64,000 bases of DNA from Phycisphaerae bacterium. GTDB lineage: Bacteria > Planctomycetota > Phycisphaerae > Phycisphaerales > SM1A02. Position 1 is the stretch's first letter, and each line of letters opens with the position of its first letter. The position numbers and the translations under genes were made by a program. Below, in pieces: positions 1 through 64,000 of this stretch. Under the pieces are notes generated by a model. It saw nothing but the letters and a program-made list of their open reading frames with translations, was not told the DNA's origin and searched no databases. Location: NCBI GenBank assembly GCA_002711415.1, contig PARI01000017.1:58502-122501 (forward strand), given 5' to 3'.

Positions 1-2082
1 TTCTGCAGGGACCTCGATGGTGACGACACGTGCGATCACGTGAAGGTCCTGGCGACCGGCTTTGCGGGCATTGACGGGATCGAGCATGCCGGCAACGGCC
101 TTCTCCGTGGAATCGATAACACCTTCCACAATTCACAGCATCACTGGAGCTTCGACTTCGATGGAAACGATGTCCGACTGGTTCCCGTTCCTGCACACGG
201 ACAATGGGGGATCACCCAGGATGATCATGGCAGGCTCTACTACTCCCCCAACTCCGATCCGATCCTGGTGGACGAACTGCCGAAGACCTACGCCTCCCAC
301 GGTGGTCGCTCGACCGATCTTCAGGGAATCGGTCGCAAGATCGTTCGTGACAAGAGTGTCTGGCCGGTCCGCCCTACGCCGGGTATCAACCGTGGATATC
401 AACCCGACATGCTCACCGATCATGGACGCCTGACCAGGTTCACCGCTGCGTGCGGCCCAATGGTCTACAGGGATGATCTTCTCGGCAGCGGGTTCGAGGG
501 TGACGTCTTCGTCTGTGAACCAGCGGGCAACCTGCTCAAGAGATACACGATCGACGAGGATTCAAGGGGACGGCTCAGGGCCGCTCCGACCTATCCGGAC
601 CGGGAGTTCCTCGCATCCACCGACGAGCGGTTCAGGCCAGTCAACCTCGTCCTCGGGCCCGAGGGAGCGATCTACGTTCTCGATTTCTATCGCGGGATCA
701 TCCAGCACAGGATCTACGTGACCTCGTTCCTTCGGAAGCAGATCCTCCAGCGCGAGCTCGACAAGCCGGTGGGTATGGGACGGATCTGGAGAATCGTTCC
801 CGACAAAACGCCGACCAGGCCCGTCCCGGACCTGAACCGGTCCGATCCGATCGAGCTCGCCGATCACGTCACGCATCCGAATGGAACCGTCAGGGACCTC
901 GCCCAGAGACTCCTGGTCGAACGACCCGATCCGTCCTCGGTTCGCAGGCTCGTGAGACTGTCCGTGGAATCACCGCTTGCTCGTGATCGATTTCGCGCAC
1001 TCTGGACGCTTGAAGGCATGGATGCGATCGAGATCGCCGATGTCCTTCGGGCTTCCGAAGATGAATCACCTCTGGTCCGTACCGCGGCGATCAGGATCGG
1101 GGAACGCTGGATCGATGATCCCGAGATCGAATCCATGTATCGAACACTCGGTTCCGATCCGGTTGAGACGGTTCGGGTCCAGGCGATCCTGTCATCTTCA
1201 AGAAGACCCGGTTCCAGCGGTATCCAGTTCATGCTGGAGATGCTTGATGGCAGCGGGCCATCCCGTGCAACCCGCAGCGCCGTGATCGCCGGGCTCGCGG
1301 GGCGGGAACGGGAATTCCTGTCACTTGTGGAGAACGGCGGGATCCTCGAGGTCGAGAACGGCAGTTCGCGGGCGATTCTCTCCGAGGTCGTCAAGTTCCT
1401 CCTGGACGAGCGTTCACCCGGTTCACGGACTGAACTGCTTGAGTTCGCCGCGACCCAGTCCACGACGAGACCCTGGCAGGCGAGTGTCGTGCTGGACCGG
1501 CTCTGCTCGGCGGCGCGGACCAATTCCGCGACGCCCGTGCAGCTCAGGCTGAGGATGGAACCCGAGGGATGGACACGGCTTGTCACGGATGCGGACGCCC
1601 TGGATCTTCCCAAGACGCTACAACTGGATCCACACCTCTGGTGGCCCGGCCGTGTCGGTGTCCAGGAATTCATCCCCGATGTTGGCACGGGCGAGGTCGC
1701 CCAGTTGATCGCACGTGGCAAGCGGGTCTACAACATCTGCATCAGCTGCCACCAGGTCGATGGAGCGGGGTTGGCACCGCTGTATCCCCCGCTTGCAGGA
1801 TCCGAATACGTTCTGGGAGACCCGGACCGGCTGTCCCTGATCCTCCTTCACGGTCTTCATGGTCCGATCCGGGTCGCAGGACGCGACTACGACCAGTTGA
1901 TGCCGCCAGCACCTGTCAAGAACGATGAGGACCTGGCCGCGGTCATGACCTACATCCGGCAGGCATGGGACAACACCGCCTCGGCCGTGATGCCCGAAGA
2001 CGTCACCAGAATCCGTGGGCTCCACCGGGGACGTGGACGACCGTGGACGATCACTGAACTGGACGCCCTCTCGGGCAACTGA
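1..2082 (+). CDS. PVC-type heme-binding dehydrogenase, C-terminal part (5' end outside window)
   Basis: The reading frame is open from the first base, so the start lies left of the window. The visible N-terminal part resembles the end of the soluble glucose dehydrogenase-like beta-propeller found in planctomycete membrane-bound dehydrogenase proteins. A helical region of about 250 residues with HEAT-like character follows (about 860-1600). The C-terminus is a class I cytochrome c module: the heme motif CISCH is encoded at 1738-1752 and a likely axial Met is at 1900 (QLMPP). Known for the family: periplasmic, possibly oxidising a sugar or other small molecule; the substrate is unknown. The architecture matches the gene at 10274-13936, but without the PA14-like insert in the visible part. 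The EamA transporter follows 27 bases later on the same strand. Confidence 0.85.
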   Translation, partial: FCRDLDGDDTCDHVKVLATGFAGIDGIEHAGNGLLRGIDNTFHNSQHHWSFDFDGNDVRLVPVPAHGQWGITQDDHGRLYYSPNSDPILVDELPKTYASHGGRSTDLQGIGRKIVRDKSVWPVRPTPGINRGYQPDMLTDHGRLTRFTAACGPMVYRDDLLGSGFEGDVFVCEPAGNLLKRYTIDEDSRGRLRAAPTYPDREFLASTDERFRPVNLVLGPEGAIYVLDFYRGIIQHRIYVTSFLRKQILQRELDKPVGMGRIWRIVPDKTPTRPVPDLNRSDPIELADHVTHPNGTVRDLAQRLLVERPDPSSVRRLVRLSVESPLARDRFRALWTLEGMDAIEIADVLRASEDESPLVRTAAIRIGERWIDDPEIESMYRTLGSDPVETVRVQAILSSSRRPGSSGIQFMLEMLDGSGPSRATRSAVIAGLAGREREFLSLVENGGILEVENGSSRAILSEVVKFLLDERSPGSRTELLEFAATQSTTRPWQASVVLDRLCSAARTNSATPVQLRLRMEPEGWTRLVTDADALDLPKTLQLDPHLWWPGRVGVQEFIPDVGTGEVAQLIARGKRVYNICISCHQVDGAGLAPLYPPLAGSEYVLGDPDRLSLILLHGLHGPIRVAGRDYDQLMPPAPVKNDEDLAAVMTYIRQAWDNTASAVMPEDVTRIRGLHRGRGRPWTITELDALSGN

Positions 2083-2109
2083 GTCCAACAATCGTTAGGA
2101 TTCCCGGTC

Positions 2110-3024
2110 GTGCGACTTACGATCTTCCGTGCCGACATGCTTCTGCTCATCGCCGCAGCAATCTGGGGCGCCGGGTTCACGGCGCAACGGGCGGCCATGG
2201 ATTCGATGGGTCCCTTCATGTTCACCGGGATTCGATTCGCCATCGGAACCCTGATCCTCCTGCCACTTCTTCCGATCTCATCGAAGCTGATCCAAGGCGG
2301 TCATCCCAAGACCCCGATGCGAGGCATCTACCTGATCGGCGCACTCCTGACCGGGCTGATCTGCCTGATCGGATCGATGCTCCAGCAGGTCGGCCTCGTC
2401 TACACCGATGCGGGCATCGCCGGGTTCATCACCGGACTCTACGTGATGTTCGTTCCGATCCTCGGGCTGTTCATCCGATACAAGGTCAACATGGTCACGT
2501 GGGTGGGCGCAACCCTGGCCGTGATCGGCCTCTACTTCCTGAGCGTCTATGGATTCAAGAGCATCAATCCAGGCGACTGGTTCGTGCTCGGTTGTGCCGT
2601 CGTCTGGGCCATCCAGGTACTGATGGTCGGGTGGCTTGCTCCCCGCATCGACCCGATCCAACTCGCGGTCGTGCAGTTCGGTTTCACGGCGGTCCTGGCG
2701 ATCGTGATCGCGGTCATCATCGAGGGCGTCGACATCAATGGCATTCTCGCAGCGACGGTTCCGCTTCTCTACGCAGGCATCTTGTCGATCGGCGTGGCGT
2801 TCACTCTTCAGATCATCGCGCAGCAGAAGTCCCCGCCAGCACACGCCGCAATCCTCCTCAGTCTCGAGGCGGTCTTCGCCGCGATCTTCGGCGCGCTGAT
2901 CCTCGACGAAACGTTCACCGGACTGCAGATCTTCGGTTGTACGTTGATGCTTCTCGGAATCATCGTCGCCCAGTTGAGGCCCCCCAGGGGCTTCATTCCC
3001 GAGAACGCTAGATCATCGAGTTGA
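2110..3024 (+). CDS. EamA/DMT-family transporter
   Basis: A 304-residue polytopic inner-membrane protein with about ten hydrophobic segments, arranged as two EamA repeats (roughly residues 5-137 and 150-290). Typical family features are the N-terminal [10 protein letters not shown], the GLYVMFVPI segment closing the first repeat, and [17 protein letters not shown] in the second. The family exports amino acids, nucleosides or related metabolites; the substrate cannot be read from sequence. The start is a GTG at 2110. The end overlaps the convergent xylose isomerase gene by 17 bases. Confidence 0.88.
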
Positions 3025-4318
3025 TGATCGATTCCAGCATCTCCTGTCGGCCCGATTCCATCGAGGGCTCACCCGATCTCACCGCGTGAGCGGCAAGCTC
3101 GTCCAGGGACGCGTCCCCCGACTCGATCCGGCGTCCCAGGTCCGAGTCCCATCCGGAGTACCTCTCCCGAACGAACTCCTCGATCCGACCGTCCTCCCGT
3201 ATCGCGGCCGCGACGAGAAGGCCCCGAGCGAACGCATCCATGCCCGCGATATGGGCATGGAACAGGTCCACCGGTTCGAATGACTGTCTTCGCCTCTTTG
3301 CATCGAAGTTCAGTCCACCCGTCGTGAATCCGCCCATCGACATCACCTCCAGCATGACGTTGGTGGTCATGTAGATGTCCGTCGGGAACCTGTCAACATC
3401 CCACCCGATCCCCGGCGATCCCATGTTCGCATCGACCGATCCCAGCGCATCGGCCGCGATGGCGGTTTTAAGCTCATGCTGCATCGTGTGCCCGGAAAGC
3501 TCGGCGTGGTTGGTCTCGATGTTCAGCTTGAAGCGCTCCAGAAGTCCGTGCTGTCTCAGGAAGTTCAGGCAGGCAGCCGCATCCGAGTCATACTGGTGGG
3601 TCGTCGGCTCCTTGGGCTTGGGCTCGATGTAGAACTGTCCCTTGAAGCCGATGCTTTCGGCATGCTCGACCGCCATGTGCAGGAAGGCGGCGAGGTGATC
3701 CAGTTCCCTCGACATGTCCGTGTTCAGGAGGGTGTCGTATCCCTCCCTCCCACCCCAGAAGACATATCCCAGTCCTCCGAGCCTGTGTGTCGCCTCGAGG
3801 GCGTGCTTCACCTGTGCCGCTGCATGCGCAAAGACCTCGATGGAGGGACTGGTCGCCGCACCATGCATGTACCTCGGGTGCATGAAGAGGCAGGCCGTTC
3901 CCCAGAGCAGGGACTTTCCACCGTCAGATTGCAGCTTCTCGAGTCGGTCAACGATGATCGAGAGGTTCTCACTGCTCTGCTCGATCGTCTCCCCCTCGGG
4001 GGCGACATCCCGATCATGGAAGCAGTAGAAGTCGATCCCGATCCTGTCCAGGAACTCGAAAAACACCTCGACCCTGCGCAGCGCGTTCTCGATGCTGTCA
4101 CTTCCATCGTCCCACGGCATGCACGCGGTCGACGATCCGAACGGATCGCCAAGACCGTTTCTCATCGTGTGCCAGAAGGCCGAGGCGAAGCGAAGGTGGT
4201 CGCGCATCGGACGACCTTCTACGACTCTGTCCGGATCGTAGTACTTGAAGGAGAGTGGATTACTCGAATCAGGCCCCTCGTACCGGATCGGTTCGATGTT
4301 GGCGAAGGCGCTGCTCAT
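3008..4318 (-). CDS. xylA: Xylose isomerase
   Basis: Converts D-xylose to D-xylulose (and D-glucose to D-fructose) in the cytoplasm with two divalent metals. The 436-residue length fits the class II enzymes. Conserved residues are visible: H101 and D104 in [10 protein letters not shown], the metal-binding E232 and K234 in [13 protein letters not shown]268 and H271 in [13 protein letters not shown]296 and D339 near [11 protein letters not shown], and the FWGGREGY motif at 187-194. The start at 4318 has a GGGAG ribosome-binding site 8 bases upstream. It lies 18 bases after the GluR0-like channel gene and probably shares its transcript. No xylulokinase is nearby. Confidence 0.96.
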
Positions 4319-4336
4319 CTTCGGGCTCCCTGTTGA

Positions 4337-5413
4337 TCAGTACTTGCCGAGGTAGAGGAATCTCGATCGTTCCCACCACTCGGTCTCCATCTGCTTGAGC
4401 ATGGCGTGGTTGAGGTCCTGCAGATCTCGACCTTTCGGTGCCGCGAACGCATAGCTCTGTATCTGGAAGAAGTTCGGCACGACCATCACGCGCGAGTTTC
4501 CGTCGTTCTTGAACATGTACCGGAGCTCGATGTAATCGGCGACGACCGCATCGACATCACCCTCGACGAGTCCTTCAAGGGCTCTGGAGATGCTCTTGTA
4601 CGAGGTCGACTTGATGTCCTTCTTCTGGAGATACTCCATCGCGCTGCTGTCCACGACCGCACCGACGCTGGCACCCCGGAGATCGGCCGGTCCCGTCACG
4701 ATCGGTTGCAACTGGCCGACGGTCAGGCCGCTGGCGAGAATGCCGGTCATCGCACTGATGAGCAGGACCGAGATGAAGATCCACAGGGCTGCGACCATCC
4801 TTCCACCCGGAGTGATCGGGGCCTTGTCTCCGTAGCCGACCGTGCTCATGGTCACCGCCGACCACCAGAATCCCGAACCGATACCCTTGATTCCCCTGGT
4901 GAACTGCGTGTGATTTCTCTTCCGTTCGAACAACCAGATCAGCAGGCCGATCAGCAGCAGCACGACCGAAAGCACGATCAGGGCGGACAGCACCGGAATG
5001 CTGATCAGTCCGCTGAACATGTGCTCCCAGTTGATCTGGTCGGTCACCCGCGTGGCGATGCCTAGGCCGCCGGATGCGAATGGAACACTGAAGTTGACCT
5101 GGCGAGCCCTCTTCGAGGTCATCGCGATGTCACCGATGGCCAGATCGATCTTGCCGGAGAGCAGTCCGTCATACAGATCCTCGACGCTCACGACCTCGAG
5201 GTCGTACTCGATCCCCATCTGATCGGCTGTCCTGGTCCACAGGTCCATCGCGAGGCCGCTGAGGTGGGCCCCGTCATCCTCCATCACGAACGGCGCACTC
5301 GGTGTTGTCAGGACCTTCCACTTCTTCCCGGCCGTATCACCGCTTGAACCATCGATCGTGCCATGTGGCAGGATCACGGCCAGCAGGAAGATGAATGCGC
5401 GGAGGATCGTCAT
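4337..5413 (-). CDS. GluR0-like ligand-gated potassium channel (prokaryotic ionotropic glutamate receptor)
   Basis: A 358-residue protein with a signal peptide (about 1-22), then a periplasmic-binding lobe S1 (about 32-125) containing a conserved Arg in TSKRARQVNFSVPF. TM1 is at about 136-162, followed by a pore loop with the potassium selectivity filter TVGYGD at 191-196, TM2 at about 205-230, and ligand-binding lobe S2 (about 240-348). This order, a solute-binding domain interrupted by a two-helix potassium pore, is that of bacterial GluR0. Known for the family: an amino acid closes the clamshell and opens a K+ pore. The ligand here is unknown. Its ATG overlaps the stop of the upstream membrane-protein gene as ATGA, and xylA follows 18 bases downstream. 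Confidence 0.9.
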   Translation of the reverse strand: MTILRAFIFLLAVILPHGTIDGSSGDTAGKKWKVLTTPSAPFVMEDDGAHLSGLAMDLWTRTADQMGIEYDLEVVSVEDLYDGLLSGKIDLAIGDIAMTSKRARQVNFSVPFASGGLGIATRVTDQINWEHMFSGLISIPVLSALIVLSVVLLLIGLLIWLFERKRNHTQFTRGIKGIGSGFWWSAVTMSTVGYGDKAPITPGGRMVAALWIFISVLLISAMTGILASGLTVGQLQPIVTGPADLRGASVGAVVDSSAMEYLQKKDIKSTSYKSISRALEGLVEGDVDAVVADYIELRYMFKNDGNSRVMVVPNFFQIQSYAFAAPKGRDLQDLNHAMLKQMETEWWERSRFLYLGKY

Positions 5414-6318
5414 GCCGTCGTGGTTCCTTCTCCGTCGAACACGTCATGTTCCGTGTCCATCATGTAGAGGTCGAGATCGACCTCCTCCTCCAGTGTATCC
5501 ACGGAGCCCGAGGGCGACATGGCCACGGCGATCGCGGCCCCCGTGATCACCAGCACGGCGATGATCCTCAACCAGGCTGCCCTGGTTCTCCGTGACGGGG
5601 GAACCAGTTCACCGGCAAGCAGACCCACGGGAGCGATCGGAATGATCAGCCAAGCCCAGGCTGGGAATGAATCGTAGTCGTACCCGTATCCGACCAGTGA
5701 CATCATCATCAACGTGGAGACCACCAGGAACATGCCGGCTCGCCCGATGACGTAGTTTCCATTGACCAGTCCGATGACCGCCATTCCACCAAGGAACGCA
5801 GCGACTGCGCCGGTGATCAGCGCCGCGATCGCGAATCCACTCAGCAGCAGGAGCACGGACAATCCGGAGCACGGCATCCAGAGCGACAACGGTACGGAGA
5901 GCCCCTTCCGTTGAGCGACGGGCATCGTGACCAGGATCATCACGAGAAGGAACACGAACATCACGATCCTCCATCCCATGGAACCGACCCCTGGAATTCC
6001 CAGGACAAGGGCCGGAACCGCCGAGACGAGCAGGACTCCGAGCGCCCCGAGGGCGATGGACTTCGGCCACCGAACCATGGGAAGGGCCAGTAGCAGCTGG
6101 ATCAGCAGGACCAGGCCGACGTACTTCCAGGCATCGATGGGAGGCCATGGAAATCCCGATACCAGCACCATGCTCATCACGAAGCACGCCACCAATCCGC
6201 ACCCGCTGATCCACGTTCCCCAGTTCCGGATCGCTCGCATTCTCCAGGCGCACGCGACGATCACGAACCCGGTGAACGCGGGTGCCCCCACCACGAGTAG
6301 AAGTTCCTGTGGATTCAA
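5410..6318 (-). CDS. Polytopic membrane protein of unknown function
   Basis: 302 residues, mostly hydrophobic, with about eight to nine predicted transmembrane segments and a charged acidic tail rich in Asp and Glu after about residue 275. I do not recognise the family. Its stop overlaps the start of the GluR0-like channel gene (ATGA at 5410-5413), so the two are probably translated in fixed proportion. The YceI gene lies 17 bases upstream. A channel accessory protein is a possibility from context only. Confidence 0.72.
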   Translation of the reverse strand: MNPQELLLVVGAPAFTGFVIVACAWRMRAIRNWGTWISGCGLVACFVMSMVLVSGFPWPPIDAWKYVGLVLLIQLLLALPMVRWPKSIALGALGVLLVSAVPALVLGIPGVGSMGWRIVMFVFLLVMILVTMPVAQRKGLSVPLSLWMPCSGLSVLLLLSGFAIAALITGAVAAFLGGMAVIGLVNGNYVIGRAGMFLVVSTLMMMSLVGYGYDYDSFPAWAWLIIPIAPVGLLAGELVPPSRRTRAAWLRIIAVLVITGAAIAVAMSPSGSVDTLEEEVDLDLYMMDTEHDVFDGEGTTTA

Positions 6319-6335
6319 GCGTGTTCTCGCTGGGC

Positions 6336-6938
6336 CTACCGTACGTTCGCTTCCATCGCCACGATCACGTCAACCTCATCCCCGAGAGCGCCCTGCTCGA
6401 CACCGTAGTTCATGCCGAACTCGCTTCTCTTGATCATGAAGCTCGCCTCGAATCCCACCTTGCGGCCTCTCTTGGTGGTGTTTGATCCGAGCCACTGGAC
6501 GTCGGCCGTGATCGGCTTGGTCACACCGTGAATCGTCAGGTCGCCCTTGACCTTCCAGAGATCATCTCCCGTCCTGCTGGCACTGGTGCTCTTGAATGAC
6601 ATGTTGGGAAACTCCTTCGCGTTGAAGAAGTCCGGGCTCTTGAGGTGCTTGTCCAGTTGCTCGACTCCGGAATCCACGCTCTCGACATCGATCGTGATGT
6701 CGAACTCGAGATCATCCTTGCTCCCGGGAGTCCAGCTGATCGCACCATCCACGTCGTTGAACCGACCCCAGAACCGGCCTGCACCGAGGTGCTGGACACG
6801 GAAGTGCGCATTTGAATGCGTCTTGTCGATCGACATGTCCTCTCTCTGCTGCTGCTCCTGGGCGACATGGTTCGTCGGATCCACGTTCCCCTCGAGGGCG
6901 GCCATGGCCATGATCACGATTGGAATTACCAGCTTCAT
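6336..6938 (-). CDS. YceI-family lipid-binding protein
   Basis: 200 residues with a signal peptide, then the complete YceI lipocalin-like barrel: IDKTHSNAHFRVQHLGAGRFWGRF at the start, KSPDFFNAKEFPNMSFKS in the middle and LTIHGVTKPITADV near the end. Known members bind isoprenoid or other amphiphilic lipids in the periplasm. AAGGAG stands 8 bases before the ATG at 6938. It sits between an exported TIM-barrel protein and the membrane/channel pair in a co-directional run. Confidence 0.9.
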   Translation of the reverse strand: MKLVIPIVIMAMAALEGNVDPTNHVAQEQQQREDMSIDKTHSNAHFRVQHLGAGRFWGRFNDVDGAISWTPGSKDDLEFDITIDVESVDSGVEQLDKHLKSPDFFNAKEFPNMSFKSTSASRTGDDLWKVKGDLTIHGVTKPITADVQWLGSNTTKRGRKVGFEASFMIKRSEFGMNYGVEQGALGDEVDVIVAMEANVR

Positions 6939-6962
6939 GTCATTTCTCCTTGATCGAGTTGT

Positions 6963-7841
6963 TCAGAAATCATCGGCCTTGCGAATTCTCTCGGCGGCCT
7001 TGCGCTCACCTTCCCTGGGATTGCATTCGCAGCCCACGGGTTTGTCGTATCCAAGCTTCTTCAGTTCCTGGAAAACCCTCGTGTAGTTGATCTCACCCGT
7101 GCCCGGTTCGTTCCGCCCTGGATGATCCGCAAGCTGGATGTACCCGACCTGATCAAAACCATCCCGGAGCCTTCCACAGAGGTCTCCCTCCGAGATCTGC
7201 ATGTGGTAGAGATCCCAGTTGATCTTGACCATCGGGGAGTCGACCTCCCGGCAGATGCGGACCGCATCCGGACTTCCGTACAGGCAGTGCCCCTTGTGAT
7301 CGACCCGGATGTTCATCGGTTCGAGGATCAGCATCACGCCGTACTTCTCGGCGATGGGGGCGGCTTCCTTCAAGGCATCGATGACGTTCTGGTGCATCTG
7401 CTCCTGGCTCATTCCCGGCTGATCATTTCCCGCCACGACCGTCATCATCGGGACGTCCAGCTCATCGGCGACCTTGCAGGCCTCCTCGATTTCCTTCAGG
7501 AAGGCCTTGCGCGTCGCAGGATTGTTCATACCGGGCACGAAACCCCATCCCGTGAATTGTGCGATCCTCACACCGGTGTCATTGCAGGCCTTCTTGATGG
7601 CCTCCAGGTCCTTGCCCCTCCACGGCCAGAACTCCACCCACTTGTATCCGAGTTCATGGACCTTGTGGATCCGCTGCTCGTATGGCATTCCTCGAAACCA
7701 CATCTCTATGTTGATCGCGAACTCGGTGTTGGCCGTCCGCCCCGGCTTGTCATCAACGGCCGGCGACTCCTGGAATCCGAGCATGAAGGTGGCGGCCAGC
7801 ACCAGGCAGGCTGTTCCGAGGAAGCTTCTTGAAGACATCAT
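6963..7841 (-). CDS. Exported hydroxypyruvate isomerase-like TIM-barrel protein
   Basis: A xylose-isomerase-like TIM barrel (AP endonuclease 2 fold) close to hydroxypyruvate isomerase and sugar phosphate isomerase/epimerases. Metal-ligand regions are recognisable: ILEPMNIR, KINWDLYHMQI, IQLADHPGRNEPG and the final GCECNPRE. An N-terminal signal (MMSSRSFLGTACLVLAATF) implies export, as for many planctomycete paralogues. A longer frame from GTG 7868 exists, but GAGGAG just upstream of the ATG at 7841 favours this start. The substrate is unknown. Confidence 0.85.
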   Translation of the reverse strand: MMSSRSFLGTACLVLAATFMLGFQESPAVDDKPGRTANTEFAINIEMWFRGMPYEQRIHKVHELGYKWVEFWPWRGKDLEAIKKACNDTGVRIAQFTGWGFVPGMNNPATRKAFLKEIEEACKVADELDVPMMTVVAGNDQPGMSQEQMHQNVIDALKEAAPIAEKYGVMLILEPMNIRVDHKGHCLYGSPDAVRICREVDSPMVKINWDLYHMQISEGDLCGRLRDGFDQVGYIQLADHPGRNEPGTGEINYTRVFQELKKLGYDKPVGCECNPREGERKAAERIRKADDF

Positions 7842-7894
7842 CGATCTCCTCTTCGTGTGCATGATCACCGATCATACACCGGGAACAGGAGTCC

Positions 7895-9235
7895 CTAGCC
7901 TGTCTCAGGTTCGTATTCCTGGAGGTATTGATCCGGATCGAGGCTGTCCGGATCCGTCCCGAACACCATTCTCGCCACGAAATTCAGCCCCCAGCAGATC
8001 AGGAAGATCCCCACCAGCTGGATACCGAACGTGCCCATGTCACCTCGCGAGAGAGAGAGTATCTGCGCACTGGAGGCGCAGAGGGCCGCCGTGATGTAGG
8101 GACCGTTGTGCCTGCCCAGCAGGAGTTCGTCCATGAATCGCAGCAGGCCTCCAAGCACGAGCCCGTACAGGGGCGCCATGATCAGGCCACCATCGTGGTA
8201 GATGTGGCCGACGATGCCCCCCGGCAGCGTATGGATCTCCGAGCTCGAGATCCTGGCCGTATTTCCGAGTGTGAGGCCAAGGCCGATCGGCTTGTCCGCC
8301 CAGAAGGCACGCGGGATGGGGTTCGTGATGATGTAGATGGGGACCGAGAAGTATTCCGGATCGCCCTCGTGGTGGAACATGTTCATCGACAGCAACGACA
8401 TCGACGAGACGACACCACCCAGCAACGCCTCGGAATCGGCTTCGCCTCCAAGGGCGACCGACTTCACCAGCATCTGCATCTTCTCGGTCACGGAGGCCTC
8501 ACGAAGCCCGTGCCTGACCACCGTGTATCCCCTGATGAAGATAAACGCGACCGCACCGGCGATCGCCAGTTGCGTGAGCGTCTTGGCCGGCCGCTGGTAG
8601 CGGAGGGTCGTCCAGTACATGACGATTGGAACCGTCGCAAACACGGCAAGCATCCTTCTTCGGTCGGCCTGCCCGTACAGCGATACGCCCAGTGCCCAGA
8701 GTCCGAAGAAAACCGCGGGTGGGAGCAGTCCCATGTTCCACTTGTTCACGTACCACCGCCAGAAGACGACCGCGAACGCGAACGTAGCCGCAGGCGGTCC
8801 ACCGATCGCGAGCATCTGCGCAACACCCTGGATCCGCAGCTGGCTCAGAACACTGATGGAAGCGATGATCGCGCCCAATGACGCGACCAGGACGAGCACG
8901 GGGAGTTCCTTTCGTGCTGGCGGTTTGGCCAGAACACTGTCGGCCATCCTTACCGGGATCGACCAGTTCCTGTAGGCGTAGACCATGACCCCGTAGCAGA
9001 TCACGATGGCCAGTCCGAACCGCAGACCGTCACCCGGCATCGGATCGACGGCGAAGTACCCCGACTTCCCCGTCGAGATGCTCTCCATGCCCACGAACCT
9101 CGCCGAGCCGAGCCAGAAGATCGAGTAGGAGGTGATCAGGTCCGCCGTTCCCTTGAGGTATGGCACCACCGCCATCAGGACAGCCACGATCGTGAATATC
9201 CATCCGAAGTAGTAGAGTTGATCGGCAACCGACAT
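7895..9235 (-). CDS. O-antigen polymerase-like membrane protein
   Basis: About 446 residues with roughly ten to twelve transmembrane segments. The segment NPIPRAFWADKPIGLG followed by HIYHDGGLIMAPLYGLVLGGL is typical of oligosaccharide repeat-unit polymerases (Wzy-like), which join undecaprenyl-linked repeat units on the periplasmic side. No glycosyltransferase cluster is adjacent, so the pathway is open. The start is uncertain: the frame extends to a TTG at 9331, but the ATG at 9235 begins just before the first long hydrophobic segment. A 6-bp inverted repeat (9268-9286) lies in the extension. Confidence 0.7.
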   Translation of the reverse strand: MSVADQLYYFGWIFTIVAVLMAVVPYLKGTADLITSYSIFWLGSARFVGMESISTGKSGYFAVDPMPGDGLRFGLAIVICYGVMVYAYRNWSIPVRMADSVLAKPPARKELPVLVLVASLGAIIASISVLSQLRIQGVAQMLAIGGPPAATFAFAVVFWRWYVNKWNMGLLPPAVFFGLWALGVSLYGQADRRRMLAVFATVPIVMYWTTLRYQRPAKTLTQLAIAGAVAFIFIRGYTVVRHGLREASVTEKMQMLVKSVALGGEADSEALLGGVVSSMSLLSMNMFHHEGDPEYFSVPIYIITNPIPRAFWADKPIGLGLTLGNTARISSSEIHTLPGGIVGHIYHDGGLIMAPLYGLVLGGLLRFMDELLLGRHNGPYITAALCASSAQILSLSRGDMGTFGIQLVGIFLICWGLNFVARMVFGTDPDSLDPDQYLQEYEPETG

Positions 9236-9346
9236 GATCTTGTCCGGGGGGGTACTGCTGCTTGATTCTAGGCCCAGAACGCCTAGGACAATGATCGGAT
9301 CAATGGCCTCCTGATCTTGCCCGTGATTCAAACTGTTGTTCCGGCG

Positions 9347-10210
9347 CTACCAGGCATCCCCCAGCATGTGCCTGTACATCAACCAGGACCACCTTGAGTA
9401 GAAGGCGAAGGCCGGATACTCCTTGGCCGTTTTCATGCCATCCAGGTGGATCAGGTGATAGCCGGCCGGTGGTATCCAGAGTGGGAAGTACGGATCCATG
9501 ATCTCGTTTGGTGTGACGTGCGACAGGAGGTCGCACAGCTTCAGGACGTTCTCCTGGTCGGTGAGCCCCTTGAGATCTCCCAGCACATCGAAATTGAACC
9601 TGTTTGCATCGACCTGGAACACATCACCTTGCCTGGTGATGATGTCGATCTTGTCGGAGAACATCCTCGTGGTCGAGGCCAATCCCGTTCCGGATGAATC
9701 CCGACCAACCTCCCTCCTGGCATAGAGCGTTGCCGCGATGCCGAGCGGGATCGCCGAAGCAAGTGCGCTGGCGACCAGACTCGGGCCCTGGTGGACTCTG
9801 GGGCGACTCTTCGTCGCCATGCCATGCATGCGCCGTTCATTCCGAATTCTTCCATGGCAGATCAATCGGACTTCTTCACGCTGGATCGATACCGGATCCT
9901 CCCGCCACATGTCGAGTTCCAATCGTCCATCGAGGATGTCGATGCTCCTGATCATCCGAGTGCGGCCAAGCGACTCGATGTCCCGGAGCGTGCATTCGAA
10001 CGCCTGGCCTCCCATGTCATTCAGCTTCCGGATGAAATCCAAGGCGTTCATGCCATCCTTGAGCGAGAAAATGGACGGGGGTTCCATGTTCGCCTTCAGG
10101 ATGGCCGTCTCGATGTCGAATCCACAGGCCTGCTCGAGTAGCTTGGCCATCTCGGCGGGGGCCTGATTGTCTGCACGCTTGATGATTGTCAGGAACCTGC
10201 GGGAATTCAT
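9347..10210 (-). CDS. Unknown protein with one transmembrane segment and an L7/L12-like N-terminal region
   Basis: 287 residues; family not recognised. Residues 1-100 carry a motif (SLKDGMNALDFIRKLNDMGG) whose layout recalls the ribosomal L7/L12 C-terminal fold. A hydrophobic helix (about 155-172, SLVASALASAIPLGIAATLY) and a 115-residue C-terminal domain follow. The open frame continues upstream to 11287, but that part is antisense to the dehydrogenase gene. The ATG at 10210 with GGAG 7 bases upstream is the supported start. It begins a run of seven minus-strand genes and diverges from the gene at 10274. Confidence 0.65.
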   Translation of the reverse strand: MNSRRFLTIIKRADNQAPAEMAKLLEQACGFDIETAILKANMEPPSIFSLKDGMNALDFIRKLNDMGGQAFECTLRDIESLGRTRMIRSIDILDGRLELDMWREDPVSIQREEVRLICHGRIRNERRMHGMATKSRPRVHQGPSLVASALASAIPLGIAATLYARREVGRDSSGTGLASTTRMFSDKIDIITRQGDVFQVDANRFNFDVLGDLKGLTDQENVLKLCDLLSHVTPNEIMDPYFPLWIPPAGYHLIHLDGMKTAKEYPAFAFYSRWSWLMYRHMLGDAW

Positions 10211-10273
10211 CGAGCAACTCCGATGCGATCGGTTATCGATCAAGGCCCATGCAGGGTATCTTGGATCATCCCG

Positions 10274-13200
10274 ATGTTCACACCAGGAATCACAATACGG
10301 ATCCACGGGATCGTTCCGGCAGCCTGCCTCCTGGCATCGACCGGGCAGGCGGACGTAAACGCACAAGAGATCAAGCCGGTCGACGGATTGGCTCACCATG
10401 TCCATGCAGAGCATCCCATGGTCAAGGATCCCGTCGCGTTCTGCTTCGATGAGCGTGGCAGGATCTACGTGGCCGAAACCTTCAGGCAGGACCGGGGTGT
10501 CGAGGATAATCGAAGCTCGGCCTTCTGGCTTCTTGACGACCTGTCGCTTCAGACCGTCGAGGACCGGTTGCGCATGTATGAGAAGTGGGCTCACATGCGA
10601 GAAGGCGGGATGGCCTATTACAGCACGCATGAGGATCGCATCACCCGTCTCGTCGACACTGATTCGGATGGAGTTGCCGACGCGGTGACGATCTTCGCGG
10701 ATGGATTCAACGAGCCACTCGATGGAACGGGCGCGGGTGTTCTCGTGATCGACGGCGATCTCTGGTACACGAACATCCCCCACCTCTGGCGCCTGCGCGA
10801 TCACGACGACGACGGGGTCGCCGATGTCCGCGAACAGGTCTACTCCGGTTTCGGTGTCCGGATCGCCCTTCGTGGTCATGACATGCACGGCCTCGTGCTC
10901 GGTCCGGATGGAAGGCTGTACTTCTCGATCGGGGATCGTGGTTACCACGTGATCAACGAGAACGGTCGACTGATGCACGATCCCCGCAGCGGCGCGGTGT
11001 TCCGCTGCGAGCTGGATGGGACGGATCTCGAACTGGTTCATACGGGCCTTCGCAATCCACAGGAGCTCGCATTCGACGCCCATGGCAACCTCTTCACCGG
11101 CGACAACAATTCCGATGGTGGAGATCGAGCCCGGATCGTTCACATCGTCGATGGCGGGCAGACCGGATGGGAGATGAACTACCAGACGCTCGAGGGGACC
11201 AACCAGCGAGGACCGTGGAACCAGGAGGGCATCTGGCACCTCCGACACGAGGCGCAGCCGGCATGGAGCCTTCCCCCCGTGGATCACATCGGTTCCGGGC
11301 CCAGCGGCCTCACCTACTATCCGGGGCTGGGACTACCCTCCAGGTACGACGACCACTTCTTCCTCTGTGACTTCAGGGGCTCGGTTCCGGCGAGTTCGGT
11401 ACTCTCGTTCGCCCTGGAACCGGACGGCGCAGGATTCAGGATGGTCGACCTGCACCCGATCGTTTCGAACGTGCTCGCCACTGATGTCGAGTTCGGATAC
11501 GACAACCGAATGTACATCGCCGACTGGGTCAAGGGCTGGAACAGCACCGAGACCGGTCGGATCCATGTCGTGCATGATCCGGAATTCGATCCGGGCTCCG
11601 GCTCACCCACCTCGACCAGCGACCTGTTCAGGAACGGATTCGATTCGCGCAGCACCGGCGAGCTGCTCCAGTTGCTGGCTCACCCGGACATGCGGGTCCG
11701 TCTTCGTTCCCAGTTCGAACTGGCCGGTCGCGGCGACGAGGCGACGCTTGAACTGCAGGACCTCGCCGCGTACTCGATCGAGACCATGCCGAGGTTGCAC
11801 GCGATCTGGGCGCTGGGCATGCAGGCGAGGAATTTCGATGGTGAGCCTGATGATCCGGATCATCCACTTCTGGTCATCGATCCCCTGCTTGAGGATCCTG
11901 ATCCACGGATCAGGGAACAGGCTGCCATGGTCATCGGCGACAGCGGATACCAGCCCGCAGCCGAATCACTGGTCCCGATGCTTGAAGATCCCGAGCCAAG
12001 GGCGAGGTACTTCGCCGCGATGTCGCTGGGCCGATTGTCACATGTTCCGGCCGTGGCACCGATCATCGAGATGGCCAGGAACAACGCCGGCGAGGATCTC
12101 TACCTCCGGCATGCCGCCGTGATGGCACTGCACCGCATGAATGACCGCGAGATCCTGTTGGAGTGGTCGGCTGACCCGGATCCCGAGATTCGCCTGGTCA
12201 CGCTGCTGGCGATGAGGCGGCAGGGAGACAGGGAGATCGCGAGGTTCCTCTTCGACCAGGACGATCGGCTCGTGCTCGAGGCGGCGCGGGCGATCTGCGA
12301 CGTGCCGATCCCCGAGGCCATGCCGGCGCTGGCAGCCTCGATCGAGCGATTCATCGACCAGGATGATCGGAGTGACCAGCAGCCCACCGAGCACGTGTTC
12401 GATATCGAGTACTACGAGAACATCAGTCCAGGGCGTGGAACACCGCTTCGAGAGGCATTGGCGAACCGGGAGAGCCCTGATGAAACCCACCAGTCCGGCG
12501 TCGCCTCCACGAGCAGCGATCGAGGTGATCAATACGTCTCCAGGATCATCGGGACGATCGTTCCAACACAGACCGGCGAACACGTCTTCTATCTCTGCAG
12601 CGATGACCATTCGGAGTTGTACCTGCCCCACTTCGATCCCGTAACGCCGATCGCGACGGTCGACGACTGGGTCGTTCCCGGGAGGTGGTCACAGGAACCC
12701 GCGCAGGTCTCCCCGCCGATCCATCTCGTCCAGGGGCGTGAATACATGATCGAGTCGATCCATTCCGAGGGGGGCGGAGGAGATCATCATGCCATCGGCT
12801 GGAGGCTGCCCGACGGCACGTTCCAGGGTCCGATCGGTTCGACGACTGGCTCCTCGAAACTCGATCCGTTCCTGAGGCGGGCGATCGAGGCCAATCTCCA
12901 GGATCATTCGATTGACGGACCTTCAAGGCTCATCGGGTTCGTGCAGACTTCCGGCAACTCAAGCCCGATGAAGCTCGAAGCCCTGGAGAACCTTGCATCA
13001 TGGTTCGAACCCGGCCCACGGAACAGCGTCAACGGCAGGTATCGCGTGATTGACGGATCCGGCCGAGATGTCGAGGCCTATCGTCGCCTGCTCCAGCAGC
13101 ACATTCCGACCTTGGCCGAGTCCGGTGATCCTGCAGTCCGTTCAAGGGCACTCGCGATTGCGTCCGAACTGGACATCGCGATCGACGATTCCGTGAACCT

Positions 13201-13936
13201 CCAGATACTTGCGGACCCCGCGGAGTCTCCACATGACCGGTCAGCGGCACTGGTCCAGCTGGTTCGTTCCAGTCACGAGGATCTCCCCATGTTGTTGGAT
13301 CAGGCCCTGGCCTCGGATGCACCACTGCTTCGATCACGCGCGCGGACACTGCAGGTCCAACTCGATCCGACCACGGCGGTGAACGATCTCGTGGCTGCCT
13401 CGGTCTCAGGAACACTCCTGGAACGGCAGTACGCTGTGCGCGACCTCGGATCCATCGAGGACTTCCGAGCGGTTGAACACCTGGTCGAACTCATGGATCG
13501 ACTGGCCGATGATCGACTCGAACCAGGTCTTCAGCTCGATGTTCTTGATGCGGCACGAGGATCGAACGAGCCCCGACTCGCTGCAGCCATCACTGGATGG
13601 GAGCGGTCACTGGATCCAGCGGATCCCCTCGCCCACCACGAAGTGTCCTTGGAAGGGGGCGATCCCGAGCGAGGCCGATGGCTCGTCCATTACCACGCCA
13701 CCGCGACCTGCCTCAGGTGTCATGTCATCGAGGGGGTCGGAGGTGAGGCTGGCCCGGCCCTGGATGGTGTCGGCTCGAGGCTCGATCGCCGCCAGCTCCT
13801 TGAATCGATGATCGTTCCTGAAGCGGTGATCGTCGAGGGGTTCGGGGACGAGTCGGCCATGCCCGGCATGGGGCAACTGCTCACGCCCATGGAGCTTCGT
13901 GACATCATCGAGTACCTCCAGGCCCTCCAGGACTGA
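10274..13936 (+). CDS. PVC-type heme-binding dehydrogenase with HEAT repeats, PA14-like insert and C-terminal cytochrome c
   Basis: About 1220 residues. A signal peptide ending near DVNA is followed by a six-bladed propeller of the glucose/sorbosone dehydrogenase type (about 10340-11580; see GPDGRLYFSIGDRG and HTGLRNPQELAFD). HEAT-like helices span about 11640-12330. A PA14-like beta-barrel spans about 12390-12860 (TGEHVFYLCSDDHSELYL ... EGGGGDHHAIGWRLPDG), then more helices and a cytochrome c module with CLRCH at 13709-13723. Inference: a periplasmic dehydrogenase or carbohydrate-processing enzyme passing electrons to its own heme; PA14 may bind glycans. The frame also permits ATG 10223, but the signal peptide fits 10274 better; neither has a strong ribosome-binding site. 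Confidence 0.85.
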   Translation: MFTPGITIRIHGIVPAACLLASTGQADVNAQEIKPVDGLAHHVHAEHPMVKDPVAFCFDERGRIYVAETFRQDRGVEDNRSSAFWLLDDLSLQTVEDRLRMYEKWAHMREGGMAYYSTHEDRITRLVDTDSDGVADAVTIFADGFNEPLDGTGAGVLVIDGDLWYTNIPHLWRLRDHDDDGVADVREQVYSGFGVRIALRGHDMHGLVLGPDGRLYFSIGDRGYHVINENGRLMHDPRSGAVFRCELDGTDLELVHTGLRNPQELAFDAHGNLFTGDNNSDGGDRARIVHIVDGGQTGWEMNYQTLEGTNQRGPWNQEGIWHLRHEAQPAWSLPPVDHIGSGPSGLTYYPGLGLPSRYDDHFFLCDFRGSVPASSVLSFALEPDGAGFRMVDLHPIVSNVLATDVEFGYDNRMYIADWVKGWNSTETGRIHVVHDPEFDPGSGSPTSTSDLFRNGFDSRSTGELLQLLAHPDMRVRLRSQFELAGRGDEATLELQDLAAYSIETMPRLHAIWALGMQARNFDGEPDDPDHPLLVIDPLLEDPDPRIREQAAMVIGDSGYQPAAESLVPMLEDPEPRARYFAAMSLGRLSHVPAVAPIIEMARNNAGEDLYLRHAAVMALHRMNDREILLEWSADPDPEIRLVTLLAMRRQGDREIARFLFDQDDRLVLEAARAICDVPIPEAMPALAASIERFIDQDDRSDQQPTEHVFDIEYYENISPGRGTPLREALANRESPDETHQSGVASTSSDRGDQYVSRIIGTIVPTQTGEHVFYLCSDDHSELYLPHFDPVTPIATVDDWVVPGRWSQEPAQVSPPIHLVQGREYMIESIHSEGGGGDHHAIGWRLPDGTFQGPIGSTTGSSKLDPFLRRAIEANLQDHSIDGPSRLIGFVQTSGNSSPMKLEALENLASWFEPGPRNSVNGRYRVIDGSGRDVEAYRRLLQQHIPTLAESGDPAVRSRALAIASELDIAIDDSVNLQILADPAESPHDRSAALVQLVRSSHEDLPMLLDQALASDAPLLRSRARTLQVQLDPTTAVNDLVAASVSGTLLERQYAVRDLGSIEDFRAVEHLVELMDRLADDRLEPGLQLDVLDAARGSNEPRLAAAITGWERSLDPADPLAHHEVSLEGGDPERGRWLVHYHATATCLRCHVIEGVGGEAGPALDGVGSRLDRRQLLESMIVPEAVIVEGFGDESAMPGMGQLLTPMELRDIIEYLQALQD

Positions 13937-14002
13937 TCCGGGAGGCGATCCCGTGACTCGTATACACTGAAGCTCGTCTCGACACAGACGGGAGCCGTGT
14001 TG

Positions 14003-14506
14003 ATGAACCAGAAGTGGGATCATCGATTCCTTCAACTTGCAGACTGCATCGCGACCTGGAGCAAGGATCCCTCCCGGGGGGTCGGCTGTGTCATCGTGTC
14101 GCAGGCCCGGCAGGTATGCAGTACGGGGTTCAACGGCCTGCCCAGGGGCCTGGAAGATCGGCCTGACAGGCTCGAACGGCCTGCCAAGTACGACCTTGTC
14201 TGCCACGCGGAGATCAATGCCATCGTCCAGTGTGCCCGCAACGGGGTCTCCACTGTTGATACGACCCTGTACTCGACCTTCTTTCCATGCGTCCAATGCT
14301 CACTGGCGATCGTCCAAGCGGGAATCAGCCGAGTCGTGTCCTACGAGTTCACCACCGGTGACGAGCATTGGTCCGGGAGCATCGATAAGAGCATCCAGGT
14401 CTTTGATGAGGCAGGAGTCATCCATGAAAGGCTCCAGAGGTCGACCCAGCCAATCGTTGGCATTGACTGCCCCAGCCAGGCCAGCCAGGCGGATTCCCCA
14501 GAATGA
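14003..14506 (+). CDS. dCMP deaminase-family protein
   Basis: 167 residues of the cytidine/deoxycytidylate deaminase fold. The zinc site is complete: HAE at 14203-14211 (His ligand and catalytic Glu) and PCVQC at 14285-14299 (two Cys ligands). GFNGLPRG near the N-terminus is typical of dCMP deaminase, which makes dUMP for thymidylate synthesis. The in-frame GTG at 13997 is only 2 bases after GGAG (13991-13994); the ATG at 14003, 8 bases after it, is the better start. The last 25 residues are low-complexity and outside the family core. A TATACA box at 13961-13966 is a possible -10 element. Confidence 0.88.
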   Translation: MNQKWDHRFLQLADCIATWSKDPSRGVGCVIVSQARQVCSTGFNGLPRGLEDRPDRLERPAKYDLVCHAEINAIVQCARNGVSTVDTTLYSTFFPCVQCSLAIVQAGISRVVSYEFTTGDEHWSGSIDKSIQVFDEAGVIHERLQRSTQPIVGIDCPSQASQADSPE

Positions 14507-14882
14507 GCCCAGTAAAGCCCATATCCACCAGCTTGATCGAATCCAAAGGCTTATGGATCACCCAAGAAGCGAGCCAGTCAGGCCGGATGAGCCCTTTTGG
14601 GACCGATTTTGAGCCATATAGCTACAAGATACTGCTAATTTCATGCAAGAAGGCCACAGTATCACGACAATATCCTCTTTGGGCCTATTCTGACAGATCA
14701 GGGCCAGAACGTACAGATCGTGCAAGAAGCCAGCAAGAAGCCGCCAATTTCATGGAAGATAGAGGGATTAAAGCCCCCTCGATGCCCCTGAACCCCTTTC
14801 CTGATGTCAATAATGCCGTTTTTGCCTGTCAATTGCGCCGAGCGCGGGCATTCTGCCCGCGCATAAATCAGGAGCAAAGCAC
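14507..14882 (+). other. 376-base non-coding leader upstream of the SpoIIE phosphatase
   Basis: No convincing gene. The stretch is less GC-rich than the coding DNA around it and holds three copies of GCAAGAAG (14645-14652, 14722-14729, 14733-14740). A strong hairpin stands just before the ribosome-binding site of the next gene. One frame is open through it without start signals, codon bias or recognisable protein. It most likely holds the promoter and 5' leader of the phosphatase gene. Confidence 0.5.
14842..14862 (+). promoter_or_regulatory. Perfect hairpin in the phosphatase leader
   Basis: Arms GCGCGGGCA (14842-14850) and TGCCCGCGC (14854-14862) form a 9-bp GC-rich stem with a 3-base loop. 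The ribosome-binding site GGAG (14871-14874) and the GTG start (14883) follow at once. There is no U tract, so an intrinsic terminator is unlikely. An effect on mRNA stability or translation initiation is inference. Confidence 0.5.
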
Positions 14883-16793
14883 GTGAGAATCCCCATTCGA
14901 TGGAAACTTCTGCTCTTCATTGGGGTCCCGGTTCTCCTGGCCTACCTGGCTGTCGGGGTAACCGAATTCATCGTTCTTCGTCGGGATGCCATGCAGATCA
15001 TGCAGAAGGAAGTCCAGCTCCTGGCCCAGTTGCAGGCTGAAGCCTTCAACATGCAGCTGTCAGAGGCCCAGAAGATCACCAATGCCTACGCCGCCTTCTT
15101 TCAGAAGCAGCCGGATCTGGAACTGGACGAGATCCATGATCTGCTCAGGACCATCCTGGACAGTGACGACCTGATCGCCGGCGTGGCCGTCGCCTACGAG
15201 CCGTTCCAGTCCTATGACCCGTCACTTCGAATCACCGCACCGTACATGTGGCTGCAGGACGGCGAGTACAAGCTCAAGGACATCGGGTTGGAAGCCTATG
15301 ACTACCTGGATCGGGAGTGGTACACCGTTGCCCGGGATCCAGGCAGACCCGGCTGGACCGAACCATATTACGGGCCGGTGTTCGAAGGACTGTTGTGCAC
15401 CTACTCGGTGCCCTTCTTCCGAGACGGCCGGATTCGAGGCGTGGTCACGATCGATCTGGATCTGGTGCCGTTGCAGGAGACGATTCCTGATGCCGGTATC
15501 GATGACGAGGCCTTCGCCGTTTTCAGCCGTTCCGGAGCCATCATCTCCCATCCCGACGAGTCCCTGATCCTCACCAAGACGGTCGACGACCTGATCAAGG
15601 ACTATGACGATCCGCAGTTCAAGAAGCTCCGCCAGAACATCGCCGACGCGACACCAGGTTCGGCAAGGGTCACGGGTTTCCCGATGCCATATCCGCATTG
15701 GATGGTTCTGACCCCAATCCAGGCAACGGGCTGGACCATGTCCGTGTCGGTCCCCGAGTCCTCCGTGATGGCACCCGTGTACATGCGCATCAGGTCCCTG
15801 ATGATGATTCTTGGTGGCGGTCTGGTCGTGATTCTCGTGGCGATCTTCGTGGTGGGTTCGATTCTCAGCCGCCCCGTGACCAACCTTGCCTCGGCCGTCA
15901 GTCGCATGCGTGCCGGCGATCTCTCGGCACAGGCCGAGAACATCAGCAACCGTGACGAGCTTGGTGATCTGGCTCGCGGTTTCAACGACATGACCACGCA
16001 GCTCCAGAAGCAGATCGACCAGTTGGCACTGGAGACCGCCGCCCGCGAAGCGGTCGAGAGCGAGATCCGAGTCGGACGGAAGATCCAGGTGTCGCTTCTT
16101 CCACAGGACTTCCCCGCATTTCCACAGCACCCCGAGATCGGGCTCTACGCGATCAACAGCGCCGCCAAGGAGGTCGCCGGAGACTTCTTCGACTTCTTCA
16201 TGGTCAACGGGAAGCTCATCGTGCTGATCGCCGATGTCTCCGGCAAAGGGGTTCCGGCGGCCCTGTTCATGGCGGTCAGTCGCACGATACTTCGCAACCT
16301 AGCCAATACCGGTGCCACGCCCGACGAGATCCTCACCGCGGCCAACACGCTCCTGGTGGCCGACAACAATGCCGGCCTGTTCGTCACGCTGATCCTCCTT
16401 CAATATGATCCGAAGTCCGGTCACTTCTCGATGGCCAACGGCGGCCATCCGCCCCCGTTCAAGATCACGACCGATGGAGCAGTCGAACCGTACGGCGAAA
16501 GCACCGGCACGGTCATCGGAATGATTCCCGATCAGAAATGGGGCAAGATCGAGGGCCATTTGAAGCCCGGCGAGTCGCTCGTTCTCTACACAGACGGTGT
16601 CAGTGAGGCCGGCGGCAAGGGCAAGCAGATGCTGGGCATCGATGGCACGCAGGCGTTGATCGAGCCGCACAGCAGCGAGGACCCGGAGCAGCTCTGCAAT
16701 TCGATCGTCTCATACGTGCACGAGTACGAGGATGGCAACCAGGGTGATGACATCACGGTCCTGGTCCTCAAGCACGACACGCCCTCAGGGTGA
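14883..16793 (+). CDS. Cache-HAMP-SpoIIE (RsbU-like) PP2C serine phosphatase
   Basis: 636 residues. TM1 is at about 8-30, an extracytoplasmic double Cache sensor at about 35-295, TM2 at about 303-327, HAMP at about 330-383 (LSRPVTNLASAVSRMRAGDLS), and a SpoIIE/PP2C phosphatase domain at about 395-632. Metal-binding motifs VAGDFFDFF, IADVSGKG, ANGGHPP and LYTDGVSEA are present. Such proteins dephosphorylate anti-anti-sigma factors in response to small ligands. No anti-sigma or STAS gene lies beside it, so its partner is elsewhere. The GTG start has GGAG 8 bases upstream. Confidence 0.93.
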   Translation: MRIPIRWKLLLFIGVPVLLAYLAVGVTEFIVLRRDAMQIMQKEVQLLAQLQAEAFNMQLSEAQKITNAYAAFFQKQPDLELDEIHDLLRTILDSDDLIAGVAVAYEPFQSYDPSLRITAPYMWLQDGEYKLKDIGLEAYDYLDREWYTVARDPGRPGWTEPYYGPVFEGLLCTYSVPFFRDGRIRGVVTIDLDLVPLQETIPDAGIDDEAFAVFSRSGAIISHPDESLILTKTVDDLIKDYDDPQFKKLRQNIADATPGSARVTGFPMPYPHWMVLTPIQATGWTMSVSVPESSVMAPVYMRIRSLMMILGGGLVVILVAIFVVGSILSRPVTNLASAVSRMRAGDLSAQAENISNRDELGDLARGFNDMTTQLQKQIDQLALETAAREAVESEIRVGRKIQVSLLPQDFPAFPQHPEIGLYAINSAAKEVAGDFFDFFMVNGKLIVLIADVSGKGVPAALFMAVSRTILRNLANTGATPDEILTAANTLLVADNNAGLFVTLILLQYDPKSGHFSMANGGHPPPFKITTDGAVEPYGESTGTVIGMIPDQKWGKIEGHLKPGESLVLYTDGVSEAGGKGKQMLGIDGTQALIEPHSSEDPEQLCNSIVSYVHEYEDGNQGDDITVLVLKHDTPSG

Positions 16794-17438
16794 CCAGGAG
16801 AGTTCCTGAACATCTCCGGTTGGGACCCTGCGAATGGAGCCGTCGCAGAACAGGAACCACGTCGAGCCATCCGGGTCCGACTCGACCTGCCCGGGCCCGC
16901 AGCCGGCAGGCGATCCGACCGTGCAACCGAACACGAGTGGGGTCATGTCCGGCTGATCAACCTGGGAAATCGCGATCCCCTCAAGTCCATCGTTCATGCA
17001 CCACTGCCCCTCGCCATCCCGATGAAGGTCCTGTTCGATTTGCGGATTCATCGAGCTCAACTTCGCCACCCAGTCTCCCGGTGATGGATACACCTGCTCG
17101 TGCTCCTGGGCCCACCGATTGATCGAACCATGGATTCGCGCCAGGGAGGCAACCGCTGCATAGTCTCCGCCGGAGATCCCCGTCAGCAGGAGCACGCCAC
17201 CGGTTCCACAGGCGATCGACACGCAGATCGCGATGATCGCGAGCGATGTTCCACCAAACGTCCCGTCCGACCGGTGGATTCGAACAAGAGCCATCAGCCC
17301 GAGCACGAGTCCGACCACGGAGAAGAGCCCGAAGGTCACCAGACCAAGGAAGCCCGTGATGATTCCCGCGACCGCCGATGGGGGGACCGGCTTGTGTCTT
17401 CTCCTGCGTGACAACCCCTGGGCCTGCTCAGTCACCAT
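16785..17438 (-). CDS. DUF4190-like membrane protein with pseudopilin-like C-terminal domain
   Basis: 217 residues. Two hydrophobic segments (about 25-50 and 58-85) around LGLMALVRIHRSDGTFGGTSLAI match the DUF4190 pattern. The extracytoplasmic part ends in WFLFCDGSIRRVP, resembling the H-x9-DG end of planctomycete pseudopilins. ATG 17438 has GGAG 4 bases upstream and is preferred over the frame's first codon at 17456. It overlaps the end of the AI-2E transporter gene by 11 bases, which suggests coupling, and its own end overlaps the convergent phosphatase by 9 bases. Confidence 0.68.
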   Translation of the reverse strand: MVTEQAQGLSRRRRHKPVPPSAVAGIITGFLGLVTFGLFSVVGLVLGLMALVRIHRSDGTFGGTSLAIIAICVSIACGTGGVLLLTGISGGDYAAVASLARIHGSINRWAQEHEQVYPSPGDWVAKLSSMNPQIEQDLHRDGEGQWCMNDGLEGIAISQVDQPDMTPLVFGCTVGSPAGCGPGQVESDPDGSTWFLFCDGSIRRVPTGDVQELSWSP

Positions 17439-18528
17439 TGTTCTCCGGCCTTGCATCCGGCGCGGATCCGAGCATCACGCCCATCCACTTCAGGTCATCC
17501 GAGTTGTCCAGGAGAATCTTGAGAACCATGGTCAGTGGAACACTCAGGATCATGCCGATCGGTCCCCAGACCCATCCCCAGAACACCATCGAGATGAAGA
17601 CCACGAGCGTGGACAGCCCCAGTCTTCGTCCCATCATCCGGGGTTCGAGAATGTTCCCGATCACCGTGTTGACCACCAGGTAGATGATGATCACGATGAT
17701 GGCCCTGTTCCAACCGAACTCAAGCAGTGCAAACAGTGTCGGCGGAACGGCCGCGATGATCGAACCGATCGTCGGAATGTAGTTCAGCAGGAAGGCCAGG
17801 AGTCCCCACAGGATGAAGTAATCGACTCCGAGGATCCACAGCCCGATCGCGACCACGACACCCGTGAGAATGCTGAGCTGGGTCTTGACGGCCAGGTATG
17901 CCTGGAGGTCCGAAAGGATCGCCGTGAACCGGCCCAGGTCGTCATCCGGCTTGTTGATCGCAGCCCGGATCTTTCTCGGGATCGTCGTCGCCTCCATCAT
18001 GATGAAGACCACCATCAGGAGAATAAGGAACGTGTTGGAGAGGATGTTGAGTATGGCCAGCATCCCGCCCCGAGCCCACGAGATCAGCCAGTTGTTCGGC
18101 AGCCACTGTTCCTGCTGCTGCGCATCCTCCTTCTCGATGGCCCCCTCGACCTCCGACTGGCCGATCGGCAGGTCGATTCCGAGGCCCTGCACCCACTGGA
18201 TCAGGGGATCAAGCTTCGACTTCAGGTTCGTCTCGATGCTGCCGAGATTGGCGAGGAGGCTCTGCACGGACGTTCCCACGTACGCGGAGACCATCCCGAA
18301 GATCACGATGACACCGATGAAGACGATGGACACCGCCATCCAGTCGGGAGCCCCCCTCTTCTTGAACCAGATCACCGGCGGCAGGCTGATGATCGAGAGG
18401 AACATGGCGACCAGCACCGGCCTGAGAACGGCCTGTGCCGCGATCATGCCGGCGACGATCACGACGATGCACGCGAACACCATCAGCGTCTTGAGGCCTC
18501 TTCCATTGGAACCGGCGCCATCGATCAT
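17428..18528 (-). CDS. AI-2E family transporter (PerM/DUF20)
   Basis: 366 residues with the family layout: paired N-terminal helices (about 15-60), a helix near 65-85, a soluble stretch (about 85-150), then a C-terminal helical block. Signature segments are LAVKTQLSILTGVVVAIGL, the FLLNYIPTIGSIIAAVPP motif and NILEPRMMGRRLGL. Members export small molecules or ions; AI-2 itself is only one proposed substrate. It precedes and overlaps the DUF4190-like gene. The 0.5 kb upstream of its start is non-coding and rich in inverted repeats. Confidence 0.9.
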   Translation of the reverse strand: MIDGAGSNGRGLKTLMVFACIVVIVAGMIAAQAVLRPVLVAMFLSIISLPPVIWFKKRGAPDWMAVSIVFIGVIVIFGMVSAYVGTSVQSLLANLGSIETNLKSKLDPLIQWVQGLGIDLPIGQSEVEGAIEKEDAQQQEQWLPNNWLISWARGGMLAILNILSNTFLILLMVVFIMMEATTIPRKIRAAINKPDDDLGRFTAILSDLQAYLAVKTQLSILTGVVVAIGLWILGVDYFILWGLLAFLLNYIPTIGSIIAAVPPTLFALLEFGWNRAIIVIIIYLVVNTVIGNILEPRMMGRRLGLSTLVVFISMVFWGWVWGPIGMILSVPLTMVLKILLDNSDDLKWMGVMLGSAPDARPENNGD

Positions 18529-18998
18529 GGCTCAACAATACCAGAGATCAACTTTGCTCATGATGTATAAACCTGGGTGGTGGCTTCGGACGGTGTGCAA
18601 GATCGCGGAAATGACCTTGAAGTGAATCCGATGCGCCACGTGGCGCGCCACCACCCAGGCTTGGTGAACAAGTCAGTTCCCCGCCCCGCATTCCACGGTG
18701 CAGGGGCGGGGAACCTTCCATCTCCGCCGCGAAGAGCCTTGCCTGGATGTAAAGGACCCCAAACGGCTTTCGCGACGGGACGGGACAACACTGTCGATGC
18801 AGGTCGACAGGACTTGGAGGCATTGAATTGGCGTGGTGCTTCTCTGGTGGACGCGAGTGGCTGATTCGCGTTGCTCTCTATGCCTATTACGCGACACGCA
18901 CCGGTTTCTTGCCAGTCATTTTCCAATGACTTTTTCCTTGGCGGCATCCAGGTTCGTAAACTCCACTCCTGGAACCGATTGCATCGACTGTAATTGTC
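18529..18998. other. Structured non-coding stretch, candidate RNA or long leader
   Basis: No gene is supportable in these 470 bases, but paired segments are dense. A 13-bp perfect stem joins 18572-18584 and 18647-18659 and encloses a 14-base palindrome (18633-18646). A 12-bp stem (18676-18687 with 18703-18714) extends by 3 pairs past one bulge. A stem of 10 pairs with one bulge joins 18728-18738 and 18765-18774, and a 7-bp stem joins 18791-18797 and 18804-18810. An AT-rich hairpin followed by T residues (18914-18935) would end a plus-strand transcript. Alternatively it is the minus-strand leader of the AI-2E transporter gene. I could not match it to tmRNA, RNase P RNA, SRP RNA or a riboswitch. 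Confidence 0.5.
18914..18935 (+). terminator. Weak intrinsic terminator-like hairpin
   Basis: AGTCATT, loop TTCC, AATGACT, then TTTT on the plus strand. The stem is 7 bp and AT-rich, so termination would be modest. Its polarity is opposite to both flanking genes, which is the main hint of a plus-strand non-coding transcript here. Confidence 0.35.
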
Positions 18999-19034
18999 AA
19001 AAAAACGAGCCTCCCGGTTGAACCGGGAGGCTCG
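18999..19034 (-). terminator. Rho-independent terminator of the FG-GAP/dockerin gene
   Basis: Read on the minus strand, a 14-bp perfect stem (19021-19034 with 19006-19019) with a one-base centre is followed by a run of seven T residues (18999-19005). It begins 33 bases after the stop codon at 19067. Confidence 0.92.
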
Positions 19035-19066
19035 CATCGAACCGTGGTGGTTCAGGACTCGTCCCG

Positions 19067-21028
19067 TCAGATCACAGGACCCCACTTGCCCAGCAAGCTC
19101 GCCAGGTCCGCACCCGTGACGATTCCATCACCGTCGAGGTCAAGGGGGGACTGCTTGCCCCACTGGCCCAGCAGTGCGGCAAGGTCCGAACCATCAACCC
19201 ATCCATTCCCATCGAAGTCTGGAGTCGACTCCTCCTGGGGTGGAGCGGCCTCGAACCTGAGTTCGAGCATCTCCTGGGAGTTGTACTGGTTGCCGGTGAG
19301 CCTCAGGAAGTAGAAGCTTCCCTTCTTGACATCGAACTGGTTCCGATGACCACCATGCGGGCTCGGACACTCCGTGCCACAATCGATCTCGGTCATCCAG
19401 TCAGCCCCGGGTCCCTCGTACACGACGATGTCGACGTCAACGCTCCAGGAATCCATGCAGAGAATCGTCTCGACCGAACCATCGGCATCGGGGATGTAAA
19501 GGTACCACTCGTCGATCTCATCGGCCTCGACACATTCGCCGAAGTCCACCATGCTGGGCTTCATGGCCGTGTTGAGCCCGTTGGTCGGGTTGAAACCCTC
19601 CTCGATGACCTGCGCCCACTCGGGAACATCCGTCGGTCGATGGCACGTGAAGAGGGCCTGGTCAGCGCAGATCCAGTCCCACTGGACCTCGCAGCAGAAT
19701 GGATCGACCGAGCAGACGCTTTCACAGCATTCCGCGTCATTGCATCCCGGCCCCGAGTCGTGGCTTGAAGCGCAGCGGCCTGCTCCCGGGTGACCGCAGT
19801 AGCTGTCGTATCGGGTCAGTCGGACCTTGGACGGACTCATCCGTGCGATCCACGCCTGGTTGATGTCCACGGATATGGAACCTTGGTGATCAAGATCGAT
19901 GATCTCGAACACCGGGGTCAGATCTCCACCGGGTTCGATACGGAAGACCTTGTGAATTGCTCCATGCGACCGATCAGCGAAGAGGATCATGTCTCCATGG
20001 ATGCTGATATCCGCACCAAACTCCGAGAATATGCCCGGAAATTCCGACTGGACCGTCTGGATCAGGTCCCACTCCTGGTTGTCCGTGGTCGCCCGGCGGA
20101 AGAGGTAGGCCTTGCCCACGTCGGCTTCGCTCAACTCGTACGGGATAGAGCCGAACTTGGCGCCGACGGCGATGTAATCGCCTTCGAACTCCACCTTCGA
20201 ACCATAGAAATCACCCATGTCATGTCCTGTGACGGTGCTTTTGAATTCATTCCGACCACGTATCGCCCCGCCGCCGATCGATGGTTCGCCATCCTCGGCC
20301 GGCACGTAGAGGTGCACCTCGCCAGGTCCTCCGCAGGTCGGAGACGCTTCCGAAATGATCAGTCGACCATCATCGATCTCCACATCGGTGCCGAATCTCG
20401 CACAGGGGGTCCTGTTGTCGCTGAATTCACTTTCAAGAATCCATCCGGAAGCCGTTTTCCTGTAGACAACGACTCGACCCATGTCCTCGAGTCCGGGCTC
20501 GTCGTATGACGGATTGCCGACGACCAGGAGATCCCCCTTGATGGCCACGTTCAGATCATCATCAGACCCCCAGGATCCGATTGATGGAAACAGTTGGCGA
20601 GAGGTCATGAGCTCCCACCAGTCCCCACTGCCACCATCACTCAACGTGCGCACCCACACCTCGCCTGTAGCCGAACCTCCACCGGCGAACACCGCGGTCT
20701 GCCCATCACTGGCCACGTCGGTCCATCGACCGACAACTTCCGATTCCCAGTAGTGACGATGCCATGCAGCAGCAGTCGATCCGCCACCGGATGCGTTTGA
20801 GTTGACGTACATCGAAGCCCTTGACCAGGAGGGGTTCTCTTCGATCGTCAGCAGGAGTTTCTCCGACATGTCCATGCGGGTGAAAATCCCATCCTCGAGC
20901 GTTGGGCTCAGTTCGGCCCGAGTGTTCAACTGTTCAGCCTGGCCGAGTGCGGGGACTGACAGCATGCTCAAGCTTGCTGCGATCATCAGTCCATGACACA
21001 TGGACTGGGTTCCATTCGTGATTTCCAT
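19067..21028 (-). CDS. Exported FG-GAP-like propeller protein with Cys-rich module and C-terminal dockerin-like domain
   Basis: 653 residues. A signal peptide (MEITNGTQSMCHGLMIAAS...ALGQ) is followed by a beta-propeller with integrin-alpha-like strands (FGTDVEIDDGRLIISEAS, FYGSKVEFEGDYIAVGAKFG, FGADISIHGDMILFADRS). A Cys-rich block (CCESVCSVDPFCCEVQWDWIC) and a beta-sandwich of about 110 residues come next. Two dockerin-like loops, DFDGNGWVDGSDLAALLGQWG and DLDGDGIVTGADLASLLGKWG, end the protein. Likely surface-displayed or secreted. The start is 21028, where GGAG stands 9 bases upstream; the frame extends to 21064. A strong terminator follows the gene. Confidence 0.85.
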   Translation of the reverse strand: MEITNGTQSMCHGLMIAASLSMLSVPALGQAEQLNTRAELSPTLEDGIFTRMDMSEKLLLTIEENPSWSRASMYVNSNASGGGSTAAAWHRHYWESEVVGRWTDVASDGQTAVFAGGGSATGEVWVRTLSDGGSGDWWELMTSRQLFPSIGSWGSDDDLNVAIKGDLLVVGNPSYDEPGLEDMGRVVVYRKTASGWILESEFSDNRTPCARFGTDVEIDDGRLIISEASPTCGGPGEVHLYVPAEDGEPSIGGGAIRGRNEFKSTVTGHDMGDFYGSKVEFEGDYIAVGAKFGSIPYELSEADVGKAYLFRRATTDNQEWDLIQTVQSEFPGIFSEFGADISIHGDMILFADRSHGAIHKVFRIEPGGDLTPVFEIIDLDHQGSISVDINQAWIARMSPSKVRLTRYDSYCGHPGAGRCASSHDSGPGCNDAECCESVCSVDPFCCEVQWDWICADQALFTCHRPTDVPEWAQVIEEGFNPTNGLNTAMKPSMVDFGECVEADEIDEWYLYIPDADGSVETILCMDSWSVDVDIVVYEGPGADWMTEIDCGTECPSPHGGHRNQFDVKKGSFYFLRLTGNQYNSQEMLELRFEAAPPQEESTPDFDGNGWVDGSDLAALLGQWGKQSPLDLDGDGIVTGADLASLLGKWGPVI

Positions 21029-21301
21029 ATTGATGTACTCCATGCGAATCAAGAAGACAGCCATGCGGGTCGATGATCCGCAGGGCCGATCTGTACCCGG
21101 ACCCCTCGTGGGGTATCAGGATGATTTGATTCGTCTGATCCAGGAATGTCCCGCCTCCGACGGGCGGGTCTATGGGGTTTCCGTGATCTGGAGCCGTCTC
21201 TCTCAGCCAGTATCTGAAATTTGAATCGAGTCACCGTTGAATGTGGCTCGGACACTGTTTTCCCCGGTATCGTGGATGTCCGTTCCCAAGGAGATCCCCC
21301 C

Positions 21302-22771
21302 ATGGCACACGTCACCAGGCGAGTATTCACGAGAACGGCTGCAGCGACCACCGCCGCCCTGGCGATCCCCGGATGGGCCATTGCCGACCGGCGGCTGCCC
21401 CGATCGGCAAACGACACGATGCGGATTGCGGTCGCAGGGCTCAATGGTCGTGGTCGGAATCACCTTGAAGGTTTTCAGCGGCTCGATGGTGTCGAGGTCG
21501 TGGCCCTGTGCGACCCGGACTCCAAGGTGCTGTCAGAGGCGTCCAGGCAATACGGCCAGAAGTACCAGCGCAGCTTCGAGTGCCAGAAGGACATCCGGAC
21601 CCTGCTTGAGCGAGACGACATCGACGCGGTTTCGATCGCGACCCCGAACCACTGGCATGCCCTGATGACGATCTGGTCGTGTCAGGCCGGGAAGGACGTC
21701 TATGTTGAGAAACCCGTCTGTCACAACGTGAAGGAAGGGCTTGCCATGGTCGACGTCGCCAGGCGAACCGGGAGGATCGTGCAGACGGGTACCCAGGGTC
21801 GATCCAGCACCGCCATCCGCGACGCGTTCAAGTACGTTCAAGGCGGCAACCTCGGCAGGCCCCGGGTCGCTCGTGGACTCTGCTACAAGCCGCGCCAGTC
21901 GATCGGGCTTGTCAACGGACCACAGCCGGTTCCGGATCACATCGACTATGACCTCTGGGTCGGCCCTGCCGCGATGGAGCCCCTCCAGAGACGGCGATTG
22001 CACTACGACTGGCACTGGGACTTCAATACCGGCAACGGTGACCTGGGCAACCAGGGTGTTCACCAGATGGACATCTGCAGGTGGGCCATCGGTGCGGACA
22101 CGCTGTCCCCGTCGGTGATCTCGATCGGCGGTCGCTTCGGGTACGAGGACAATGGCAACACGCCAAACACGCAGGTCATCTACCACGACTACCCCGAGGT
22201 TCCGATCATCTTCGAGGTCCGTGGGCTTCCACGGGACCGAGCCGCCCGGAATGAGGGGTGGGGCGGAAACATGGACCGGATGCATGGCAACAGCATCTGT
22301 GCGTGCCTTGAATGCGAGGATGGCGTCATCGTGACCAACAACGACTACAACCGCGCAACGGTCCTCGATTCCGATGGTGAAGTCGTCACGACGTTCACCG
22401 GATCCAGGAACCACTTCGAGGACTTCGTCCAGGCATGCAGAAGCAGAAGGCACGAGGATCTTTCCGCCGACATCAACGAGGGCGCCCTGTCGAGCAACCT
22501 GTGCCACACGGGGAACATCTCCCATCACCTCGGAAGGCCCGGTACCGCTTCCGAGGCGCTCGAGGCGGTTTCCTCCAGGGAGGGTGCAACCGATGCCGTG
22601 ACTCGGATGATCACTCACCTGAGGGCGAATCAGGTCGATGTCGATCGTCCCTCCATCACCATCGGGCCGTGGCTCGAGATGGACGTCGAGGATGTTCGAT
22701 TCACGAATCGTTCCGAGGCGGACAAGCTGCTCGCCGGAAACGTCCGTGGCGAGTACTCGTACACGCCATGA
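21302..22771 (+). CDS. Tat-exported Gfo/Idh/MocA oxidoreductase
   Basis: 489 residues. A twin-arginine signal (TRRVFTRTAAATTAALAIPGWAIA) is followed by an N-terminal Rossmann fold (MRIAVAGLNGRGRNHLEGF), the EKPVCHN motif carrying the conserved catalytic-region Lys, and the C-terminal alpha/beta domain with HWDFNTGNGDLGNQGVHQMDICRW. Export after folding with NAD(P) bound is usual for this planctomycete subgroup; the substrate is probably a sugar or inositol derivative. AAGGAG at 21288-21293 is 8 bases before the ATG, which decides this start over 21221. Its stop overlaps the next start (ATGA). Confidence 0.92.
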   Translation: MAHVTRRVFTRTAAATTAALAIPGWAIADRRLPRSANDTMRIAVAGLNGRGRNHLEGFQRLDGVEVVALCDPDSKVLSEASRQYGQKYQRSFECQKDIRTLLERDDIDAVSIATPNHWHALMTIWSCQAGKDVYVEKPVCHNVKEGLAMVDVARRTGRIVQTGTQGRSSTAIRDAFKYVQGGNLGRPRVARGLCYKPRQSIGLVNGPQPVPDHIDYDLWVGPAAMEPLQRRRLHYDWHWDFNTGNGDLGNQGVHQMDICRWAIGADTLSPSVISIGGRFGYEDNGNTPNTQVIYHDYPEVPIIFEVRGLPRDRAARNEGWGGNMDRMHGNSICACLECEDGVIVTNNDYNRATVLDSDGEVVTTFTGSRNHFEDFVQACRSRRHEDLSADINEGALSSNLCHTGNISHHLGRPGTASEALEAVSSREGATDAVTRMITHLRANQVDVDRPSITIGPWLEMDVEDVRFTNRSEADKLLAGNVRGEYSYTP

Positions 22772-23670
22772 TCCTTCATGGCACACGACGCAGGGAATTT
22801 CTCAAGGCTGGCCTGCTCACGGCGATGCTCCCAGGAATGGCACGGGCGTCCGGTCCCGTTGCCACGATGCGGTTCGGGCTCGTGACCTATCTCTGGGGTT
22901 CCGACATGCGACTGGAGCCGCTGCTCTCCACGTGCGAGGCAGCCGGCGTTCACGGCATCGAGCTTCGAACGACCCATGCTCACGGCGTCGAACCCGCGAT
23001 GACCCCCCAGCAGCGCACGCTCACCAGGCGCCGCTTCGAGGACAGCCCCGTGAAGCTCGTCGGCCTTGGTTCGGACGAGCGGTTCGACTGGCCCGACTCA
23101 CAGCGACTGGACGCCGCAATCGCCAGGACCCGGCAGTTCCTGCAGCTCAGTCATGATGTGGACGGCTCCGGTGTCAAGGTCAAGCCGGATTCCTTTCACA
23201 AGGACATCCCGAAGGACACGACGATCAAGCAGATCGGCATGAGCCTCCGGCGTCTCGGTCCGATCGCATCGGACCTCGGCCAGGAGGTCCGTCTCGAGGT
23301 GCACGGGACGTGCGGTCGCCTGCCGACGATCCAGAAGATCATGGAGATCGCGGATCATCCGTCCATCAGGATCTGCTGGAACTGCAATCGCGATGATCTT
23401 CTTGATGGCGGGATGTCCAGGAACTTCACGCGGACGAGAAAGTGGTTCGGGCGGACGATTCACGTGCGACAGTTGCAGCTGCCGGGGTATCCTTACCAGC
23501 AGTTGTTCGATCGGCTTGTCGAAACCGATTACGACGGATGGGTGCTCCTCGAGGCCCGTGGTGAACTTCCGGTTGACCGAGCCGAGGCGATCGCGAGGCA
23601 GCGAAAGCACTTCGAAGGGCTGGTCGACAAAGCGCGTGCCCGACTCCAGGACAAGGTGATCGATACATGA
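22768..23670 (+). CDS. Tat-exported sugar phosphate isomerase/epimerase-like TIM barrel
   Basis: 300 residues of the xylose-isomerase-like TIM barrel family with an N-terminal twin-arginine signal (GTRRREFLKAGLLTAMLPGMARA). Barrel strands are seen at FGLVTYLWGS, GIELRTTH, VRLEVHGT and ICWNCNRDD, and the final strand at VLLEARGE. The true start is the ATG at 22768, which overlaps the Gfo/Idh stop; the frame upstream is antiparallel noise over that gene. Coupling to an oxidoreductase and a PmoA-like protein suggests sequential steps on one exported sugar substrate, which is inference. Confidence 0.85.
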   Translation: MILHGTRRREFLKAGLLTAMLPGMARASGPVATMRFGLVTYLWGSDMRLEPLLSTCEAAGVHGIELRTTHAHGVEPAMTPQQRTLTRRRFEDSPVKLVGLGSDERFDWPDSQRLDAAIARTRQFLQLSHDVDGSGVKVKPDSFHKDIPKDTTIKQIGMSLRRLGPIASDLGQEVRLEVHGTCGRLPTIQKIMEIADHPSIRICWNCNRDDLLDGGMSRNFTRTRKWFGRTIHVRQLQLPGYPYQQLFDRLVETDYDGWVLLEARGELPVDRAEAIARQRKHFEGLVDKARARLQDKVIDT

Positions 23671-24629
23671 AGTTGCCGACCCTCCTCATCACGTTGCTCC
23701 TGGCGATCCAGGCATCGACCGATGGAACCAGGGCGCCGGATACCGCCTTCGAACTCACCGAGTTGCCGGGCAAGGTCGTCATTCGCCAGAATGGAAGGCC
23801 GTTCACGGAGTACCGCTGGGGAACCTCCCCAAGGCCGTACTTCTTTCCCGTTCTGACACCATCCGGGAGTCACCTGACGCGCGGATTTCCCATGGAGACG
23901 ATGCCGGGTGAATCCAAGGACCACAGGCATCATCAATCCATCTGGTTCGGCCATGGGGATGTCAACGGGTACGACTTCTGGTCCAACAGCCAGGGAAACC
24001 GGATCGAGCACCAGGAGGTCATGTCCCGGACCAGCACTCCGGAGGAGTCGATTCTCGAGGTAGTCAACAACTGGAACACCCATGACGGCAAGACACTCCT
24101 GGTCGAGAAACGACGCATGGTCTTCAGGTCCGAGGGATCTCGCCGGAGCATCGACCTGGAGTTCGAACTGTTGCCCGTGGGCGAATCGGTGACCTTCGGT
24201 GACACCAAGGAGGGGACGATGGCCATCCGGGTGGCACCGACCCTGAGGTTGAAGGGAGCCTCCGCCTCGGGTTCCATCCACGCCTCCGAGGGGCATGATG
24301 ATGAAAAGGCCTGGGGAAGCCGGAACCGCTGGGTGGCCTATTCAGGACCGGTCGGCTCCGAGACCGCCACGATCTCGATCTTCGATCATCCATCAAACCC
24401 GAGGCATCCGACGTGGTGGCATGCCAGGGATTACGGGCTGTTCGCCGCCAACCCGTTCGGCATCCATGACTTCGAGAAGAAACCCCCGGGAACGGGCGAT
24501 CTCGTCCTCGAGCCGGGCTCGACGCTCAAGCTCAAGTACAGGATCGAGTTGGACACCGCCAAGGCCGATCCGGATGCGATCAACAGCAGGTGGAAGCGGT
24601 GGTCGGCCCGGAAGACGCAGGGGTCATGA
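23667..24629 (+). CDS. PmoA-like (DUF6807) exported protein
   Basis: 320 residues with a signal peptide of about 17-22 residues. The family signature is GTSPRPYFFPVLTPSG, then KDHRHHQSIWFGHGDVNG, and later HPTWWHARDYGLFAANPFG. This is the PmoA/DUF6807 family, common in planctomycetes beside sugar oxidoreductases and unrelated in chemistry to particulate methane monooxygenase. Function is unproven; a carbohydrate-binding or carbohydrate-processing role is guessed from neighbours. Its ATG overlaps the TIM-barrel stop as ATGA, so the three genes from 21302 form a coupled operon. Confidence 0.88.
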   Translation: MKLPTLLITLLLAIQASTDGTRAPDTAFELTELPGKVVIRQNGRPFTEYRWGTSPRPYFFPVLTPSGSHLTRGFPMETMPGESKDHRHHQSIWFGHGDVNGYDFWSNSQGNRIEHQEVMSRTSTPEESILEVVNNWNTHDGKTLLVEKRRMVFRSEGSRRSIDLEFELLPVGESVTFGDTKEGTMAIRVAPTLRLKGASASGSIHASEGHDDEKAWGSRNRWVAYSGPVGSETATISIFDHPSNPRHPTWWHARDYGLFAANPFGIHDFEKKPPGTGDLVLEPGSTLKLKYRIELDTAKADPDAINSRWKRWSARKTQGS

Positions 24630-25028
24630 GATCGATACGGCGACCATCGCCATCTTGATCATCCACGCACCAGACAGCGCGAGAATCCAGGCCAATGCCA
24701 GGCCGCGACCCAGGGCGATCGAGCGTCCCTGGATCGCCCGGCATGCCAGGTGACCGGCGGTCAGTGCCAGCAACATGATCATCGGGACCGTCATCGGGTT
24801 CAGCCTCAGAGAACCGATGATGTCGGCCTGCATCAGGGACCAGAATGAACGGGTCATGCCCGTTGTCGGTGCCGGGATGCCGGTCAGTTCATGCAGGATG
24901 CTTGGCGCAAGTTGTCCGTGCGAGAGCCACGCCAGGTTCCACATGCAGTAGAAGGCGAATCCGACCAGCGCCATGGTCCTGAGAGTGCTCGGCCATGCGC
25001 CCGTGGCGATGTTGCTGTTACCGGTCAT
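24624..25028 (-). CDS. DUF2752-like small membrane protein
   Basis: 134 residues, three predicted transmembrane helices. The segment GMTRSFWSLMQADIIGSLRLNP follows the DUF2752 pattern (G-x-T-R ... NP), but the usual preceding cysteine pair is replaced by IPAPTT. The family has no known function. The gene for a 46-residue membrane peptide ends 21 bases upstream on the same strand; such pairs are common for DUF2752. The end overlaps the convergent PmoA-like gene by 6 bases. Confidence 0.7.
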   Translation of the reverse strand: MTGNSNIATGAWPSTLRTMALVGFAFYCMWNLAWLSHGQLAPSILHELTGIPAPTTGMTRSFWSLMQADIIGSLRLNPMTVPMIMLLALTAGHLACRAIQGRSIALGRGLALAWILALSGAWMIKMAMVAVSIS

Positions 25029-25049
25029 GTCGCCAGTGATTCGTGGCGA

Positions 25050-25190
25050 TCAGGACGCGTTCGGATCTGACTTCATGGAGTCGATCACGAAGGGGATCCA
25101 GCAAAGAGGCAGGCAGACAACAAGAAGGATGATGAAGAGGATTCCGCCTGTCTGGTTCAGTCCGAGAAAGAATTCCTTTCCCTGTGGCAT
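25050..25190 (-). CDS. 46-residue LITAF-like membrane peptide
   Basis: Short gene reading MPQGKEFFLGLNQTGG, then a hydrophobic helix ILFIILLVVCLPLCWIPFVI and DSMKSDPNAS. A CLPLCWIPFVIDSMK-type motif is the amphipathic helix found in small LITAF-like proteins beside DUF2752 genes; the zinc-binding cysteines expected after it are missing here. CAGGAG lies 7 bases before the ATG at 25190. Membrane-located, function unknown. Confidence 0.7.
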   Translation of the reverse strand: MPQGKEFFLGLNQTGGILFIILLVVCLPLCWIPFVIDSMKSDPNAS

Positions 25191-25413
25191 GGTGATGCTC
25201 CTGATGCTCGGGGTTTCAGCGAGTCAGTAGAACCAGTCCGAGCGGATCATGCAAGAGAATGCCGGCCTTGATTCAGACATCACGGAGCTGATTTCCGATA
25301 AATGGCAGTTTTTTTGAATCGCTTCGATATCCCCGCCCAAGGAAATTCCCGTATCACGACTCCATCGTTTCTCTTTGATTTCATCGATTACGGCATCAAG
25401 GGGTGGGCTGGAC

Positions 25414-25815
25414 ATGAAACGACCCGATGGTCTGTGTGATCTGGTCATTGTTGTCAGGGATCTGCAGGATTCGATCCGGTTCTACAGGGATCTGCTAGGC
25501 CTGGAACCGGAGGCTCCCCCGGGAGATCAATGGGCCTGGTTCTACTCGGGTGCGGTCGGCACCAGTCCCAGATTCGCCCTCACGACGGCGACCCTCCTGT
25601 TCGAGGAGCATTCCAGCCTTCCCGAGGGAGCGAGGTTCGGTCCGTCACACTACGCCTTCAAGGCGCATCGAGAGGATCTTCCAACGATCGTCCAGAGAAT
25701 GGAACAGGCCGGCGTCACGGTCCACGGGCCCCAGCGACTGGATTGGATGCTCGCCGAGGCCCACTACATGCATGACCCCGATGACAACCTCGTGGAGTTG
25801 TGGACACCGGACTGA
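25414..25815 (+). CDS. VOC-family (glyoxalase/bleomycin-resistance fold) protein
   Basis: 133 residues, one vicinal-oxygen-chelate unit: CDLVIVVRDLQDSIRFYRDLLGL opens the first beta-alpha-beta module and HYMHDPDDNLVELWTPD closes the second, with the usual metal-ligand Glu. The substrate cannot be deduced. The frame extends to 25375; the ATG at 25414 starts directly before the fold and is preceded by a GGGG-rich stretch. Confidence 0.82.
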   Translation: MKRPDGLCDLVIVVRDLQDSIRFYRDLLGLEPEAPPGDQWAWFYSGAVGTSPRFALTTATLLFEEHSSLPEGARFGPSHYAFKAHREDLPTIVQRMEQAGVTVHGPQRLDWMLAEAHYMHDPDDNLVELWTPD

Positions 25816-25873
25816 TTCGACTCGACAACCTCACTATGGGAAGATCATCTCGACATCGGAACAGGAGATCATC

Positions 25874-27292
25874 ATGTACGGACATCAACACGGGCTGAAG
25901 TTCCTGCTTTGCTCAATCCTGCTGTGCGTGGCCCATCCGGTCATCGCGCAATCCCAGGATGAATCCGACGAGTCCAAGCCGGATGACAGCGGTGTTCCGG
26001 AGAACATCGAGATGAAGGCCACGGCGCGGGATGCGATCCAGTCTGCCGCGGACATCATCTCCGGAGCCCCGTTCCCCGTCCGAAGCGTTCCGCCCCTGAT
26101 CCGAGACCGTGAGGACCCCAGCGGATACACCAGGATCTCCAATGTCGGAAGGCCGCTGGGCATGGATGACCTGGATCCCCTGTTTCCGGATCCGCTCGTG
26201 CCGTTGATGAACCCGATCCGTGACGTGCAGGCATTTCTCGCCAACGAGGCCGGGATAGCGACCAATCTCTACTACACACTGTTCTTCCAGGCGGCCGACA
26301 AGACACGATCCGGGACCAGCACCCTGGCCAACGGGCGTCTTGATTTCGGCATGAACATGAAGGTGTACGAGGACGAGGGTTCCGGTACCAGTGGTGTCAT
26401 CGGGTTCCTCATGAGGTCCGGTGTCGTCATCGGGGATGGACGAGATACGAACCTCACCACGAACACCGGTTCGCTCGTCGGTGTCAACAGCCTCCTGGAC
26501 AACGATGCCGCGACGCTGAATCTCCTCTACTACCAGCAGAACCTCTTCGATGGCGACGTGGCAATCAGCGTCGGCAAGCTGCACCCAAACCAGTACATCG
26601 ACCTCAGCCCGGTGGCCAATGACGAGTCGACGATGTTCCTGGCCGCACCATTTGACGGGAACAGCACGCTCCAGCCTGGAGAAGGCACGTATGCCCCGGG
26701 CATCGCGTTCCAGTGGGCCATGACAGAACAGATCTACATCAACAGCATCATCATCGACGCGCTGGGCAGGCCTGACCGTGGATTCGAAACGATCGGTGAC
26801 GGTCGATACTGGCTTGCAGGTGAAATCGGGTACATCAACACGATCGAGGGTCTTGGCAAGGGCCAGTATCGACTCATCTTCTACAACACCAACGCACCCT
26901 TCGGATCGGACGAGACCAGGAGCAACGGGAGCGGCTTCGCCATCAACTTCAACCAGGAGGTCTGCGAGAACCTCACCCTGTTCCTCAGGTATGGAATTGC
27001 CAACGACAACGTCGTGGCGATTCCCCAGGAGCTGTCCGGTGGCATCAGCATCGCCTCTCCATTCGGCCGTGCCAATGACCAGTTCGGTCTCGGTGTCGCC
27101 TGGAGCCAGGTCGGCCAGCAGGACCAGGCATATCACCGTCGCAACCAGGTGACGCTGGAAAGCTACTACAGGATCCAACTGACCGATTCATGGCAGTTGA
27201 GCCCGGATGTGCAGTTGTTGTTCCGACCGAGTGATTATCCAGACGAGGATGTCGTGGCTCTGTTCGGTGTCCGTCTCAGGACGCAGTTCTGA
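25874..27292 (+). CDS. OprB-type carbohydrate-selective porin
   Basis: 472 residues. A signal peptide ends at HPVIAQ, a linker of about 100 residues follows, and then a 16-stranded-barrel-like region with many alternating amphipathic strands. Family landmarks are the early GIATNLYYTLFFQ, the SVGKLHPNQYIDLSP segment, GIAFQWAMTEQIYINS, ETRSNGSGFAINFNQEV and the terminal aromatic F of an outer-membrane protein. Such porins let mono- and oligosaccharides through the outer membrane. AGGAG is 6 bases before the ATG at 25874; the longer frame to 25550 lies over the VOC gene. Confidence 0.87.
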   Translation: MYGHQHGLKFLLCSILLCVAHPVIAQSQDESDESKPDDSGVPENIEMKATARDAIQSAADIISGAPFPVRSVPPLIRDREDPSGYTRISNVGRPLGMDDLDPLFPDPLVPLMNPIRDVQAFLANEAGIATNLYYTLFFQAADKTRSGTSTLANGRLDFGMNMKVYEDEGSGTSGVIGFLMRSGVVIGDGRDTNLTTNTGSLVGVNSLLDNDAATLNLLYYQQNLFDGDVAISVGKLHPNQYIDLSPVANDESTMFLAAPFDGNSTLQPGEGTYAPGIAFQWAMTEQIYINSIIIDALGRPDRGFETIGDGRYWLAGEIGYINTIEGLGKGQYRLIFYNTNAPFGSDETRSNGSGFAINFNQEVCENLTLFLRYGIANDNVVAIPQELSGGISIASPFGRANDQFGLGVAWSQVGQQDQAYHRRNQVTLESYYRIQLTDSWQLSPDVQLLFRPSDYPDEDVVALFGVRLRTQF

Positions 27293-27301
27293 TCCATCCG
27301 A

Positions 27302-27871
27302 TCACAGTTCGAGCCGGTCGGCCTGCGCCGCGAGCGCGTCGATGCAGGACTGGATGTGGGCTTCGGGTTCGACCCCGAGTTCCTCCATGCCCAGCGACAT
27401 GTCCTCTCTGCTCACCGCGGCAGCGAACCGCGCATCCTTGATCTTCTTCTTCACGGATCGAGTCGTCAGCGACCGCACCCCGTCAGGTCGGACCTTGCTG
27501 CATGCGACGATGAACCCCGCCAGTTCATCACAGGCGAAGAGGTGTCTGGCCATGTCCGAATCCCGGCTCACCCCGCTGTACGTCGCGTGCCCGAGGATCG
27601 CCTGAAGAACCTCTTTGGAAACATCACCCCTCTTTCGCAGATGTTCCACGGCCACAAACGGGTGCTCCTCAGCCGTCGGATGCTTCTGGTAGTCCATGTC
27701 ATGAAGCAGTCCGGCCACGATCCAGATCTCCTTCTGGTCCGGGCAGTGGATGTCCGCATGGTGTCCCATGCATGCAGCCACGCATTCCATGTGATGCCTC
27801 AGCGAGGGCGAATCGACCCATTCGTGCATCAACGATCGGGCCTGGGCCTCTGTGATCTGGTTCGTGCTCAT
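27302..27871 (-). CDS. HD-domain phosphohydrolase-like protein
   Basis: 189 residues. The HD metal site is visible: HHMECVAACMGHHA, then the VAGLLHDMDYQKHP HD pair and a later HATYSG. This subgroup of short HDIG proteins has an unknown substrate, possibly nucleotides. It is convergent with the porin gene, with 9 bases between the stops. Confidence 0.85.
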   Translation of the reverse strand: MSTNQITEAQARSLMHEWVDSPSLRHHMECVAACMGHHADIHCPDQKEIWIVAGLLHDMDYQKHPTAEEHPFVAVEHLRKRGDVSKEVLQAILGHATYSGVSRDSDMARHLFACDELAGFIVACSKVRPDGVRSLTTRSVKKKIKDARFAAAVSREDMSLGMEELGVEPEAHIQSCIDALAAQADRLEL

Positions 27872-28180
27872 GGCATGGATCCCTCTGAATGCCCCTTGAA
27901 TGGCGGGAAGGCCCGGAACAAGGCGAGATCATTGTGAAAAGTTGTTCAAACCCCCACATATCCTATTGAAAACCCATGCACAGTAAAAGAGGTGGTTTCA
28001 AGCGAACTCGTTCGCAAACATCTCAGTATTGCTGCTCACGCTCTTGCTAACAGCGCTCAAGATCGTGAAGATAGAAGAAGGTTGTCGGTCCATCGTTCGG
28101 ATCGAAATCCTCCACCCCCACACAGCGCTTGTACATGTTGGTTTGCAGGATCAACAGCGGATGCTGAGGAGGACCCCCAC
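27872..28180 (+). promoter_or_regulatory. Promoter region between the HD and Fur genes, with an inverted repeat
   Basis: A 309-base divergent intergenic stretch, poorer in GC than the flanks. It holds a 6-2-6 inverted repeat GCGAAC-TC-GTTCGC at 28002-28015, a plausible operator, and the ribosome-binding site AGGAGGA just before 28181. No classical AT-rich Fur box or clear sigma-70 hexamer pair was seen. Confidence 0.4.
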
Positions 28181-28570
28181 ATGCCTACTTTGCGCAAGAC
28201 AAGGCAGCAATTCGTCATCGAGGATGTTGTTCGCAAGTCAGGACGTGCATTGAGTCCTTCCGAGATTCTCGAAGCCGGTTCGGTCGATGTTCCGTCCCTG
28301 AGCCTGGCAACGGTCTACCGGGCAGTCAGAAGGATGCAGGATGATGGTGTGCTCATTGCAGTCGAACTGCCCGGTGAGCCCCCCAGGTATGAGCATCGTG
28401 ATTCGGCGATCCATCATCACCACTACTTCAAGTGCGAGCGGTGTGATCACGTCAAGGGACTCAAGGGTGACCGGGACGACCTGAAGCACCTGCTTCCCGA
28501 GGACCACCGGTTCCACAGGCAGATCTGCATCCTCTACGGTGTGTGCCCGGACTGCCAGTCCATCGTCTAG
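28181..28570 (+). CDS. Fur-family transcriptional regulator
   Basis: 129 residues. The N-terminal winged helix (LSLATVYRAVRRMQDDGVL recognition region) is followed by the dimerisation/metal domain with HHHHYFKCERCDHV and the second zinc pair CPDC near the C-terminus. Both CxxC pairs of the structural zinc site are present. Which metal or peroxide it senses is not clear; the short C-terminus and lone gene fit Fur or PerR. AGGAGGA precedes the ATG; the longer frame from 27992 is not supported. Confidence 0.9.
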   Translation: MPTLRKTRQQFVIEDVVRKSGRALSPSEILEAGSVDVPSLSLATVYRAVRRMQDDGVLIAVELPGEPPRYEHRDSAIHHHHYFKCERCDHVKGLKGDRDDLKHLLPEDHRFHRQICILYGVCPDCQSIV

Positions 28571-28713
28571 CTGCCCTGGAAACTCCACTCTCCCCCACAT
28601 GGCATCAATCCAGGCGGGTTTCGCCTTCCTGGTTCTTTTCACCATGGCTCCGTGCGGATACCTTGAAGGGGATGTCGATGGCATCCCATGAAGAACCAGA
28701 TCGGAGTCACAGC

Positions 28714-30066
28714 ATGAGCAACCTGACAAGAAGAACCTTCATTCGCACCTCGACGGCCGCCACCGGTCTTGCATTCCTGCCTGCGGTTTCGTGGTCGCAG
28801 GTGCTTGGTGCGAACGAACGAGTCAACGTGGCCGCCATCGGAACCGGGGGCATGGGACAGACGGACCTTGCCAGCGTTGCTTCCCACGGTGACACGGCGA
28901 TCGTGGCCCTCTGTGACGTTGATCGAAGGATGCTTGATTCATCCGCCAAGAGATATCCCGAAGCAGTCTCGTACACCGATTACCGGGAGATGATGGACAA
29001 GATGGGTGATCGCATCGATGCGGTGATCATTTCGACACCCGATCACATGCACGCTCCCATTGCGATGGCCGCCATGAATGCCGGCAAGCATGTCTACTGC
29101 CAGAAGCCGCTTGCCCACTCGATCCATGAATGTCGCGCCCTTCGAGAGATGGCCAACAGCAAGCCCGGGATCATCACGCAGATGGGCACCCAGAACACCG
29201 CTCGCGCCATGAAGCGACGTGCGATGAGGGCGCTCCAGGAGGGGATCGTCGGACGGGTCATCGAGATCCAGGCATTGACCGATCGCGCCGGGGTCCCGGG
29301 ACGACCCTGGTGGCCACAGGGTCAACCCAGGCCCGAGGGTTCCGATCCGGTGCCCGAATTCCTCGAATGGGATCTATGGCTTGGTGTCGCCCCGGTACGT
29401 CCGTACAAGGAAGGTGCTTATGCGCCGTTCAAGTGGCGTGGAGTCCGTGACTTCGGCGTCGGAGCGCTCGGTGACATGGCCTGCCACATCGTCGATGCCC
29501 CATTCCAGAGCTTCGGCCTGGGAGATCCGACCATGGTGGAGTGTGAACCGATCTCCAACAGCGATGACCAGTACCCACTCCAGGAGATCGTCAGGATGAC
29601 CCTGCCGGGAGTCAGCGCCTCCGGAGGCCAGCCTATTCCATTCACGTGGTACGACGGCGGCCTCAAGCCGAAGCCCGGCCAGCTCGGGATGCCCGCCGAC
29701 CTGGATGTTCCATACAACGTCGCGATCATCCGCGGCGAGGAAGGAACGCTCATGGTTCCGATCACAGGCGACGGCACCAGGTTCTACAGGGAGGGCAAGG
29801 AGGTCGCCACGGATCTGCCCGATCACCCGGACAGGAACCACTGGCATCACTGGATCGAGGCGATTCACGGCAAGGAGACCAACTACACGCCGTTCGATTA
29901 CGCGGGCCGCGTCAGCGAGACGCTGGCGATCGGTGCCGTGGCGAGCAGGTATCCCAACGAGAAGCTCGAGTGGGATGCCAAGGCGATGAAGTTCACCAAC
30001 AAGCCCGAGGCGAATGCATACGTGACGAGGAAGTATCGTGACGGGTGGGAGGTCGAGAACCTCTAG
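28714..30066 (+). CDS. Tat-exported Gfo/Idh/MocA oxidoreductase
   Basis: 450 residues. Twin-arginine signal LTRRTFIRTSTAATGLAFLP, Rossmann domain with VAAIGTGGMGQTDL, the QKPLAHS motif and a C-terminal domain with GALGDMACHIVDAPF. This belongs to the large group of exported planctomycete dehydrogenases; the substrate is likely a sugar. GGAG lies 9 bases before the ATG at 28714, and the signal peptide rules out the longer frame from 28543. It converges on the DUF1501 gene, leaving 8 bases. Confidence 0.92.
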   Translation: MSNLTRRTFIRTSTAATGLAFLPAVSWSQVLGANERVNVAAIGTGGMGQTDLASVASHGDTAIVALCDVDRRMLDSSAKRYPEAVSYTDYREMMDKMGDRIDAVIISTPDHMHAPIAMAAMNAGKHVYCQKPLAHSIHECRALREMANSKPGIITQMGTQNTARAMKRRAMRALQEGIVGRVIEIQALTDRAGVPGRPWWPQGQPRPEGSDPVPEFLEWDLWLGVAPVRPYKEGAYAPFKWRGVRDFGVGALGDMACHIVDAPFQSFGLGDPTMVECEPISNSDDQYPLQEIVRMTLPGVSASGGQPIPFTWYDGGLKPKPGQLGMPADLDVPYNVAIIRGEEGTLMVPITGDGTRFYREGKEVATDLPDHPDRNHWHHWIEAIHGKETNYTPFDYAGRVSETLAIGAVASRYPNEKLEWDAKAMKFTNKPEANAYVTRKYRDGWEVENL

Positions 30067-30074
30067 CCGTCTGT

Positions 30075-31550
30075 TCAGGCGAGGATGTCCTTGACGATCC
30101 TTCCATGGACGTCGGTCAGCCTGAAGTCCCTTCCCTGGAACCGGTACGTCAACCGTTCGTGATCGATGCCCATCTGGGCCAGCACGGTCGCGTTCAGGTC
30201 GTGCACGTGCACCGGATCCCTGGTGATGTTGTAGGAGAAGTCGTCGGTTTCTCCGTGAACGATCCCGGGCTTGATTCCGGCCCCCGCCATCCAGATCGAG
30301 AAGCATCTCGGATGGTGGTCGCGACCGTAGTTTTCCTTCGTCAGCGCCCCCTGGCAGTAGACCGTCCTGCCGAACTCCCCTCCCCAGATCACCAGCGTGT
30401 CATCAAGCATCCCACGCTGCTTGAGATCCTTCACGAGCGCCATTGACGGCTGGTCGATGTCCCGGCACGAGTTGGGCAGATCCGTCGGCAGGTTGAAGTG
30501 ATGGTCCCATCCACGGATGAAGACCTGAACGAATCGAACATCCCGCTCGGCCAGTCTTCGGGCGAGCAGGCAGTTGGCGGCGAACGTGCCGGGCTTCCTG
30601 GCATCCGGTCCGTACATGTCGAAGACATGGTCGGGCTCGTCCGAGAGATCCGTGAGTTCCGGCACGCTCGCCTGCATCCTGTACGCCATCTCGTACTGGG
30701 CGATCCTGGCATTGGTCTCGGGATCCCCGATCGCCTCGTAATGCTCGCGGTTGATCATCGAGAGACGGTCGAGCATCCTGCGGCGGGACTGGTCATCGAT
30801 ACCCGGAGGATTGGACAGGTACAGCACCGGATCACCCTTGGACCGAAGCGCAACACCCTGGTACTCCGATGGAAGGAACCCGGTTCCCCAGAGCCTGTTG
30901 TACAGGGCCTGGGCTTCGGGACGTCCCGTCCAGGTCGAGTGAAGCACGACGAATGCCGGCAGCTCGTTGTTGACGCTTCCAAGCCCGTATGACAACCACG
31001 CACCCATGCTCGGTCGACCGGGCTGCTGACCACCGGTCATCATGAACGTGATGGCGGGGTCATGGTTGATCGCCTCGGTGTGCATCGACTTGATGATGCA
31101 CAGGTCGTCGACCATGGAAGCCGTGTGCGGGAGCAGTTCACTGATCCATGCGCCGCTCTGTCCGTACTGCTTGAACTTGTACTTGCTCGGTGCGATCGGG
31201 AACCTGTCCTGACCCGAGGTCATCGTGGTCAGCCGCTGTCCCTGGCGGATGGATTCGGGCAGTTCCTTGTCGAAGTACTCCTGCATCTTCGGCTTGTAGT
31301 CGTACATGTCCATCTGGCTGGGTGCCCCGGACATGAACAGGTAGATCACCCTCTTGGCCTTCGGGGCGAAGTGCGGTGAACCGAGCAGCCCAAGGCCCGG
31401 ATCCGGCTGGCCGGCCAGGGCGTCCAGTGATGGAACGCCGACGAGTGATCCCAGTGCGGCCATGCCGACACCACGGGAGATCGAGTCGCAGCAACGATCG
31501 AAGAACTGGCGTCTCGTGACGAGCAGGCTGTTTTCCAGTACGGGGTCCAT
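30075..31550 (-). CDS. DUF1501 Tat-exported protein
   Basis: 491 residues. Twin-arginine motif [16 protein letters not shown] at the N-terminus, then the DUF1501 core related to the sulfatase/alkaline phosphatase fold: [55 protein letters not shown] and [21 protein letters not shown]. Family members always sit beside PSD1 cytochrome genes, as here, 7 bases downstream of one. Biochemical activity is not established. Confidence 0.95.
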
Positions 31551-31557
31551 GTGGTCT

Positions 31558-34500
31558 CTATCCCTTGGTGATTGCCTCGTCCAGGTTGAGTATCAGGTTC
31601 ATCACGATCGTCATGGCTGCATACTGCGATTGATCGATGCCGATGTCCCGCGGTGATTCCCCGACCGACAGAAGCTGCATGGCCGAGTCGGGGTCCTCGA
31701 TGTAGTCGCGCCTCTGTTCATCATAGAGTTGACCGAGCAGGTCAAGCTCGCTCCTGGTCGGATGCCGTGTCAGGACTGCCCTGAAGGCCCAGGTCAGCTG
31801 TTCTTCCAGGTCCTCCGGGTTCCGTATGATCGCTCTTCTGGCGAGGTTCCTCGCCGACTCGACGAACTGCTCGTCGTTCATCAGGAGCAGCGCGGCCAGG
31901 GGCGTGTTGGTCCGTTCTCGACGCACCGTGCACGACTCCCTGCTGGGGGCGTCGAAGGTGGTCATGCTCGGTGGCGGGCTCGTTCTCTTCCAGAACGTGT
32001 AGACGCTTCTCCTGTAGAGGTCGTCACCGTCATCCCTCGTGAACCGGGCCGTGTTGCTTCGGGTGTACCCGACCGCGAACCAGAGCCCGTCCGGCTGGTA
32101 TGGCTTGACGCTTGGGCCACCAAGCTTCTCCACGAGCAACCCGCTGACATGCAGGTTCATGTCCCGGATCATCTCCGCATCGAGGCGGAACCTCGGGCCT
32201 CGTGACAGCATCCGGTTTCCCGGATCATCCATCTGCTCCTGCTCGGATCGCTGGACCTCCTGGCAATACGTGTCACTTATGACGATCAGCCGGTGAAGGG
32301 CCTTGAGGTCCCATCCGCTCTGGATGAACCAGGCGGCCAGCCAGTCGAGCAGTTCCGGATGCGAGGGCAGTTCTCCCTGTGAACCGAAGTCCTCCGTAGT
32401 TGCGACCAGCCCCGTGCCGAAGTATTCCTGCCAGATCCTGTTGACGGTTACCCGTGCAACGAGTGGATGATCCGGATCGGTGAGCCAGTTGGCGAAACCG
32501 AGCCTGTTTCTGGGCGCCTCCGCCGGGAATCCCGGGAGCACCTTCGGCGTGTCCGGGTTCACCTCCTCGCCCGGCTGGTCGTACTGTCCCCTCATCATCA
32601 CGTGGGTCTTTCGACGCTGCATGTTCTCCTGGCTGACCAGGGTCGTCGGTACGGAATTCTCGACGGACTCGATCCGGGCGTTCTCCTCATCGATCCGCGA
32701 GACCAGTTCCCTTCCACGTGGCCAGACCTGGCGTCGATAGTACTCCTGGATCGATCGATCCTGCTCCACGGTCCGATCCGTCGGATCCTGCGACAGCGCC
32801 AGCGCGATGTTCGCAGGTTCATTCATCGACGAATCCTCGATGACGGAGAAAACGTATCCGGAGGCGCCAGAGATGTTGACGATCTTGAAAAGAAGCTCGT
32901 TGTCACCTTCGACCAGGTCCAGGTCGATCGTGTCCTGGTTCGGCGCAGCGCCCCGGGCGACATGCTTGCGGAGCACGACCTGGTCGTTGAGAACGACCTT
33001 CAACGCATCGTCCGAACCCAGTCCCACGGTGATGGTTCGTGCCGTGGGCGAATGGATCGTTCTTCGCAGGTAGTGTGCCGAGTCCGGTTCCTGCGTGAAC
33101 GGATGCGCGATCCCGTCGATGTCGGCCGATCTGGAGACCCACTTCCTGTCCTGCTGGAACACGGCTTCAGGATCATCGATCGATTCGGGTCCGAAATCGG
33201 TATCAAGCGCCGATTCGGACGACGAGCCCCTGAACGGCCCGCAGTACATCCATGGTGAAAGCGACACCGCCGCTGCGGCGGGATCGGAGGTCGCCGTGAT
33301 CCTCAACCTGCCGATCGAGTGCATGGGAAACCTCGACTGGAAGTGCAGTCGGACGAGGAGTTCCTCGTCTGCTTCGAGCGAGATCGGTGATTCCGGAACC
33401 AGCGAAATCGATCTGGATTCGGAACCATCCGGATAGGCGACCGCCCACCCATTGGAATCTCCGAAGTCACCATCGATGGTCCTGGTTGACGGGTAGTTGG
33501 GCTGCTCGTAGTCGGCGATTGCACGGACCAGTCGAACCGGCTCCACTGCTTCCCCGTCCACCGTCTCGATCTCGATCTCGGTGAGCACGAAGTTTCCGTT
33601 GTCCTTCCAACGACCGGGCCCGTTCCTGGGAAGACTTTCGTGGGTCAACGCCTCGAGTTGCATCGCCGTGATCCGATCCAGGTCGGTGCGAGTCGTGAAC
33701 TCGTAGACCTCCTTGTCCGGGTTCTCGCCACCGGCAAGATGCGATCCATCCCCGAGGTCCGTGAACGTTGTTCCATTGCTCGAGACCAGACTCGTCGGTT
33801 CAAGAACCGACCACCGGCCCTCGAGTGCGGCGTTCCGCTGCTCGGCCCATGCGTTCCTGGCCAGGACGAACGATTCACTCTGCTGCTCCAGCTCGGAATC
33901 CAGGGACTCGATGACCTGCCTGATCCGCTGGATCTCCTCTTCCTGTTCGGTCGTCGGCACCCTGATCACCGGAGGTGGTCCCTGGATGTTTCCATCCATG
34001 GCCGCCTCGGTCGTATTGTTGAAGAACGCCAGGAGCTCGTAGAACTCCTTCTGGCTGATCGGATCGTACTTGTGATCATGGCAGGCGGCACAGCCGGTCG
34101 TCAGCCCGAGCCAGATGGTCGAGGTCGTCTCGACCCTGTCGACGGCGTACTTCAACAGGTACTCCTCGTTGATCGCGCCACCCTCGCTGGTGGTGATGTT
34201 GCACCTGTTGAATCCCGAGGCGATGAGCTGGTCGGTCGAGGCATCCTCAAGGAGATCCCCGGCCAGCTGTTCGACCGTGAACTGGTCGAAGGGCATGTTG
34301 TCGTTGAGCGCCTGGATGACCCAGTCACGATAGGCCCACATCGTCCGCTCGTTGTCCAGGTGGAGACCGTGGGTGTCGGCGAATCGAGCGGCATCCAGCC
34401 AGTACCTGCCCTTGTGTTCACCGTACCGAGGGCTCGCCAAGAGCCTGTCGATGACGCGGTTCCATGCATCCTCGCGATCGTCGGCCAGGAAGGCGTCCGT

Positions 34501-35091
34501 CTCCTCGACGGTCGGTGGCAGCCCCGAGAGGTCGAACGTGACCCGTCTCAGAAGCGTCTGCCTGTCCGCCCTCGCTCGAGGTTTCCTGTTTCCTGATTTC
34601 AGCTTCTCATTGACAAAGGCATCGATCGGGTTGTTCCACTCACCCTGCTCGACCCCGGGGATCCCGGGCACCTCGATCGGGAGGAAGGACCAGTGAACCT
34701 CGTAGTCGGCACCCTGCTCGATCCACCTGCGGATGATTCTGATCTCCAGGTCGGTCAGCGGTTTGTGCAGTTGCTCGGGCGGCATCCGATCAGCTGGATC
34801 CTCGGCCGTGATCCTCTGGTACACCAGGCTCGCTTCTGGATCGCCCGGAACGATCGCCGCAGCACCGTCATGTTGCATGATCGCCATGTCCCGGACATCG
34901 AGTCTCAGCGAGGCCTTCCTCGCAGCCGAGTCCGGTCCATGACACCGATAGCACTTGTCGGAGAGGATCGGCCTGACATCACGGTTGAATTCGATCGTGT
35001 CCGGAAGCTCCTGGCCCATGGCCGGCACCGCGCCTGCTGAAAGCAGCAGGAATGTGGCATTGAGAAGTGCACGCGGGCCAGTCAATTGCAT
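31558..35091 (-). CDS. PSD1 and planctomycete cytochrome c domain protein (DUF1549/DUF1553)
   Basis: 1177 residues. Signal peptide ([20 protein letters not shown]), PSCyt1 cytochrome c motif CYRCH at residues 47-51, DUF1549 (about 130-350, including [23 protein letters not shown]), a long central region with beta-sandwich character, and DUF1553 (about 860-1140, [29 protein letters not shown]). Periplasmic and likely redox-active; substrate unknown. GGAGG 8 bases upstream selects the ATG at 35091 over the frame's first codon at 35277. It forms an operon with the DUF1501 gene. Confidence 0.94.
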
Positions 35092-35185
35092 CACGCAAGC
35101 CTCCGGATGGTCCATCAGGACCGGGATCCAGTGTAATTTGGATGACCACCCGAAACACCCCTCATTCGATGCAATCACGCCATAT

Positions 35186-36241
35186 TCAATCGGAGGAAGT
35201 CGCTTGATGCCCACCGGCCCCCGGGATTCGCATGTCGACCACCAGTGGAAGGTGATCGCTTCCGATGTCGGGACCAAGCCTGAAGTCGTTCACCATGATC
35301 ACGGGATCGACACAGAGATGATCAATGGGAATCATCGTGAGCGAAGGCAGCCTGAATTCGAACCATTTCGGGAATCGAACCGGCCATGTCGGGAGGTTGC
35401 CGTATCCGCGTCTTCCCGAGACGAGACCACTTGTTCGCGTGAAGTTCCTGAATCTCGGTGAGTACATCGTCGTGTTCATGTCACCGGCGAGAATGACCGG
35501 AAGTTCTCCCAGCCTCTTCGTGGCCACCAGGTCCGCGATCGATTCGAGTTCCCGGTTCCTCAGCATCGCGGTCGCGATCGATCTCGGCGACATGAGGTGG
35601 ACCGCGAACATCAAGACGTCGGCATTCGGCCCGTCGATGACGGCTGTCGCATATGGGAATGACATCTTCTCGAGCTTGCCAACCGTGACGTTTCGCATCG
35701 GGTGTCGACTGATGATCGCGAGACCGCCCGGTGAATCAGACGGCCATGCATGCTGGTGCGGGTACGTCGAGGCGAGAGATTCCAGGCTGTCCGAGAATTG
35801 CTTCGTGCATTCCTGCACGATGACGACATCAGGCTTCTCCTTGACGATCATCGTGTTCAGGTATTGTGGATTTTCGTTCCTGTAGAGCACGTTGGCGAGC
35901 ATGACCCGGAGTTCCTGGCTCGTGCCAGTGACCTGTACGTCCCTTCCCCTGTAGTCGCCGCTCGCGATGAAGGCGTTGATCGTTGCGAGCACCAGGGACA
36001 TCAACGCCCATCCCGGGCTCCTCATCAACAGCAGCAACACGCAGGCGCCGGCGGCGACGAGCATCATCTGGAACGTGAACGGTGCGATCCAGGTGTTGAT
36101 GATCGTGACCGGGAATTGACCGAAACCGAGCAGGATGTAGCCCATGATCACCAGGATCACCAATGCCCTGGTGAAGAGCATGCGAGTTCGATAGGACCGT
36201 GAATCCGACTGATCCTGCTCGCTGGTCTCCTGCTTGTCCAT
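35186..36241 (-). CDS. Membrane-anchored endonuclease/exonuclease/phosphatase-family protein
   Basis: 351 residues. Three N-terminal transmembrane helices (about 22-95) are followed by the EEP fold: MLANVLYRNENP, PDVVIVQECT (metal Glu), FAVHLMSP, VILAGDMNTT (catalytic Asp and Asn) and GSDHLPLVVDM (terminal Asp-His). The fold includes nucleases, phospholipid and inositol phosphatases; the extracytoplasmic topology favours a non-nuclease role, by inference. GGAG stands 7 bases before the ATG. It lies 24 bases after the Gfo/Idh gene. Confidence 0.87.
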   Translation of the reverse strand: MDKQETSEQDQSDSRSYRTRMLFTRALVILVIMGYILLGFGQFPVTIINTWIAPFTFQMMLVAAGACVLLLLMRSPGWALMSLVLATINAFIASGDYRGRDVQVTGTSQELRVMLANVLYRNENPQYLNTMIVKEKPDVVIVQECTKQFSDSLESLASTYPHQHAWPSDSPGGLAIISRHPMRNVTVGKLEKMSFPYATAVIDGPNADVLMFAVHLMSPRSIATAMLRNRELESIADLVATKRLGELPVILAGDMNTTMYSPRFRNFTRTSGLVSGRRGYGNLPTWPVRFPKWFEFRLPSLTMIPIDHLCVDPVIMVNDFRLGPDIGSDHLPLVVDMRIPGAGGHQATSSD

Positions 36242-36265
36242 GAATCTCTCCGTTATCCCGGAGCG

Positions 36266-37285
36266 TCAGCTCGTTTCAAGAACGGGGGCCGCCTCGTGCC
36301 CTCCGTCGAGGCTCTCCAGTTCCGCCTGCAGGACAGCCGCCACCATCGCTGCATCCTCCATCTTCACGGGACCGACGAGCTCCCCCTTCTCGATGGCGCC
36401 GAGAAAGGCTGCTGCCTCGTACTGGTACCCGGTTCCGGGATCGACCGGTATATCCGTGACCCCGTCGCCTGTCTCCAACTGCAGTGTTGGTTCCCGTGAA
36501 AGATCAAAGCTCATCGTGGCGCCGGGGAACTCGAGCGTGCACTCCATCCGGAAGGTCACGTCATCTCCATCCAGCCACCCACCCTCGGCGGTGACGTCCG
36601 GCCCCTGCTCGTAGAAGTACTCGGTCGTGACGTGGTTGATCGACCCGGTGCTCTTGAGATGCCCGGGCATCCCGAGACACCAGCAGATGAAATCCGCATC
36701 GTGGATGTGCAGGTCGATGATCGCGCCCCCGCTCCGGGAGGGGTCCAGGTAGAAATCCTGTGACCAACTCGGCTTCCCGCCCATTCGCAGAAGCGACATC
36801 CGCTCGATGGCGCCATGCTGCTGCTGCAGTATCGCCGTTCTCATCTCGGGCCATCCCGGCCAGAACCGCATGCAGTGTGCCGGCATCACCATGCGTCCGG
36901 CCGATCGAGCGGCATGGGCGATCCGGAAGACTCCCTCCGGGGTGAGCGCGACCGGCTTCTCCAGCAGAACGTGCTTGCCGGCATCCAGCGACCGACAGGC
37001 CAGTTCGATGTGCGAGTCCGTGGGTGTCGTGATGCTCACGGCATCGATCCCTGGATCATCGAGCAATCGGTCGAGTTCATCGGTGACCTCGATGGTTCCT
37101 TCCTCGAAGATCTCCTCGTCGGACGTGTCGGAGACGAGATTCCCCCCGATCGGGGGTTGTTGGGACTTCAGCCGATCGACATTGGTGTCGCAGATCATCG
37201 CCACGCGACACCTTCGATCCTGCTGGAACGCCGCCAGGTGGGTGCGTCCCATGAACCCCATTCCGATGATCCCGATTCCGATCAT
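36266..37285 (-). CDS. Cytoplasmic Gfo/Idh/MocA oxidoreductase
   Basis: 339 residues without a signal peptide. N-terminal Rossmann motif GIIGMGFMGRTH, then VLLEKPVALTPEG with the conserved EKP, and SGGAIIDLHIHDADFICW in the C-terminal domain. It is distinct from the two Tat-exported paralogues. Together with the upstream amidohydrolase it resembles a small sugar or sugar-lactone degradation set; the substrate is unknown. Confidence 0.92.
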   Translation of the reverse strand: MIGIGIIGMGFMGRTHLAAFQQDRRCRVAMICDTNVDRLKSQQPPIGGNLVSDTSDEEIFEEGTIEVTDELDRLLDDPGIDAVSITTPTDSHIELACRSLDAGKHVLLEKPVALTPEGVFRIAHAARSAGRMVMPAHCMRFWPGWPEMRTAILQQQHGAIERMSLLRMGGKPSWSQDFYLDPSRSGGAIIDLHIHDADFICWCLGMPGHLKSTGSINHVTTEYFYEQGPDVTAEGGWLDGDDVTFRMECTLEFPGATMSFDLSREPTLQLETGDGVTDIPVDPGTGYQYEAAAFLGAIEKGELVGPVKMEDAAMVAAVLQAELESLDGGHEAAPVLETS

Positions 37286-37317
37286 GTACCAGTTCCGTTC
37301 TTCATTGGCTCCAGATT

Positions 37318-38166
37318 CTACAGCCCATACACGGTGATCGCGTTATCGTGGAATATCGAGTCGACCACCTGGGCACCCTCCCGTCCAACGAGTTCAAGGA
37401 TCCAGTCGATCCATGCGAGACCCGTCCGGGTCTCCCTGTCGACTGGCCAGTTGCTGCCGAACACGAGCCTTTCCGACCCGAAGCAGTCCAGCATGTGCTC
37501 GAACCACGGGGCCATGGATTGCAGGGACAGGTCGGCATCTCCTGCGAGTTCACCGATTCCGGAGATCTTCATGACCGTGTTCTCCAGGCTGCCGAGTTCC
37601 CTGACACCCTTCCGCCATTTCGGATCAGCATCAACCTGGAACTGGGCGCGGCCACAATGATCTACGACAATGGTCGTTTCCGGGCATGATCGAGCCAGGG
37701 AGGCCCCATCCAGAAGTTCGCCCGGCCTCTGGCAGAGATCGAACACGAGTTTGCATTCACCCATCTTTCCGACTCCATCGACGAACCGGCTCTCCAGGCA
37801 GGCACCCGGAGGACTCGAGTCGGAGTGCAGGATGTGCCGGATACCCTTGACCCACGGGAGATCCGCGAGCGAGTGCATCCACTGATCGAATCCATCCTCC
37901 CCGGGGCATCCGCCCAGCACGGCCGCGGTCACCGGGTTTTCATTGGATTCGACGAGGGTTCGTGCGAACTCCAGTTCCGCCTCTCGGCTGCCGGCGCCCA
38001 CGTCGACTTCCATGTACACGGCCGACACGATTCCATGTCGCTCCATGTCGTCACCGTATTGATCAATCATGAACGCCCTGTTCAGTTCCGGGCTGGTATC
38101 AAGCCACGGCATGTCCAGTTTTCCGGGATCCCAGGCGTGCACATGCGTATCAACGATCTTCATCAC
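37318..38166 (-). CDS. Amidohydrolase 2 family protein, sugar lactonase-like
   Basis: 282 residues forming a metal-dependent TIM barrel: VDTHVHAWDP at the N-terminus, WVKGIRHILHS, TIVVDHCGRAQ and LVFGSNWPVDRE near the end. The pattern is that of L-fucono- and L-rhamnono-lactonases. Its neighbour is a Gfo/Idh dehydrogenase 32 bases downstream, which fits a dehydrogenase-lactonase pair, by inference. The first codon may be 38166 or the next ATG at 38163. Confidence 0.86.
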   Translation of the reverse strand: MMKIVDTHVHAWDPGKLDMPWLDTSPELNRAFMIDQYGDDMERHGIVSAVYMEVDVGAGSREAELEFARTLVESNENPVTAAVLGGCPGEDGFDQWMHSLADLPWVKGIRHILHSDSSPPGACLESRFVDGVGKMGECKLVFDLCQRPGELLDGASLARSCPETTIVVDHCGRAQFQVDADPKWRKGVRELGSLENTVMKISGIGELAGDADLSLQSMAPWFEHMLDCFGSERLVFGSNWPVDRETRTGLAWIDWILELVGREGAQVVDSIFHDNAITVYGL

Positions 38167-38207
38167 GGGACCCCTGGGTGATCCACCAGTTCAAGTGGCT
38201 TCGGTCA

Positions 38208-38330
38208 TCACCACGTGTTGGATGTCTGGTACGGACCACCCTTCCACAGGAACAGAACGAGCCCAACCAGGAACAGTGCGATCAGCAGTGCGAGCCAGAA
38301 GCCTGGGGTCTTGTAGATCTTGGAAGCCAT
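38208..38330 (-). CDS. 40-residue single-pass membrane peptide
   Basis: Reads MASKIYKTPG, then a hydrophobic helix FWLALLIALFLVGLVLFLW and KGGPYQTSNTW. It lies 41 bases upstream of the amidohydrolase gene on the same strand. The ribosome-binding site is weak (CGGAA). Composition and topology look like a real small membrane protein, but nothing else confirms it. Confidence 0.5.
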   Translation of the reverse strand: MASKIYKTPGFWLALLIALFLVGLVLFLWKGGPYQTSNTW

Positions 38331-38529
38331 GCGGGAATTCCGGTACGTCGTTGGGGTATCGGGATTCTAACTCCTGCGGGCACGGTCGGCTGGAAGGTGC
38401 CGCGCTGCCATGAAAACACCTGAATTCATGGAACTTGTCAATATCATCCCGCTCTATACCATCTACATCAGGCAATTGCCTCGTGAGGGATGTTCCGGGG
38501 ATGATCACGCGATTGGCTCGGCACTGCAC

Positions 38530-38922
38530 ATGCACAGAAACCTACTCATTTCAGTTTGTGTCATCGTGAGTTTCCTGGCTTCCGGCTGCGGTGATGGTCG
38601 GGAGTTCAAGGATCCACCCCCGATCGAACTTGATCCGGACATGGTCGAGGCATCAAGGAGCGATCGCTTCGACGACTTTCGCTCCATGGCCCTCGAGTAT
38701 CGAAGCGCCAGGGATTCGATGCATGAGTTTCGCCGGGCCACCGGAAAGCAGCGAATGACGACCGAGCAGCGGATCGAGTACTCGAAGCTGTACAACCAGG
38801 TCTCCCCGCTCAGCGCCGCATGCGTCGCCTACATCGAGCAGGATCAGTGGTCCGAATCCGATCGTGAAGTCCTCTACTTCATCATGACCACGGCACCGAT
38901 AGACATCATCAAGCAGGACTGA
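38530..38922 (+). CDS. Small lipoprotein of unknown function
   Basis: 130 residues. N-terminal lipoprotein signal MHRNLLISVCVIVSFLASGC with lipobox LASGC, then a charged helical domain of about 105 residues (EYRSARDSMHEFRRATGKQR). The frame is open from 38410, but the signal peptide places the start at 38530; no clear ribosome-binding site is visible. Family not recognised. Confidence 0.68.
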   Translation: MHRNLLISVCVIVSFLASGCGDGREFKDPPPIELDPDMVEASRSDRFDDFRSMALEYRSARDSMHEFRRATGKQRMTTEQRIEYSKLYNQVSPLSAACVAYIEQDQWSESDREVLYFIMTTAPIDIIKQD

Positions 38923-38952
38923 TCATTTCGAGTGAGTGTCTCATGAAATGAA

Positions 38953-38975
38953 AAGGCCCGGCTCAACCGGGCCTT
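38953..38975 (-). terminator. Intrinsic terminator between convergent genes
   Basis: AAGGCCCGG and CCGGGCCTT form a 9-bp stem with a 5-base loop. On the minus strand it is followed by TTTTCATTTC, so it best ends the pseudopilin transcript (stop at 39003); it may also serve the convergent lipoprotein gene. Confidence 0.8.
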
Positions 38976-39002
38976 CTCAGGAATTGATTGTCTGTGGGAA
39001 TC

Positions 39003-39836
39003 CTAGCTGCCGACGATTCCAGGAAGCAGCTTCTTCCTGAAGTTGTAGTAGTCGATTCCAGGCTGCGTTGTCTCGTGGTCGAACAGGATGTTCGGGAGGT
39101 CTGGATCGGCCAGCTTGATCTGTTCGACCGAGCCGTCCGCATTGGAGATGTTGACCCTGTCCTCGTTCCAGAAGGCCGGGAAGTCGTGCCAGAGGGCTCC
39201 GGTCGGGGCCAGAAGCCATCCCTGCCAGTTCCATCCCCTCGGATCATCCTCCACGATCGACAGCATCGTGTCGGCCGGCTTGAGGATGCTGGTGATTCTC
39301 GGTGTCGCGGGCCCGTATCCCTGGAATGCCTCCCATTCATCGTCCGGGCACACGCTCGTTCCAACGAATGCGTTGATCGAGTAGCTGCGGACTCGGTCGG
39401 TCGGATCCTGCGGAGAGACATAGGCCTTCTCGTTGGCGCCCATGTATTCCCAGACGCTTCCATCCCGGAGCGATCCGATGAGTTCCTCTGTCTGGTCGCT
39501 CGAGAGGTTCATGACCCCATCGTTGTTCTTCGCACACACCCAGTTGTTCTCGACGATGGTGACCTCTCCGTCCAGGAATCCAGCCTTCTCCTCGGTCCTG
39601 GGATTCGGCCAGATGCCCTTGTGGTCGGTTGCATACGAATTGAAGGCAACGGCGACCTGACGCTGGTTGCTCAGATCAGCGGTCGAACGCGTCGAAACCT
39701 GGATCTTGTCGATTGCCACCAACAACAGTGCGATCAACAGCGCGATCAGGGCAACAACGACGAGCAACTCAACCAGCGTGAAGCCGGATGTCCTGCTCGA
39801 GGTGATCAGTGGTGTATTCGTTGTTCTTGATCGCAT
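39003..39836 (-). CDS. Type II secretion-like pseudopilin (DUF1559-like)
   Basis: 277 residues. A prepilin leader ending at G followed by FTLVELLVVVALIALLIALLL, the class III signal cut by prepilin peptidase. The body resembles planctomycete DUF1559-type pseudopilins, ending in a region with VNISNADGSVEQIKL that corresponds to the H-x9-DG tail. Likely assembled into an inner-membrane pseudopilus or used as an exported minor pilin; secretion machinery is not in the window. The ATG at 39836 directly precedes the leader; the frame extends to 39971. Confidence 0.82.
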   Translation of the reverse strand: MRSRTTNTPLITSSRTSGFTLVELLVVVALIALLIALLLVAIDKIQVSTRSTADLSNQRQVAVAFNSYATDHKGIWPNPRTEEKAGFLDGEVTIVENNWVCAKNNDGVMNLSSDQTEELIGSLRDGSVWEYMGANEKAYVSPQDPTDRVRSYSINAFVGTSVCPDDEWEAFQGYGPATPRITSILKPADTMLSIVEDDPRGWNWQGWLLAPTGALWHDFPAFWNEDRVNISNADGSVEQIKLADPDLPNILFDHETTQPGIDYYNFRKKLLPGIVGS

Positions 39837-39967
39837 GCTGGTCACTCGCGAACTGGTGCGGAAGTTCCATGAAATGACACTGGATAATACTACCACCTCG
39901 ATCGGTCTAAACCGTTTCAATTCAATCATTTCCGTGACGAACGCCTGTTTTGACTGCCCAGAGGGGG

Positions 39968-40369
39968 TCATCCAGCATCCAGTCGATCCAATGGAAGACG
40001 ATCGCTGGCCTCGTGTTCACGATCAAGCCTGTCCTCGGCCGGGGCCAGTCGGACGAACTGCCGAATCCAGACACGTGGGATCTTGGTCACGCCACCCATG
40101 TCATCGGGACCCTTGGAATCGGTTACGGAAACCATGTCCTCGTCTTCGTAGACCAGGAGTCCGACCGTGTGCATCACCGGCAGCGGCCTTCGTGCGAACT
40201 CGAGCATCTCCTCGGGGTCCTGCCACCCGGGACCACCTTCGCTCTCGGCGTCCACCCAGTGGATGGACACCATTTCCCATTCGATTTCACTGAAGTTCTC
40301 CAGGGGCGACCTGTCACGATCTCGTTCCCTCGAGCGACCTTCCGGTGCGGATCGTCTTGCATCTGCCAT
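39968..40369 (-). CDS. Small conserved-looking protein of unknown function
   Basis: 133 residues, soluble. The first 25 are Arg-rich and probably disordered. The core runs VSIHWVDAESEGGPGW ... LPVMHTVGLLVYEDEDMV ... GGVTKIPRVWIRQFVRL, a compact beta fold I have seen as a widespread small hypothetical protein but cannot name. GAGG 7 bases before the ATG at 40369 selects this start over 40417. Confidence 0.6.
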   Translation of the reverse strand: MADARRSAPEGRSRERDRDRSPLENFSEIEWEMVSIHWVDAESEGGPGWQDPEEMLEFARRPLPVMHTVGLLVYEDEDMVSVTDSKGPDDMGGVTKIPRVWIRQFVRLAPAEDRLDREHEASDRLPLDRLDAG

Positions 40370-40663
40370 GGCACTACCTCGATTCCAGGGGATGCATCCC
40401 CAGTATTGACAACCCATGAAGACGGGTTTCGTTTCAGGGCCCGATCATCATGCAGGGTACCCCCTCCAAGCACCCGGCAAGCGGATCCGGCCGGTTCGGC
40501 ATGTCATGTCGGAGCATGGACTCCCACGGCCCGGAAGGCAGGAAGTCCCTATATCTTTGTATGCAGGACACCCCCTGTCCGACCACGACAAATGGGTCGA
40601 TCCTGGAATTTTCCAGGTCGGATGATTGGCCAATATTCCCTATTTTTCAGGGATTAGGTGCTC
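40370..40663. other. 294-base intergenic region
   Basis: No gene supported. It holds the promoter side of the 133-residue protein gene and the 3' side of the Cys-rich dockerin gene. A 7-bp inverted repeat with a 2-base centre lies at 40602-40617 (CCTGGAA...TTCCAGG), 47 bases past the latter's stop; without a T run it is at best a weak terminator. Plus-strand frames here lack start signals. Confidence 0.4.
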
Positions 40664-41224
40664 TCAGCACGGGCCCCAGAGGTTGAGCAGCTTTCCAAGG
40701 TCGGCCCCATTGATGAAGCCGTTGCCGTCAAGGTCCATATCAGATTGCATCATCCATTCCGAGAGCAGGCTGGCCAGGTCGGTTCCATCCACGATGCCAT
40801 CACCGTTGAAGTCCCCCTCGCATGTTTCTGGATCCTCGCAGACTGCGCAGATCTCCGTGGCTCGATCAGCGCACATGAGATCCCAGCTCGTGTCACAGCA
40901 GAATGGATCGATGGCACAGACCACCGTGCAACAGTCGTCATCCTCACAGAACGGTGTGCTGTTCTTGATGCAGCAGTTCCCGGTGCCTTCGCTGCCACAT
41001 TCATCAGGCTCTCCGCAGAGTTCATGTGCGATCTCAACGCAATCCTGGTCCCACTCCAGTTCACAGCAGAGCGGGTTGACCTGACAGACCACCGAGGTGC
41101 ATTCCTGGTCATCGCATCCGGTCCAGGGATGGGGTTCAAAGCAGTCGCTGGACAGGGCCAGGAGTACAGGCGCACACAGCAACAGAACCGCAGGCACGGC
41201 CCATTTATGGCTGATATACGACAT
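40664..41224 (-). CDS. Exported Cys-rich protein with C-terminal dockerin-like domain
   Basis: 186 residues. A signal peptide (about 1-26) is followed by two Cys-rich modules, CQVNPLCCELEWDQDC and CAIDPFCCDTSWDLMC, each bounded by further cysteines. Two calcium-loop segments follow: DFNGDGIVDGTDLASLLSEW and DLDGNGFINGADLGKLLNLWG. The Cys module is the same as the one in the protein at 19067-21028. Probably disulfide-stabilised and extracellular. AAGGAG stands 8 bases before the ATG at 41224; the frame extends to 41254. Confidence 0.83.
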   Translation of the reverse strand: MSYISHKWAVPAVLLLCAPVLLALSSDCFEPHPWTGCDDQECTSVVCQVNPLCCELEWDQDCVEIAHELCGEPDECGSEGTGNCCIKNSTPFCEDDDCCTVVCAIDPFCCDTSWDLMCADRATEICAVCEDPETCEGDFNGDGIVDGTDLASLLSEWMMQSDMDLDGNGFINGADLGKLLNLWGPC

Positions 41225-41454
41225 CGACTTGGCTCCTTTTCCTCGGGGTTTCAACGCGAGAAACCCACTTCCCCCTACTTTTCCCCATCACCAAATGTTC
41301 GGATAAGGCCTTCCCTTGGATCCTTAATATGAGGTCCTATCCTCATTAAATCCAAGCAATTTCATGACTTTCAGCAGGTTATCCCCCCTGCACCTCCCCC
41401 AAGGCCTTGAAAGGCCATCGATCCGGGATCCGGGTGGACCGGGTTCTCGACAAG

Positions 41455-41527
41455 TGGAGCCGATCGGGCTTGAACCGACGACCTCCTGCATGCCATGCAG
41501 GCGCTCTCCCAACTGAGCTACGGCCCC
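41455..41527 (-). tRNA. tRNA-Ala(GGC)
   Basis: A full cloverleaf on the minus strand: acceptor GGGGCCG (41521-41527) with CGGCTCC (41456-41462), containing the G3-U70 wobble pair that marks alanine tRNA. The D arm is GCTC/GAGC, the anticodon stem CCTGC/GCAGG, the loop ATGGCAT with anticodon GGC, and the T arm carries GGTTCAAGCC. The discriminator is A (41455) and the CCA end is not encoded. Confidence 0.95.
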
Positions 41528-41530
41528 ATG

Positions 41531-41550
41531 CAAGACCCTGCCGGGTCTTG
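41531..41550 (-). promoter_or_regulatory. Hairpin directly upstream of tRNA-Ala
   Basis: CAAGACCC (41531-41538) and GGGTCTTG (41543-41550) make an 8-bp perfect stem with a 4-base loop, ending 3 bases before the tRNA 5' end. It may terminate transcription from the S9 peptidase gene or be part of the tRNA precursor; no T run follows. Confidence 0.4.
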
Positions 41551-41620
41551 TGAATCGGCAAGCCTACACCAAGGCACCTGACGCGGCAAGCATATGGCGA
41601 CCAGTCGTTTTCAACCCGCT

Positions 41621-43858
41621 TCAGCCCGGCCTGAGGGCCTGCGGGGCCGGTCTTCGGTTCTCGATGAAGCGTCCGAAGAACTCGATCATACGATCCAGCC
41701 GGTCCATCCTCTGTCTCGGATCACCCGTTCGACTGAGGTCATGCCCGGCACCGGGATAGATCACGTACTCGACAGGTTTCTCCAGCACCTTCAGTGCCCT
41801 GAAGAGCATCGCCGATTGTGACACGCCTGTTCGCAGGTCGTTCTCCGCATGCATGATCATCAGCGGTGTCCTGATCTGCCTGGCATCAAGAAACGGGTTG
41901 TTCCGATCCATCAGGTCACGGAACCTCGATTCGAAGGGATATCCACCGAAGCTCCATTCAACCAGCCTCCAGGCATTGCCCTCGCCGAAGAATGTTCCAA
42001 GTTCGTAGACTCCCCGCTGCGCCACGGCCGCCTTGAACCGATGATCATGCGCGATGGTCCATGCCGTGAGAAATCCGCCATAGCTGCCACCCGTGATGAG
42101 CAGTCGATCAGGGTCAACCCATCCGCTTTCAAGTGCAGCGTCGACCGCCGCGAGGCAGTCACCGGCCGGGCCCGGACCCCAGTCCCCCTGGTTGGCCGCA
42201 AGGAATGAGAGCCCGTATCCATCCGAACCCCTCGGGTTGGCGAAGACCACTCCATATCCCCATGAACAAAGCAGTTGGAATTCAAACCACATCGACGGAT
42301 CGCCAGGCCCCCACATCAGGCCCGGACCCCCGTGTACCTCGAGGACCAGTGGATAGTTTCTCCCTTCGATCATCTCGGTGGGAGGCATGAGCCAGTACTG
42401 GATGCGACTGCCATCGGGCCGATCGACCCATCCCTGGGTGGGCATCGACAACTGCTTCCCGGCGATCCACCTGTTCGGATCAAACAGCGTTCTCTTGCCA
42501 TCGCGATCACGGACCATGATCACGCTCGGGTTGCCCGGGCTCGAGGCGGTCCATGCAATGGTGCCCGCCGCGGTGTCGAATGTCCGGGCCTGCACCTGCC
42601 GGTCAGCCACCAGCACATCGGGCTTCAGGAGACTCGGGCTGATCCTGTTGAGACCGATGGTCCCGTCGGATGCCGAGTTGAAGAGGATCTCCGACCCCTC
42701 GCCAGTCCAACGAAACGAACGGACCGAGGCATCGACCTGCTCGGTCAGCCAGAGAGGATCTCCAGCACCGTCACTCGGCACGAGACCGATCTCGTTGTGA
42801 GTGATATGAGCCTGGTTGGTGTTTCTTGCGATGAAGCCGATCACGGTTCCATCGTTGCTCGGACTCGGCGAACGGAGCCTTCGGTCCTCGATCGACAGCA
42901 CCTTCCTGGTCCCGGAGCCATCCAGGTTCATCGACCACAGCGACAGGCTCCTTTCCCGATCGGGATGACTGGTTGATCCACTGTTTGATGCGAACACGAT
43001 CCGGCCCGTATTGGGCATGAATGCAGGATCCACGTGACTCCACGCTCCACGTGTGACACGAACTGGTTCAGAACCAGGCATGTCCAGGTCGATCACGAAC
43101 AACTGTGACAGCTTCATGTCCAGGGCCAGCGCCTGCTCATCCTGGTAGTCGAGCCGATGGACGACGATTGGATCGCCCTTCTTCGCGTTCTCATCGAGCC
43201 ACTCGGAGATCTCGTCCTTGGTTCCATCCGGAGACGGCGTGAAGGAGTTGCCTCTTGGCTCTTGATCATCCACCGGTTCACGTCCCGGTCGTTCAAGGGA
43301 CCATTCCGGGTATCCGTCCATCGCGATGATGTCCCGCAGCGGCACATCGCTTTGGATGACCATGTACCTGCCATCCGGACTGAAGACGAACTGCCTGACT
43401 CCGTTGGGCATGTCCGTAGCCATCCGGGGTTCACCGCCGTCCAACGGCATCAGCCACACCTGTGCCTTGCCATCGACGGTTCGAAGGAACGCCAGTTCAC
43501 GGTCGCCAGGCACGAATTCCGGTCGAGTGTCGTCTCGCTTCCCACGTGTCAACTGGATGCCTGCGGATTCGACCTGATCCGTCCTGAACAGGTGGATATG
43601 GCTCCGGTACTCGTACCCCGACGAATCAGGTTCCTCCGTTGCGTGGATGGAGCGAACCGAAGCCGCGACGAGCATGCCATCGCTCGAGAGCGTGACCTGC
43701 TCGACCAGCCGGATCTTCAGCATGTCCGTTGTGACGATCGGTTCAAGGCCGGTCTGCGCGATGACGGATGGGTGGGCGATGAGCCATGACAACAGGACCA
43801 CGATGATCGTGATCACCCCGGTCCACTTCTGTTCCTGTTTCAGACCCATGCGATGCAT
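41621..43858 (-). CDS. S9-family serine peptidase (prolyl oligopeptidase type)
   Basis: 745 residues. An N-terminal hydrophobic signal or anchor (about 14-34), a beta-propeller with PD40-like strands (FVFSPDGRYMVIQSD, SPSNDGTVIGFI), then an alpha/beta hydrolase domain. The catalytic triad is visible: Ser in GGSYGGFLTAW, Asp in MIMHAENDLRTG and His in YPGAGHDLS. It is likely a periplasmic acylaminoacyl- or dipeptidyl-peptidase-like enzyme that trims peptides. Start choice between 43858 and the ATG three codons later is open. Confidence 0.93.
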   Translation of the reverse strand: MHRMGLKQEQKWTGVITIIVVLLSWLIAHPSVIAQTGLEPIVTTDMLKIRLVEQVTLSSDGMLVAASVRSIHATEEPDSSGYEYRSHIHLFRTDQVESAGIQLTRGKRDDTRPEFVPGDRELAFLRTVDGKAQVWLMPLDGGEPRMATDMPNGVRQFVFSPDGRYMVIQSDVPLRDIIAMDGYPEWSLERPGREPVDDQEPRGNSFTPSPDGTKDEISEWLDENAKKGDPIVVHRLDYQDEQALALDMKLSQLFVIDLDMPGSEPVRVTRGAWSHVDPAFMPNTGRIVFASNSGSTSHPDRERSLSLWSMNLDGSGTRKVLSIEDRRLRSPSPSNDGTVIGFIARNTNQAHITHNEIGLVPSDGAGDPLWLTEQVDASVRSFRWTGEGSEILFNSASDGTIGLNRISPSLLKPDVLVADRQVQARTFDTAAGTIAWTASSPGNPSVIMVRDRDGKRTLFDPNRWIAGKQLSMPTQGWVDRPDGSRIQYWLMPPTEMIEGRNYPLVLEVHGGPGLMWGPGDPSMWFEFQLLCSWGYGVVFANPRGSDGYGLSFLAANQGDWGPGPAGDCLAAVDAALESGWVDPDRLLITGGSYGGFLTAWTIAHDHRFKAAVAQRGVYELGTFFGEGNAWRLVEWSFGGYPFESRFRDLMDRNNPFLDARQIRTPLMIMHAENDLRTGVSQSAMLFRALKVLEKPVEYVIYPGAGHDLSRTGDPRQRMDRLDRMIEFFGRFIENRRPAPQALRPG

Positions 43859-43882
43859 GCGCCGACTCTATTCCCCGGACGG

Positions 43883-44221
43883 TCAGGAAGCGACCAGCAG
43901 CGAGTCGATCGCCTCCGAGAACTGTGTCTTTGGAAGGACGCCAACGAACTTGTTCACGACCTCGCCATTCTTGAGAATGAGCACGGTCGGGATCGACTGG
44001 ACGCCGTACTTCACCGGCATCGCCTGATTGTCATCGATGTTCATCTTGCCGATCCTGGCCCGACCGGCGTAATCAGCCGCCAGTTCATCGATCGTCGGCC
44101 CGAGCATCTTGCATGGCTGGCACCACTCGGCCCAGAAGTCCACGAGCACCGGCATCTCCGAGTTGATCGCGTCGGCTTCGAAGTTGTCGTCGGTGAATTC
44201 AAAGAGTGCTTCGCTCGCCAT
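43883..44221 (-). CDS. trxA: Thioredoxin with WCQPC active site
   Basis: 112 residues, a complete thioredoxin fold: PVLVDFWAEWCQPCKMLGP, redox cysteines C34 and C37, cis-proline in SIPT (P78) and LILKNGEVV. The dipeptide between the cysteines is QP instead of the usual GP. No signal peptide, so cytoplasmic. AGGAG stands 10 bases upstream. It follows folP by 69 bases. Confidence 0.95.
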   Translation of the reverse strand: MASEALFEFTDDNFEADAINSEMPVLVDFWAEWCQPCKMLGPTIDELAADYAGRARIGKMNIDDNQAMPVKYGVQSIPTVLILKNGEVVNKFVGVLPKTQFSEAIDSLLVAS

Positions 44222-44290
44222 TGGTACTGTGCTCCTGATTGATGTGTGTTCTGGATCGAGAAGGCAATGGTATCACCCTCCCGTACGATC

Positions 44291-45205
44291 TCAACCACCG
44301 GAACCACTGGCCGGAACGATGCTGCTGGATCGCACCGCCTCGGCGACCTGGAGTCCCTGGTAGTGCTCCACGACATCGTGCACCCTGAACAGCCGGACGC
44401 CACGGTCAAATGCCATGATCGATGCGGCGACCGAACCCACGACCCTCTCGCTCGGCTGCTCGACTCCCGAGGCGGCCCCGATGAAGCTCTTCCTGCTGGC
44501 CCCGACCAGCACGGGATACCCGGTGGAGGTGATCTCGTTGATCCTGAGGACGAGGTTGAAGTTGTCCCGGACGGACTTGCCGAAGCCCAGCCCGGGATCG
44601 AGGCAGATGCAGTCCTGGTTCACCCCAGCGGACTCGGCCTCCCTGGCACGCTGCTCAAGGAATGTTCTGACGTCCGTGGTGACGTCTCCATACTCCGGTG
44701 GCGTGCGGTACTGGTTGCTGTAGTCGTCCTCCTCCGGGAGACGAAGCCGGTGCATCATGATCAGGCCGCATCCCCTGCGTGCGGTCAGGGCGAACATGTC
44801 GCTGTCGATCGTTCCGGCCGAGATGTCGTTGATGACATCGGCGCCGGCATCCAGAGCTGATTCAGCGACGCTGGCCCAGGTGGTGTCGACCGAGATCAAC
44901 TCGTCGCACTGGTCGCGGAGACGCCTGATCACCGGCAGGATGCGTTCCATCTGCTGATCGGGATCGACCCTCGTGGACCCCGGTCGGGTCGATTCACCAC
45001 CGACATCGATGATCGTCGCCCCCTCACGGACCATGCGCATCCCTGATTCCACCGCCGCGGTCGTGTCGAGGTTCTCGCCGCCATCAGAGAAACTGTCCGG
45101 GGTGACGTTCAACACGCCCATCAGCCGGTACGGCTTCAGGTCGAACAGCCGGTCCGGTGCGACCCTCCAGTAATCACAAGGCCCTGTTGATGGTCGAACC
45201 GTCAT
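44291..45205 (-). CDS. folP: Dihydropteroate synthase
   Basis: 304 residues. Condenses p-aminobenzoate with dihydropterin pyrophosphate in folate synthesis. Signature motifs are GVLNVTPDSFSDGG, IIDVGGESTRPG, ELISVDTTW, CLDPGLGFGKS, VLVGASRKSF and the final RVHDVVEH. The start is the ATG at 45205, which overlaps the stop of the upstream gene (TGATG), not the TTG at 45208. Translational coupling to an exported protein gene is unusual for this enzyme. Confidence 0.96.
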   Translation of the reverse strand: MTVRPSTGPCDYWRVAPDRLFDLKPYRLMGVLNVTPDSFSDGGENLDTTAAVESGMRMVREGATIIDVGGESTRPGSTRVDPDQQMERILPVIRRLRDQCDELISVDTTWASVAESALDAGADVINDISAGTIDSDMFALTARRGCGLIMMHRLRLPEEDDYSNQYRTPPEYGDVTTDVRTFLEQRAREAESAGVNQDCICLDPGLGFGKSVRDNFNLVLRINEITSTGYPVLVGASRKSFIGAASGVEQPSERVVGSVAASIMAFDRGVRLFRVHDVVEHYQGLQVAEAVRSSSIVPASGSGG

Positions 45206-46872
45206 CAACCCGGACTCCGCTGTTCTGGGAATCCCATACCACGGAACATGTCCTGGAAATCCCCCCCGGTCATGGCCTGATCCAGGATGAGCCCGAGGAT
45301 GCTGGATGGCAGCACCATCGAGAAACGCATGGCGCCCCCATCGATGTCCATGGCCATCCCGACAGGCTCAAGTCCCGGCGGCATCTTGAACATCGAATCA
45401 CCGAGTCCCGGGATCATGCTGGACACCTGGTTGACCAGTTTCCCGATCTGTCCGATGTCGATGAAGATCGTCATGTCCGGGTCATCGATCAGCCATGAGC
45501 TCATCGCCTTGATCACACCGTACTGGGCGAGGTTCTCTCCCCCGCCGGCAGCGGCGACGGCGGCGTTCAGGACATCAGGTCTCTGGCTGAACGTGATGAC
45601 TACCTCGTTCCCGACCGCCTTCACCAGCCCCTTGGTACCCCTGCTCCCGGTCATCATCGTACGGATCATCTTGTCGAATCCCGGATTCCTCTTGAAACCA
45701 TCCGGCATCTGGTCCGGCGGGATGTAGGACTCCTTGATCAGGAATGCATCTGCGATGGTGCCATCCCTGAGCTGTCGATTCTCGGCCCACTTGGTCTCCC
45801 ACTTGATGCCATCCCTGGTTCCGGCGGCCCCCTCGATCTGCGACCGCAATCTCGAGATGGTCTCGGTGGAATCATCGGATCCCAGGACGAGCGAGGCATC
45901 GTTGAGCAGGCCACCCGTGGCTATTCCGAGCTTGCTCGGATAGACACCGAGCTGGACCGTTCTGATCCGGTCGACCTGGTTGACCAGGTTTCCGACTCCC
46001 TCGTCCAGATTCAGTCCGCTCATTTCAAGCATCGCCTTGAATGGTTCGATTCCGCCCATGCCGTCCATGTCCATGGACATGGCGAAGTAGAAGGGTTTCG
46101 CGGGCAGGCGATCCAGCAGTGCCGGCCTTGTACTGGAACCACCCCGGGCCAGTTCAGCGTACGGGCTGTTCTTGTTCATGCTCGCCAGGCAGCGCATCCC
46201 CATGCCCAGTGGATCGAGTCGCACGCCGATGAGCATCGAGTCAAGCAGGTCGGCCATGTTGCGGCCATCCTCGTCGCTTGCAAGTTCCCGCATTCCCGTG
46301 TCGTCGATCCACAGCATGCAGTCCGCATCTTCGAGGATGCCGTCGACCGCGGAGCCGAGTGCATCGATTCTTCCCATGATGCCGTCACCGGGTTGGACGA
46401 AAGTCGTGCCGGGTGACATGACCGCCACGTGGCCCTCCAGTTCATGAATGTCGACAAGTTCACCATTCTTCATCATGTATCGATTCGCGCCCGGTTGTTC
46501 GACGGCATCCAGGTTGGCCTGGATGAACTCCTCGGCGCTCTTGACCGGCACCAGGATCGTGTATGGAATGCCGCCATCATCGAGATTGGAGATGTAGAGG
46601 ATGAGACTTCCGTTCTCGTTGATTCCGCTGGAGAAGCCCACGGCCGCCTTGAGCATGTCGATGGGTCGACCGCCGACAAGCAGTTCCGATTTCTCCATAC
46701 GCTCCATGCACTGCTCGATCTCGTTGCTCGCCTGCTTGAGATTCTCGACGATCACGAACGCGTTTGCGGACTCCGGAACAAGCTTCATCGAGTCCCTGAG
46801 TGATCCTTCGGCCACGCTCACAGCAAGGAAGACCACCATCACGGCCGATGTCATCATGCGATCACGAATCAT
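45205..46872 (-). CDS. Exported protein of unknown function, DUF3352-like
   Basis: 555 residues with a signal peptide (about 1-23). Begins MKLVPESANAFVIVENL and repeats mixed alpha/beta segments (FAMSMDMDGMGGIEPF, VQLGVYPSKLGIATGG, DMTIFIDIGQIGKL), an organisation like DUF3352 proteins; the assignment is weak. Met-rich in its C-terminal third. Its start overlaps the glutathione peroxidase stop (ATGA), and its stop overlaps the folP start. Confidence 0.65.
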   Translation of the reverse strand: MIRDRMMTSAVMVVFLAVSVAEGSLRDSMKLVPESANAFVIVENLKQASNEIEQCMERMEKSELLVGGRPIDMLKAAVGFSSGINENGSLILYISNLDDGGIPYTILVPVKSAEEFIQANLDAVEQPGANRYMMKNGELVDIHELEGHVAVMSPGTTFVQPGDGIMGRIDALGSAVDGILEDADCMLWIDDTGMRELASDEDGRNMADLLDSMLIGVRLDPLGMGMRCLASMNKNSPYAELARGGSSTRPALLDRLPAKPFYFAMSMDMDGMGGIEPFKAMLEMSGLNLDEGVGNLVNQVDRIRTVQLGVYPSKLGIATGGLLNDASLVLGSDDSTETISRLRSQIEGAAGTRDGIKWETKWAENRQLRDGTIADAFLIKESYIPPDQMPDGFKRNPGFDKMIRTMMTGSRGTKGLVKAVGNEVVITFSQRPDVLNAAVAAAGGGENLAQYGVIKAMSSWLIDDPDMTIFIDIGQIGKLVNQVSSMIPGLGDSMFKMPPGLEPVGMAMDIDGGAMRFSMVLPSSILGLILDQAMTGGDFQDMFRGMGFPEQRSPG

Positions 46873-47501
46873 TCAACTTCCTCCGTTCCGGTCACCAGTT
46901 CGACTGCCAGGGCTTTCTCGACATGTCCTGTGATTGTCTCGCTCATCGGCGAGACGCTGGAATTGTAAAAGGTGACCGTTTCGCCATCCCTCTGGACCAG
47001 GTACTTGCAGAAGTTCCATCCGGGGAGCTTCCCTGAACGTGTGCCCAGGAATTCATAGATCGGGCTCTGCCCCGGACCGGCATTGACCTGGATCTTCTCC
47101 ATCATGGGAAACTCGACACCGTAGTTCTCGCTGCAGAAGGAGGCGATCTCCTCCGAACTTCCGGGTTCCTGCCCACCGAACTGGTTGCAGGGGAACCCGA
47201 TCACGACGAGTCCTTGTTCGGCATAGCGATCCTGCAGTTGCTGCAACTGGGTGTACTGGGATGTGAATCCGCACCGGCTGGCCACGTTGACCACCAGGAG
47301 CACGTCCCCGCGAAACCGATCCATGTCGACCGGGTTTCCGTCGAGTCCCCTGGCCTGGATCGTGAAGATCGTCTGGTCCGCCCATCGCTCCTGAGTCACC
47401 GGATCCACCGGCGCCGGTCTCGAGCAGGCGCAGAGCAACATGCTGAAGATCGCCACAGGGACTGAAAGCAGTGGCGTGATGTCTCGTACCTTGAAGTTCA
47501 T
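46869..47501 (-). CDS. Glutathione peroxidase-family lipoprotein
   Basis: 210 residues. An N-terminal lipoprotein-like signal with cysteines at 24 and 26 (MLLCACS), then the thiol peroxidase domain. The catalytic Cys is C77 in NVASRCGFTSQY, with the Gln of FPCNQFGGQEPG and Trp-Asn of WNFCKYLV. Cysteine rather than selenocysteine, and no glutathione-binding specificity can be claimed; most bacterial members use thioredoxin. Inferred role is peroxide removal at the periplasmic face. Coupled by ATGA overlaps to genes on both sides. Confidence 0.9.
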   Translation of the reverse strand: MNFKVRDITPLLSVPVAIFSMLLCACSRPAPVDPVTQERWADQTIFTIQARGLDGNPVDMDRFRGDVLLVVNVASRCGFTSQYTQLQQLQDRYAEQGLVVIGFPCNQFGGQEPGSSEEIASFCSENYGVEFPMMEKIQVNAGPGQSPIYEFLGTRSGKLPGWNFCKYLVQRDGETVTFYNSSVSPMSETITGHVEKALAVELVTGTEEVE

Positions 47502-47971
47502 GAACCGTTCTCCTTCTTCACAACGACCCTGATCGATAGATAGGGCGCCCCGGACACTCTCTGCCCGTCATTGAGGTACCCGATGTAGAGGTCCTGTGTC
47601 CCCGCGGCAACGCCCAGGAAACGCATCACCTGCACGTCCCCATTGAGGCCGGTGGCAGGCTCATCCTGGACGACCGAGTCCCCTGTCATCGACAGGATCT
47701 GCTCGTTCGTGGGCAGTTCGAGGTCCCAGTGCCAGCCGTCCTCCGGTTTGACGGGCAAATCCAGGATCAATTCTTGCCCCGGATGGATCTGGATCGGACC
47801 ATCCAGGTTCACCAGTTGCGACTTGTCCATGCGGACGGCCTCACGTGAAGCCTCCACCCTATGCGTCGATCCATGCTGGACTTCAGTGAGCTTCGGGCCG
47901 GTTTCCCGGTCACAACCCAGCAGGCACAGCCCGAGAACAAGAGCACTTCCAATGGATTCGTTTCGTTTCAT
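47498..47971 (-). CDS. Chagasin-like (I42) lipoprotein
   Basis: 157 residues. Lipoprotein signal MKRNESIGSALVLGLCLLGC, then a domain with the layout of the chagasin/I42 cysteine-peptidase inhibitors: IHPGQELILDLPVKPEDGWHWDL, the mid-loop GDVQVMRFLGVAAGTQDLYIGYL, and the final IRVVV strand. The canonical NPTTG loop is absent, replaced by KPEDGW, so inhibition is doubtful. The start at 47971 is set by the signal peptide; the frame runs to 48115. First gene of a coupled set ending in folP. Confidence 0.65.
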   Translation of the reverse strand: MKRNESIGSALVLGLCLLGCDRETGPKLTEVQHGSTHRVEASREAVRMDKSQLVNLDGPIQIHPGQELILDLPVKPEDGWHWDLELPTNEQILSMTGDSVVQDEPATGLNGDVQVMRFLGVAAGTQDLYIGYLNDGQRVSGAPYLSIRVVVKKENGS

Positions 47972-48086
47972 GCCTTCTGGGGATCCTCGATCGAGGTGGA
48001 CCCACAGCATACCCTGTGATGCCCGGACCACGGGCCGAACCCGGAATCGATAGGATGGTGCCTGAGGGATCGCCAAGGAGATTTCA

Positions 48087-49112
48087 ATGAGCCAGCCTTC
48101 CGGAATGACGGACATTGCGAAGATCGAGGCGGAGGCACCTCGATTCCAGGATCAGTTCAACAGAACTCGCCAGGAGATACGCAAGGCCGTTGTCGGTCAC
48201 GAGGAAGTCGTCGACGGAGTACTCACCTGCCTGTTCGCTGGTGGACATGCCCTGCTTGAGGGCGTACCGGGTCTTGGAAAGACGCTGCTGATCAGGAGCC
48301 TCAGCGAAGCCCTTCATCTCCAGTTCTCCCGGATCCAGTTCACCCCCGACCTGATGCCTGCGGATGTGACCGGGACCACGATCGTTGTCGAGGGCGAACA
48401 TGGACGGGACTTCCAGTTTCGCAAGGGCCCGATCTTCGCCCAGATCGTCCTGGCCGACGAGATCAATCGAGCCACGCCCAAGACCCAGTCATCACTGCTT
48501 GAAGCCATGCAGGAGCGATCGGTCACCGTCGGAGGGAAGACGTGGCAGCTCGATCGCCCGTTCTTCGTCATGGCGACACAGAATCCGATCGAGCAGGAAG
48601 GTACGTATCCGCTTCCCGAAGCGCAACTTGACCGTTTCTTCTACAAGCTCGAGGTGGGGTATTCATCCCGTGAGGAGTTGTCCGAGATCATCGATCGAAC
48701 GACAGCAGGAACCTCTCCGAGCATCGAGCAGGTGCTCGATGGGCCGACGATCATGAAGCACCAGGAGTTGGTTCGATCGGTGCACGTTTCCGACATCGTC
48801 AAGGACTACGCGGTACGTCTCGTCCTGTCCACGCATCCCGAGGGTGATTTCGCCACCGCCATGGTGAACCAGTTCCTTCGCTTCGGAGCCAGCCCGCGAG
48901 CGGCCCAGACACTCATCCTTGCGGGCAAGGTCCACGCCCTCCTGGACGGCCGTGGCACCGTCTCGGTCGATGACATCCGTACCGCGGTGGTTCCCGCAAT
49001 GCGACACCGATGCCTTCTGAACTTCGAGGGCGAGGCTGAGGGAATCTCCACCGGCGAGGTCCTTCAGAACATCATCGAGACCCTGCCCGCTGAATCTATG
49101 TCAAATGCCTGA
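48087..49112 (+). CDS. MoxR-family AAA+ ATPase
   Basis: 341 residues. Walker A GVPGLGKT, Walker B IVLADEINRA, sensor 1 ATQNPIEQEGTYPLPEAQLDRF and the C-terminal lid domain (RFGASPRAAQTLILAGKV). MoxR proteins act as chaperone-like ATPases for maturation of enzyme or membrane complexes, usually with a DUF58 and a von Willebrand A protein; none is here. AAGGAG precedes the ATG. Confidence 0.96.
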   Translation: MSQPSGMTDIAKIEAEAPRFQDQFNRTRQEIRKAVVGHEEVVDGVLTCLFAGGHALLEGVPGLGKTLLIRSLSEALHLQFSRIQFTPDLMPADVTGTTIVVEGEHGRDFQFRKGPIFAQIVLADEINRATPKTQSSLLEAMQERSVTVGGKTWQLDRPFFVMATQNPIEQEGTYPLPEAQLDRFFYKLEVGYSSREELSEIIDRTTAGTSPSIEQVLDGPTIMKHQELVRSVHVSDIVKDYAVRLVLSTHPEGDFATAMVNQFLRFGASPRAAQTLILAGKVHALLDGRGTVSVDDIRTAVVPAMRHRCLLNFEGEAEGISTGEVLQNIIETLPAESMSNA

Positions 49113-49145
49113 ATCCCGGCCGACCGGGAGAAAGAAGATCTGAGC

Positions 49146-50162
49146 ATGAACGCACCCCGACCGATGAACCGGATCCTCGAGTTCCTTCCTGTTCCTGCAG
49201 TCGCATTGGCGATGTTGCTGTACCTTCCGGTATCGGTTCACGCCCAGGCATCGTCAGGTTCCGGTTCGAATGATGCCACGGATGCCCTGAACTCGGATTC
49301 CAACCAGGAAACTGGACAGGGTTCGCGTCCGACCATCGCCGCCAGGCTCGGCGCAGGGTTCCGGTATGACTTCGCCGCGAGCCTGGATGGTGGCGGGAAG
49401 ATGGCCCGTGCCAGCGTCAACAGTTCGCTCGACGTGGAATGGAACATCAACGACCAGATGAGTCTCGCATTCCGTGGTGACGGGGAGATCGACTTCTACG
49501 ATTTCAGCGGACCCACCACGCTCCTGGCTGGTGGTGACCCCTGGGACAGGGTGCAACAGACCGGTTTTCGCGCCGTCTTCAGATACAAGCTCGATCGTTG
49601 GACGTTCTCGGGCGGAGGCATCATGCAGATGGGCTGGGAGGAGGACGCCGACATCGGTAAGAGCATCACCTGGGGTGGCTCCGCGGGCTTCTCCTACACC
49701 TTTTCAGACACGCTCGTTCTCGGTTTCGCCCTGGCGATCACCTCGAGGATCGAGGATGACGCCCTGTTCGTCCCGATCCCGATGATCGACTGGCGCTTTG
49801 CCGACAAGTGGCGCATCAGCACGATGGCCGGGCCCGCGGCCATCCCGACGAGCGGCGGCGAGCTGATCTACTCGATCACGCCGGAGATCGACCTGGCGCT
49901 TGGAGCGAGATGGGAGTATCGACGGTTCCGACTCAATGATTCGGGCCCGATCGCCAGGCGTGACGGTGTCGGCACCGTCCAAGGCATCCCGGTCTGGTTC
50001 CGCATGATGTGGAGACCATGCAAGCTGCTGCGACTGGACGGCGTCGTCGGATTGAACGCATGGCAGAAGGTGACCTTGGAGAACTCCGGCGGTGGATTGA
50101 TCAATGACACGGATGCCGATCCGTCCCCATTCGTCGCCGCCTATCTGACGTTGACGTTCTAG
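49146..50162 (+). CDS. Outer-membrane beta-barrel protein (DUF6268-like)
   Basis: 338 residues. A signal peptide ending at VSVHAQA, a Ser/Asp/Asn-rich linker, then amphipathic strands typical of a barrel (LEWNIN-type, FRAVFRYKLDRWTFSGGGIMQ, SITPEIDLALGARWEYRRFRL) and a C-terminal F preceded by YLTLT. It resembles DUF6268 outer-membrane proteins; role unknown. Follows moxR by 33 bases. Its stop overlaps the convergent kinase stop by 4 bases. Confidence 0.75.
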   Translation: MNAPRPMNRILEFLPVPAVALAMLLYLPVSVHAQASSGSGSNDATDALNSDSNQETGQGSRPTIAARLGAGFRYDFAASLDGGGKMARASVNSSLDVEWNINDQMSLAFRGDGEIDFYDFSGPTTLLAGGDPWDRVQQTGFRAVFRYKLDRWTFSGGGIMQMGWEEDADIGKSITWGGSAGFSYTFSDTLVLGFALAITSRIEDDALFVPIPMIDWRFADKWRISTMAGPAAIPTSGGELIYSITPEIDLALGARWEYRRFRLNDSGPIARRDGVGTVQGIPVWFRMMWRPCKLLRLDGVVGLNAWQKVTLENSGGGLINDTDADPSPFVAAYLTLTF

Positions 50163-51046
50163 AAGGTCGTTTCGCCGGTCTCCGAGATCGGAATGTCCGC
50201 GGGCGGGTTCTCGAGAAGGTCCGCGATCATCTCGAGCCTGTTGGCCACGATGGCCATGGACTCGGGACGCTTGATCGGTTCCAGCGACACGCAGTCCATG
50301 ATCTGCTTGGACAACAGCGGATGGACCGTCGGGTTCTTCTCATGCGGTGGTACCGGTGCGTTCACCCTGCTCGTATCGATGGCGCCGGCAAAGAGTCCCT
50401 CCTGATCCTCCTTCGGCGGCATGACCGTGGGGATCACCTCCCTGGTCAGTATCCAGTACATCGTCGCACCGAGGTTGTAGATATCGGTGCGAGGGGTGAT
50501 CTCCTTCTGGTGTCCCTGCTCAGGCGCGATGTACCCGGGCGTACCCTGGACACGCTTCTTGATCGTGCCTGTCTTGCAGGCCTGTCCGAGGTCGATGATC
50601 TTCGCCGATCCATCGTCGGTGATGAGGATGTTGTTTGGCTTGATGTCCGCATGGACGAATCCCCGGGAGTGCATGTGGTCCAGGGCGCGGGCGACCTGGA
50701 CAAACAGCCTGACCGCATCCACCTGTGAATCAGGCAGTTTCTGGTCCAGCGTGGTCCCATCGACGAGTTCCATCAGCAGCGCGACTTCAACGACCTTGAA
50801 GCGCTTCCGCTTTCTCATGATCCGCTCGGTTCCACGGAGGTTGGCGTGGTCCAGTTTCGACCCGATGGCCGCCTCCTGTTCCACCTGGTCGATGAATCTC
50901 TGGTCCTTCTCGGTGTTCTTCATCACGTGCTTGAGCGACCAGACCTGCTTGGTCTTCGGATCCTGCACGGCGTACAGCTGGCTCGCAGCGCCCTGCCCGA
51001 TGCGTGCGAGGATTCTGAACCCGAAGATTTCACGATCCGTACTCAT
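50159..51046 (-). CDS. Hanks-type Ser/Thr protein kinase, soluble
   Basis: 295 residues, only a kinase domain and a short tail. Gly loop at 17-22 (GQGAAS), catalytic-lobe Lys K39, C-helix Glu near 56-58, catalytic loop HADIKPNN at 132-139 (the Arg of HRD is Ala), DLG at 152-154 instead of DFG, and APE at 174-176. Catalytic Asp, Asn and metal Asp are present, so activity is likely but not controlled by activation-loop phosphorylation in the RD manner. No transmembrane segment or sensor domain. Confidence 0.92.
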   Translation of the reverse strand: MSTDREIFGFRILARIGQGAASQLYAVQDPKTKQVWSLKHVMKNTEKDQRFIDQVEQEAAIGSKLDHANLRGTERIMRKRKRFKVVEVALLMELVDGTTLDQKLPDSQVDAVRLFVQVARALDHMHSRGFVHADIKPNNILITDDGSAKIIDLGQACKTGTIKKRVQGTPGYIAPEQGHQKEITPRTDIYNLGATMYWILTREVIPTVMPPKEDQEGLFAGAIDTSRVNAPVPPHEKNPTVHPLLSKQIMDCVSLEPIKRPESMAIVANRLEMIADLLENPPADIPISETGETTF

Positions 51047-51288
51047 GCTCGAAACTCATCGACTCGATCCTGGGCCAAGCAGAGCCTGATCCAGGTCGGT
51101 TCAAGAAACATCCCTGCTCGCATCCATTCAGATGCTCTTGATGCCCTGAAGAGGGCGTCTGCCGGTGAGAAAGAAATGGGCGATGTGGCAACAGACACCG
51201 GCAGATTCATGCCACCCGCAGGCATTGAGAATAGGGGATACAGGCCTCGGATTCAACGCCCCTCCGGGGCCGACCGTTCACCCAGAGG
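51047..51288. other. Intergenic region between kinase and amidase genes
   Basis: No gene supported in these 242 bases. Contains the promoter of the kinase gene and a GCCCC-TCC-GGGGC hairpin at 51258-51270, 19 bases past the amidase stop, without a T run. Confidence 0.35.
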
Positions 51289-51975
51289 TCAATCAATCAG
51301 TTGGGACTCGAACAGGGAAACCGGGAAGTGCATGCCCGGGTTCCGAACCTCGGCCAGGTCCGAGTGCAGGTGGACCGCTGTCGACGGGATGTCCATCTCG
51401 ACCTGGAGGCTCTTGACCAGCCTGATCAGTTCCCGAATCTGGCGGTCCGTGAACTCACGCCTGTTGCCATTGCCCACCAGGCAGATGCCGATCGAGTGCC
51501 GGTTGTAGATGCCCGCGATGCTGTCGGGGCCTCCTGCCACATGGGCTCCGGGCTGCTGTTGATCCCACCGATACCCGACATGAACCACGCCATCACCGAT
51601 GCCGTGCCCGTTCCCGATCACGAAGTGGTAGCCCAGGCCGGAGAGCCCGGCCGCGCGGTGGTCCCTCTCGAGGGATTCCATGTCACCGGCAGGACCGCCT
51701 GAATGATGGATGACAATGGCCTTCCACCGCTGGCGATCCAGTTCCATGCCCCTTGGCTTGACCGGATCCCATTCAGCACCTGGCTGGCTGACTTCCATGA
51801 GTGTCAAAGGTGCGATCGAGCTGTGTCGCTCCTGGTCGTCGACGGCCAGCAGCAGCCCGGATACCGCAGTCATGGCCGCTGCGAAGCTGGCCCAGACAAT
51901 GCGGGTTCGGGTCAACGCAGGAAAGGCCCTGCGGACTCCGGATCTGCTTGAAGTGGCTTCCTGACGTCCTGTCAC
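51289..51975 (-). CDS. N-acetylmuramoyl-L-alanine amidase-like (PGRP/amidase 2) exported protein
   Basis: 228 residues. An N-terminal membrane segment (about 25-45), then the PGRP fold: IVIHHSGGPAG with the zinc His H90, GYHFVIGNG, GAHVAGG and IGICLVGNGN. The last zinc-ligand region reads VHLHSDLAEVRNPGMHFP: the second His is H204, but the third ligand, normally Cys or Asp, is Asn (N212). Peptidoglycan binding is likely; catalysis is uncertain. Confidence 0.85.
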   Translation of the reverse strand: MTGRQEATSSRSGVRRAFPALTRTRIVWASFAAAMTAVSGLLLAVDDQERHSSIAPLTLMEVSQPGAEWDPVKPRGMELDRQRWKAIVIHHSGGPAGDMESLERDHRAAGLSGLGYHFVIGNGHGIGDGVVHVGYRWDQQQPGAHVAGGPDSIAGIYNRHSIGICLVGNGNRREFTDRQIRELIRLVKSLQVEMDIPSTAVHLHSDLAEVRNPGMHFPVSLFESQLID

Positions 51976-52087
51976 CGAAACGCTCCATGTTTCTCGATGC
52001 TGTTGTTCTATCGGCCTTCGGGTGCCGCATTCCTTGATCGAAGGAACAACTTTTGCCCATTCCTTCCAGTCGGCATGTCTTGCGCTT

Positions 52088-52330
52088 CTACGGCGGTGTC
52101 AGGCGTGCTCTCAAGGCCGGCCTGGGTGTTCCAAACGGATCAGGCTCCTCCATCGGTACATACCTGTTTCGCAGCCTGTCATAGAGATCAAACTGGGTTA
52201 TTGGCTCGTTCTCAGGGAACAGAACCTTCTGGCAGCCGCATTGAAGCCATGGCATCGTGAGCAACAAAAAGACCAACAGTCGTAATCGAACGTTGTTTCG
52301 ACCATGATTGCTCGGACACTTGAAGCTCAT
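52088..52330 (-). CDS. Small lipoprotein of unknown function
   Basis: 80 residues. Signal LRLLVFLLLTMPWLQCGC with cysteine for lipidation, then a short tail FDLYDRLRNRYVPMEEPDPFG and a Pro/Arg end. A compact sequence of this kind recurs in planctomycetes in my recollection, without function. Its ATG overlaps the preceding lipoprotein's stop (ATGA at 52327-52330). Last of a Rex-led triplet. Confidence 0.68.
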   Translation of the reverse strand: MSFKCPSNHGRNNVRLRLLVFLLLTMPWLQCGCQKVLFPENEPITQFDLYDRLRNRYVPMEEPDPFGTPRPALRARLTPP

Positions 52331-52986
52331 CTAGTGGCACCTTGGGTTACGGACACTATAGATGGTAGATCCTCGTCTTCATCCTGTGGCAGCTCAATCA
52401 CGGATTCTGCCACAAACTCCTCGTTGCTGTACCCATCGGTGAATCGGACCCTCACGATGCAGTCCTTGGCATCCTGGAGATCACCCTCCAGTTCCAGTGG
52501 GATCTCCAGGGTGTAGTGGGTTCCCATGAAGCCACTTCTCCAGGCCTGCCTGAGGCCCATGGGGCCGAACTGGACACGTGCCAGCGTGACGGCATCACCA
52601 TGCTCCGGGAGCACGACCACCGTCACCTGGAGACTCCCCACCAGTTGGAGGAACCTGCCTTGCCCATCCAGGGGATGGAGGTAGAGGGTCAGCGTGGCCT
52701 CGAGGTCATCCTGGTGCCTGTTCCAGATCACGTCCGAGAGCGGGCCGATCGTGATCGAGGTGATCCGGGGGGTCGCCTGGACGACCTCGGGGTCGGCCTG
52801 GTCGGTTTCGCGTGCGAGCGTTGCCAGGTCGTGCTCGAGTTCTTCGACCTGCCTGGTCTTCCGATCCAGTTCATCCTGAACCTGTTGCAGTCGTTGCCTG
52901 ACATCATCCTGCCGCGTCGGTTTCATCATCGTCGCACGGCAGCCGCCCAGTACCGAGATCATCACCAGAACCAACGACAACCTCAT
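52327..52986 (-). CDS. Coiled-coil lipoprotein of unknown function
   Basis: 219 residues. Lipoprotein signal MRLSLVLVMISVLGGC, a coiled coil at about 25-65 (RLQQVQDELDRKTRQVEELEHDL), then a beta-rich domain (ITSITIGPLSDVIW, LQVTVVVLPEHGDAV) and an acidic tail. Its start overlaps the Rex stop by ATGA, and its own stop overlaps the next lipoprotein gene. Confidence 0.72.
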   Translation of the reverse strand: MRLSLVLVMISVLGGCRATMMKPTRQDDVRQRLQQVQDELDRKTRQVEELEHDLATLARETDQADPEVVQATPRITSITIGPLSDVIWNRHQDDLEATLTLYLHPLDGQGRFLQLVGSLQVTVVVLPEHGDAVTLARVQFGPMGLRQAWRSGFMGTHYTLEIPLELEGDLQDAKDCIVRVRFTDGYSNEEFVAESVIELPQDEDEDLPSIVSVTQGATR

Positions 52987-53645
52987 GAGTCCCTGTCCCT
53001 CTCGTTTTCATCCTTCTGTTTGATCGATATCTGGAACGCGAGCTGTTCAAGCGAAACCGTGAAATCAACGCTGTTGACGAACACCTTCTTGCCGACGTCC
53101 AGACGTCTTGGGGCGAAGTTCAGGATCCCCTTGATCCCTGCATCGACGAGCATGTCCGCCACCTCCTGGGCCGCTGATGGCGGAGTCGAGATGATGCCAA
53201 TCTGGATATTGCGTTCTCGAACCAGCTGGCCGAGGTCGTTCAGGGGCCTGACCGAGTGCCCCTCGATCTGCTGACCCACCACCTTCTCGTTCGAATCGAA
53301 CACCGCGACGATGTCGAAGCCCTCCCGGGGGAAGCGACCGTAGGACATCAGGGCCCTGCCGATGTTGCCCGCGCCGACGATCGCCGCATTCCAGCTTCGA
53401 TCGGTGCCGATGATCTGCTTCAGCCGCTCATGCAGCTGGTGCACCCGGTACCCCACACCGGGATGGCCCATTTGGCCGAAATAGGCCAGATCCTTCCGCA
53501 CCTGTGCGTCCGTCAGCCCCAGCTTCTCCGCCAGTTGCCGGGAGCTGATGGTCGACCGAGCCTGCTCCTGCCACAGTTCAAGCTCCCTGAGGTAGAGGCT
53601 CAGTCTCTTGATCGTCGGGTTGGGGATGCGGTTCCTCGCGTTCAT
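52983..53645 (-). CDS. rex: Redox-sensing transcriptional repressor Rex
   Basis: 220 residues. N-terminal winged helix (about 10-80: IPNPTIKRLSLYLRELELWQ, SSRQLAEKLGLTDAQVRKDLAYFG), then a Rossmann domain with VGAGNIGRALMSYGRF and FDSN at the end of strand 2, and a C-terminal domain-swapped helix. Rex releases DNA when NADH rises and controls fermentative and respiratory genes. Translationally linked to two lipoproteins and divergent from metF. Confidence 0.96.
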   Translation of the reverse strand: MNARNRIPNPTIKRLSLYLRELELWQEQARSTISSRQLAEKLGLTDAQVRKDLAYFGQMGHPGVGYRVHQLHERLKQIIGTDRSWNAAIVGAGNIGRALMSYGRFPREGFDIVAVFDSNEKVVGQQIEGHSVRPLNDLGQLVRERNIQIGIISTPPSAAQEVADMLVDAGIKGILNFAPRRLDVGKKVFVNSVDFTVSLEQLAFQISIKQKDENERDRDS

Positions 53646-53707
53646 CTCAGGGCAGTCTATCAGGGCATCCGGACCTCATGGGCCGTTCCAGTGGTATCGT
53701 GAAGGGC

Positions 53708-54613
53708 ATGCACATCCTTGACATCTTCGCTCGCGACAAGGTGACCATCAGCTTCGAGTTCTTCCCACCGAAGACGGATACCGGATGGGATGCCCTGTTC
53801 TCCAGGATCAGCCAGTTCGAGTCCCTGGATCCCTCCTTCGTCTCCGTCACCTACGGGGCCGGAGGATCCACGCGAAAGAACACCCATGACCTCGTCCTGA
53901 GACTGCTCCAGCAGACCGGGCTTGACGCAATGCCCCACCTGACCTGCATTGGTCACTCCGACCAGGAGATTCAGGAGCTTCTCTTGAAATATGCTCAGGC
54001 CGGTGTCAGCAACATCCTGGCGCTCCGCGGCGACCTTCCATCGGACCTGGCAGAAACCCGGACAAGTGACTTCAACCACGCCGCTGATCTGGTCCGAGCG
54101 ATTGCGAAGTTCAACGATTCCGGTGCATGCAGTGACCCGCGGGGGTTCGGGATCGGCGTGGCAGGATTTCCTGAAGGTCACCCTGACACGCCCAACTGCC
54201 TGGAGCAGATGGATCACCTGAAGGCCAAGGTCGATGCAGGCGCCGATTACATATGCACGCAGCTTTTCTTCAACAACGACCTCTTCTTCGACTTCCGCGA
54301 GCGATGCGAAATCGCTGGTATCAACGTCCCCATCATCGCGGGCATCATGCCGATCACCAGCACGAAAGTCATGAATCGGATGGCAGACCTGGCTGGAGGC
54401 ATGCAGTTTCCGCCAGCCCTGCTTCGGACGATCGACCGATGCAATGAAGACCAGGATCTGGTGTCCAAGGCAGGCATTCACTGGGCGACCGAGCAGTGTC
54501 GCGATCTGGTCGATCGCGGAGCAAGGGGCATCCACTTCTACACGTTGAACAAGTCGGATGCCACGCAGTGCATCCACAACACGCTCGGGCTCAGCCGAGT
54601 CGAGTCAAGCTGA
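53708..54613 (+). CDS. metF: Methylenetetrahydrofolate reductase
   Basis: 301 residues. Reduces 5,10-methylene-THF to 5-methyl-THF for methionine synthesis, with FAD. Motifs: TISFEFFPPKTD, VTYGAGGSTR, LTCIGHS, NILALRGDLP, GADYICTQLFFNND and PIIAGIMPIT. The ATG at 53708 fits other short-type MetF proteins; the frame extends to 53678 with no ribosome-binding site. Confidence 0.96.
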   Translation: MHILDIFARDKVTISFEFFPPKTDTGWDALFSRISQFESLDPSFVSVTYGAGGSTRKNTHDLVLRLLQQTGLDAMPHLTCIGHSDQEIQELLLKYAQAGVSNILALRGDLPSDLAETRTSDFNHAADLVRAIAKFNDSGACSDPRGFGIGVAGFPEGHPDTPNCLEQMDHLKAKVDAGADYICTQLFFNNDLFFDFRERCEIAGINVPIIAGIMPITSTKVMNRMADLAGGMQFPPALLRTIDRCNEDQDLVSKAGIHWATEQCRDLVDRGARGIHFYTLNKSDATQCIHNTLGLSRVESS

Positions 54614-54629
54614 CCACTGTCGCCTTGAT

Positions 54630-54878
54630 TCAGGCTCGAAGATCGATCGACCCTCGCTCATCACCAGGATCACCGCCATCGTCATTCGATGGCGATTCGC
54701 GATTGTCCGTCACTGCTGAAGGATCCTCCAGGTCGGCCACGCGAAGTTCGACGAAGTCGTCGTATCGTCGTGATTTCTCGGCCCTGGGCTTCTCACGATC
54801 ACGGATTCCTCCCGTGGCCGACTGTGCTCCAGCCGCCTGGTTCATCGCCGCCTCGATGTTGGATCCGATGGTGCTCAT
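54630..54878 (-). CDS. 82-residue acidic small protein
   Basis: Reads MSTIGSNIEAAMNQAAGAQS, then a charged helix (REKPRAEKSRRYDDFVELRVADL) and a disordered acidic tail. The MxTIGSNIxAA opening and helix-plus-acidic-tail layout recall a small planctomycete protein that I cannot name. It is the C-terminal end of a longer open frame whose upstream part overlaps the next gene; the ATG at 54878 is the likely start. Ribosome-binding site weak. Confidence 0.55.
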   Translation of the reverse strand: MSTIGSNIEAAMNQAAGAQSATGGIRDREKPRAEKSRRYDDFVELRVADLEDPSAVTDNRESPSNDDGGDPGDERGSIDLRA

Positions 54879-54988
54879 GTTCGTCTTATCGACGAACCGT
54901 GATACATCGTGTGACAAAGGGATCGCCCTGGAGCACGCCATGACCGCACGACCGGAACGACGGGGGATATCGGACGGAACCGACCGGA

Positions 54989-56638
54989 CTACTTCGTTCC
55001 AGTCGGATCCTCGATGGCTGGAGTGAGCCAGATCCTCTCGAGAACCATGCGCATCTGTTCCGAGGCGATGCTGGTATTCATGTATGACAGGCCCTTCTCG
55101 ATCGTCGTGGGCTGGTCCAGCTGGTATCCGATGAACGCGAGCAGCAATCCGTAGTTGGAGACATCGCGCCCTCTCTTGATCAGCTCCTGGATCGACTTGG
55201 TTGCAAGTCGAAGGCGAGTCTCGTTCGGCAGCAGGTCGACCGAGTACTTCGCAGCCGCCATCTCGGGGTAGTTCAACAGCAGCTTGTTCAATGACAGTGA
55301 TGCCGAGAGGTACAGCCCGGCACCCAGCTGCGAGTTCATCAGCCCTGCCAGTGCGAGGGGGTCTCCGGGAATGAAGATCAGTACATCCTCGAAGCACTTC
55401 TCCGCCTTGAAGTACTCGCCCTTTGCCAGGTGCCCGGATCCATTCTCCATGAGTGTGTCGATATGTCCTCGATCCTTGCCCGTGAGCTTGTCGATCGTGA
55501 CCCTGTGCTTCAGGATCGTGGCCATCTCATCCGGCGTGAGGTCGCTGTTTGTCTCGGGCTTGTTCCCCTCGGCACCGGCTGGATCCAGCTCCATGGGCTG
55601 CTCGACATCATCCTCGTCGGGAAGCAGGACACCCTGCGGTTCGATCTCGATGGACTGGTCCGGCTCCAACCGGTTCAGGGACTGATTCACTGACTTCATG
55701 TCCTCAATGACTTTCTTGATCAACTCGGGATTGGCATCGATGTTGACACTCGGATCATCGGCATATTCACGAATGATCTGCTCGAGGATCCTGTCGTAGT
55801 CGGTCTGGACATCCCTCAGCCTCTGGTCGAGCCTGAACTCGGCACCCATGTCGTTGAACGAAGCGTTCTCATCCGTTCCCCTGAAGCGATTGAACGGATC
55901 CGTAAACGGAACACCGTACTGATCCGCCGCCGTGGTGCCCGAAGCGATCTCGTGCTGCAGGTAGATGCGCTCGTACGGGGCGATTGGAAGCATCGACAGC
56001 CGATCATCCTCGTTGATCAGCTTCATGCCCTCAAGGGCCGAGCCCATCATGTGATAGATGTTGGTGGATTCCTCCTGTGAGTCCTGCACCAATCCCATGG
56101 AACTCGGGTTCACGGCCGTGTCCAGCAGGTTCCCGTTCGTGATCGCGTAGTTCTGCCTGTCAAGACGGATCCTGCTGTCGGTCAACTGCTGCACCTGCTG
56201 CAGGTTCAGCATGGACGGCGTGGTCGTGTAGTCCCGTCTGTACTCGAACATGCCCATGTTCTGTGCAAGGTTGAACTGGTCGTTCGCCCGGGGTGACATG
56301 ATCAGGATCGGGCTCGACAATGCACTGTATGAACGGAAGGTCTGCAGGTCGTCGGAGCCGACGCTTCCACGGAAGTCCTGGTCGGCGAAGTAGCCCACCG
56401 ATTCACGGAATCCCCGGCCACCCGCGATGTCGTTGGTGACGATGAGGTTCCTGGCGCGGTAGTCCACGGGTGGTATGGCGACATTACTCCCGTTGCCAAG
56501 GACGTTCGAGTTCGCATCAAGTACGTTTCCGGAGCCGAGTGCATCCTGCCCATGGGCCTGAGCGCATGAGATCATGGCACACGCCGCCAAGGGTGCGATC
56601 CTGATCAGAATCCGGGTTTGAAACATGCTCACGGACAA
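54989..56638 (-). CDS. Exported protein with TPR-like C-terminal region
   Basis: 549 residues. Signal peptide ending near AQAHGQ, a Asn/Asp/Gly-rich segment of about 150 residues without recognised domain, a central acidic helical region (about 260-360), and a C-terminal helical-repeat region (about 390-535; GHLAKGEYFKAEKCFEDVLIFIPGDPLALAGLMNSQLGAGLY matches a TPR pair). AGGAG lies 9 bases before the TTG at 56638 but 21 before the ATG at 56626, so TTG may be the true start. Function unknown. Confidence 0.72.
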   Translation of the reverse strand: MSVSMFQTRILIRIAPLAACAMISCAQAHGQDALGSGNVLDANSNVLGNGSNVAIPPVDYRARNLIVTNDIAGGRGFRESVGYFADQDFRGSVGSDDLQTFRSYSALSSPILIMSPRANDQFNLAQNMGMFEYRRDYTTTPSMLNLQQVQQLTDSRIRLDRQNYAITNGNLLDTAVNPSSMGLVQDSQEESTNIYHMMGSALEGMKLINEDDRLSMLPIAPYERIYLQHEIASGTTAADQYGVPFTDPFNRFRGTDENASFNDMGAEFRLDQRLRDVQTDYDRILEQIIREYADDPSVNIDANPELIKKVIEDMKSVNQSLNRLEPDQSIEIEPQGVLLPDEDDVEQPMELDPAGAEGNKPETNSDLTPDEMATILKHRVTIDKLTGKDRGHIDTLMENGSGHLAKGEYFKAEKCFEDVLIFIPGDPLALAGLMNSQLGAGLYLSASLSLNKLLLNYPEMAAAKYSVDLLPNETRLRLATKSIQELIKRGRDVSNYGLLLAFIGYQLDQPTTIEKGLSYMNTSIASEQMRMVLERIWLTPAIEDPTGTK

Positions 56639-56704
56639 TTCAAAGGGCTCCTGTGTTCTTCTTATTCTAGATGCCCGCCCCCCGTCGGAGGAGGTGCGTA
56701 TTCA

Positions 56705-57415
56705 TCATTTATCGGCAGAATCGCCGCCCATCCGGAGCTGCTCCTCGACCAGGTTTCTCATCGAATCGAGCTCGATCTCCGTCGTGAAGCATGCCAGATA
56801 GAGCATGCTGCCGTCCGACCACACCAGACTGGGAAGCTGGAATTCGGCCAGATCGGACTGGTCGCTCTGGTAGATGTCACCCGAGATCAGCGGCATTGGC
56901 CTGCTGAACATGTCGTAGATCACGTACTGGCCCGTGTCACGAAGCAGGTAGAGGTCGATGAAGCCCAGTGGATCACCAGGACGTCGTTCCGGGTTGGGCT
57001 GCATCCATGTCAGCTGGAGCGAGTCGCTCCAGCCCGGCAGTTCGACCGCCTCCACGCCGACGAGTTCGTATCCGAGTGATGGAACATCCGGGAGACTCAC
57101 ATTCATGTCGAACATCCGTTCGACCCTCGAGTCGAGATCGCTGTCGTCCAGGGGTGGCGGGTCGGGGTTATGGATCAGCCTGGTGATCACCCTGAGATGC
57201 AGGACGCTTGCAACGTCGACCACGTCACCGACCGCGACTCTCGGATTCCTCGCCGCTCGCTCGGTGATTCGTGGTCCGAAGATTCCGAACAGGATGGCGC
57301 CCAGGACGACCAGCAGCGAGCCGGCGATGGCCACGGCGCTGACGGCGTTCTGGTTGTCCCGTCCTGGCGCACCGGGAACGTGTTGCCGACGGGTGTTGTC
57401 ATCGTTCCGTTCCAT
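56705..57415 (-). CDS. Single-pass membrane protein of unknown function
   Basis: 236 residues. A charged N-terminus, one transmembrane helix at about 25-48 (SAVAIAGSLLVVLGAILFGIFG), then an extracytoplasmic domain of about 180 residues with strands such as YELVGVEAVELPGW and LVWSDGSMLYLACF. The arrangement resembles the sensor part of anti-sigma-like proteins, but no zinc finger is present. Divergent from metG. Confidence 0.65.
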   Translation of the reverse strand: MERNDDNTRRQHVPGAPGRDNQNAVSAVAIAGSLLVVLGAILFGIFGPRITERAARNPRVAVGDVVDVASVLHLRVITRLIHNPDPPPLDDSDLDSRVERMFDMNVSLPDVPSLGYELVGVEAVELPGWSDSLQLTWMQPNPERRPGDPLGFIDLYLLRDTGQYVIYDMFSRPMPLISGDIYQSDQSDLAEFQLPSLVWSDGSMLYLACFTTEIELDSMRNLVEEQLRMGGDSADK

Positions 57416-57491
57416 CGAGTCCTTTCCTGTGTTCCTGGTTCAAGGTACCACGGACGCCCGTGATTTGGACCCTTGGTATACTCCACCCTCC

Positions 57492-59045
57492 ATGAAGCAG
57501 CAGGCCGCGTACATCACTACGCCGATCTACTACGTCAACGACAAGCCGCACATCGGCCATGCCTATACGACCACGATCTGCGATGTCTGGGCACGGGCGA
57601 TGCGAGCATGTGGACGAGACGTCCACTTCCTGACCGGAACGGATGAACACGGATCGAAGGTCGAGAAGTCGGCCGGCGAACGTGGCGTCTCACCCCAGGA
57701 GCTCGCGGATGAGAATGCCGCCGAGTTCCGGAGCGTCATGCAGCTGTTCAATCTCACGAACGACGACTTCATCAGGACCACTGAGCAGCGACATGAAACC
57801 CAGGTCGCGAAGCTCATAGAGAAGCTCGCCGAGCAGGACGACATCTACCTGGGTGAGTTCGAGGGCTGGTACGACGAGGGGCAGGAAGAGTATCACACCG
57901 AAACCAAGGCGAAGGAACTCGAGTACAAGTCGCCGATCTCGGGCAAGCCGCTCGTTCGCGCCACGGAGACGAACTACTACTTCCGCCTGAGCCGCTACCA
58001 GGAGAAGCTTGAGAAGTTCTACGCCGAGAACCCCGAGTTCGTACGGCCCGAAGCGCGTCGCAACGAGGTCCTGGGCCGACTCCGGGAAGGCCTGCAGGAC
58101 GTACCGATCACCCGGACCAACTTCACATGGGGAATCCCATTTCCCGGTGACGATCAGCACGTCATTTACGTGTGGATCGATGCGCTCATGAACTACGCCA
58201 CCGCCCTTGGCATGGCCGATCCGGACAACAGCGACAAGTCGCGATACTGGCCCGCGACGTATCACGTCATCGGCAAGGAGATCCTGTGGTTCCACGCGGT
58301 GATCTGGCCGGCATTGCTGATGGCCCTGGAACTGCCCCAGCCCCGGTGCGTCTATGCGCATTCGTTCTGGATCAGCGAAGGCAAGAAGATGTCCAAGTCG
58401 CTCGGGAACTTCGTCGATCTCGCCGCGATCCAGGAGTACATCGGCACCTCCGGTCTCGACGCCCTGCGGTACTTCCTCGTGACCCAGGGGCCGCTCGGTG
58501 CAACCGATGCGGACTTCTCAAGGAGCCAGTTCCAGGAAACCTACACGACCGACCTGGTCAACACCGTCGGCAACTGCGCGAGCCGGACTTCCGCGATGAT
58601 CGGGAAGTACTGCTCTGGTGCCTGTCCGGCCGATACCGGCGAGTGCGCCGGTGGTCGCATTGAATGGCCTGAATTCACCGCATCGCAGGTGGATGCATCG
58701 ATCGCGGCGATGGAGAACCTCGACCTCGCCGGTGCCGTCGAAGCCGCGATGGCCATCGTGAGGAAGGTTGATGCCTTCATCAATGACACCGCTCCGTTCA
58801 AGCTGGCCAAGGACCCGGCCAACGCCGAGAGTGTGGGGAACATCCTCTATCGCTGTGCCGAGGCGATTCGAATCGCCGCCGCCCTGCTCGAGGCCGTGAT
58901 GCCGGAACAGATGACCGCGCTTCGCGCCGCATGGAACCTCGGCGGCCCGAGCGGGGATCTCCGCAAGGAATGCGAATGGGGAGGCCTGGAGGCAGGCACG
59001 GCGATCGAGAAGGTCGCGCTGTTCCCCCGTGTCGAACTGGATTAG
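57492..59045 (+). CDS. metG: Methionyl-tRNA synthetase
   Basis: 517 residues. Class I core: HIGH at residues 20-23 (YVNDKPHIGHAYTTT), the KMSKS loop near 300, and TRTNFTWGIPFPGDDQHVIYVWIDA. The CP domain lacks the zinc-binding cysteines (EGWYDEGQEEYHTETKAKEL), as in the Bacillus-type enzyme, and there is no C-terminal EMAP/tRNA-binding domain. The start at 57492 is set by homology; the frame to 56958 overlies the divergent gene. A TATACT at 57476-57481 so close to the ATG would give a nearly leaderless mRNA. Confidence 0.96.
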   Translation: MKQQAAYITTPIYYVNDKPHIGHAYTTTICDVWARAMRACGRDVHFLTGTDEHGSKVEKSAGERGVSPQELADENAAEFRSVMQLFNLTNDDFIRTTEQRHETQVAKLIEKLAEQDDIYLGEFEGWYDEGQEEYHTETKAKELEYKSPISGKPLVRATETNYYFRLSRYQEKLEKFYAENPEFVRPEARRNEVLGRLREGLQDVPITRTNFTWGIPFPGDDQHVIYVWIDALMNYATALGMADPDNSDKSRYWPATYHVIGKEILWFHAVIWPALLMALELPQPRCVYAHSFWISEGKKMSKSLGNFVDLAAIQEYIGTSGLDALRYFLVTQGPLGATDADFSRSQFQETYTTDLVNTVGNCASRTSAMIGKYCSGACPADTGECAGGRIEWPEFTASQVDASIAAMENLDLAGAVEAAMAIVRKVDAFINDTAPFKLAKDPANAESVGNILYRCAEAIRIAAALLEAVMPEQMTALRAAWNLGGPSGDLRKECEWGGLEAGTAIEKVALFPRVELD

Positions 59046-59067
59046 GTTCCACGAGCGTTTGAAACGG

Positions 59068-59916
59068 TCACTTGTCCTTCTTGTTCTTGTCCATGTCCTT
59101 GATCGCATCACCGATCCCCTTGATGGCATTGCCGATTCCCTGGCCCGTCTCGGAGCCGAGGTCCTGCAGGCTCTTGCTCAGGTCGATCGAGATGTTCCCC
59201 TTCTGCAGACCGGGGATCTGTCCAGCGACTGATCGGATTCCGTCGAGGGCATCCGCAGGAAGCAGTCCGCCGCCGTGTTCGATGATCGCGGTCATGACCG
59301 CCTGGTAGATCAAGCCGGACAACTGGGACATCAGCTGGCCCTTCGTGGAGTCGGTGCCGATGTTCTTGAGCTTGATCTGGTGGATCTTCAGTGATGAATC
59401 CGACTTCTTTCCCTTGATCGGGATATCCACGTGAACCTCGATGTCGGTGATCAGGATCTCGTCGATGTTGAAGGTTCTCTTGCTTGAAGGGCTTTCCTTG
59501 GCGGCCTCCTCCTGCTTTGTGTCCCCTTCCTTGAGATTGTTCATGACGACCTTGAAGTTCGAGCCGCCCGGTCCGGTCTCGAAGTAGCACTTGATTCCCT
59601 CGATGCTGATCCTCGGGATCTCGACATCGGAACCGATCATCGAAAGCAGGCCGGCCTCGCACGTCGCCTTGTTCAGGCTGAGCAGTTCGGGCGTCTCGTA
59701 TCCCTCGGGGTTGGAGACCTTCAGTCCCTCGATGTCGCAGTTGCCTCCGAAGAAGGAGAGCCCGACATGGGAGACCCTGGTCTTGACACCAAGTTCCGCC
59801 GTGGCTTCATGCTGGATCACTCCCTTGGCGATCTGGTTGATGGCCATGAACATGACCAGGATCCCGATGACGATGATGACCCCGATGGCGATGAGTACCT
59901 TGTATGTCTTCTTCAT
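59068..59916 (-). CDS. AsmA-like membrane-anchored protein
   Basis: 282 residues. One N-terminal transmembrane helix (about 6-30) followed by VIQHEATAELGVKTRVSHVGLSFFGGNCDIEGLKVSNPEGY, the beginning of AsmA-family proteins, in which long beta structures pass lipids or limit outer-membrane assembly. Shorter than AsmA (about 600), closer to the DUF748-like short type. C-terminus Lys/Asp-rich. AAGGA stands upstream of the ATG at 59916; the frame extends to 59955. Confidence 0.8.
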   Translation of the reverse strand: MKKTYKVLIAIGVIIVIGILVMFMAINQIAKGVIQHEATAELGVKTRVSHVGLSFFGGNCDIEGLKVSNPEGYETPELLSLNKATCEAGLLSMIGSDVEIPRISIEGIKCYFETGPGGSNFKVVMNNLKEGDTKQEEAAKESPSSKRTFNIDEILITDIEVHVDIPIKGKKSDSSLKIHQIKLKNIGTDSTKGQLMSQLSGLIYQAVMTAIIEHGGGLLPADALDGIRSVAGQIPGLQKGNISIDLSKSLQDLGSETGQGIGNAIKGIGDAIKDMDKNKKDK

Positions 59917-59973
59917 TGTGATCCTTCCTTGTTCCCGGCATGATCCGGCGCGCATCGCCTGGTGAGCCGATTC

Positions 59974-60900
59974 CTATCCCGCGTTGATGATGATATCCGC
60001 TATTCCGAGTCCACCCAGAACGCAGCTGATGATTCCATTGCACGTGAAGAACGCCATCGCGATTCTCGACATGCCCCATCGCCTCACCGTGAACTGCTCG
60101 TATGCCAGGGTCAGGCCGACGATGCCGACGCCGATCATGAACAGGAGACCGAACCGGCTTGAGAGCACGCCCGCCATGACCAGGCATGCGATGGCCGCAA
60201 GGTGAAGCAGCCTGCTCACCCACAATGCCCCGTCGGTTCCAAGCCTTGCAGGAATGCTGTGCAGTCCCGCCTCCCTGTCCACCGCCTCGTCCTGGAGGGC
60301 GTAGATGATGTCGAACCCCGAGACCCAGCAGGTGACCATTCCGGCGATCAGCCAGATGGAGGGCTCTCCAAGCGAGGCGGGGTCGATCGCGATCGCCGCT
60401 GCAACAGGGCTGATGCCGAGGCTCGTCCCGAGCCAGAGGTGGCAGAGGCTCGAGAACCTCTTGAACAGTCCGTAGCTGGTGATCCAGCCCAGCACCGGGA
60501 GGCAGAGCACCAGTGGCCACCAGTTGCCCCAGGCGAGACCGAACACCAGGCAGGTTGCGATGAACCCTCCCGATGCGATTGCAAGTGCCGACATGGCCGT
60601 CCCGAGCGTGAGCCTGCCCGATGGCAGTGCCCTGCCCGCTGTTCTCGGGTTGTCCGCATCGATGTTCCGATCAAGGATCCTGTTGGCGAGCATGGCCGCC
60701 GTCCTGGCGAACACCATCGCGAGCACGATGACCAGCAACTGCCATGCGAACCGGTTCCAGTCGATGGAGTTTTCGAAGGAGGCTGCCATGAAGGATGCCA
60801 GCAGGGCGAACGGCATCGCGAAGATGCTGTGGGCGATCTTGATGTCCATCGAGATCACGCCGAGCGCCGAGGTCGAAGGTGTTGCCGGTACCGATGCCAT
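59974..60900 (-). CDS. UbiA-family prenyltransferase
   Basis: 308 residues, about eight to nine transmembrane helices. Asp-rich motifs NRILDRNIDADNPRTAGRALPSG and DIIYALQDEAVDREAGLHSIP identify an aromatic prenyltransferase; the NPRT/RxLPxG pattern is seen in 4-hydroxybenzoate and futalosine-pathway menaquinone enzymes. So it attaches a polyprenyl chain in quinone synthesis; the exact acceptor is not certain. Start chosen at 60900; in-frame starts at 60944 and 60962 are possible. Diverges from proS. Confidence 0.88.
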   Translation of the reverse strand: MASVPATPSTSALGVISMDIKIAHSIFAMPFALLASFMAASFENSIDWNRFAWQLLVIVLAMVFARTAAMLANRILDRNIDADNPRTAGRALPSGRLTLGTAMSALAIASGGFIATCLVFGLAWGNWWPLVLCLPVLGWITSYGLFKRFSSLCHLWLGTSLGISPVAAAIAIDPASLGEPSIWLIAGMVTCWVSGFDIIYALQDEAVDREAGLHSIPARLGTDGALWVSRLLHLAAIACLVMAGVLSSRFGLLFMIGVGIVGLTLAYEQFTVRRWGMSRIAMAFFTCNGIISCVLGGLGIADIIINAG

Positions 60901-60996
60901 CTGCTGGGTTCCACGAGTGCAAGGATCCGTTCCGAGAGCGAACATGATACGCTTTGTGTCCATCAGGAGCCCAGTAAGGCAGCGCCAGGACCAGTC

Positions 60997-62526
60997 ATGA
61001 GCAAGCCAAGCACAGCAATCACACCGACCAGATCCGAGAACTACGCCGAGTGGTACCAGCAGGTTGTTCGTGCGGCCGACATGGCCGAGACGTCGCCCGT
61101 CCGTGGCTGCATGGTCATCAAGCCGTGGGGCTACGCCATCTGGGAGAACATGCAGTCGATCCTGGACGGGATGTTCAAGGAAACGGGGCACCAGAACGCC
61201 TACTTTCCCCTGTTCATCCCGTTGTCATTCCTTGAGAAGGAGGCCGAGCATGTCGAGGGCTTCGCCAAGGAGTGTGCCGTCGTCACGCACCACAGGCTCG
61301 AAGCCACTCCCGACGGCAGACTGGTGCCCGCTGGCGAGCTCGAAGAACCGCTCGTGGTCCGGCCGACCTCCGAGACCATCATCGGTGCAAGCTTCGCCAA
61401 GTGGATCCAGTCATACCGGGATCTCCCCCTGAAGATCAACCAGTGGGCCAACGTCGTTCGCTGGGAGATGCGGACCCGCCTGTTCCTTCGGACCGCCGAA
61501 TTCCTCTGGCAGGAGGGACATACCGCTCACGCCACTTCGGAGGAGGCCGTCGAGGAGACGATGCAGATGCTCGACGTCTACGCGACCTTCGCGGAGGACT
61601 CGATGGCGATGCCGGTGATCCGGGGCGAGAAGACCGAGGGTGAGCGGTTCCCGGGTGCGGTTCATACCTACTCGATCGAGGCGATGATGCAGGACAGGAA
61701 GGCCCTGCAGTCCGGGACGAGCCATTTCCTCGGACAGAACTTCTCCAGGGCGGCCCAGATCCAGTTCCTCGATGAGCAGGGACAGCAGGAACTGGCATGG
61801 ACCACCAGCTGGGGGGTCTCCACGAGGCTCGTCGGAGGCCTGATCATGACCCACGCCGACGATGATGGTCTTGTGCTGCCTCCGAAGCTGGCACCGATCC
61901 ATGTCGTGATCATTCCGATCGTGCACAAGGCCGATGATCCCGATGCGATCATGAGGTACTGCAACTCCATCGCTGCCGAGCTGTCCGCCACCCGCTTCGA
62001 CGACCGGCCGATCCGTGTCGAGGTCGATGATCGTGACATTCGTGGTGGAGACAAGGCCTGGCAGTGGATCAAGCGAGGTGTTCCCATCAGGCTCGAGGTC
62101 GGCCCACGTGACATGGCCGATGATGCCGTGTTCATGGCCAGGCGCGACAAGGGACTCAAGGAGAAGTCGGGTGTCCCGAGGCAGCAGTTCATCGAGACCA
62201 TCACGGACCTGCTCCAGGAGATCCAGGATTCGATCTACGCACGGGCCCTCGAGTTCAGGCAGGCGCACACTCGCACGATCGACTCCAAGGAGGAGTTCTA
62301 CGAGTTCTTCACTCCCGAGCATCGCGAGGAGAACAAGCCCGTCCCCGCCCATGGAGGCTTCGCGCTGACCCACTTCAATGGAAGCGTCGAACTGGAAGAC
62401 CAGATCGCCAAGGACCTGGCGGTCACCGTTCGCTGCATTCCGACCGAGATGGAATCCGAACCCGGCACATGCCCGTTCACCGGGCAACCAAGTCCTCAGC
62501 GGGTCGTATGGGCCAAGAGCTACTGA
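60997..62526 (+). CDS. proS: Prolyl-tRNA synthetase, archaeal/eukaryote-like type
   Basis: 509 residues, class II synthetase. Motif 2 region WANVVRWEMRTRLFLRTAEFLWQEGHTAHAT and motif 3 LVGGLIMTHADDDGLVLPPKLAP are evident, with anticodon-binding domain VIIPIVHKADD and the C-terminal zinc-like domain ending in EPGTCPFTGQPSPQRVVWAKSY. There is no editing (INS) domain, as in the short ProS type. AGGA stands 7 bases before the ATG at 60997. The 5' extension of the frame overlies the UbiA gene. Confidence 0.97.
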   Translation: MSKPSTAITPTRSENYAEWYQQVVRAADMAETSPVRGCMVIKPWGYAIWENMQSILDGMFKETGHQNAYFPLFIPLSFLEKEAEHVEGFAKECAVVTHHRLEATPDGRLVPAGELEEPLVVRPTSETIIGASFAKWIQSYRDLPLKINQWANVVRWEMRTRLFLRTAEFLWQEGHTAHATSEEAVEETMQMLDVYATFAEDSMAMPVIRGEKTEGERFPGAVHTYSIEAMMQDRKALQSGTSHFLGQNFSRAAQIQFLDEQGQQELAWTTSWGVSTRLVGGLIMTHADDDGLVLPPKLAPIHVVIIPIVHKADDPDAIMRYCNSIAAELSATRFDDRPIRVEVDDRDIRGGDKAWQWIKRGVPIRLEVGPRDMADDAVFMARRDKGLKEKSGVPRQQFIETITDLLQEIQDSIYARALEFRQAHTRTIDSKEEFYEFFTPEHREENKPVPAHGGFALTHFNGSVELEDQIAKDLAVTVRCIPTEMESEPGTCPFTGQPSPQRVVWAKSY

Positions 62527-64000
62527 AGCCGGCGGGCATCCGTCCAGTGGGATAACAGCATGCCCAGGTCGGTGCCGTCGACGCGATCGTCACCGTCCAG
62601 GTCGGCCGTGCAGCCGATGCAATCACCCCATGCAGCCAGGAGCAGGGCCAGATCGGTCCCGTTGACGATCCCATCATGATCCAGGTCTCCCGGGATCGAC
62701 ACCAGCTCGATCGCGACCGTGTGCATCAGCCCGCCATCCGCATCGATGAAGAAGCCTACCGGAGGGTCGCATTGCCCCTGGGTGTTGCTGCCCCAGCATT
62801 CCAACTGGCCATCAGGACGGATTGCAACAGCATGCCCCGTTCCGGCAGAGACGTGGCTGAACAGACCTCCAGGCGGCGGGCAGATCGGCTGTCCGGACTT
62901 GGGATCACCGCCCCAGCAGCTGGCGAATCCATCGGTATCCAGCGCGACAGTGAATCCACCTCCTGCATCCACCTGTTCGATCGCAAGCAGCGGCGAATCA
63001 GACTCTCCACTGGCGTTGGATCCCCAGCAGTCGACCAGGCCGCTTCCAGCAAAGGCGCCGCCGCGAATCGCGGCGCTGTGAGTCGAACCGGCGGTGATCG
63101 CCGTGTACATGCCATCGGGCGCATCACACTGTCCCGAGCTGTTCAGTCCCCAGCAAGTGACGGATCCATCAGCCGCCAGCGCGATGTTGTGATGATATCC
63201 GGCATCCAGATCGACGAAGATCCCCTTGGGTCCATCACACTGGCCGAGGGAGTTGTCGCCCCAGCAGTGGATCGTTCCGTCGATCGAAAGCCCGATCGAG
63301 TGGCGTTGACCCGTGGACACCTTCTGGAACTCGATCTCCGGTACATCACACTGGCCATATACCGAAGCGCCCCAGCAGGCCACGGTTCCGTCGACCCGCA
63401 AGGCCATCGCGTGGTTGTATCCGACATCGACCGACACGAAATCCGTGCCCGAGATGCCGCATTGACCCGACTCGTTGGAGCCCCAGCAGACGACCGTGCC
63501 GTCGATCAGCCGTCCCATCGAGTGATGCTGTCCACCGTCCAGGGATTCCATCAGCATTGACGGAGCCCGGCACTGTCCACTGGAATCATCTCCCCAGCAG
63601 TGGACCTGCCCATCGATCCCGATCGCCATGGAGTGGTTCCACCCGCATGCCACATGGGTGTAGATCCCCGCTGGTGCGTCGCACTGCCCATGCTCGTTGC
63701 TGCCCCAGCATGTGATGGTTCCATCGGTTCCAAGTCCGATCGAGTGATACTGGCCGGCCGACACTGCCTGGAACGTGCCATCCGGTTGATCGCACTGGCC
63801 CAGGCTGTTGTCCCCCCAGCAGCTGATTCGCCCATTGTCATCCAGACCGATGGAGTGATAGTTCCCTGCAGCGACCATCTTGAATACGGCCCCCTCCGGC
63901 GGGGTGCACTGGCCAAGCCAGTTGCTCCCCCAGCAGATCGGGACCCCATCAGGATCCAGTGCAATCCCGTGCCACCCGCCGGCGACGACTGACGTGAATC
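62520..64000 (-). CDS. RCC1-like repeat protein with C-terminal dockerin-like domain (start outside window)
   Basis: The frame is open through the right edge, so the 5' end is missing. Eleven full 37-residue repeats follow the pattern V-x-A-G-x-x-H-S-x-x-L-x-x-D-G-x-x-x-C-W-G-x-N-x-x-G-Q-C-D-x-P, plus a twelfth half repeat. Each carries two cysteines, so disulfides are likely. This is the RCC1/BNR propeller type, here rich enough for about two seven-bladed propellers. The tail has two calcium loops (DLDHDGIVNGTDLALLLAAWG and DLDGDDRVDGTDLGMLLSHW). Overlaps the proS stop by 7 bases. Extracellular by family habit; role unknown. Confidence 0.9.
   Translation of the reverse strand, partial: FTSVVAGGWHGIALDPDGVPICWGSNWLGQCTPPEGAVFKMVAAGNYHSIGLDDNGRISCWGDNSLGQCDQPDGTFQAVSAGQYHSIGLGTDGTITCWGSNEHGQCDAPAGIYTHVACGWNHSMAIGIDGQVHCWGDDSSGQCRAPSMLMESLDGGQHHSMGRLIDGTVVCWGSNESGQCGISGTDFVSVDVGYNHAMALRVDGTVACWGASVYGQCDVPEIEFQKVSTGQRHSIGLSIDGTIHCWGDNSLGQCDGPKGIFVDLDAGYHHNIALAADGSVTCWGLNSSGQCDAPDGMYTAITAGSTHSAAIRGGAFAGSGLVDCWGSNASGESDSPLLAIEQVDAGGGFTVALDTDGFASCWGGDPKSGQPICPPPGGLFSHVSAGTGHAVAIRPDGQLECWGSNTQGQCDPPVGFFIDADGGLMHTVAIELVSIPGDLDHDGIVNGTDLALLLAAWGDCIGCTADLDGDDRVDGTDLGMLLSHWTDARRLQ
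62880..64000 (-). repeat. Tandem 111-bp coding repeats of the RCC1-like protein
   Basis: Repeats of 37 codons, best recognised by CCCCAGCA (CWG) recurring about every 111 bases, with two units lengthened by a few codons. Copies differ at many positions, so they are old rather than recently amplified. Confidence 0.8.

What the first reader, a model, noticed from the sequence alone, without database searches (positions are those of the whole stretch)
18572..18935. Dense RNA-like secondary structure in a gene-free 0.5 kb stretch
Four consecutive stems (13-bp perfect, 12+3 bp, 10 pairs with a bulge, 7 bp) sit between the AI-2E transporter start and a strong terminator. An AT-rich hairpin with T run points to a plus-strand transcript end. 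No known tRNA, tmRNA, RNase P RNA, SRP RNA or riboswitch motif was recognised, so this may be an undescribed structured RNA or a long regulatory leader.
Basis: partly seen in the sequence, partly recalled or inferred. Interest (0 to 1): 0.55.

Follow-up and report, generated by a model that had tools for sequence, protein, structure and literature searches.

The report
Orphan structured RNA-like intergenic block
A 250-base gene-free stretch beside a membrane transporter gene can fold into an unusually stable two-part RNA-like structure that matched no known RNA family in our searches, but no relative of it was found, so its function and even its transcribed strand remain unproven.

Summary
The fold is strand-asymmetric: the 250-nt block has z -9.3 on minus and -6.0 on plus. 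Framed by hand, it is lower than all 7,186 grid windows in 462.5 kb of this genome; on the grid itself its best overlapping window ranks second. On minus it forms a multi-hairpin domain and a three-way junction closed by 16 pairs, about 40 nt before the AI-2E transporter start codon. No Rfam family matches. RNase P RNA, tmRNA and SRP RNA lie elsewhere. The overlapping ORFs have no convincing relatives. No homologue was found by DNA search (200 other genomes) or single-sequence covariance models (up to 396 others), so covariation cannot be tested.

Strand evidence conflicts. Stability, G.U pairs and codirection with AI-2E favour minus. A terminator-like hairpin, a TATAAA box and A-rich loops favour plus. 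Best guess, at modest confidence: a minus-strand 5' leader of the AI-2E/DUF4190 operon. Rivals: a plus-strand ncRNA, or a DNA-level palindrome cluster.

The parts
18566..18665 (-). Domain B: three-way junction closed by 16 continuous pairs (18569-18584 with 18647-18662), with one 5-bp hairpin arm and one 6+7-bp arm; about 40 nt before the AI-2E start codon
   Evidence: fold -56.9 kcal/mol, z -8.55 on minus against -4.78 on plus; second-lowest peak of 70,152 windows
18676..18714 (.). Element 2: GC-rich hairpin, 12 bp perfect plus inner pairs
   Evidence: z -5.9 plus, -5.3 minus
18716..18786 (-). Element 3: 28-pair hairpin on the minus strand
   Evidence: -39.1 (minus) against -27.0 (plus) kcal/mol; z -5.33 against -2.06
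18788..18815 (.). Element 4: hairpin of 7 (minus) or 8 (plus) pairs; on minus 18811-18815 can close elements 2-4 into one domain by pairing with 18670-18674
18665..18674 (-). Segment with competing partners: 18811-18816 (closing the multi-hairpin domain) or 18550-18560 (just upstream of the AI-2E start)
   Evidence: pair probabilities: 0.1-0.3 for the first partner in three of four folds (not above 0.05 in the fourth), mostly 0.5-0.97 for the second; inference, post hoc
18914..18938 (+). Weak intrinsic-terminator-like hairpin and T run on the plus strand
   Evidence: not listed by the scan that asks for three G-C pairs
18566..18571 (+). TATAAA box on plus; the minus reading TATACA (18569-18564) overlaps it; no -35 consensus
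   Evidence: read directly; 0 sigma-70-type promoters found by scan
17428..18528 (-). AI-2E family transporter gene (PF01594)
   Evidence: Pfam E 4.5e-64
16785..17456 (-). Downstream overlapping gene, DUF4190-like (30.3 bits, below the Pfam cut-off of 35)
19005..19035 (-). Strong intrinsic terminator after the minus-strand gene 19067-21064

Best explanation
The stretch most likely specifies a structured RNA on the minus strand: the 5' leader of the AI-2E transporter/DUF4190 operon. It would run from a promoter between 19005 and about 18816 to the start codon at 18528. Shown: an exceptionally stable two-domain fold on that strand, no coding signal found, codirection with and proximity to AI-2E. 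Inferred: that it is transcribed; that the two genes form an operon; that the hairpins act in cis as a barrier that stabilises the mRNA or controls ribosome entry; and that the segment 18665-18674, which can pair with either 18811-18816 or 18550-18560 next to the start codon, makes the leader switchable.
For: Minus-strand block z -9.34 with the centroid equal to the MFE, against -5.96 on plus. Framed by hand, lower than 7,186 of 7,186 grid windows. G.U pairs: 8 in elements 1 and 3 folded on minus against 3 on plus. In this genome's RNase P RNA, tmRNA and SRP RNA the true strand is also the more stable one, by 13.4, 13.4 and 6.0 kcal/mol; here minus is more stable by 16.2. The upstream gene has its own terminator, so the gap of about 475 nt should hold signals of its own, and AT-rich stretches at 18900-18959 and 18960-19019 could hold a promoter. 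Competing helices next to the start codon.
Against: No sigma-70-type promoter recognised on either strand. An AT-rich dip at 18520-18579 with TATACA at 18569-18564 on minus could be the AI-2E promoter itself, which would leave the block outside the AI-2E transcript. Unpaired bases are not A-rich on minus (19 A to 20 U) but are on plus (30 to 14); RNase P RNA has 64:14 and tmRNA 50:28 on the true strand. No conserved leader at AI-2E homologues: model R1 has no convincing match in 37 such loci, 8 of them contigs held twice. Stems this long and perfect are unlike a typical switchable aptamer (recalled). G.U counts are small.
Confidence: 0.38

Rival explanations
1. Free-standing plus-strand noncoding RNA of about 360-370 nt, divergent from AI-2E, starting near the TATAAA box and ending at the terminator at 18914-18938, convergent with the minus-strand gene 19067-21064.
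For: Terminator-like hairpin with T run, 4 of 1,000 shuffles as low; the two facing terminators are the layout expected between convergent units; TATAAA at 18566-18571 in an AT-rich dip; A-rich loops on plus, 30 A to 14 U; plus fold z -5.96.
Against: Less stable than minus by 16.2 kcal/mol; element 3 is weakly structured on plus (z -2.06, 34 of 1,000 shuffles as low); 18816-18905 is unstructured; a start about 7 nt after TATAAA would cut off the first part of the 13-bp arm; no -35 consensus; the terminator pattern is common by chance (22 real, 7-19 shuffled).
Confidence: 0.27
2. DNA-level palindrome cluster: protein-binding or recombination sites, or the remnant of a small mobile element. The RNA fold is only a by-product.
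For: Fold z is far beyond this genome's own RNase P RNA (-2.7), tmRNA (-4.4) or SRP RNA (-0.4), so the stems are longer and more regular than in these RNAs; both strands fold well; a relative (L035) has an unrelated perfect 17-bp palindrome upstream of its AI-2E gene.
Against: Single copy in the genome: one further match of 19 nt only. No match in phage or plasmid records; 0 exact matches of the arm pattern in viral contigs. Strand asymmetry of elements 1 and 3.
Confidence: 0.22
3. Decaying or unselected intergenic sequence with fortuitous stems.
For: No homologue in relatives; perfect 13-bp inverted repeats occur by chance about once per 462.5 kb.
Against: Three adjacent elements, each with 0 of 1,000 shuffles as low on minus; block lower than all 7,186 grid windows.
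Confidence: 0.1

Closest known systems
Structured 5' leaders and riboswitches of bacterial transporter genes (general class; recalled)
   Same: Long structured stretch just upstream of a codirectional transporter gene; competing helices can be drawn
   Different: No Rfam match; closing stem of 16 continuous pairs is more rigid than a usual aptamer P1 (recalled); no conservation seen at homologous genes; transcription not shown
Free-standing bacterial sRNAs with intrinsic terminators (general class; recalled)
   Same: Gene-free interval, promoter-like box, terminator-like hairpin on plus
   Different: Main structure is better on the other strand; no homologue; terminator weak
Intergenic hairpins next to genes, e.g. 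the apparent tuf-rpmG spacer of this genome (L135 18202-18350; gene names by eye)
   Same: An apparently non-coding peak of even greater stability in the sample
   Different: Two hairpins only, no three-way junction; lies at the end of a gene

Membership tests
Any Rfam 15 family | Covariance-model score at or above the gathering cut-off | tested here: not met
   Only a tRNA at 41455-41527 in the window; best sub-threshold hit in 18300-19300 by bits is isrJ, 22 bits against a cut-off of 37, at 18962-19034 over the terminator
RNase P RNA, tmRNA or SRP RNA of this organism | The genome's own copy lies at this place | tested here: not met
   Found over the cut-off at G000:C15:33944, C31:130326 and C37:6300
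6S RNA | RF00013 match | tested here: not met
   0 matches in the whole genome (the control rings in 6 of 14 genomes, so a diverged 6S can be missed); a single large central bubble (recalled) is not what folds here
Riboswitch or cis-regulatory leader | Conserved structure upstream of homologous genes | tested here: not met
   Model R1 over the window and 37 AI-2E loci (8 of them contigs held twice): own site on both strands, otherwise best E 0.41; no DNA match over 20 nt in 40 loci. The model rests on one sequence, so distant relatives can be missed
Riboswitch or cis-regulatory leader | Covariation supporting the helices | not testable with these tools
   No homologues found
Riboswitch or cis-regulatory leader | Transcribed as part of the AI-2E mRNA | not testable with these tools
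   No transcriptome held
Repetitive intergenic palindromes (REP/MITE-like) | Multiple copies in the genome | tested here: not met
   Own genome: the site itself plus one 19-nt match at E 0.6; R1 and R2 find one place each in the own genome
Protein-coding gene | Domain match or conserved ORF | tested here: not met
   0 Pfam families for five ORFs of the region. Two ORFs searched in 121 genomes: at E up to 0.01, 5 of 120 others (all with stops inside) and 9 of 120 others (6 of these 9 uninterrupted), none above 22.4 bits, best E 4.8e-4 and 5.9e-4

The most novel reading that the evidence does not exclude
A new two-domain regulatory leader (possibly ligand- or temperature-responsive) of an AI-2E family transporter operon in a Phycisphaerales-like lineage, in which the segment 18665-18674 chooses between closing the upstream multi-hairpin domain and sequestering the region just before the start codon.
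Probability: 0.12. Interest if true: 0.6.

Novelty: new member of a known kind. Interest (0 to 1): 0.34.

Why it matters
If transcribed, it would be a structured RNA of a poorly sampled phylum with no relative found in Rfam and with one of the most stable folds in the part of its genome examined, next to a transporter family whose substrates and regulation are largely unsettled (recalled). It also shows the limit of single-genome RNA finding: the fold is beyond chance, yet strand and function cannot be fixed without relatives or RNA data.

Tried and rejected
Known RNA: Rfam scans of the window and of 18300-19300 gave no family for the stretch; RNase P RNA, tmRNA and SRP RNA were located elsewhere and 6S was not found.

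Homologues: DNA search in 201 genomes gave, outside the own genome, only matches spanning 45 or fewer of 470 query bases, in 44 of 200 others at E up to 0.1. Models R1 and R2 in 151 genomes gave 7 and 1 of 150 others at E up to 1, best E 0.049 and 0.52 per genome, no more than chance for that many genomes. R1 in 397 genomes of the class gave 1 of 396 others at E up to 0.1. These searches used Infernal's stricter filters and scored only the best first-look candidates of each genome. The models rest on one sequence entered twice, so they find only close relatives. Phage and plasmid collections gave no match; an exact arm pattern gave 0 in viral contigs. Metagenome contigs could not be scanned.

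Synteny: AI-2E homologues are at best 54% identical. Of 40 loci (32 distinct contigs, many with only about 1.5 kb of flank) none shows the window's upstream gene next to AI-2E; one, L043, has a weak SpoIIE-like match (E 1.4e-11) convergent and close downstream of AI-2E, as the SpoIIE gene is in the window; EF-hand/dockerin-like matches in L052, L053 and L057 lie some 5 kb or more away, except L057 at about 3.6 kb. I folded the upstream sense strand of 16 of those loci: 1 of 16 (L035) reaches z -4.72, through an unrelated perfect 17-bp palindrome in the called 5' end of a divergent glucose/sorbosone dehydrogenase ORF; two others pass -3 (L055, L057).

Coding: five ORFs have no Pfam match; two of them were searched in relatives and have no convincing match.

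Replication origin: no skew switch at the region in 10-kb steps and no TTATNCACA box in the window.

Promoter words: hexamer enrichment upstream of ORFs was inconclusive; TATACA 7 against 0.9 expected, at mixed positions. My gene calls there were crude and replaced AI-2E itself by a spurious longer ORF.

Literature: AI-2E with riboswitch (0 papers), structured noncoding RNA with Phycisphaerae (0 papers), Planctomycetes with RNA terms, large ornate RNAs. I saw only the listings and the starts of abstracts; no paper was opened. Nothing on this stretch appeared in them.

Full report
What is there. The interval lies between the start of an AI-2E family transporter gene (17428-18528, minus strand; PF01594, E 4.5e-64) and the strong intrinsic terminator (19005-19035, minus) that follows the next minus-strand gene, 19067-21064. 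In the rows shown no genome is of the same genus; the first handles are already 'same family'.

The stems. On the minus strand elements 1 and 3 become larger. Element 1 (18569-18662) is a three-way junction closed by 16 continuous pairs. Element 2 (18676-18714) is a GC-rich hairpin. Element 3 (18716-18786) is a 28-pair hairpin. Element 4 (18788-18815) is a 7-bp hairpin. When 18566-18815 is folded alone, 18811-18815 pairs with 18670-18674, so elements 2 to 4 form one domain. The stretch 18816-18905 folds like shuffled sequence.

More than chance. Elements 1, 2 and 3 on the minus strand each had 0 of 1,000 dinucleotide shuffles as low; on plus, element 3 had 34. The block has z -9.34 on minus and -5.96 on plus (100 other shuffles gave -8.84 and -6.63). 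As an internal yardstick I folded 462,501 bases of the same genome: the window plus 398,501 bases from two contigs. In 100-nt windows every 13 nt, element 1 on minus is the second-lowest non-overlapping peak of 70,152 windows. The lowest is a double hairpin in an apparent tuf-rpmG spacer (gene names by eye). Of the 22 peaks shown many lie in long ORFs, and some others look like terminators. A coarser first scan (every 50 nt) missed the junction through its frame; its best window here ranks 6 of 18,272. In 250-nt windows every 125 nt, the block, framed by hand and so favoured, is lower on minus than all 7,186; on plus one is as low. On the grid itself the best overlapping window ranks second.

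Which strand. For minus: energy, by 16.2 kcal/mol, and more G.U pairs in elements 1 and 3 (8 against 3). In this genome's own RNase P RNA, tmRNA and SRP RNA the true strand is also the more stable one. For plus: a terminator-like hairpin with T run at 18914-18938, facing the opposite gene's terminator as at convergent units; a TATAAA box at 18566-18571 in an AT-rich dip; and A-rich loops (30 A to 14 U on plus, 19 to 20 on minus; RNase P RNA 64:14 and tmRNA 50:28 on the true strand). The terminator pattern is not rare (22 real against 7-19 in six shuffles of 462.5 kb), and a transcript that starts after TATAAA would lack part of the 13-bp arm. I regard the strand as unresolved, with a lean to minus.

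What it is not. It matches no Rfam family. RNase P RNA, tmRNA and SRP RNA are elsewhere; 6S was not found by its model. It is single-copy in the assembly held, which is rated 94% complete. Five ORFs have no Pfam match. Two of them, searched in 121 genomes, have only weak matches of at most 22.4 bits: 5 of 120 others, all interrupted, and 9 of 120 others, 6 of these uninterrupted.

Relatives. No DNA homologue in 200 other genomes beyond matches spanning 45 or fewer of 470 query bases. Covariance models from the single sequence find only the own site plus chance-level hits. AI-2E homologues at E up to 1e-30 occur in 37 of 201 genomes, the own included. Of 40 loci examined (32 distinct contigs) none shares the upstream neighbour; one (L043) has a SpoIIE-like match convergent downstream. 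R1 finds nothing convincing in the 37 loci given to, 8 of which are contigs held twice. Among 16 loci whose upstream sense strand was folded, two pass z -3 and one (L035, z -4.72) has an unrelated perfect 17-bp palindrome; the other 13 stay above -3. Covariation therefore cannot be tested.

How it may work. My best guess, at 0.38, is a minus-strand 5' leader of the AI-2E/DUF4190 operon. In partition-function folds of four possible transcripts, the segment 18665-18674 pairs mostly with 18550-18560, just upstream of the start codon, and to a lesser extent with 18811-18816 or, in one fold, 18530-18537. That is compatible with a switch, but it was seen after the fact and is not shown to matter. 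A simpler role is a stable RNA barrier that protects the mRNA. Transcription itself is inferred.

Verdict. A real, statistically exceptional, orphan structured stretch; an RNA function is plausible but unproven.

Noticed in passing
L135 18202-18350: Two adjacent very stable hairpins in an apparent tuf-rpmG spacer (gene names by eye); the lowest 100-nt fold of the 462.5 kb sample.
   Followed up: partly
L035 (reverse complement) 1345-1381: Perfect 17-bp palindrome with a 3-nt loop upstream of an AI-2E gene, in the called 5' end of a divergent glucose/sorbosone dehydrogenase ORF; no sequence similarity to the window block.
   Followed up: partly
window 18532-18561 (minus): Possible nine-codon upstream reading frame whose stop lies three bases before the AI-2E ATG (read by eye); could couple translation if the leader is transcribed.
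   Followed up: no
window 41455-41527 (minus): tRNA gene, the only Rfam match of the window above its cut-off.
   Followed up: no
window 19067-21064 (minus): Protein with an FG-GAP repeat (above the Pfam cut-off) and a C-terminal EF-hand/dockerin-like tail (below the cut-offs); similar tails occur on the AI-2E contigs L052, L053 and L057 but not adjacent.
   Followed up: no
L043 1462-3177: An AI-2E gene with a SpoIIE-like match convergent and close downstream, a loose echo of the window's SpoIIE/AI-2E arrangement.
   Followed up: no
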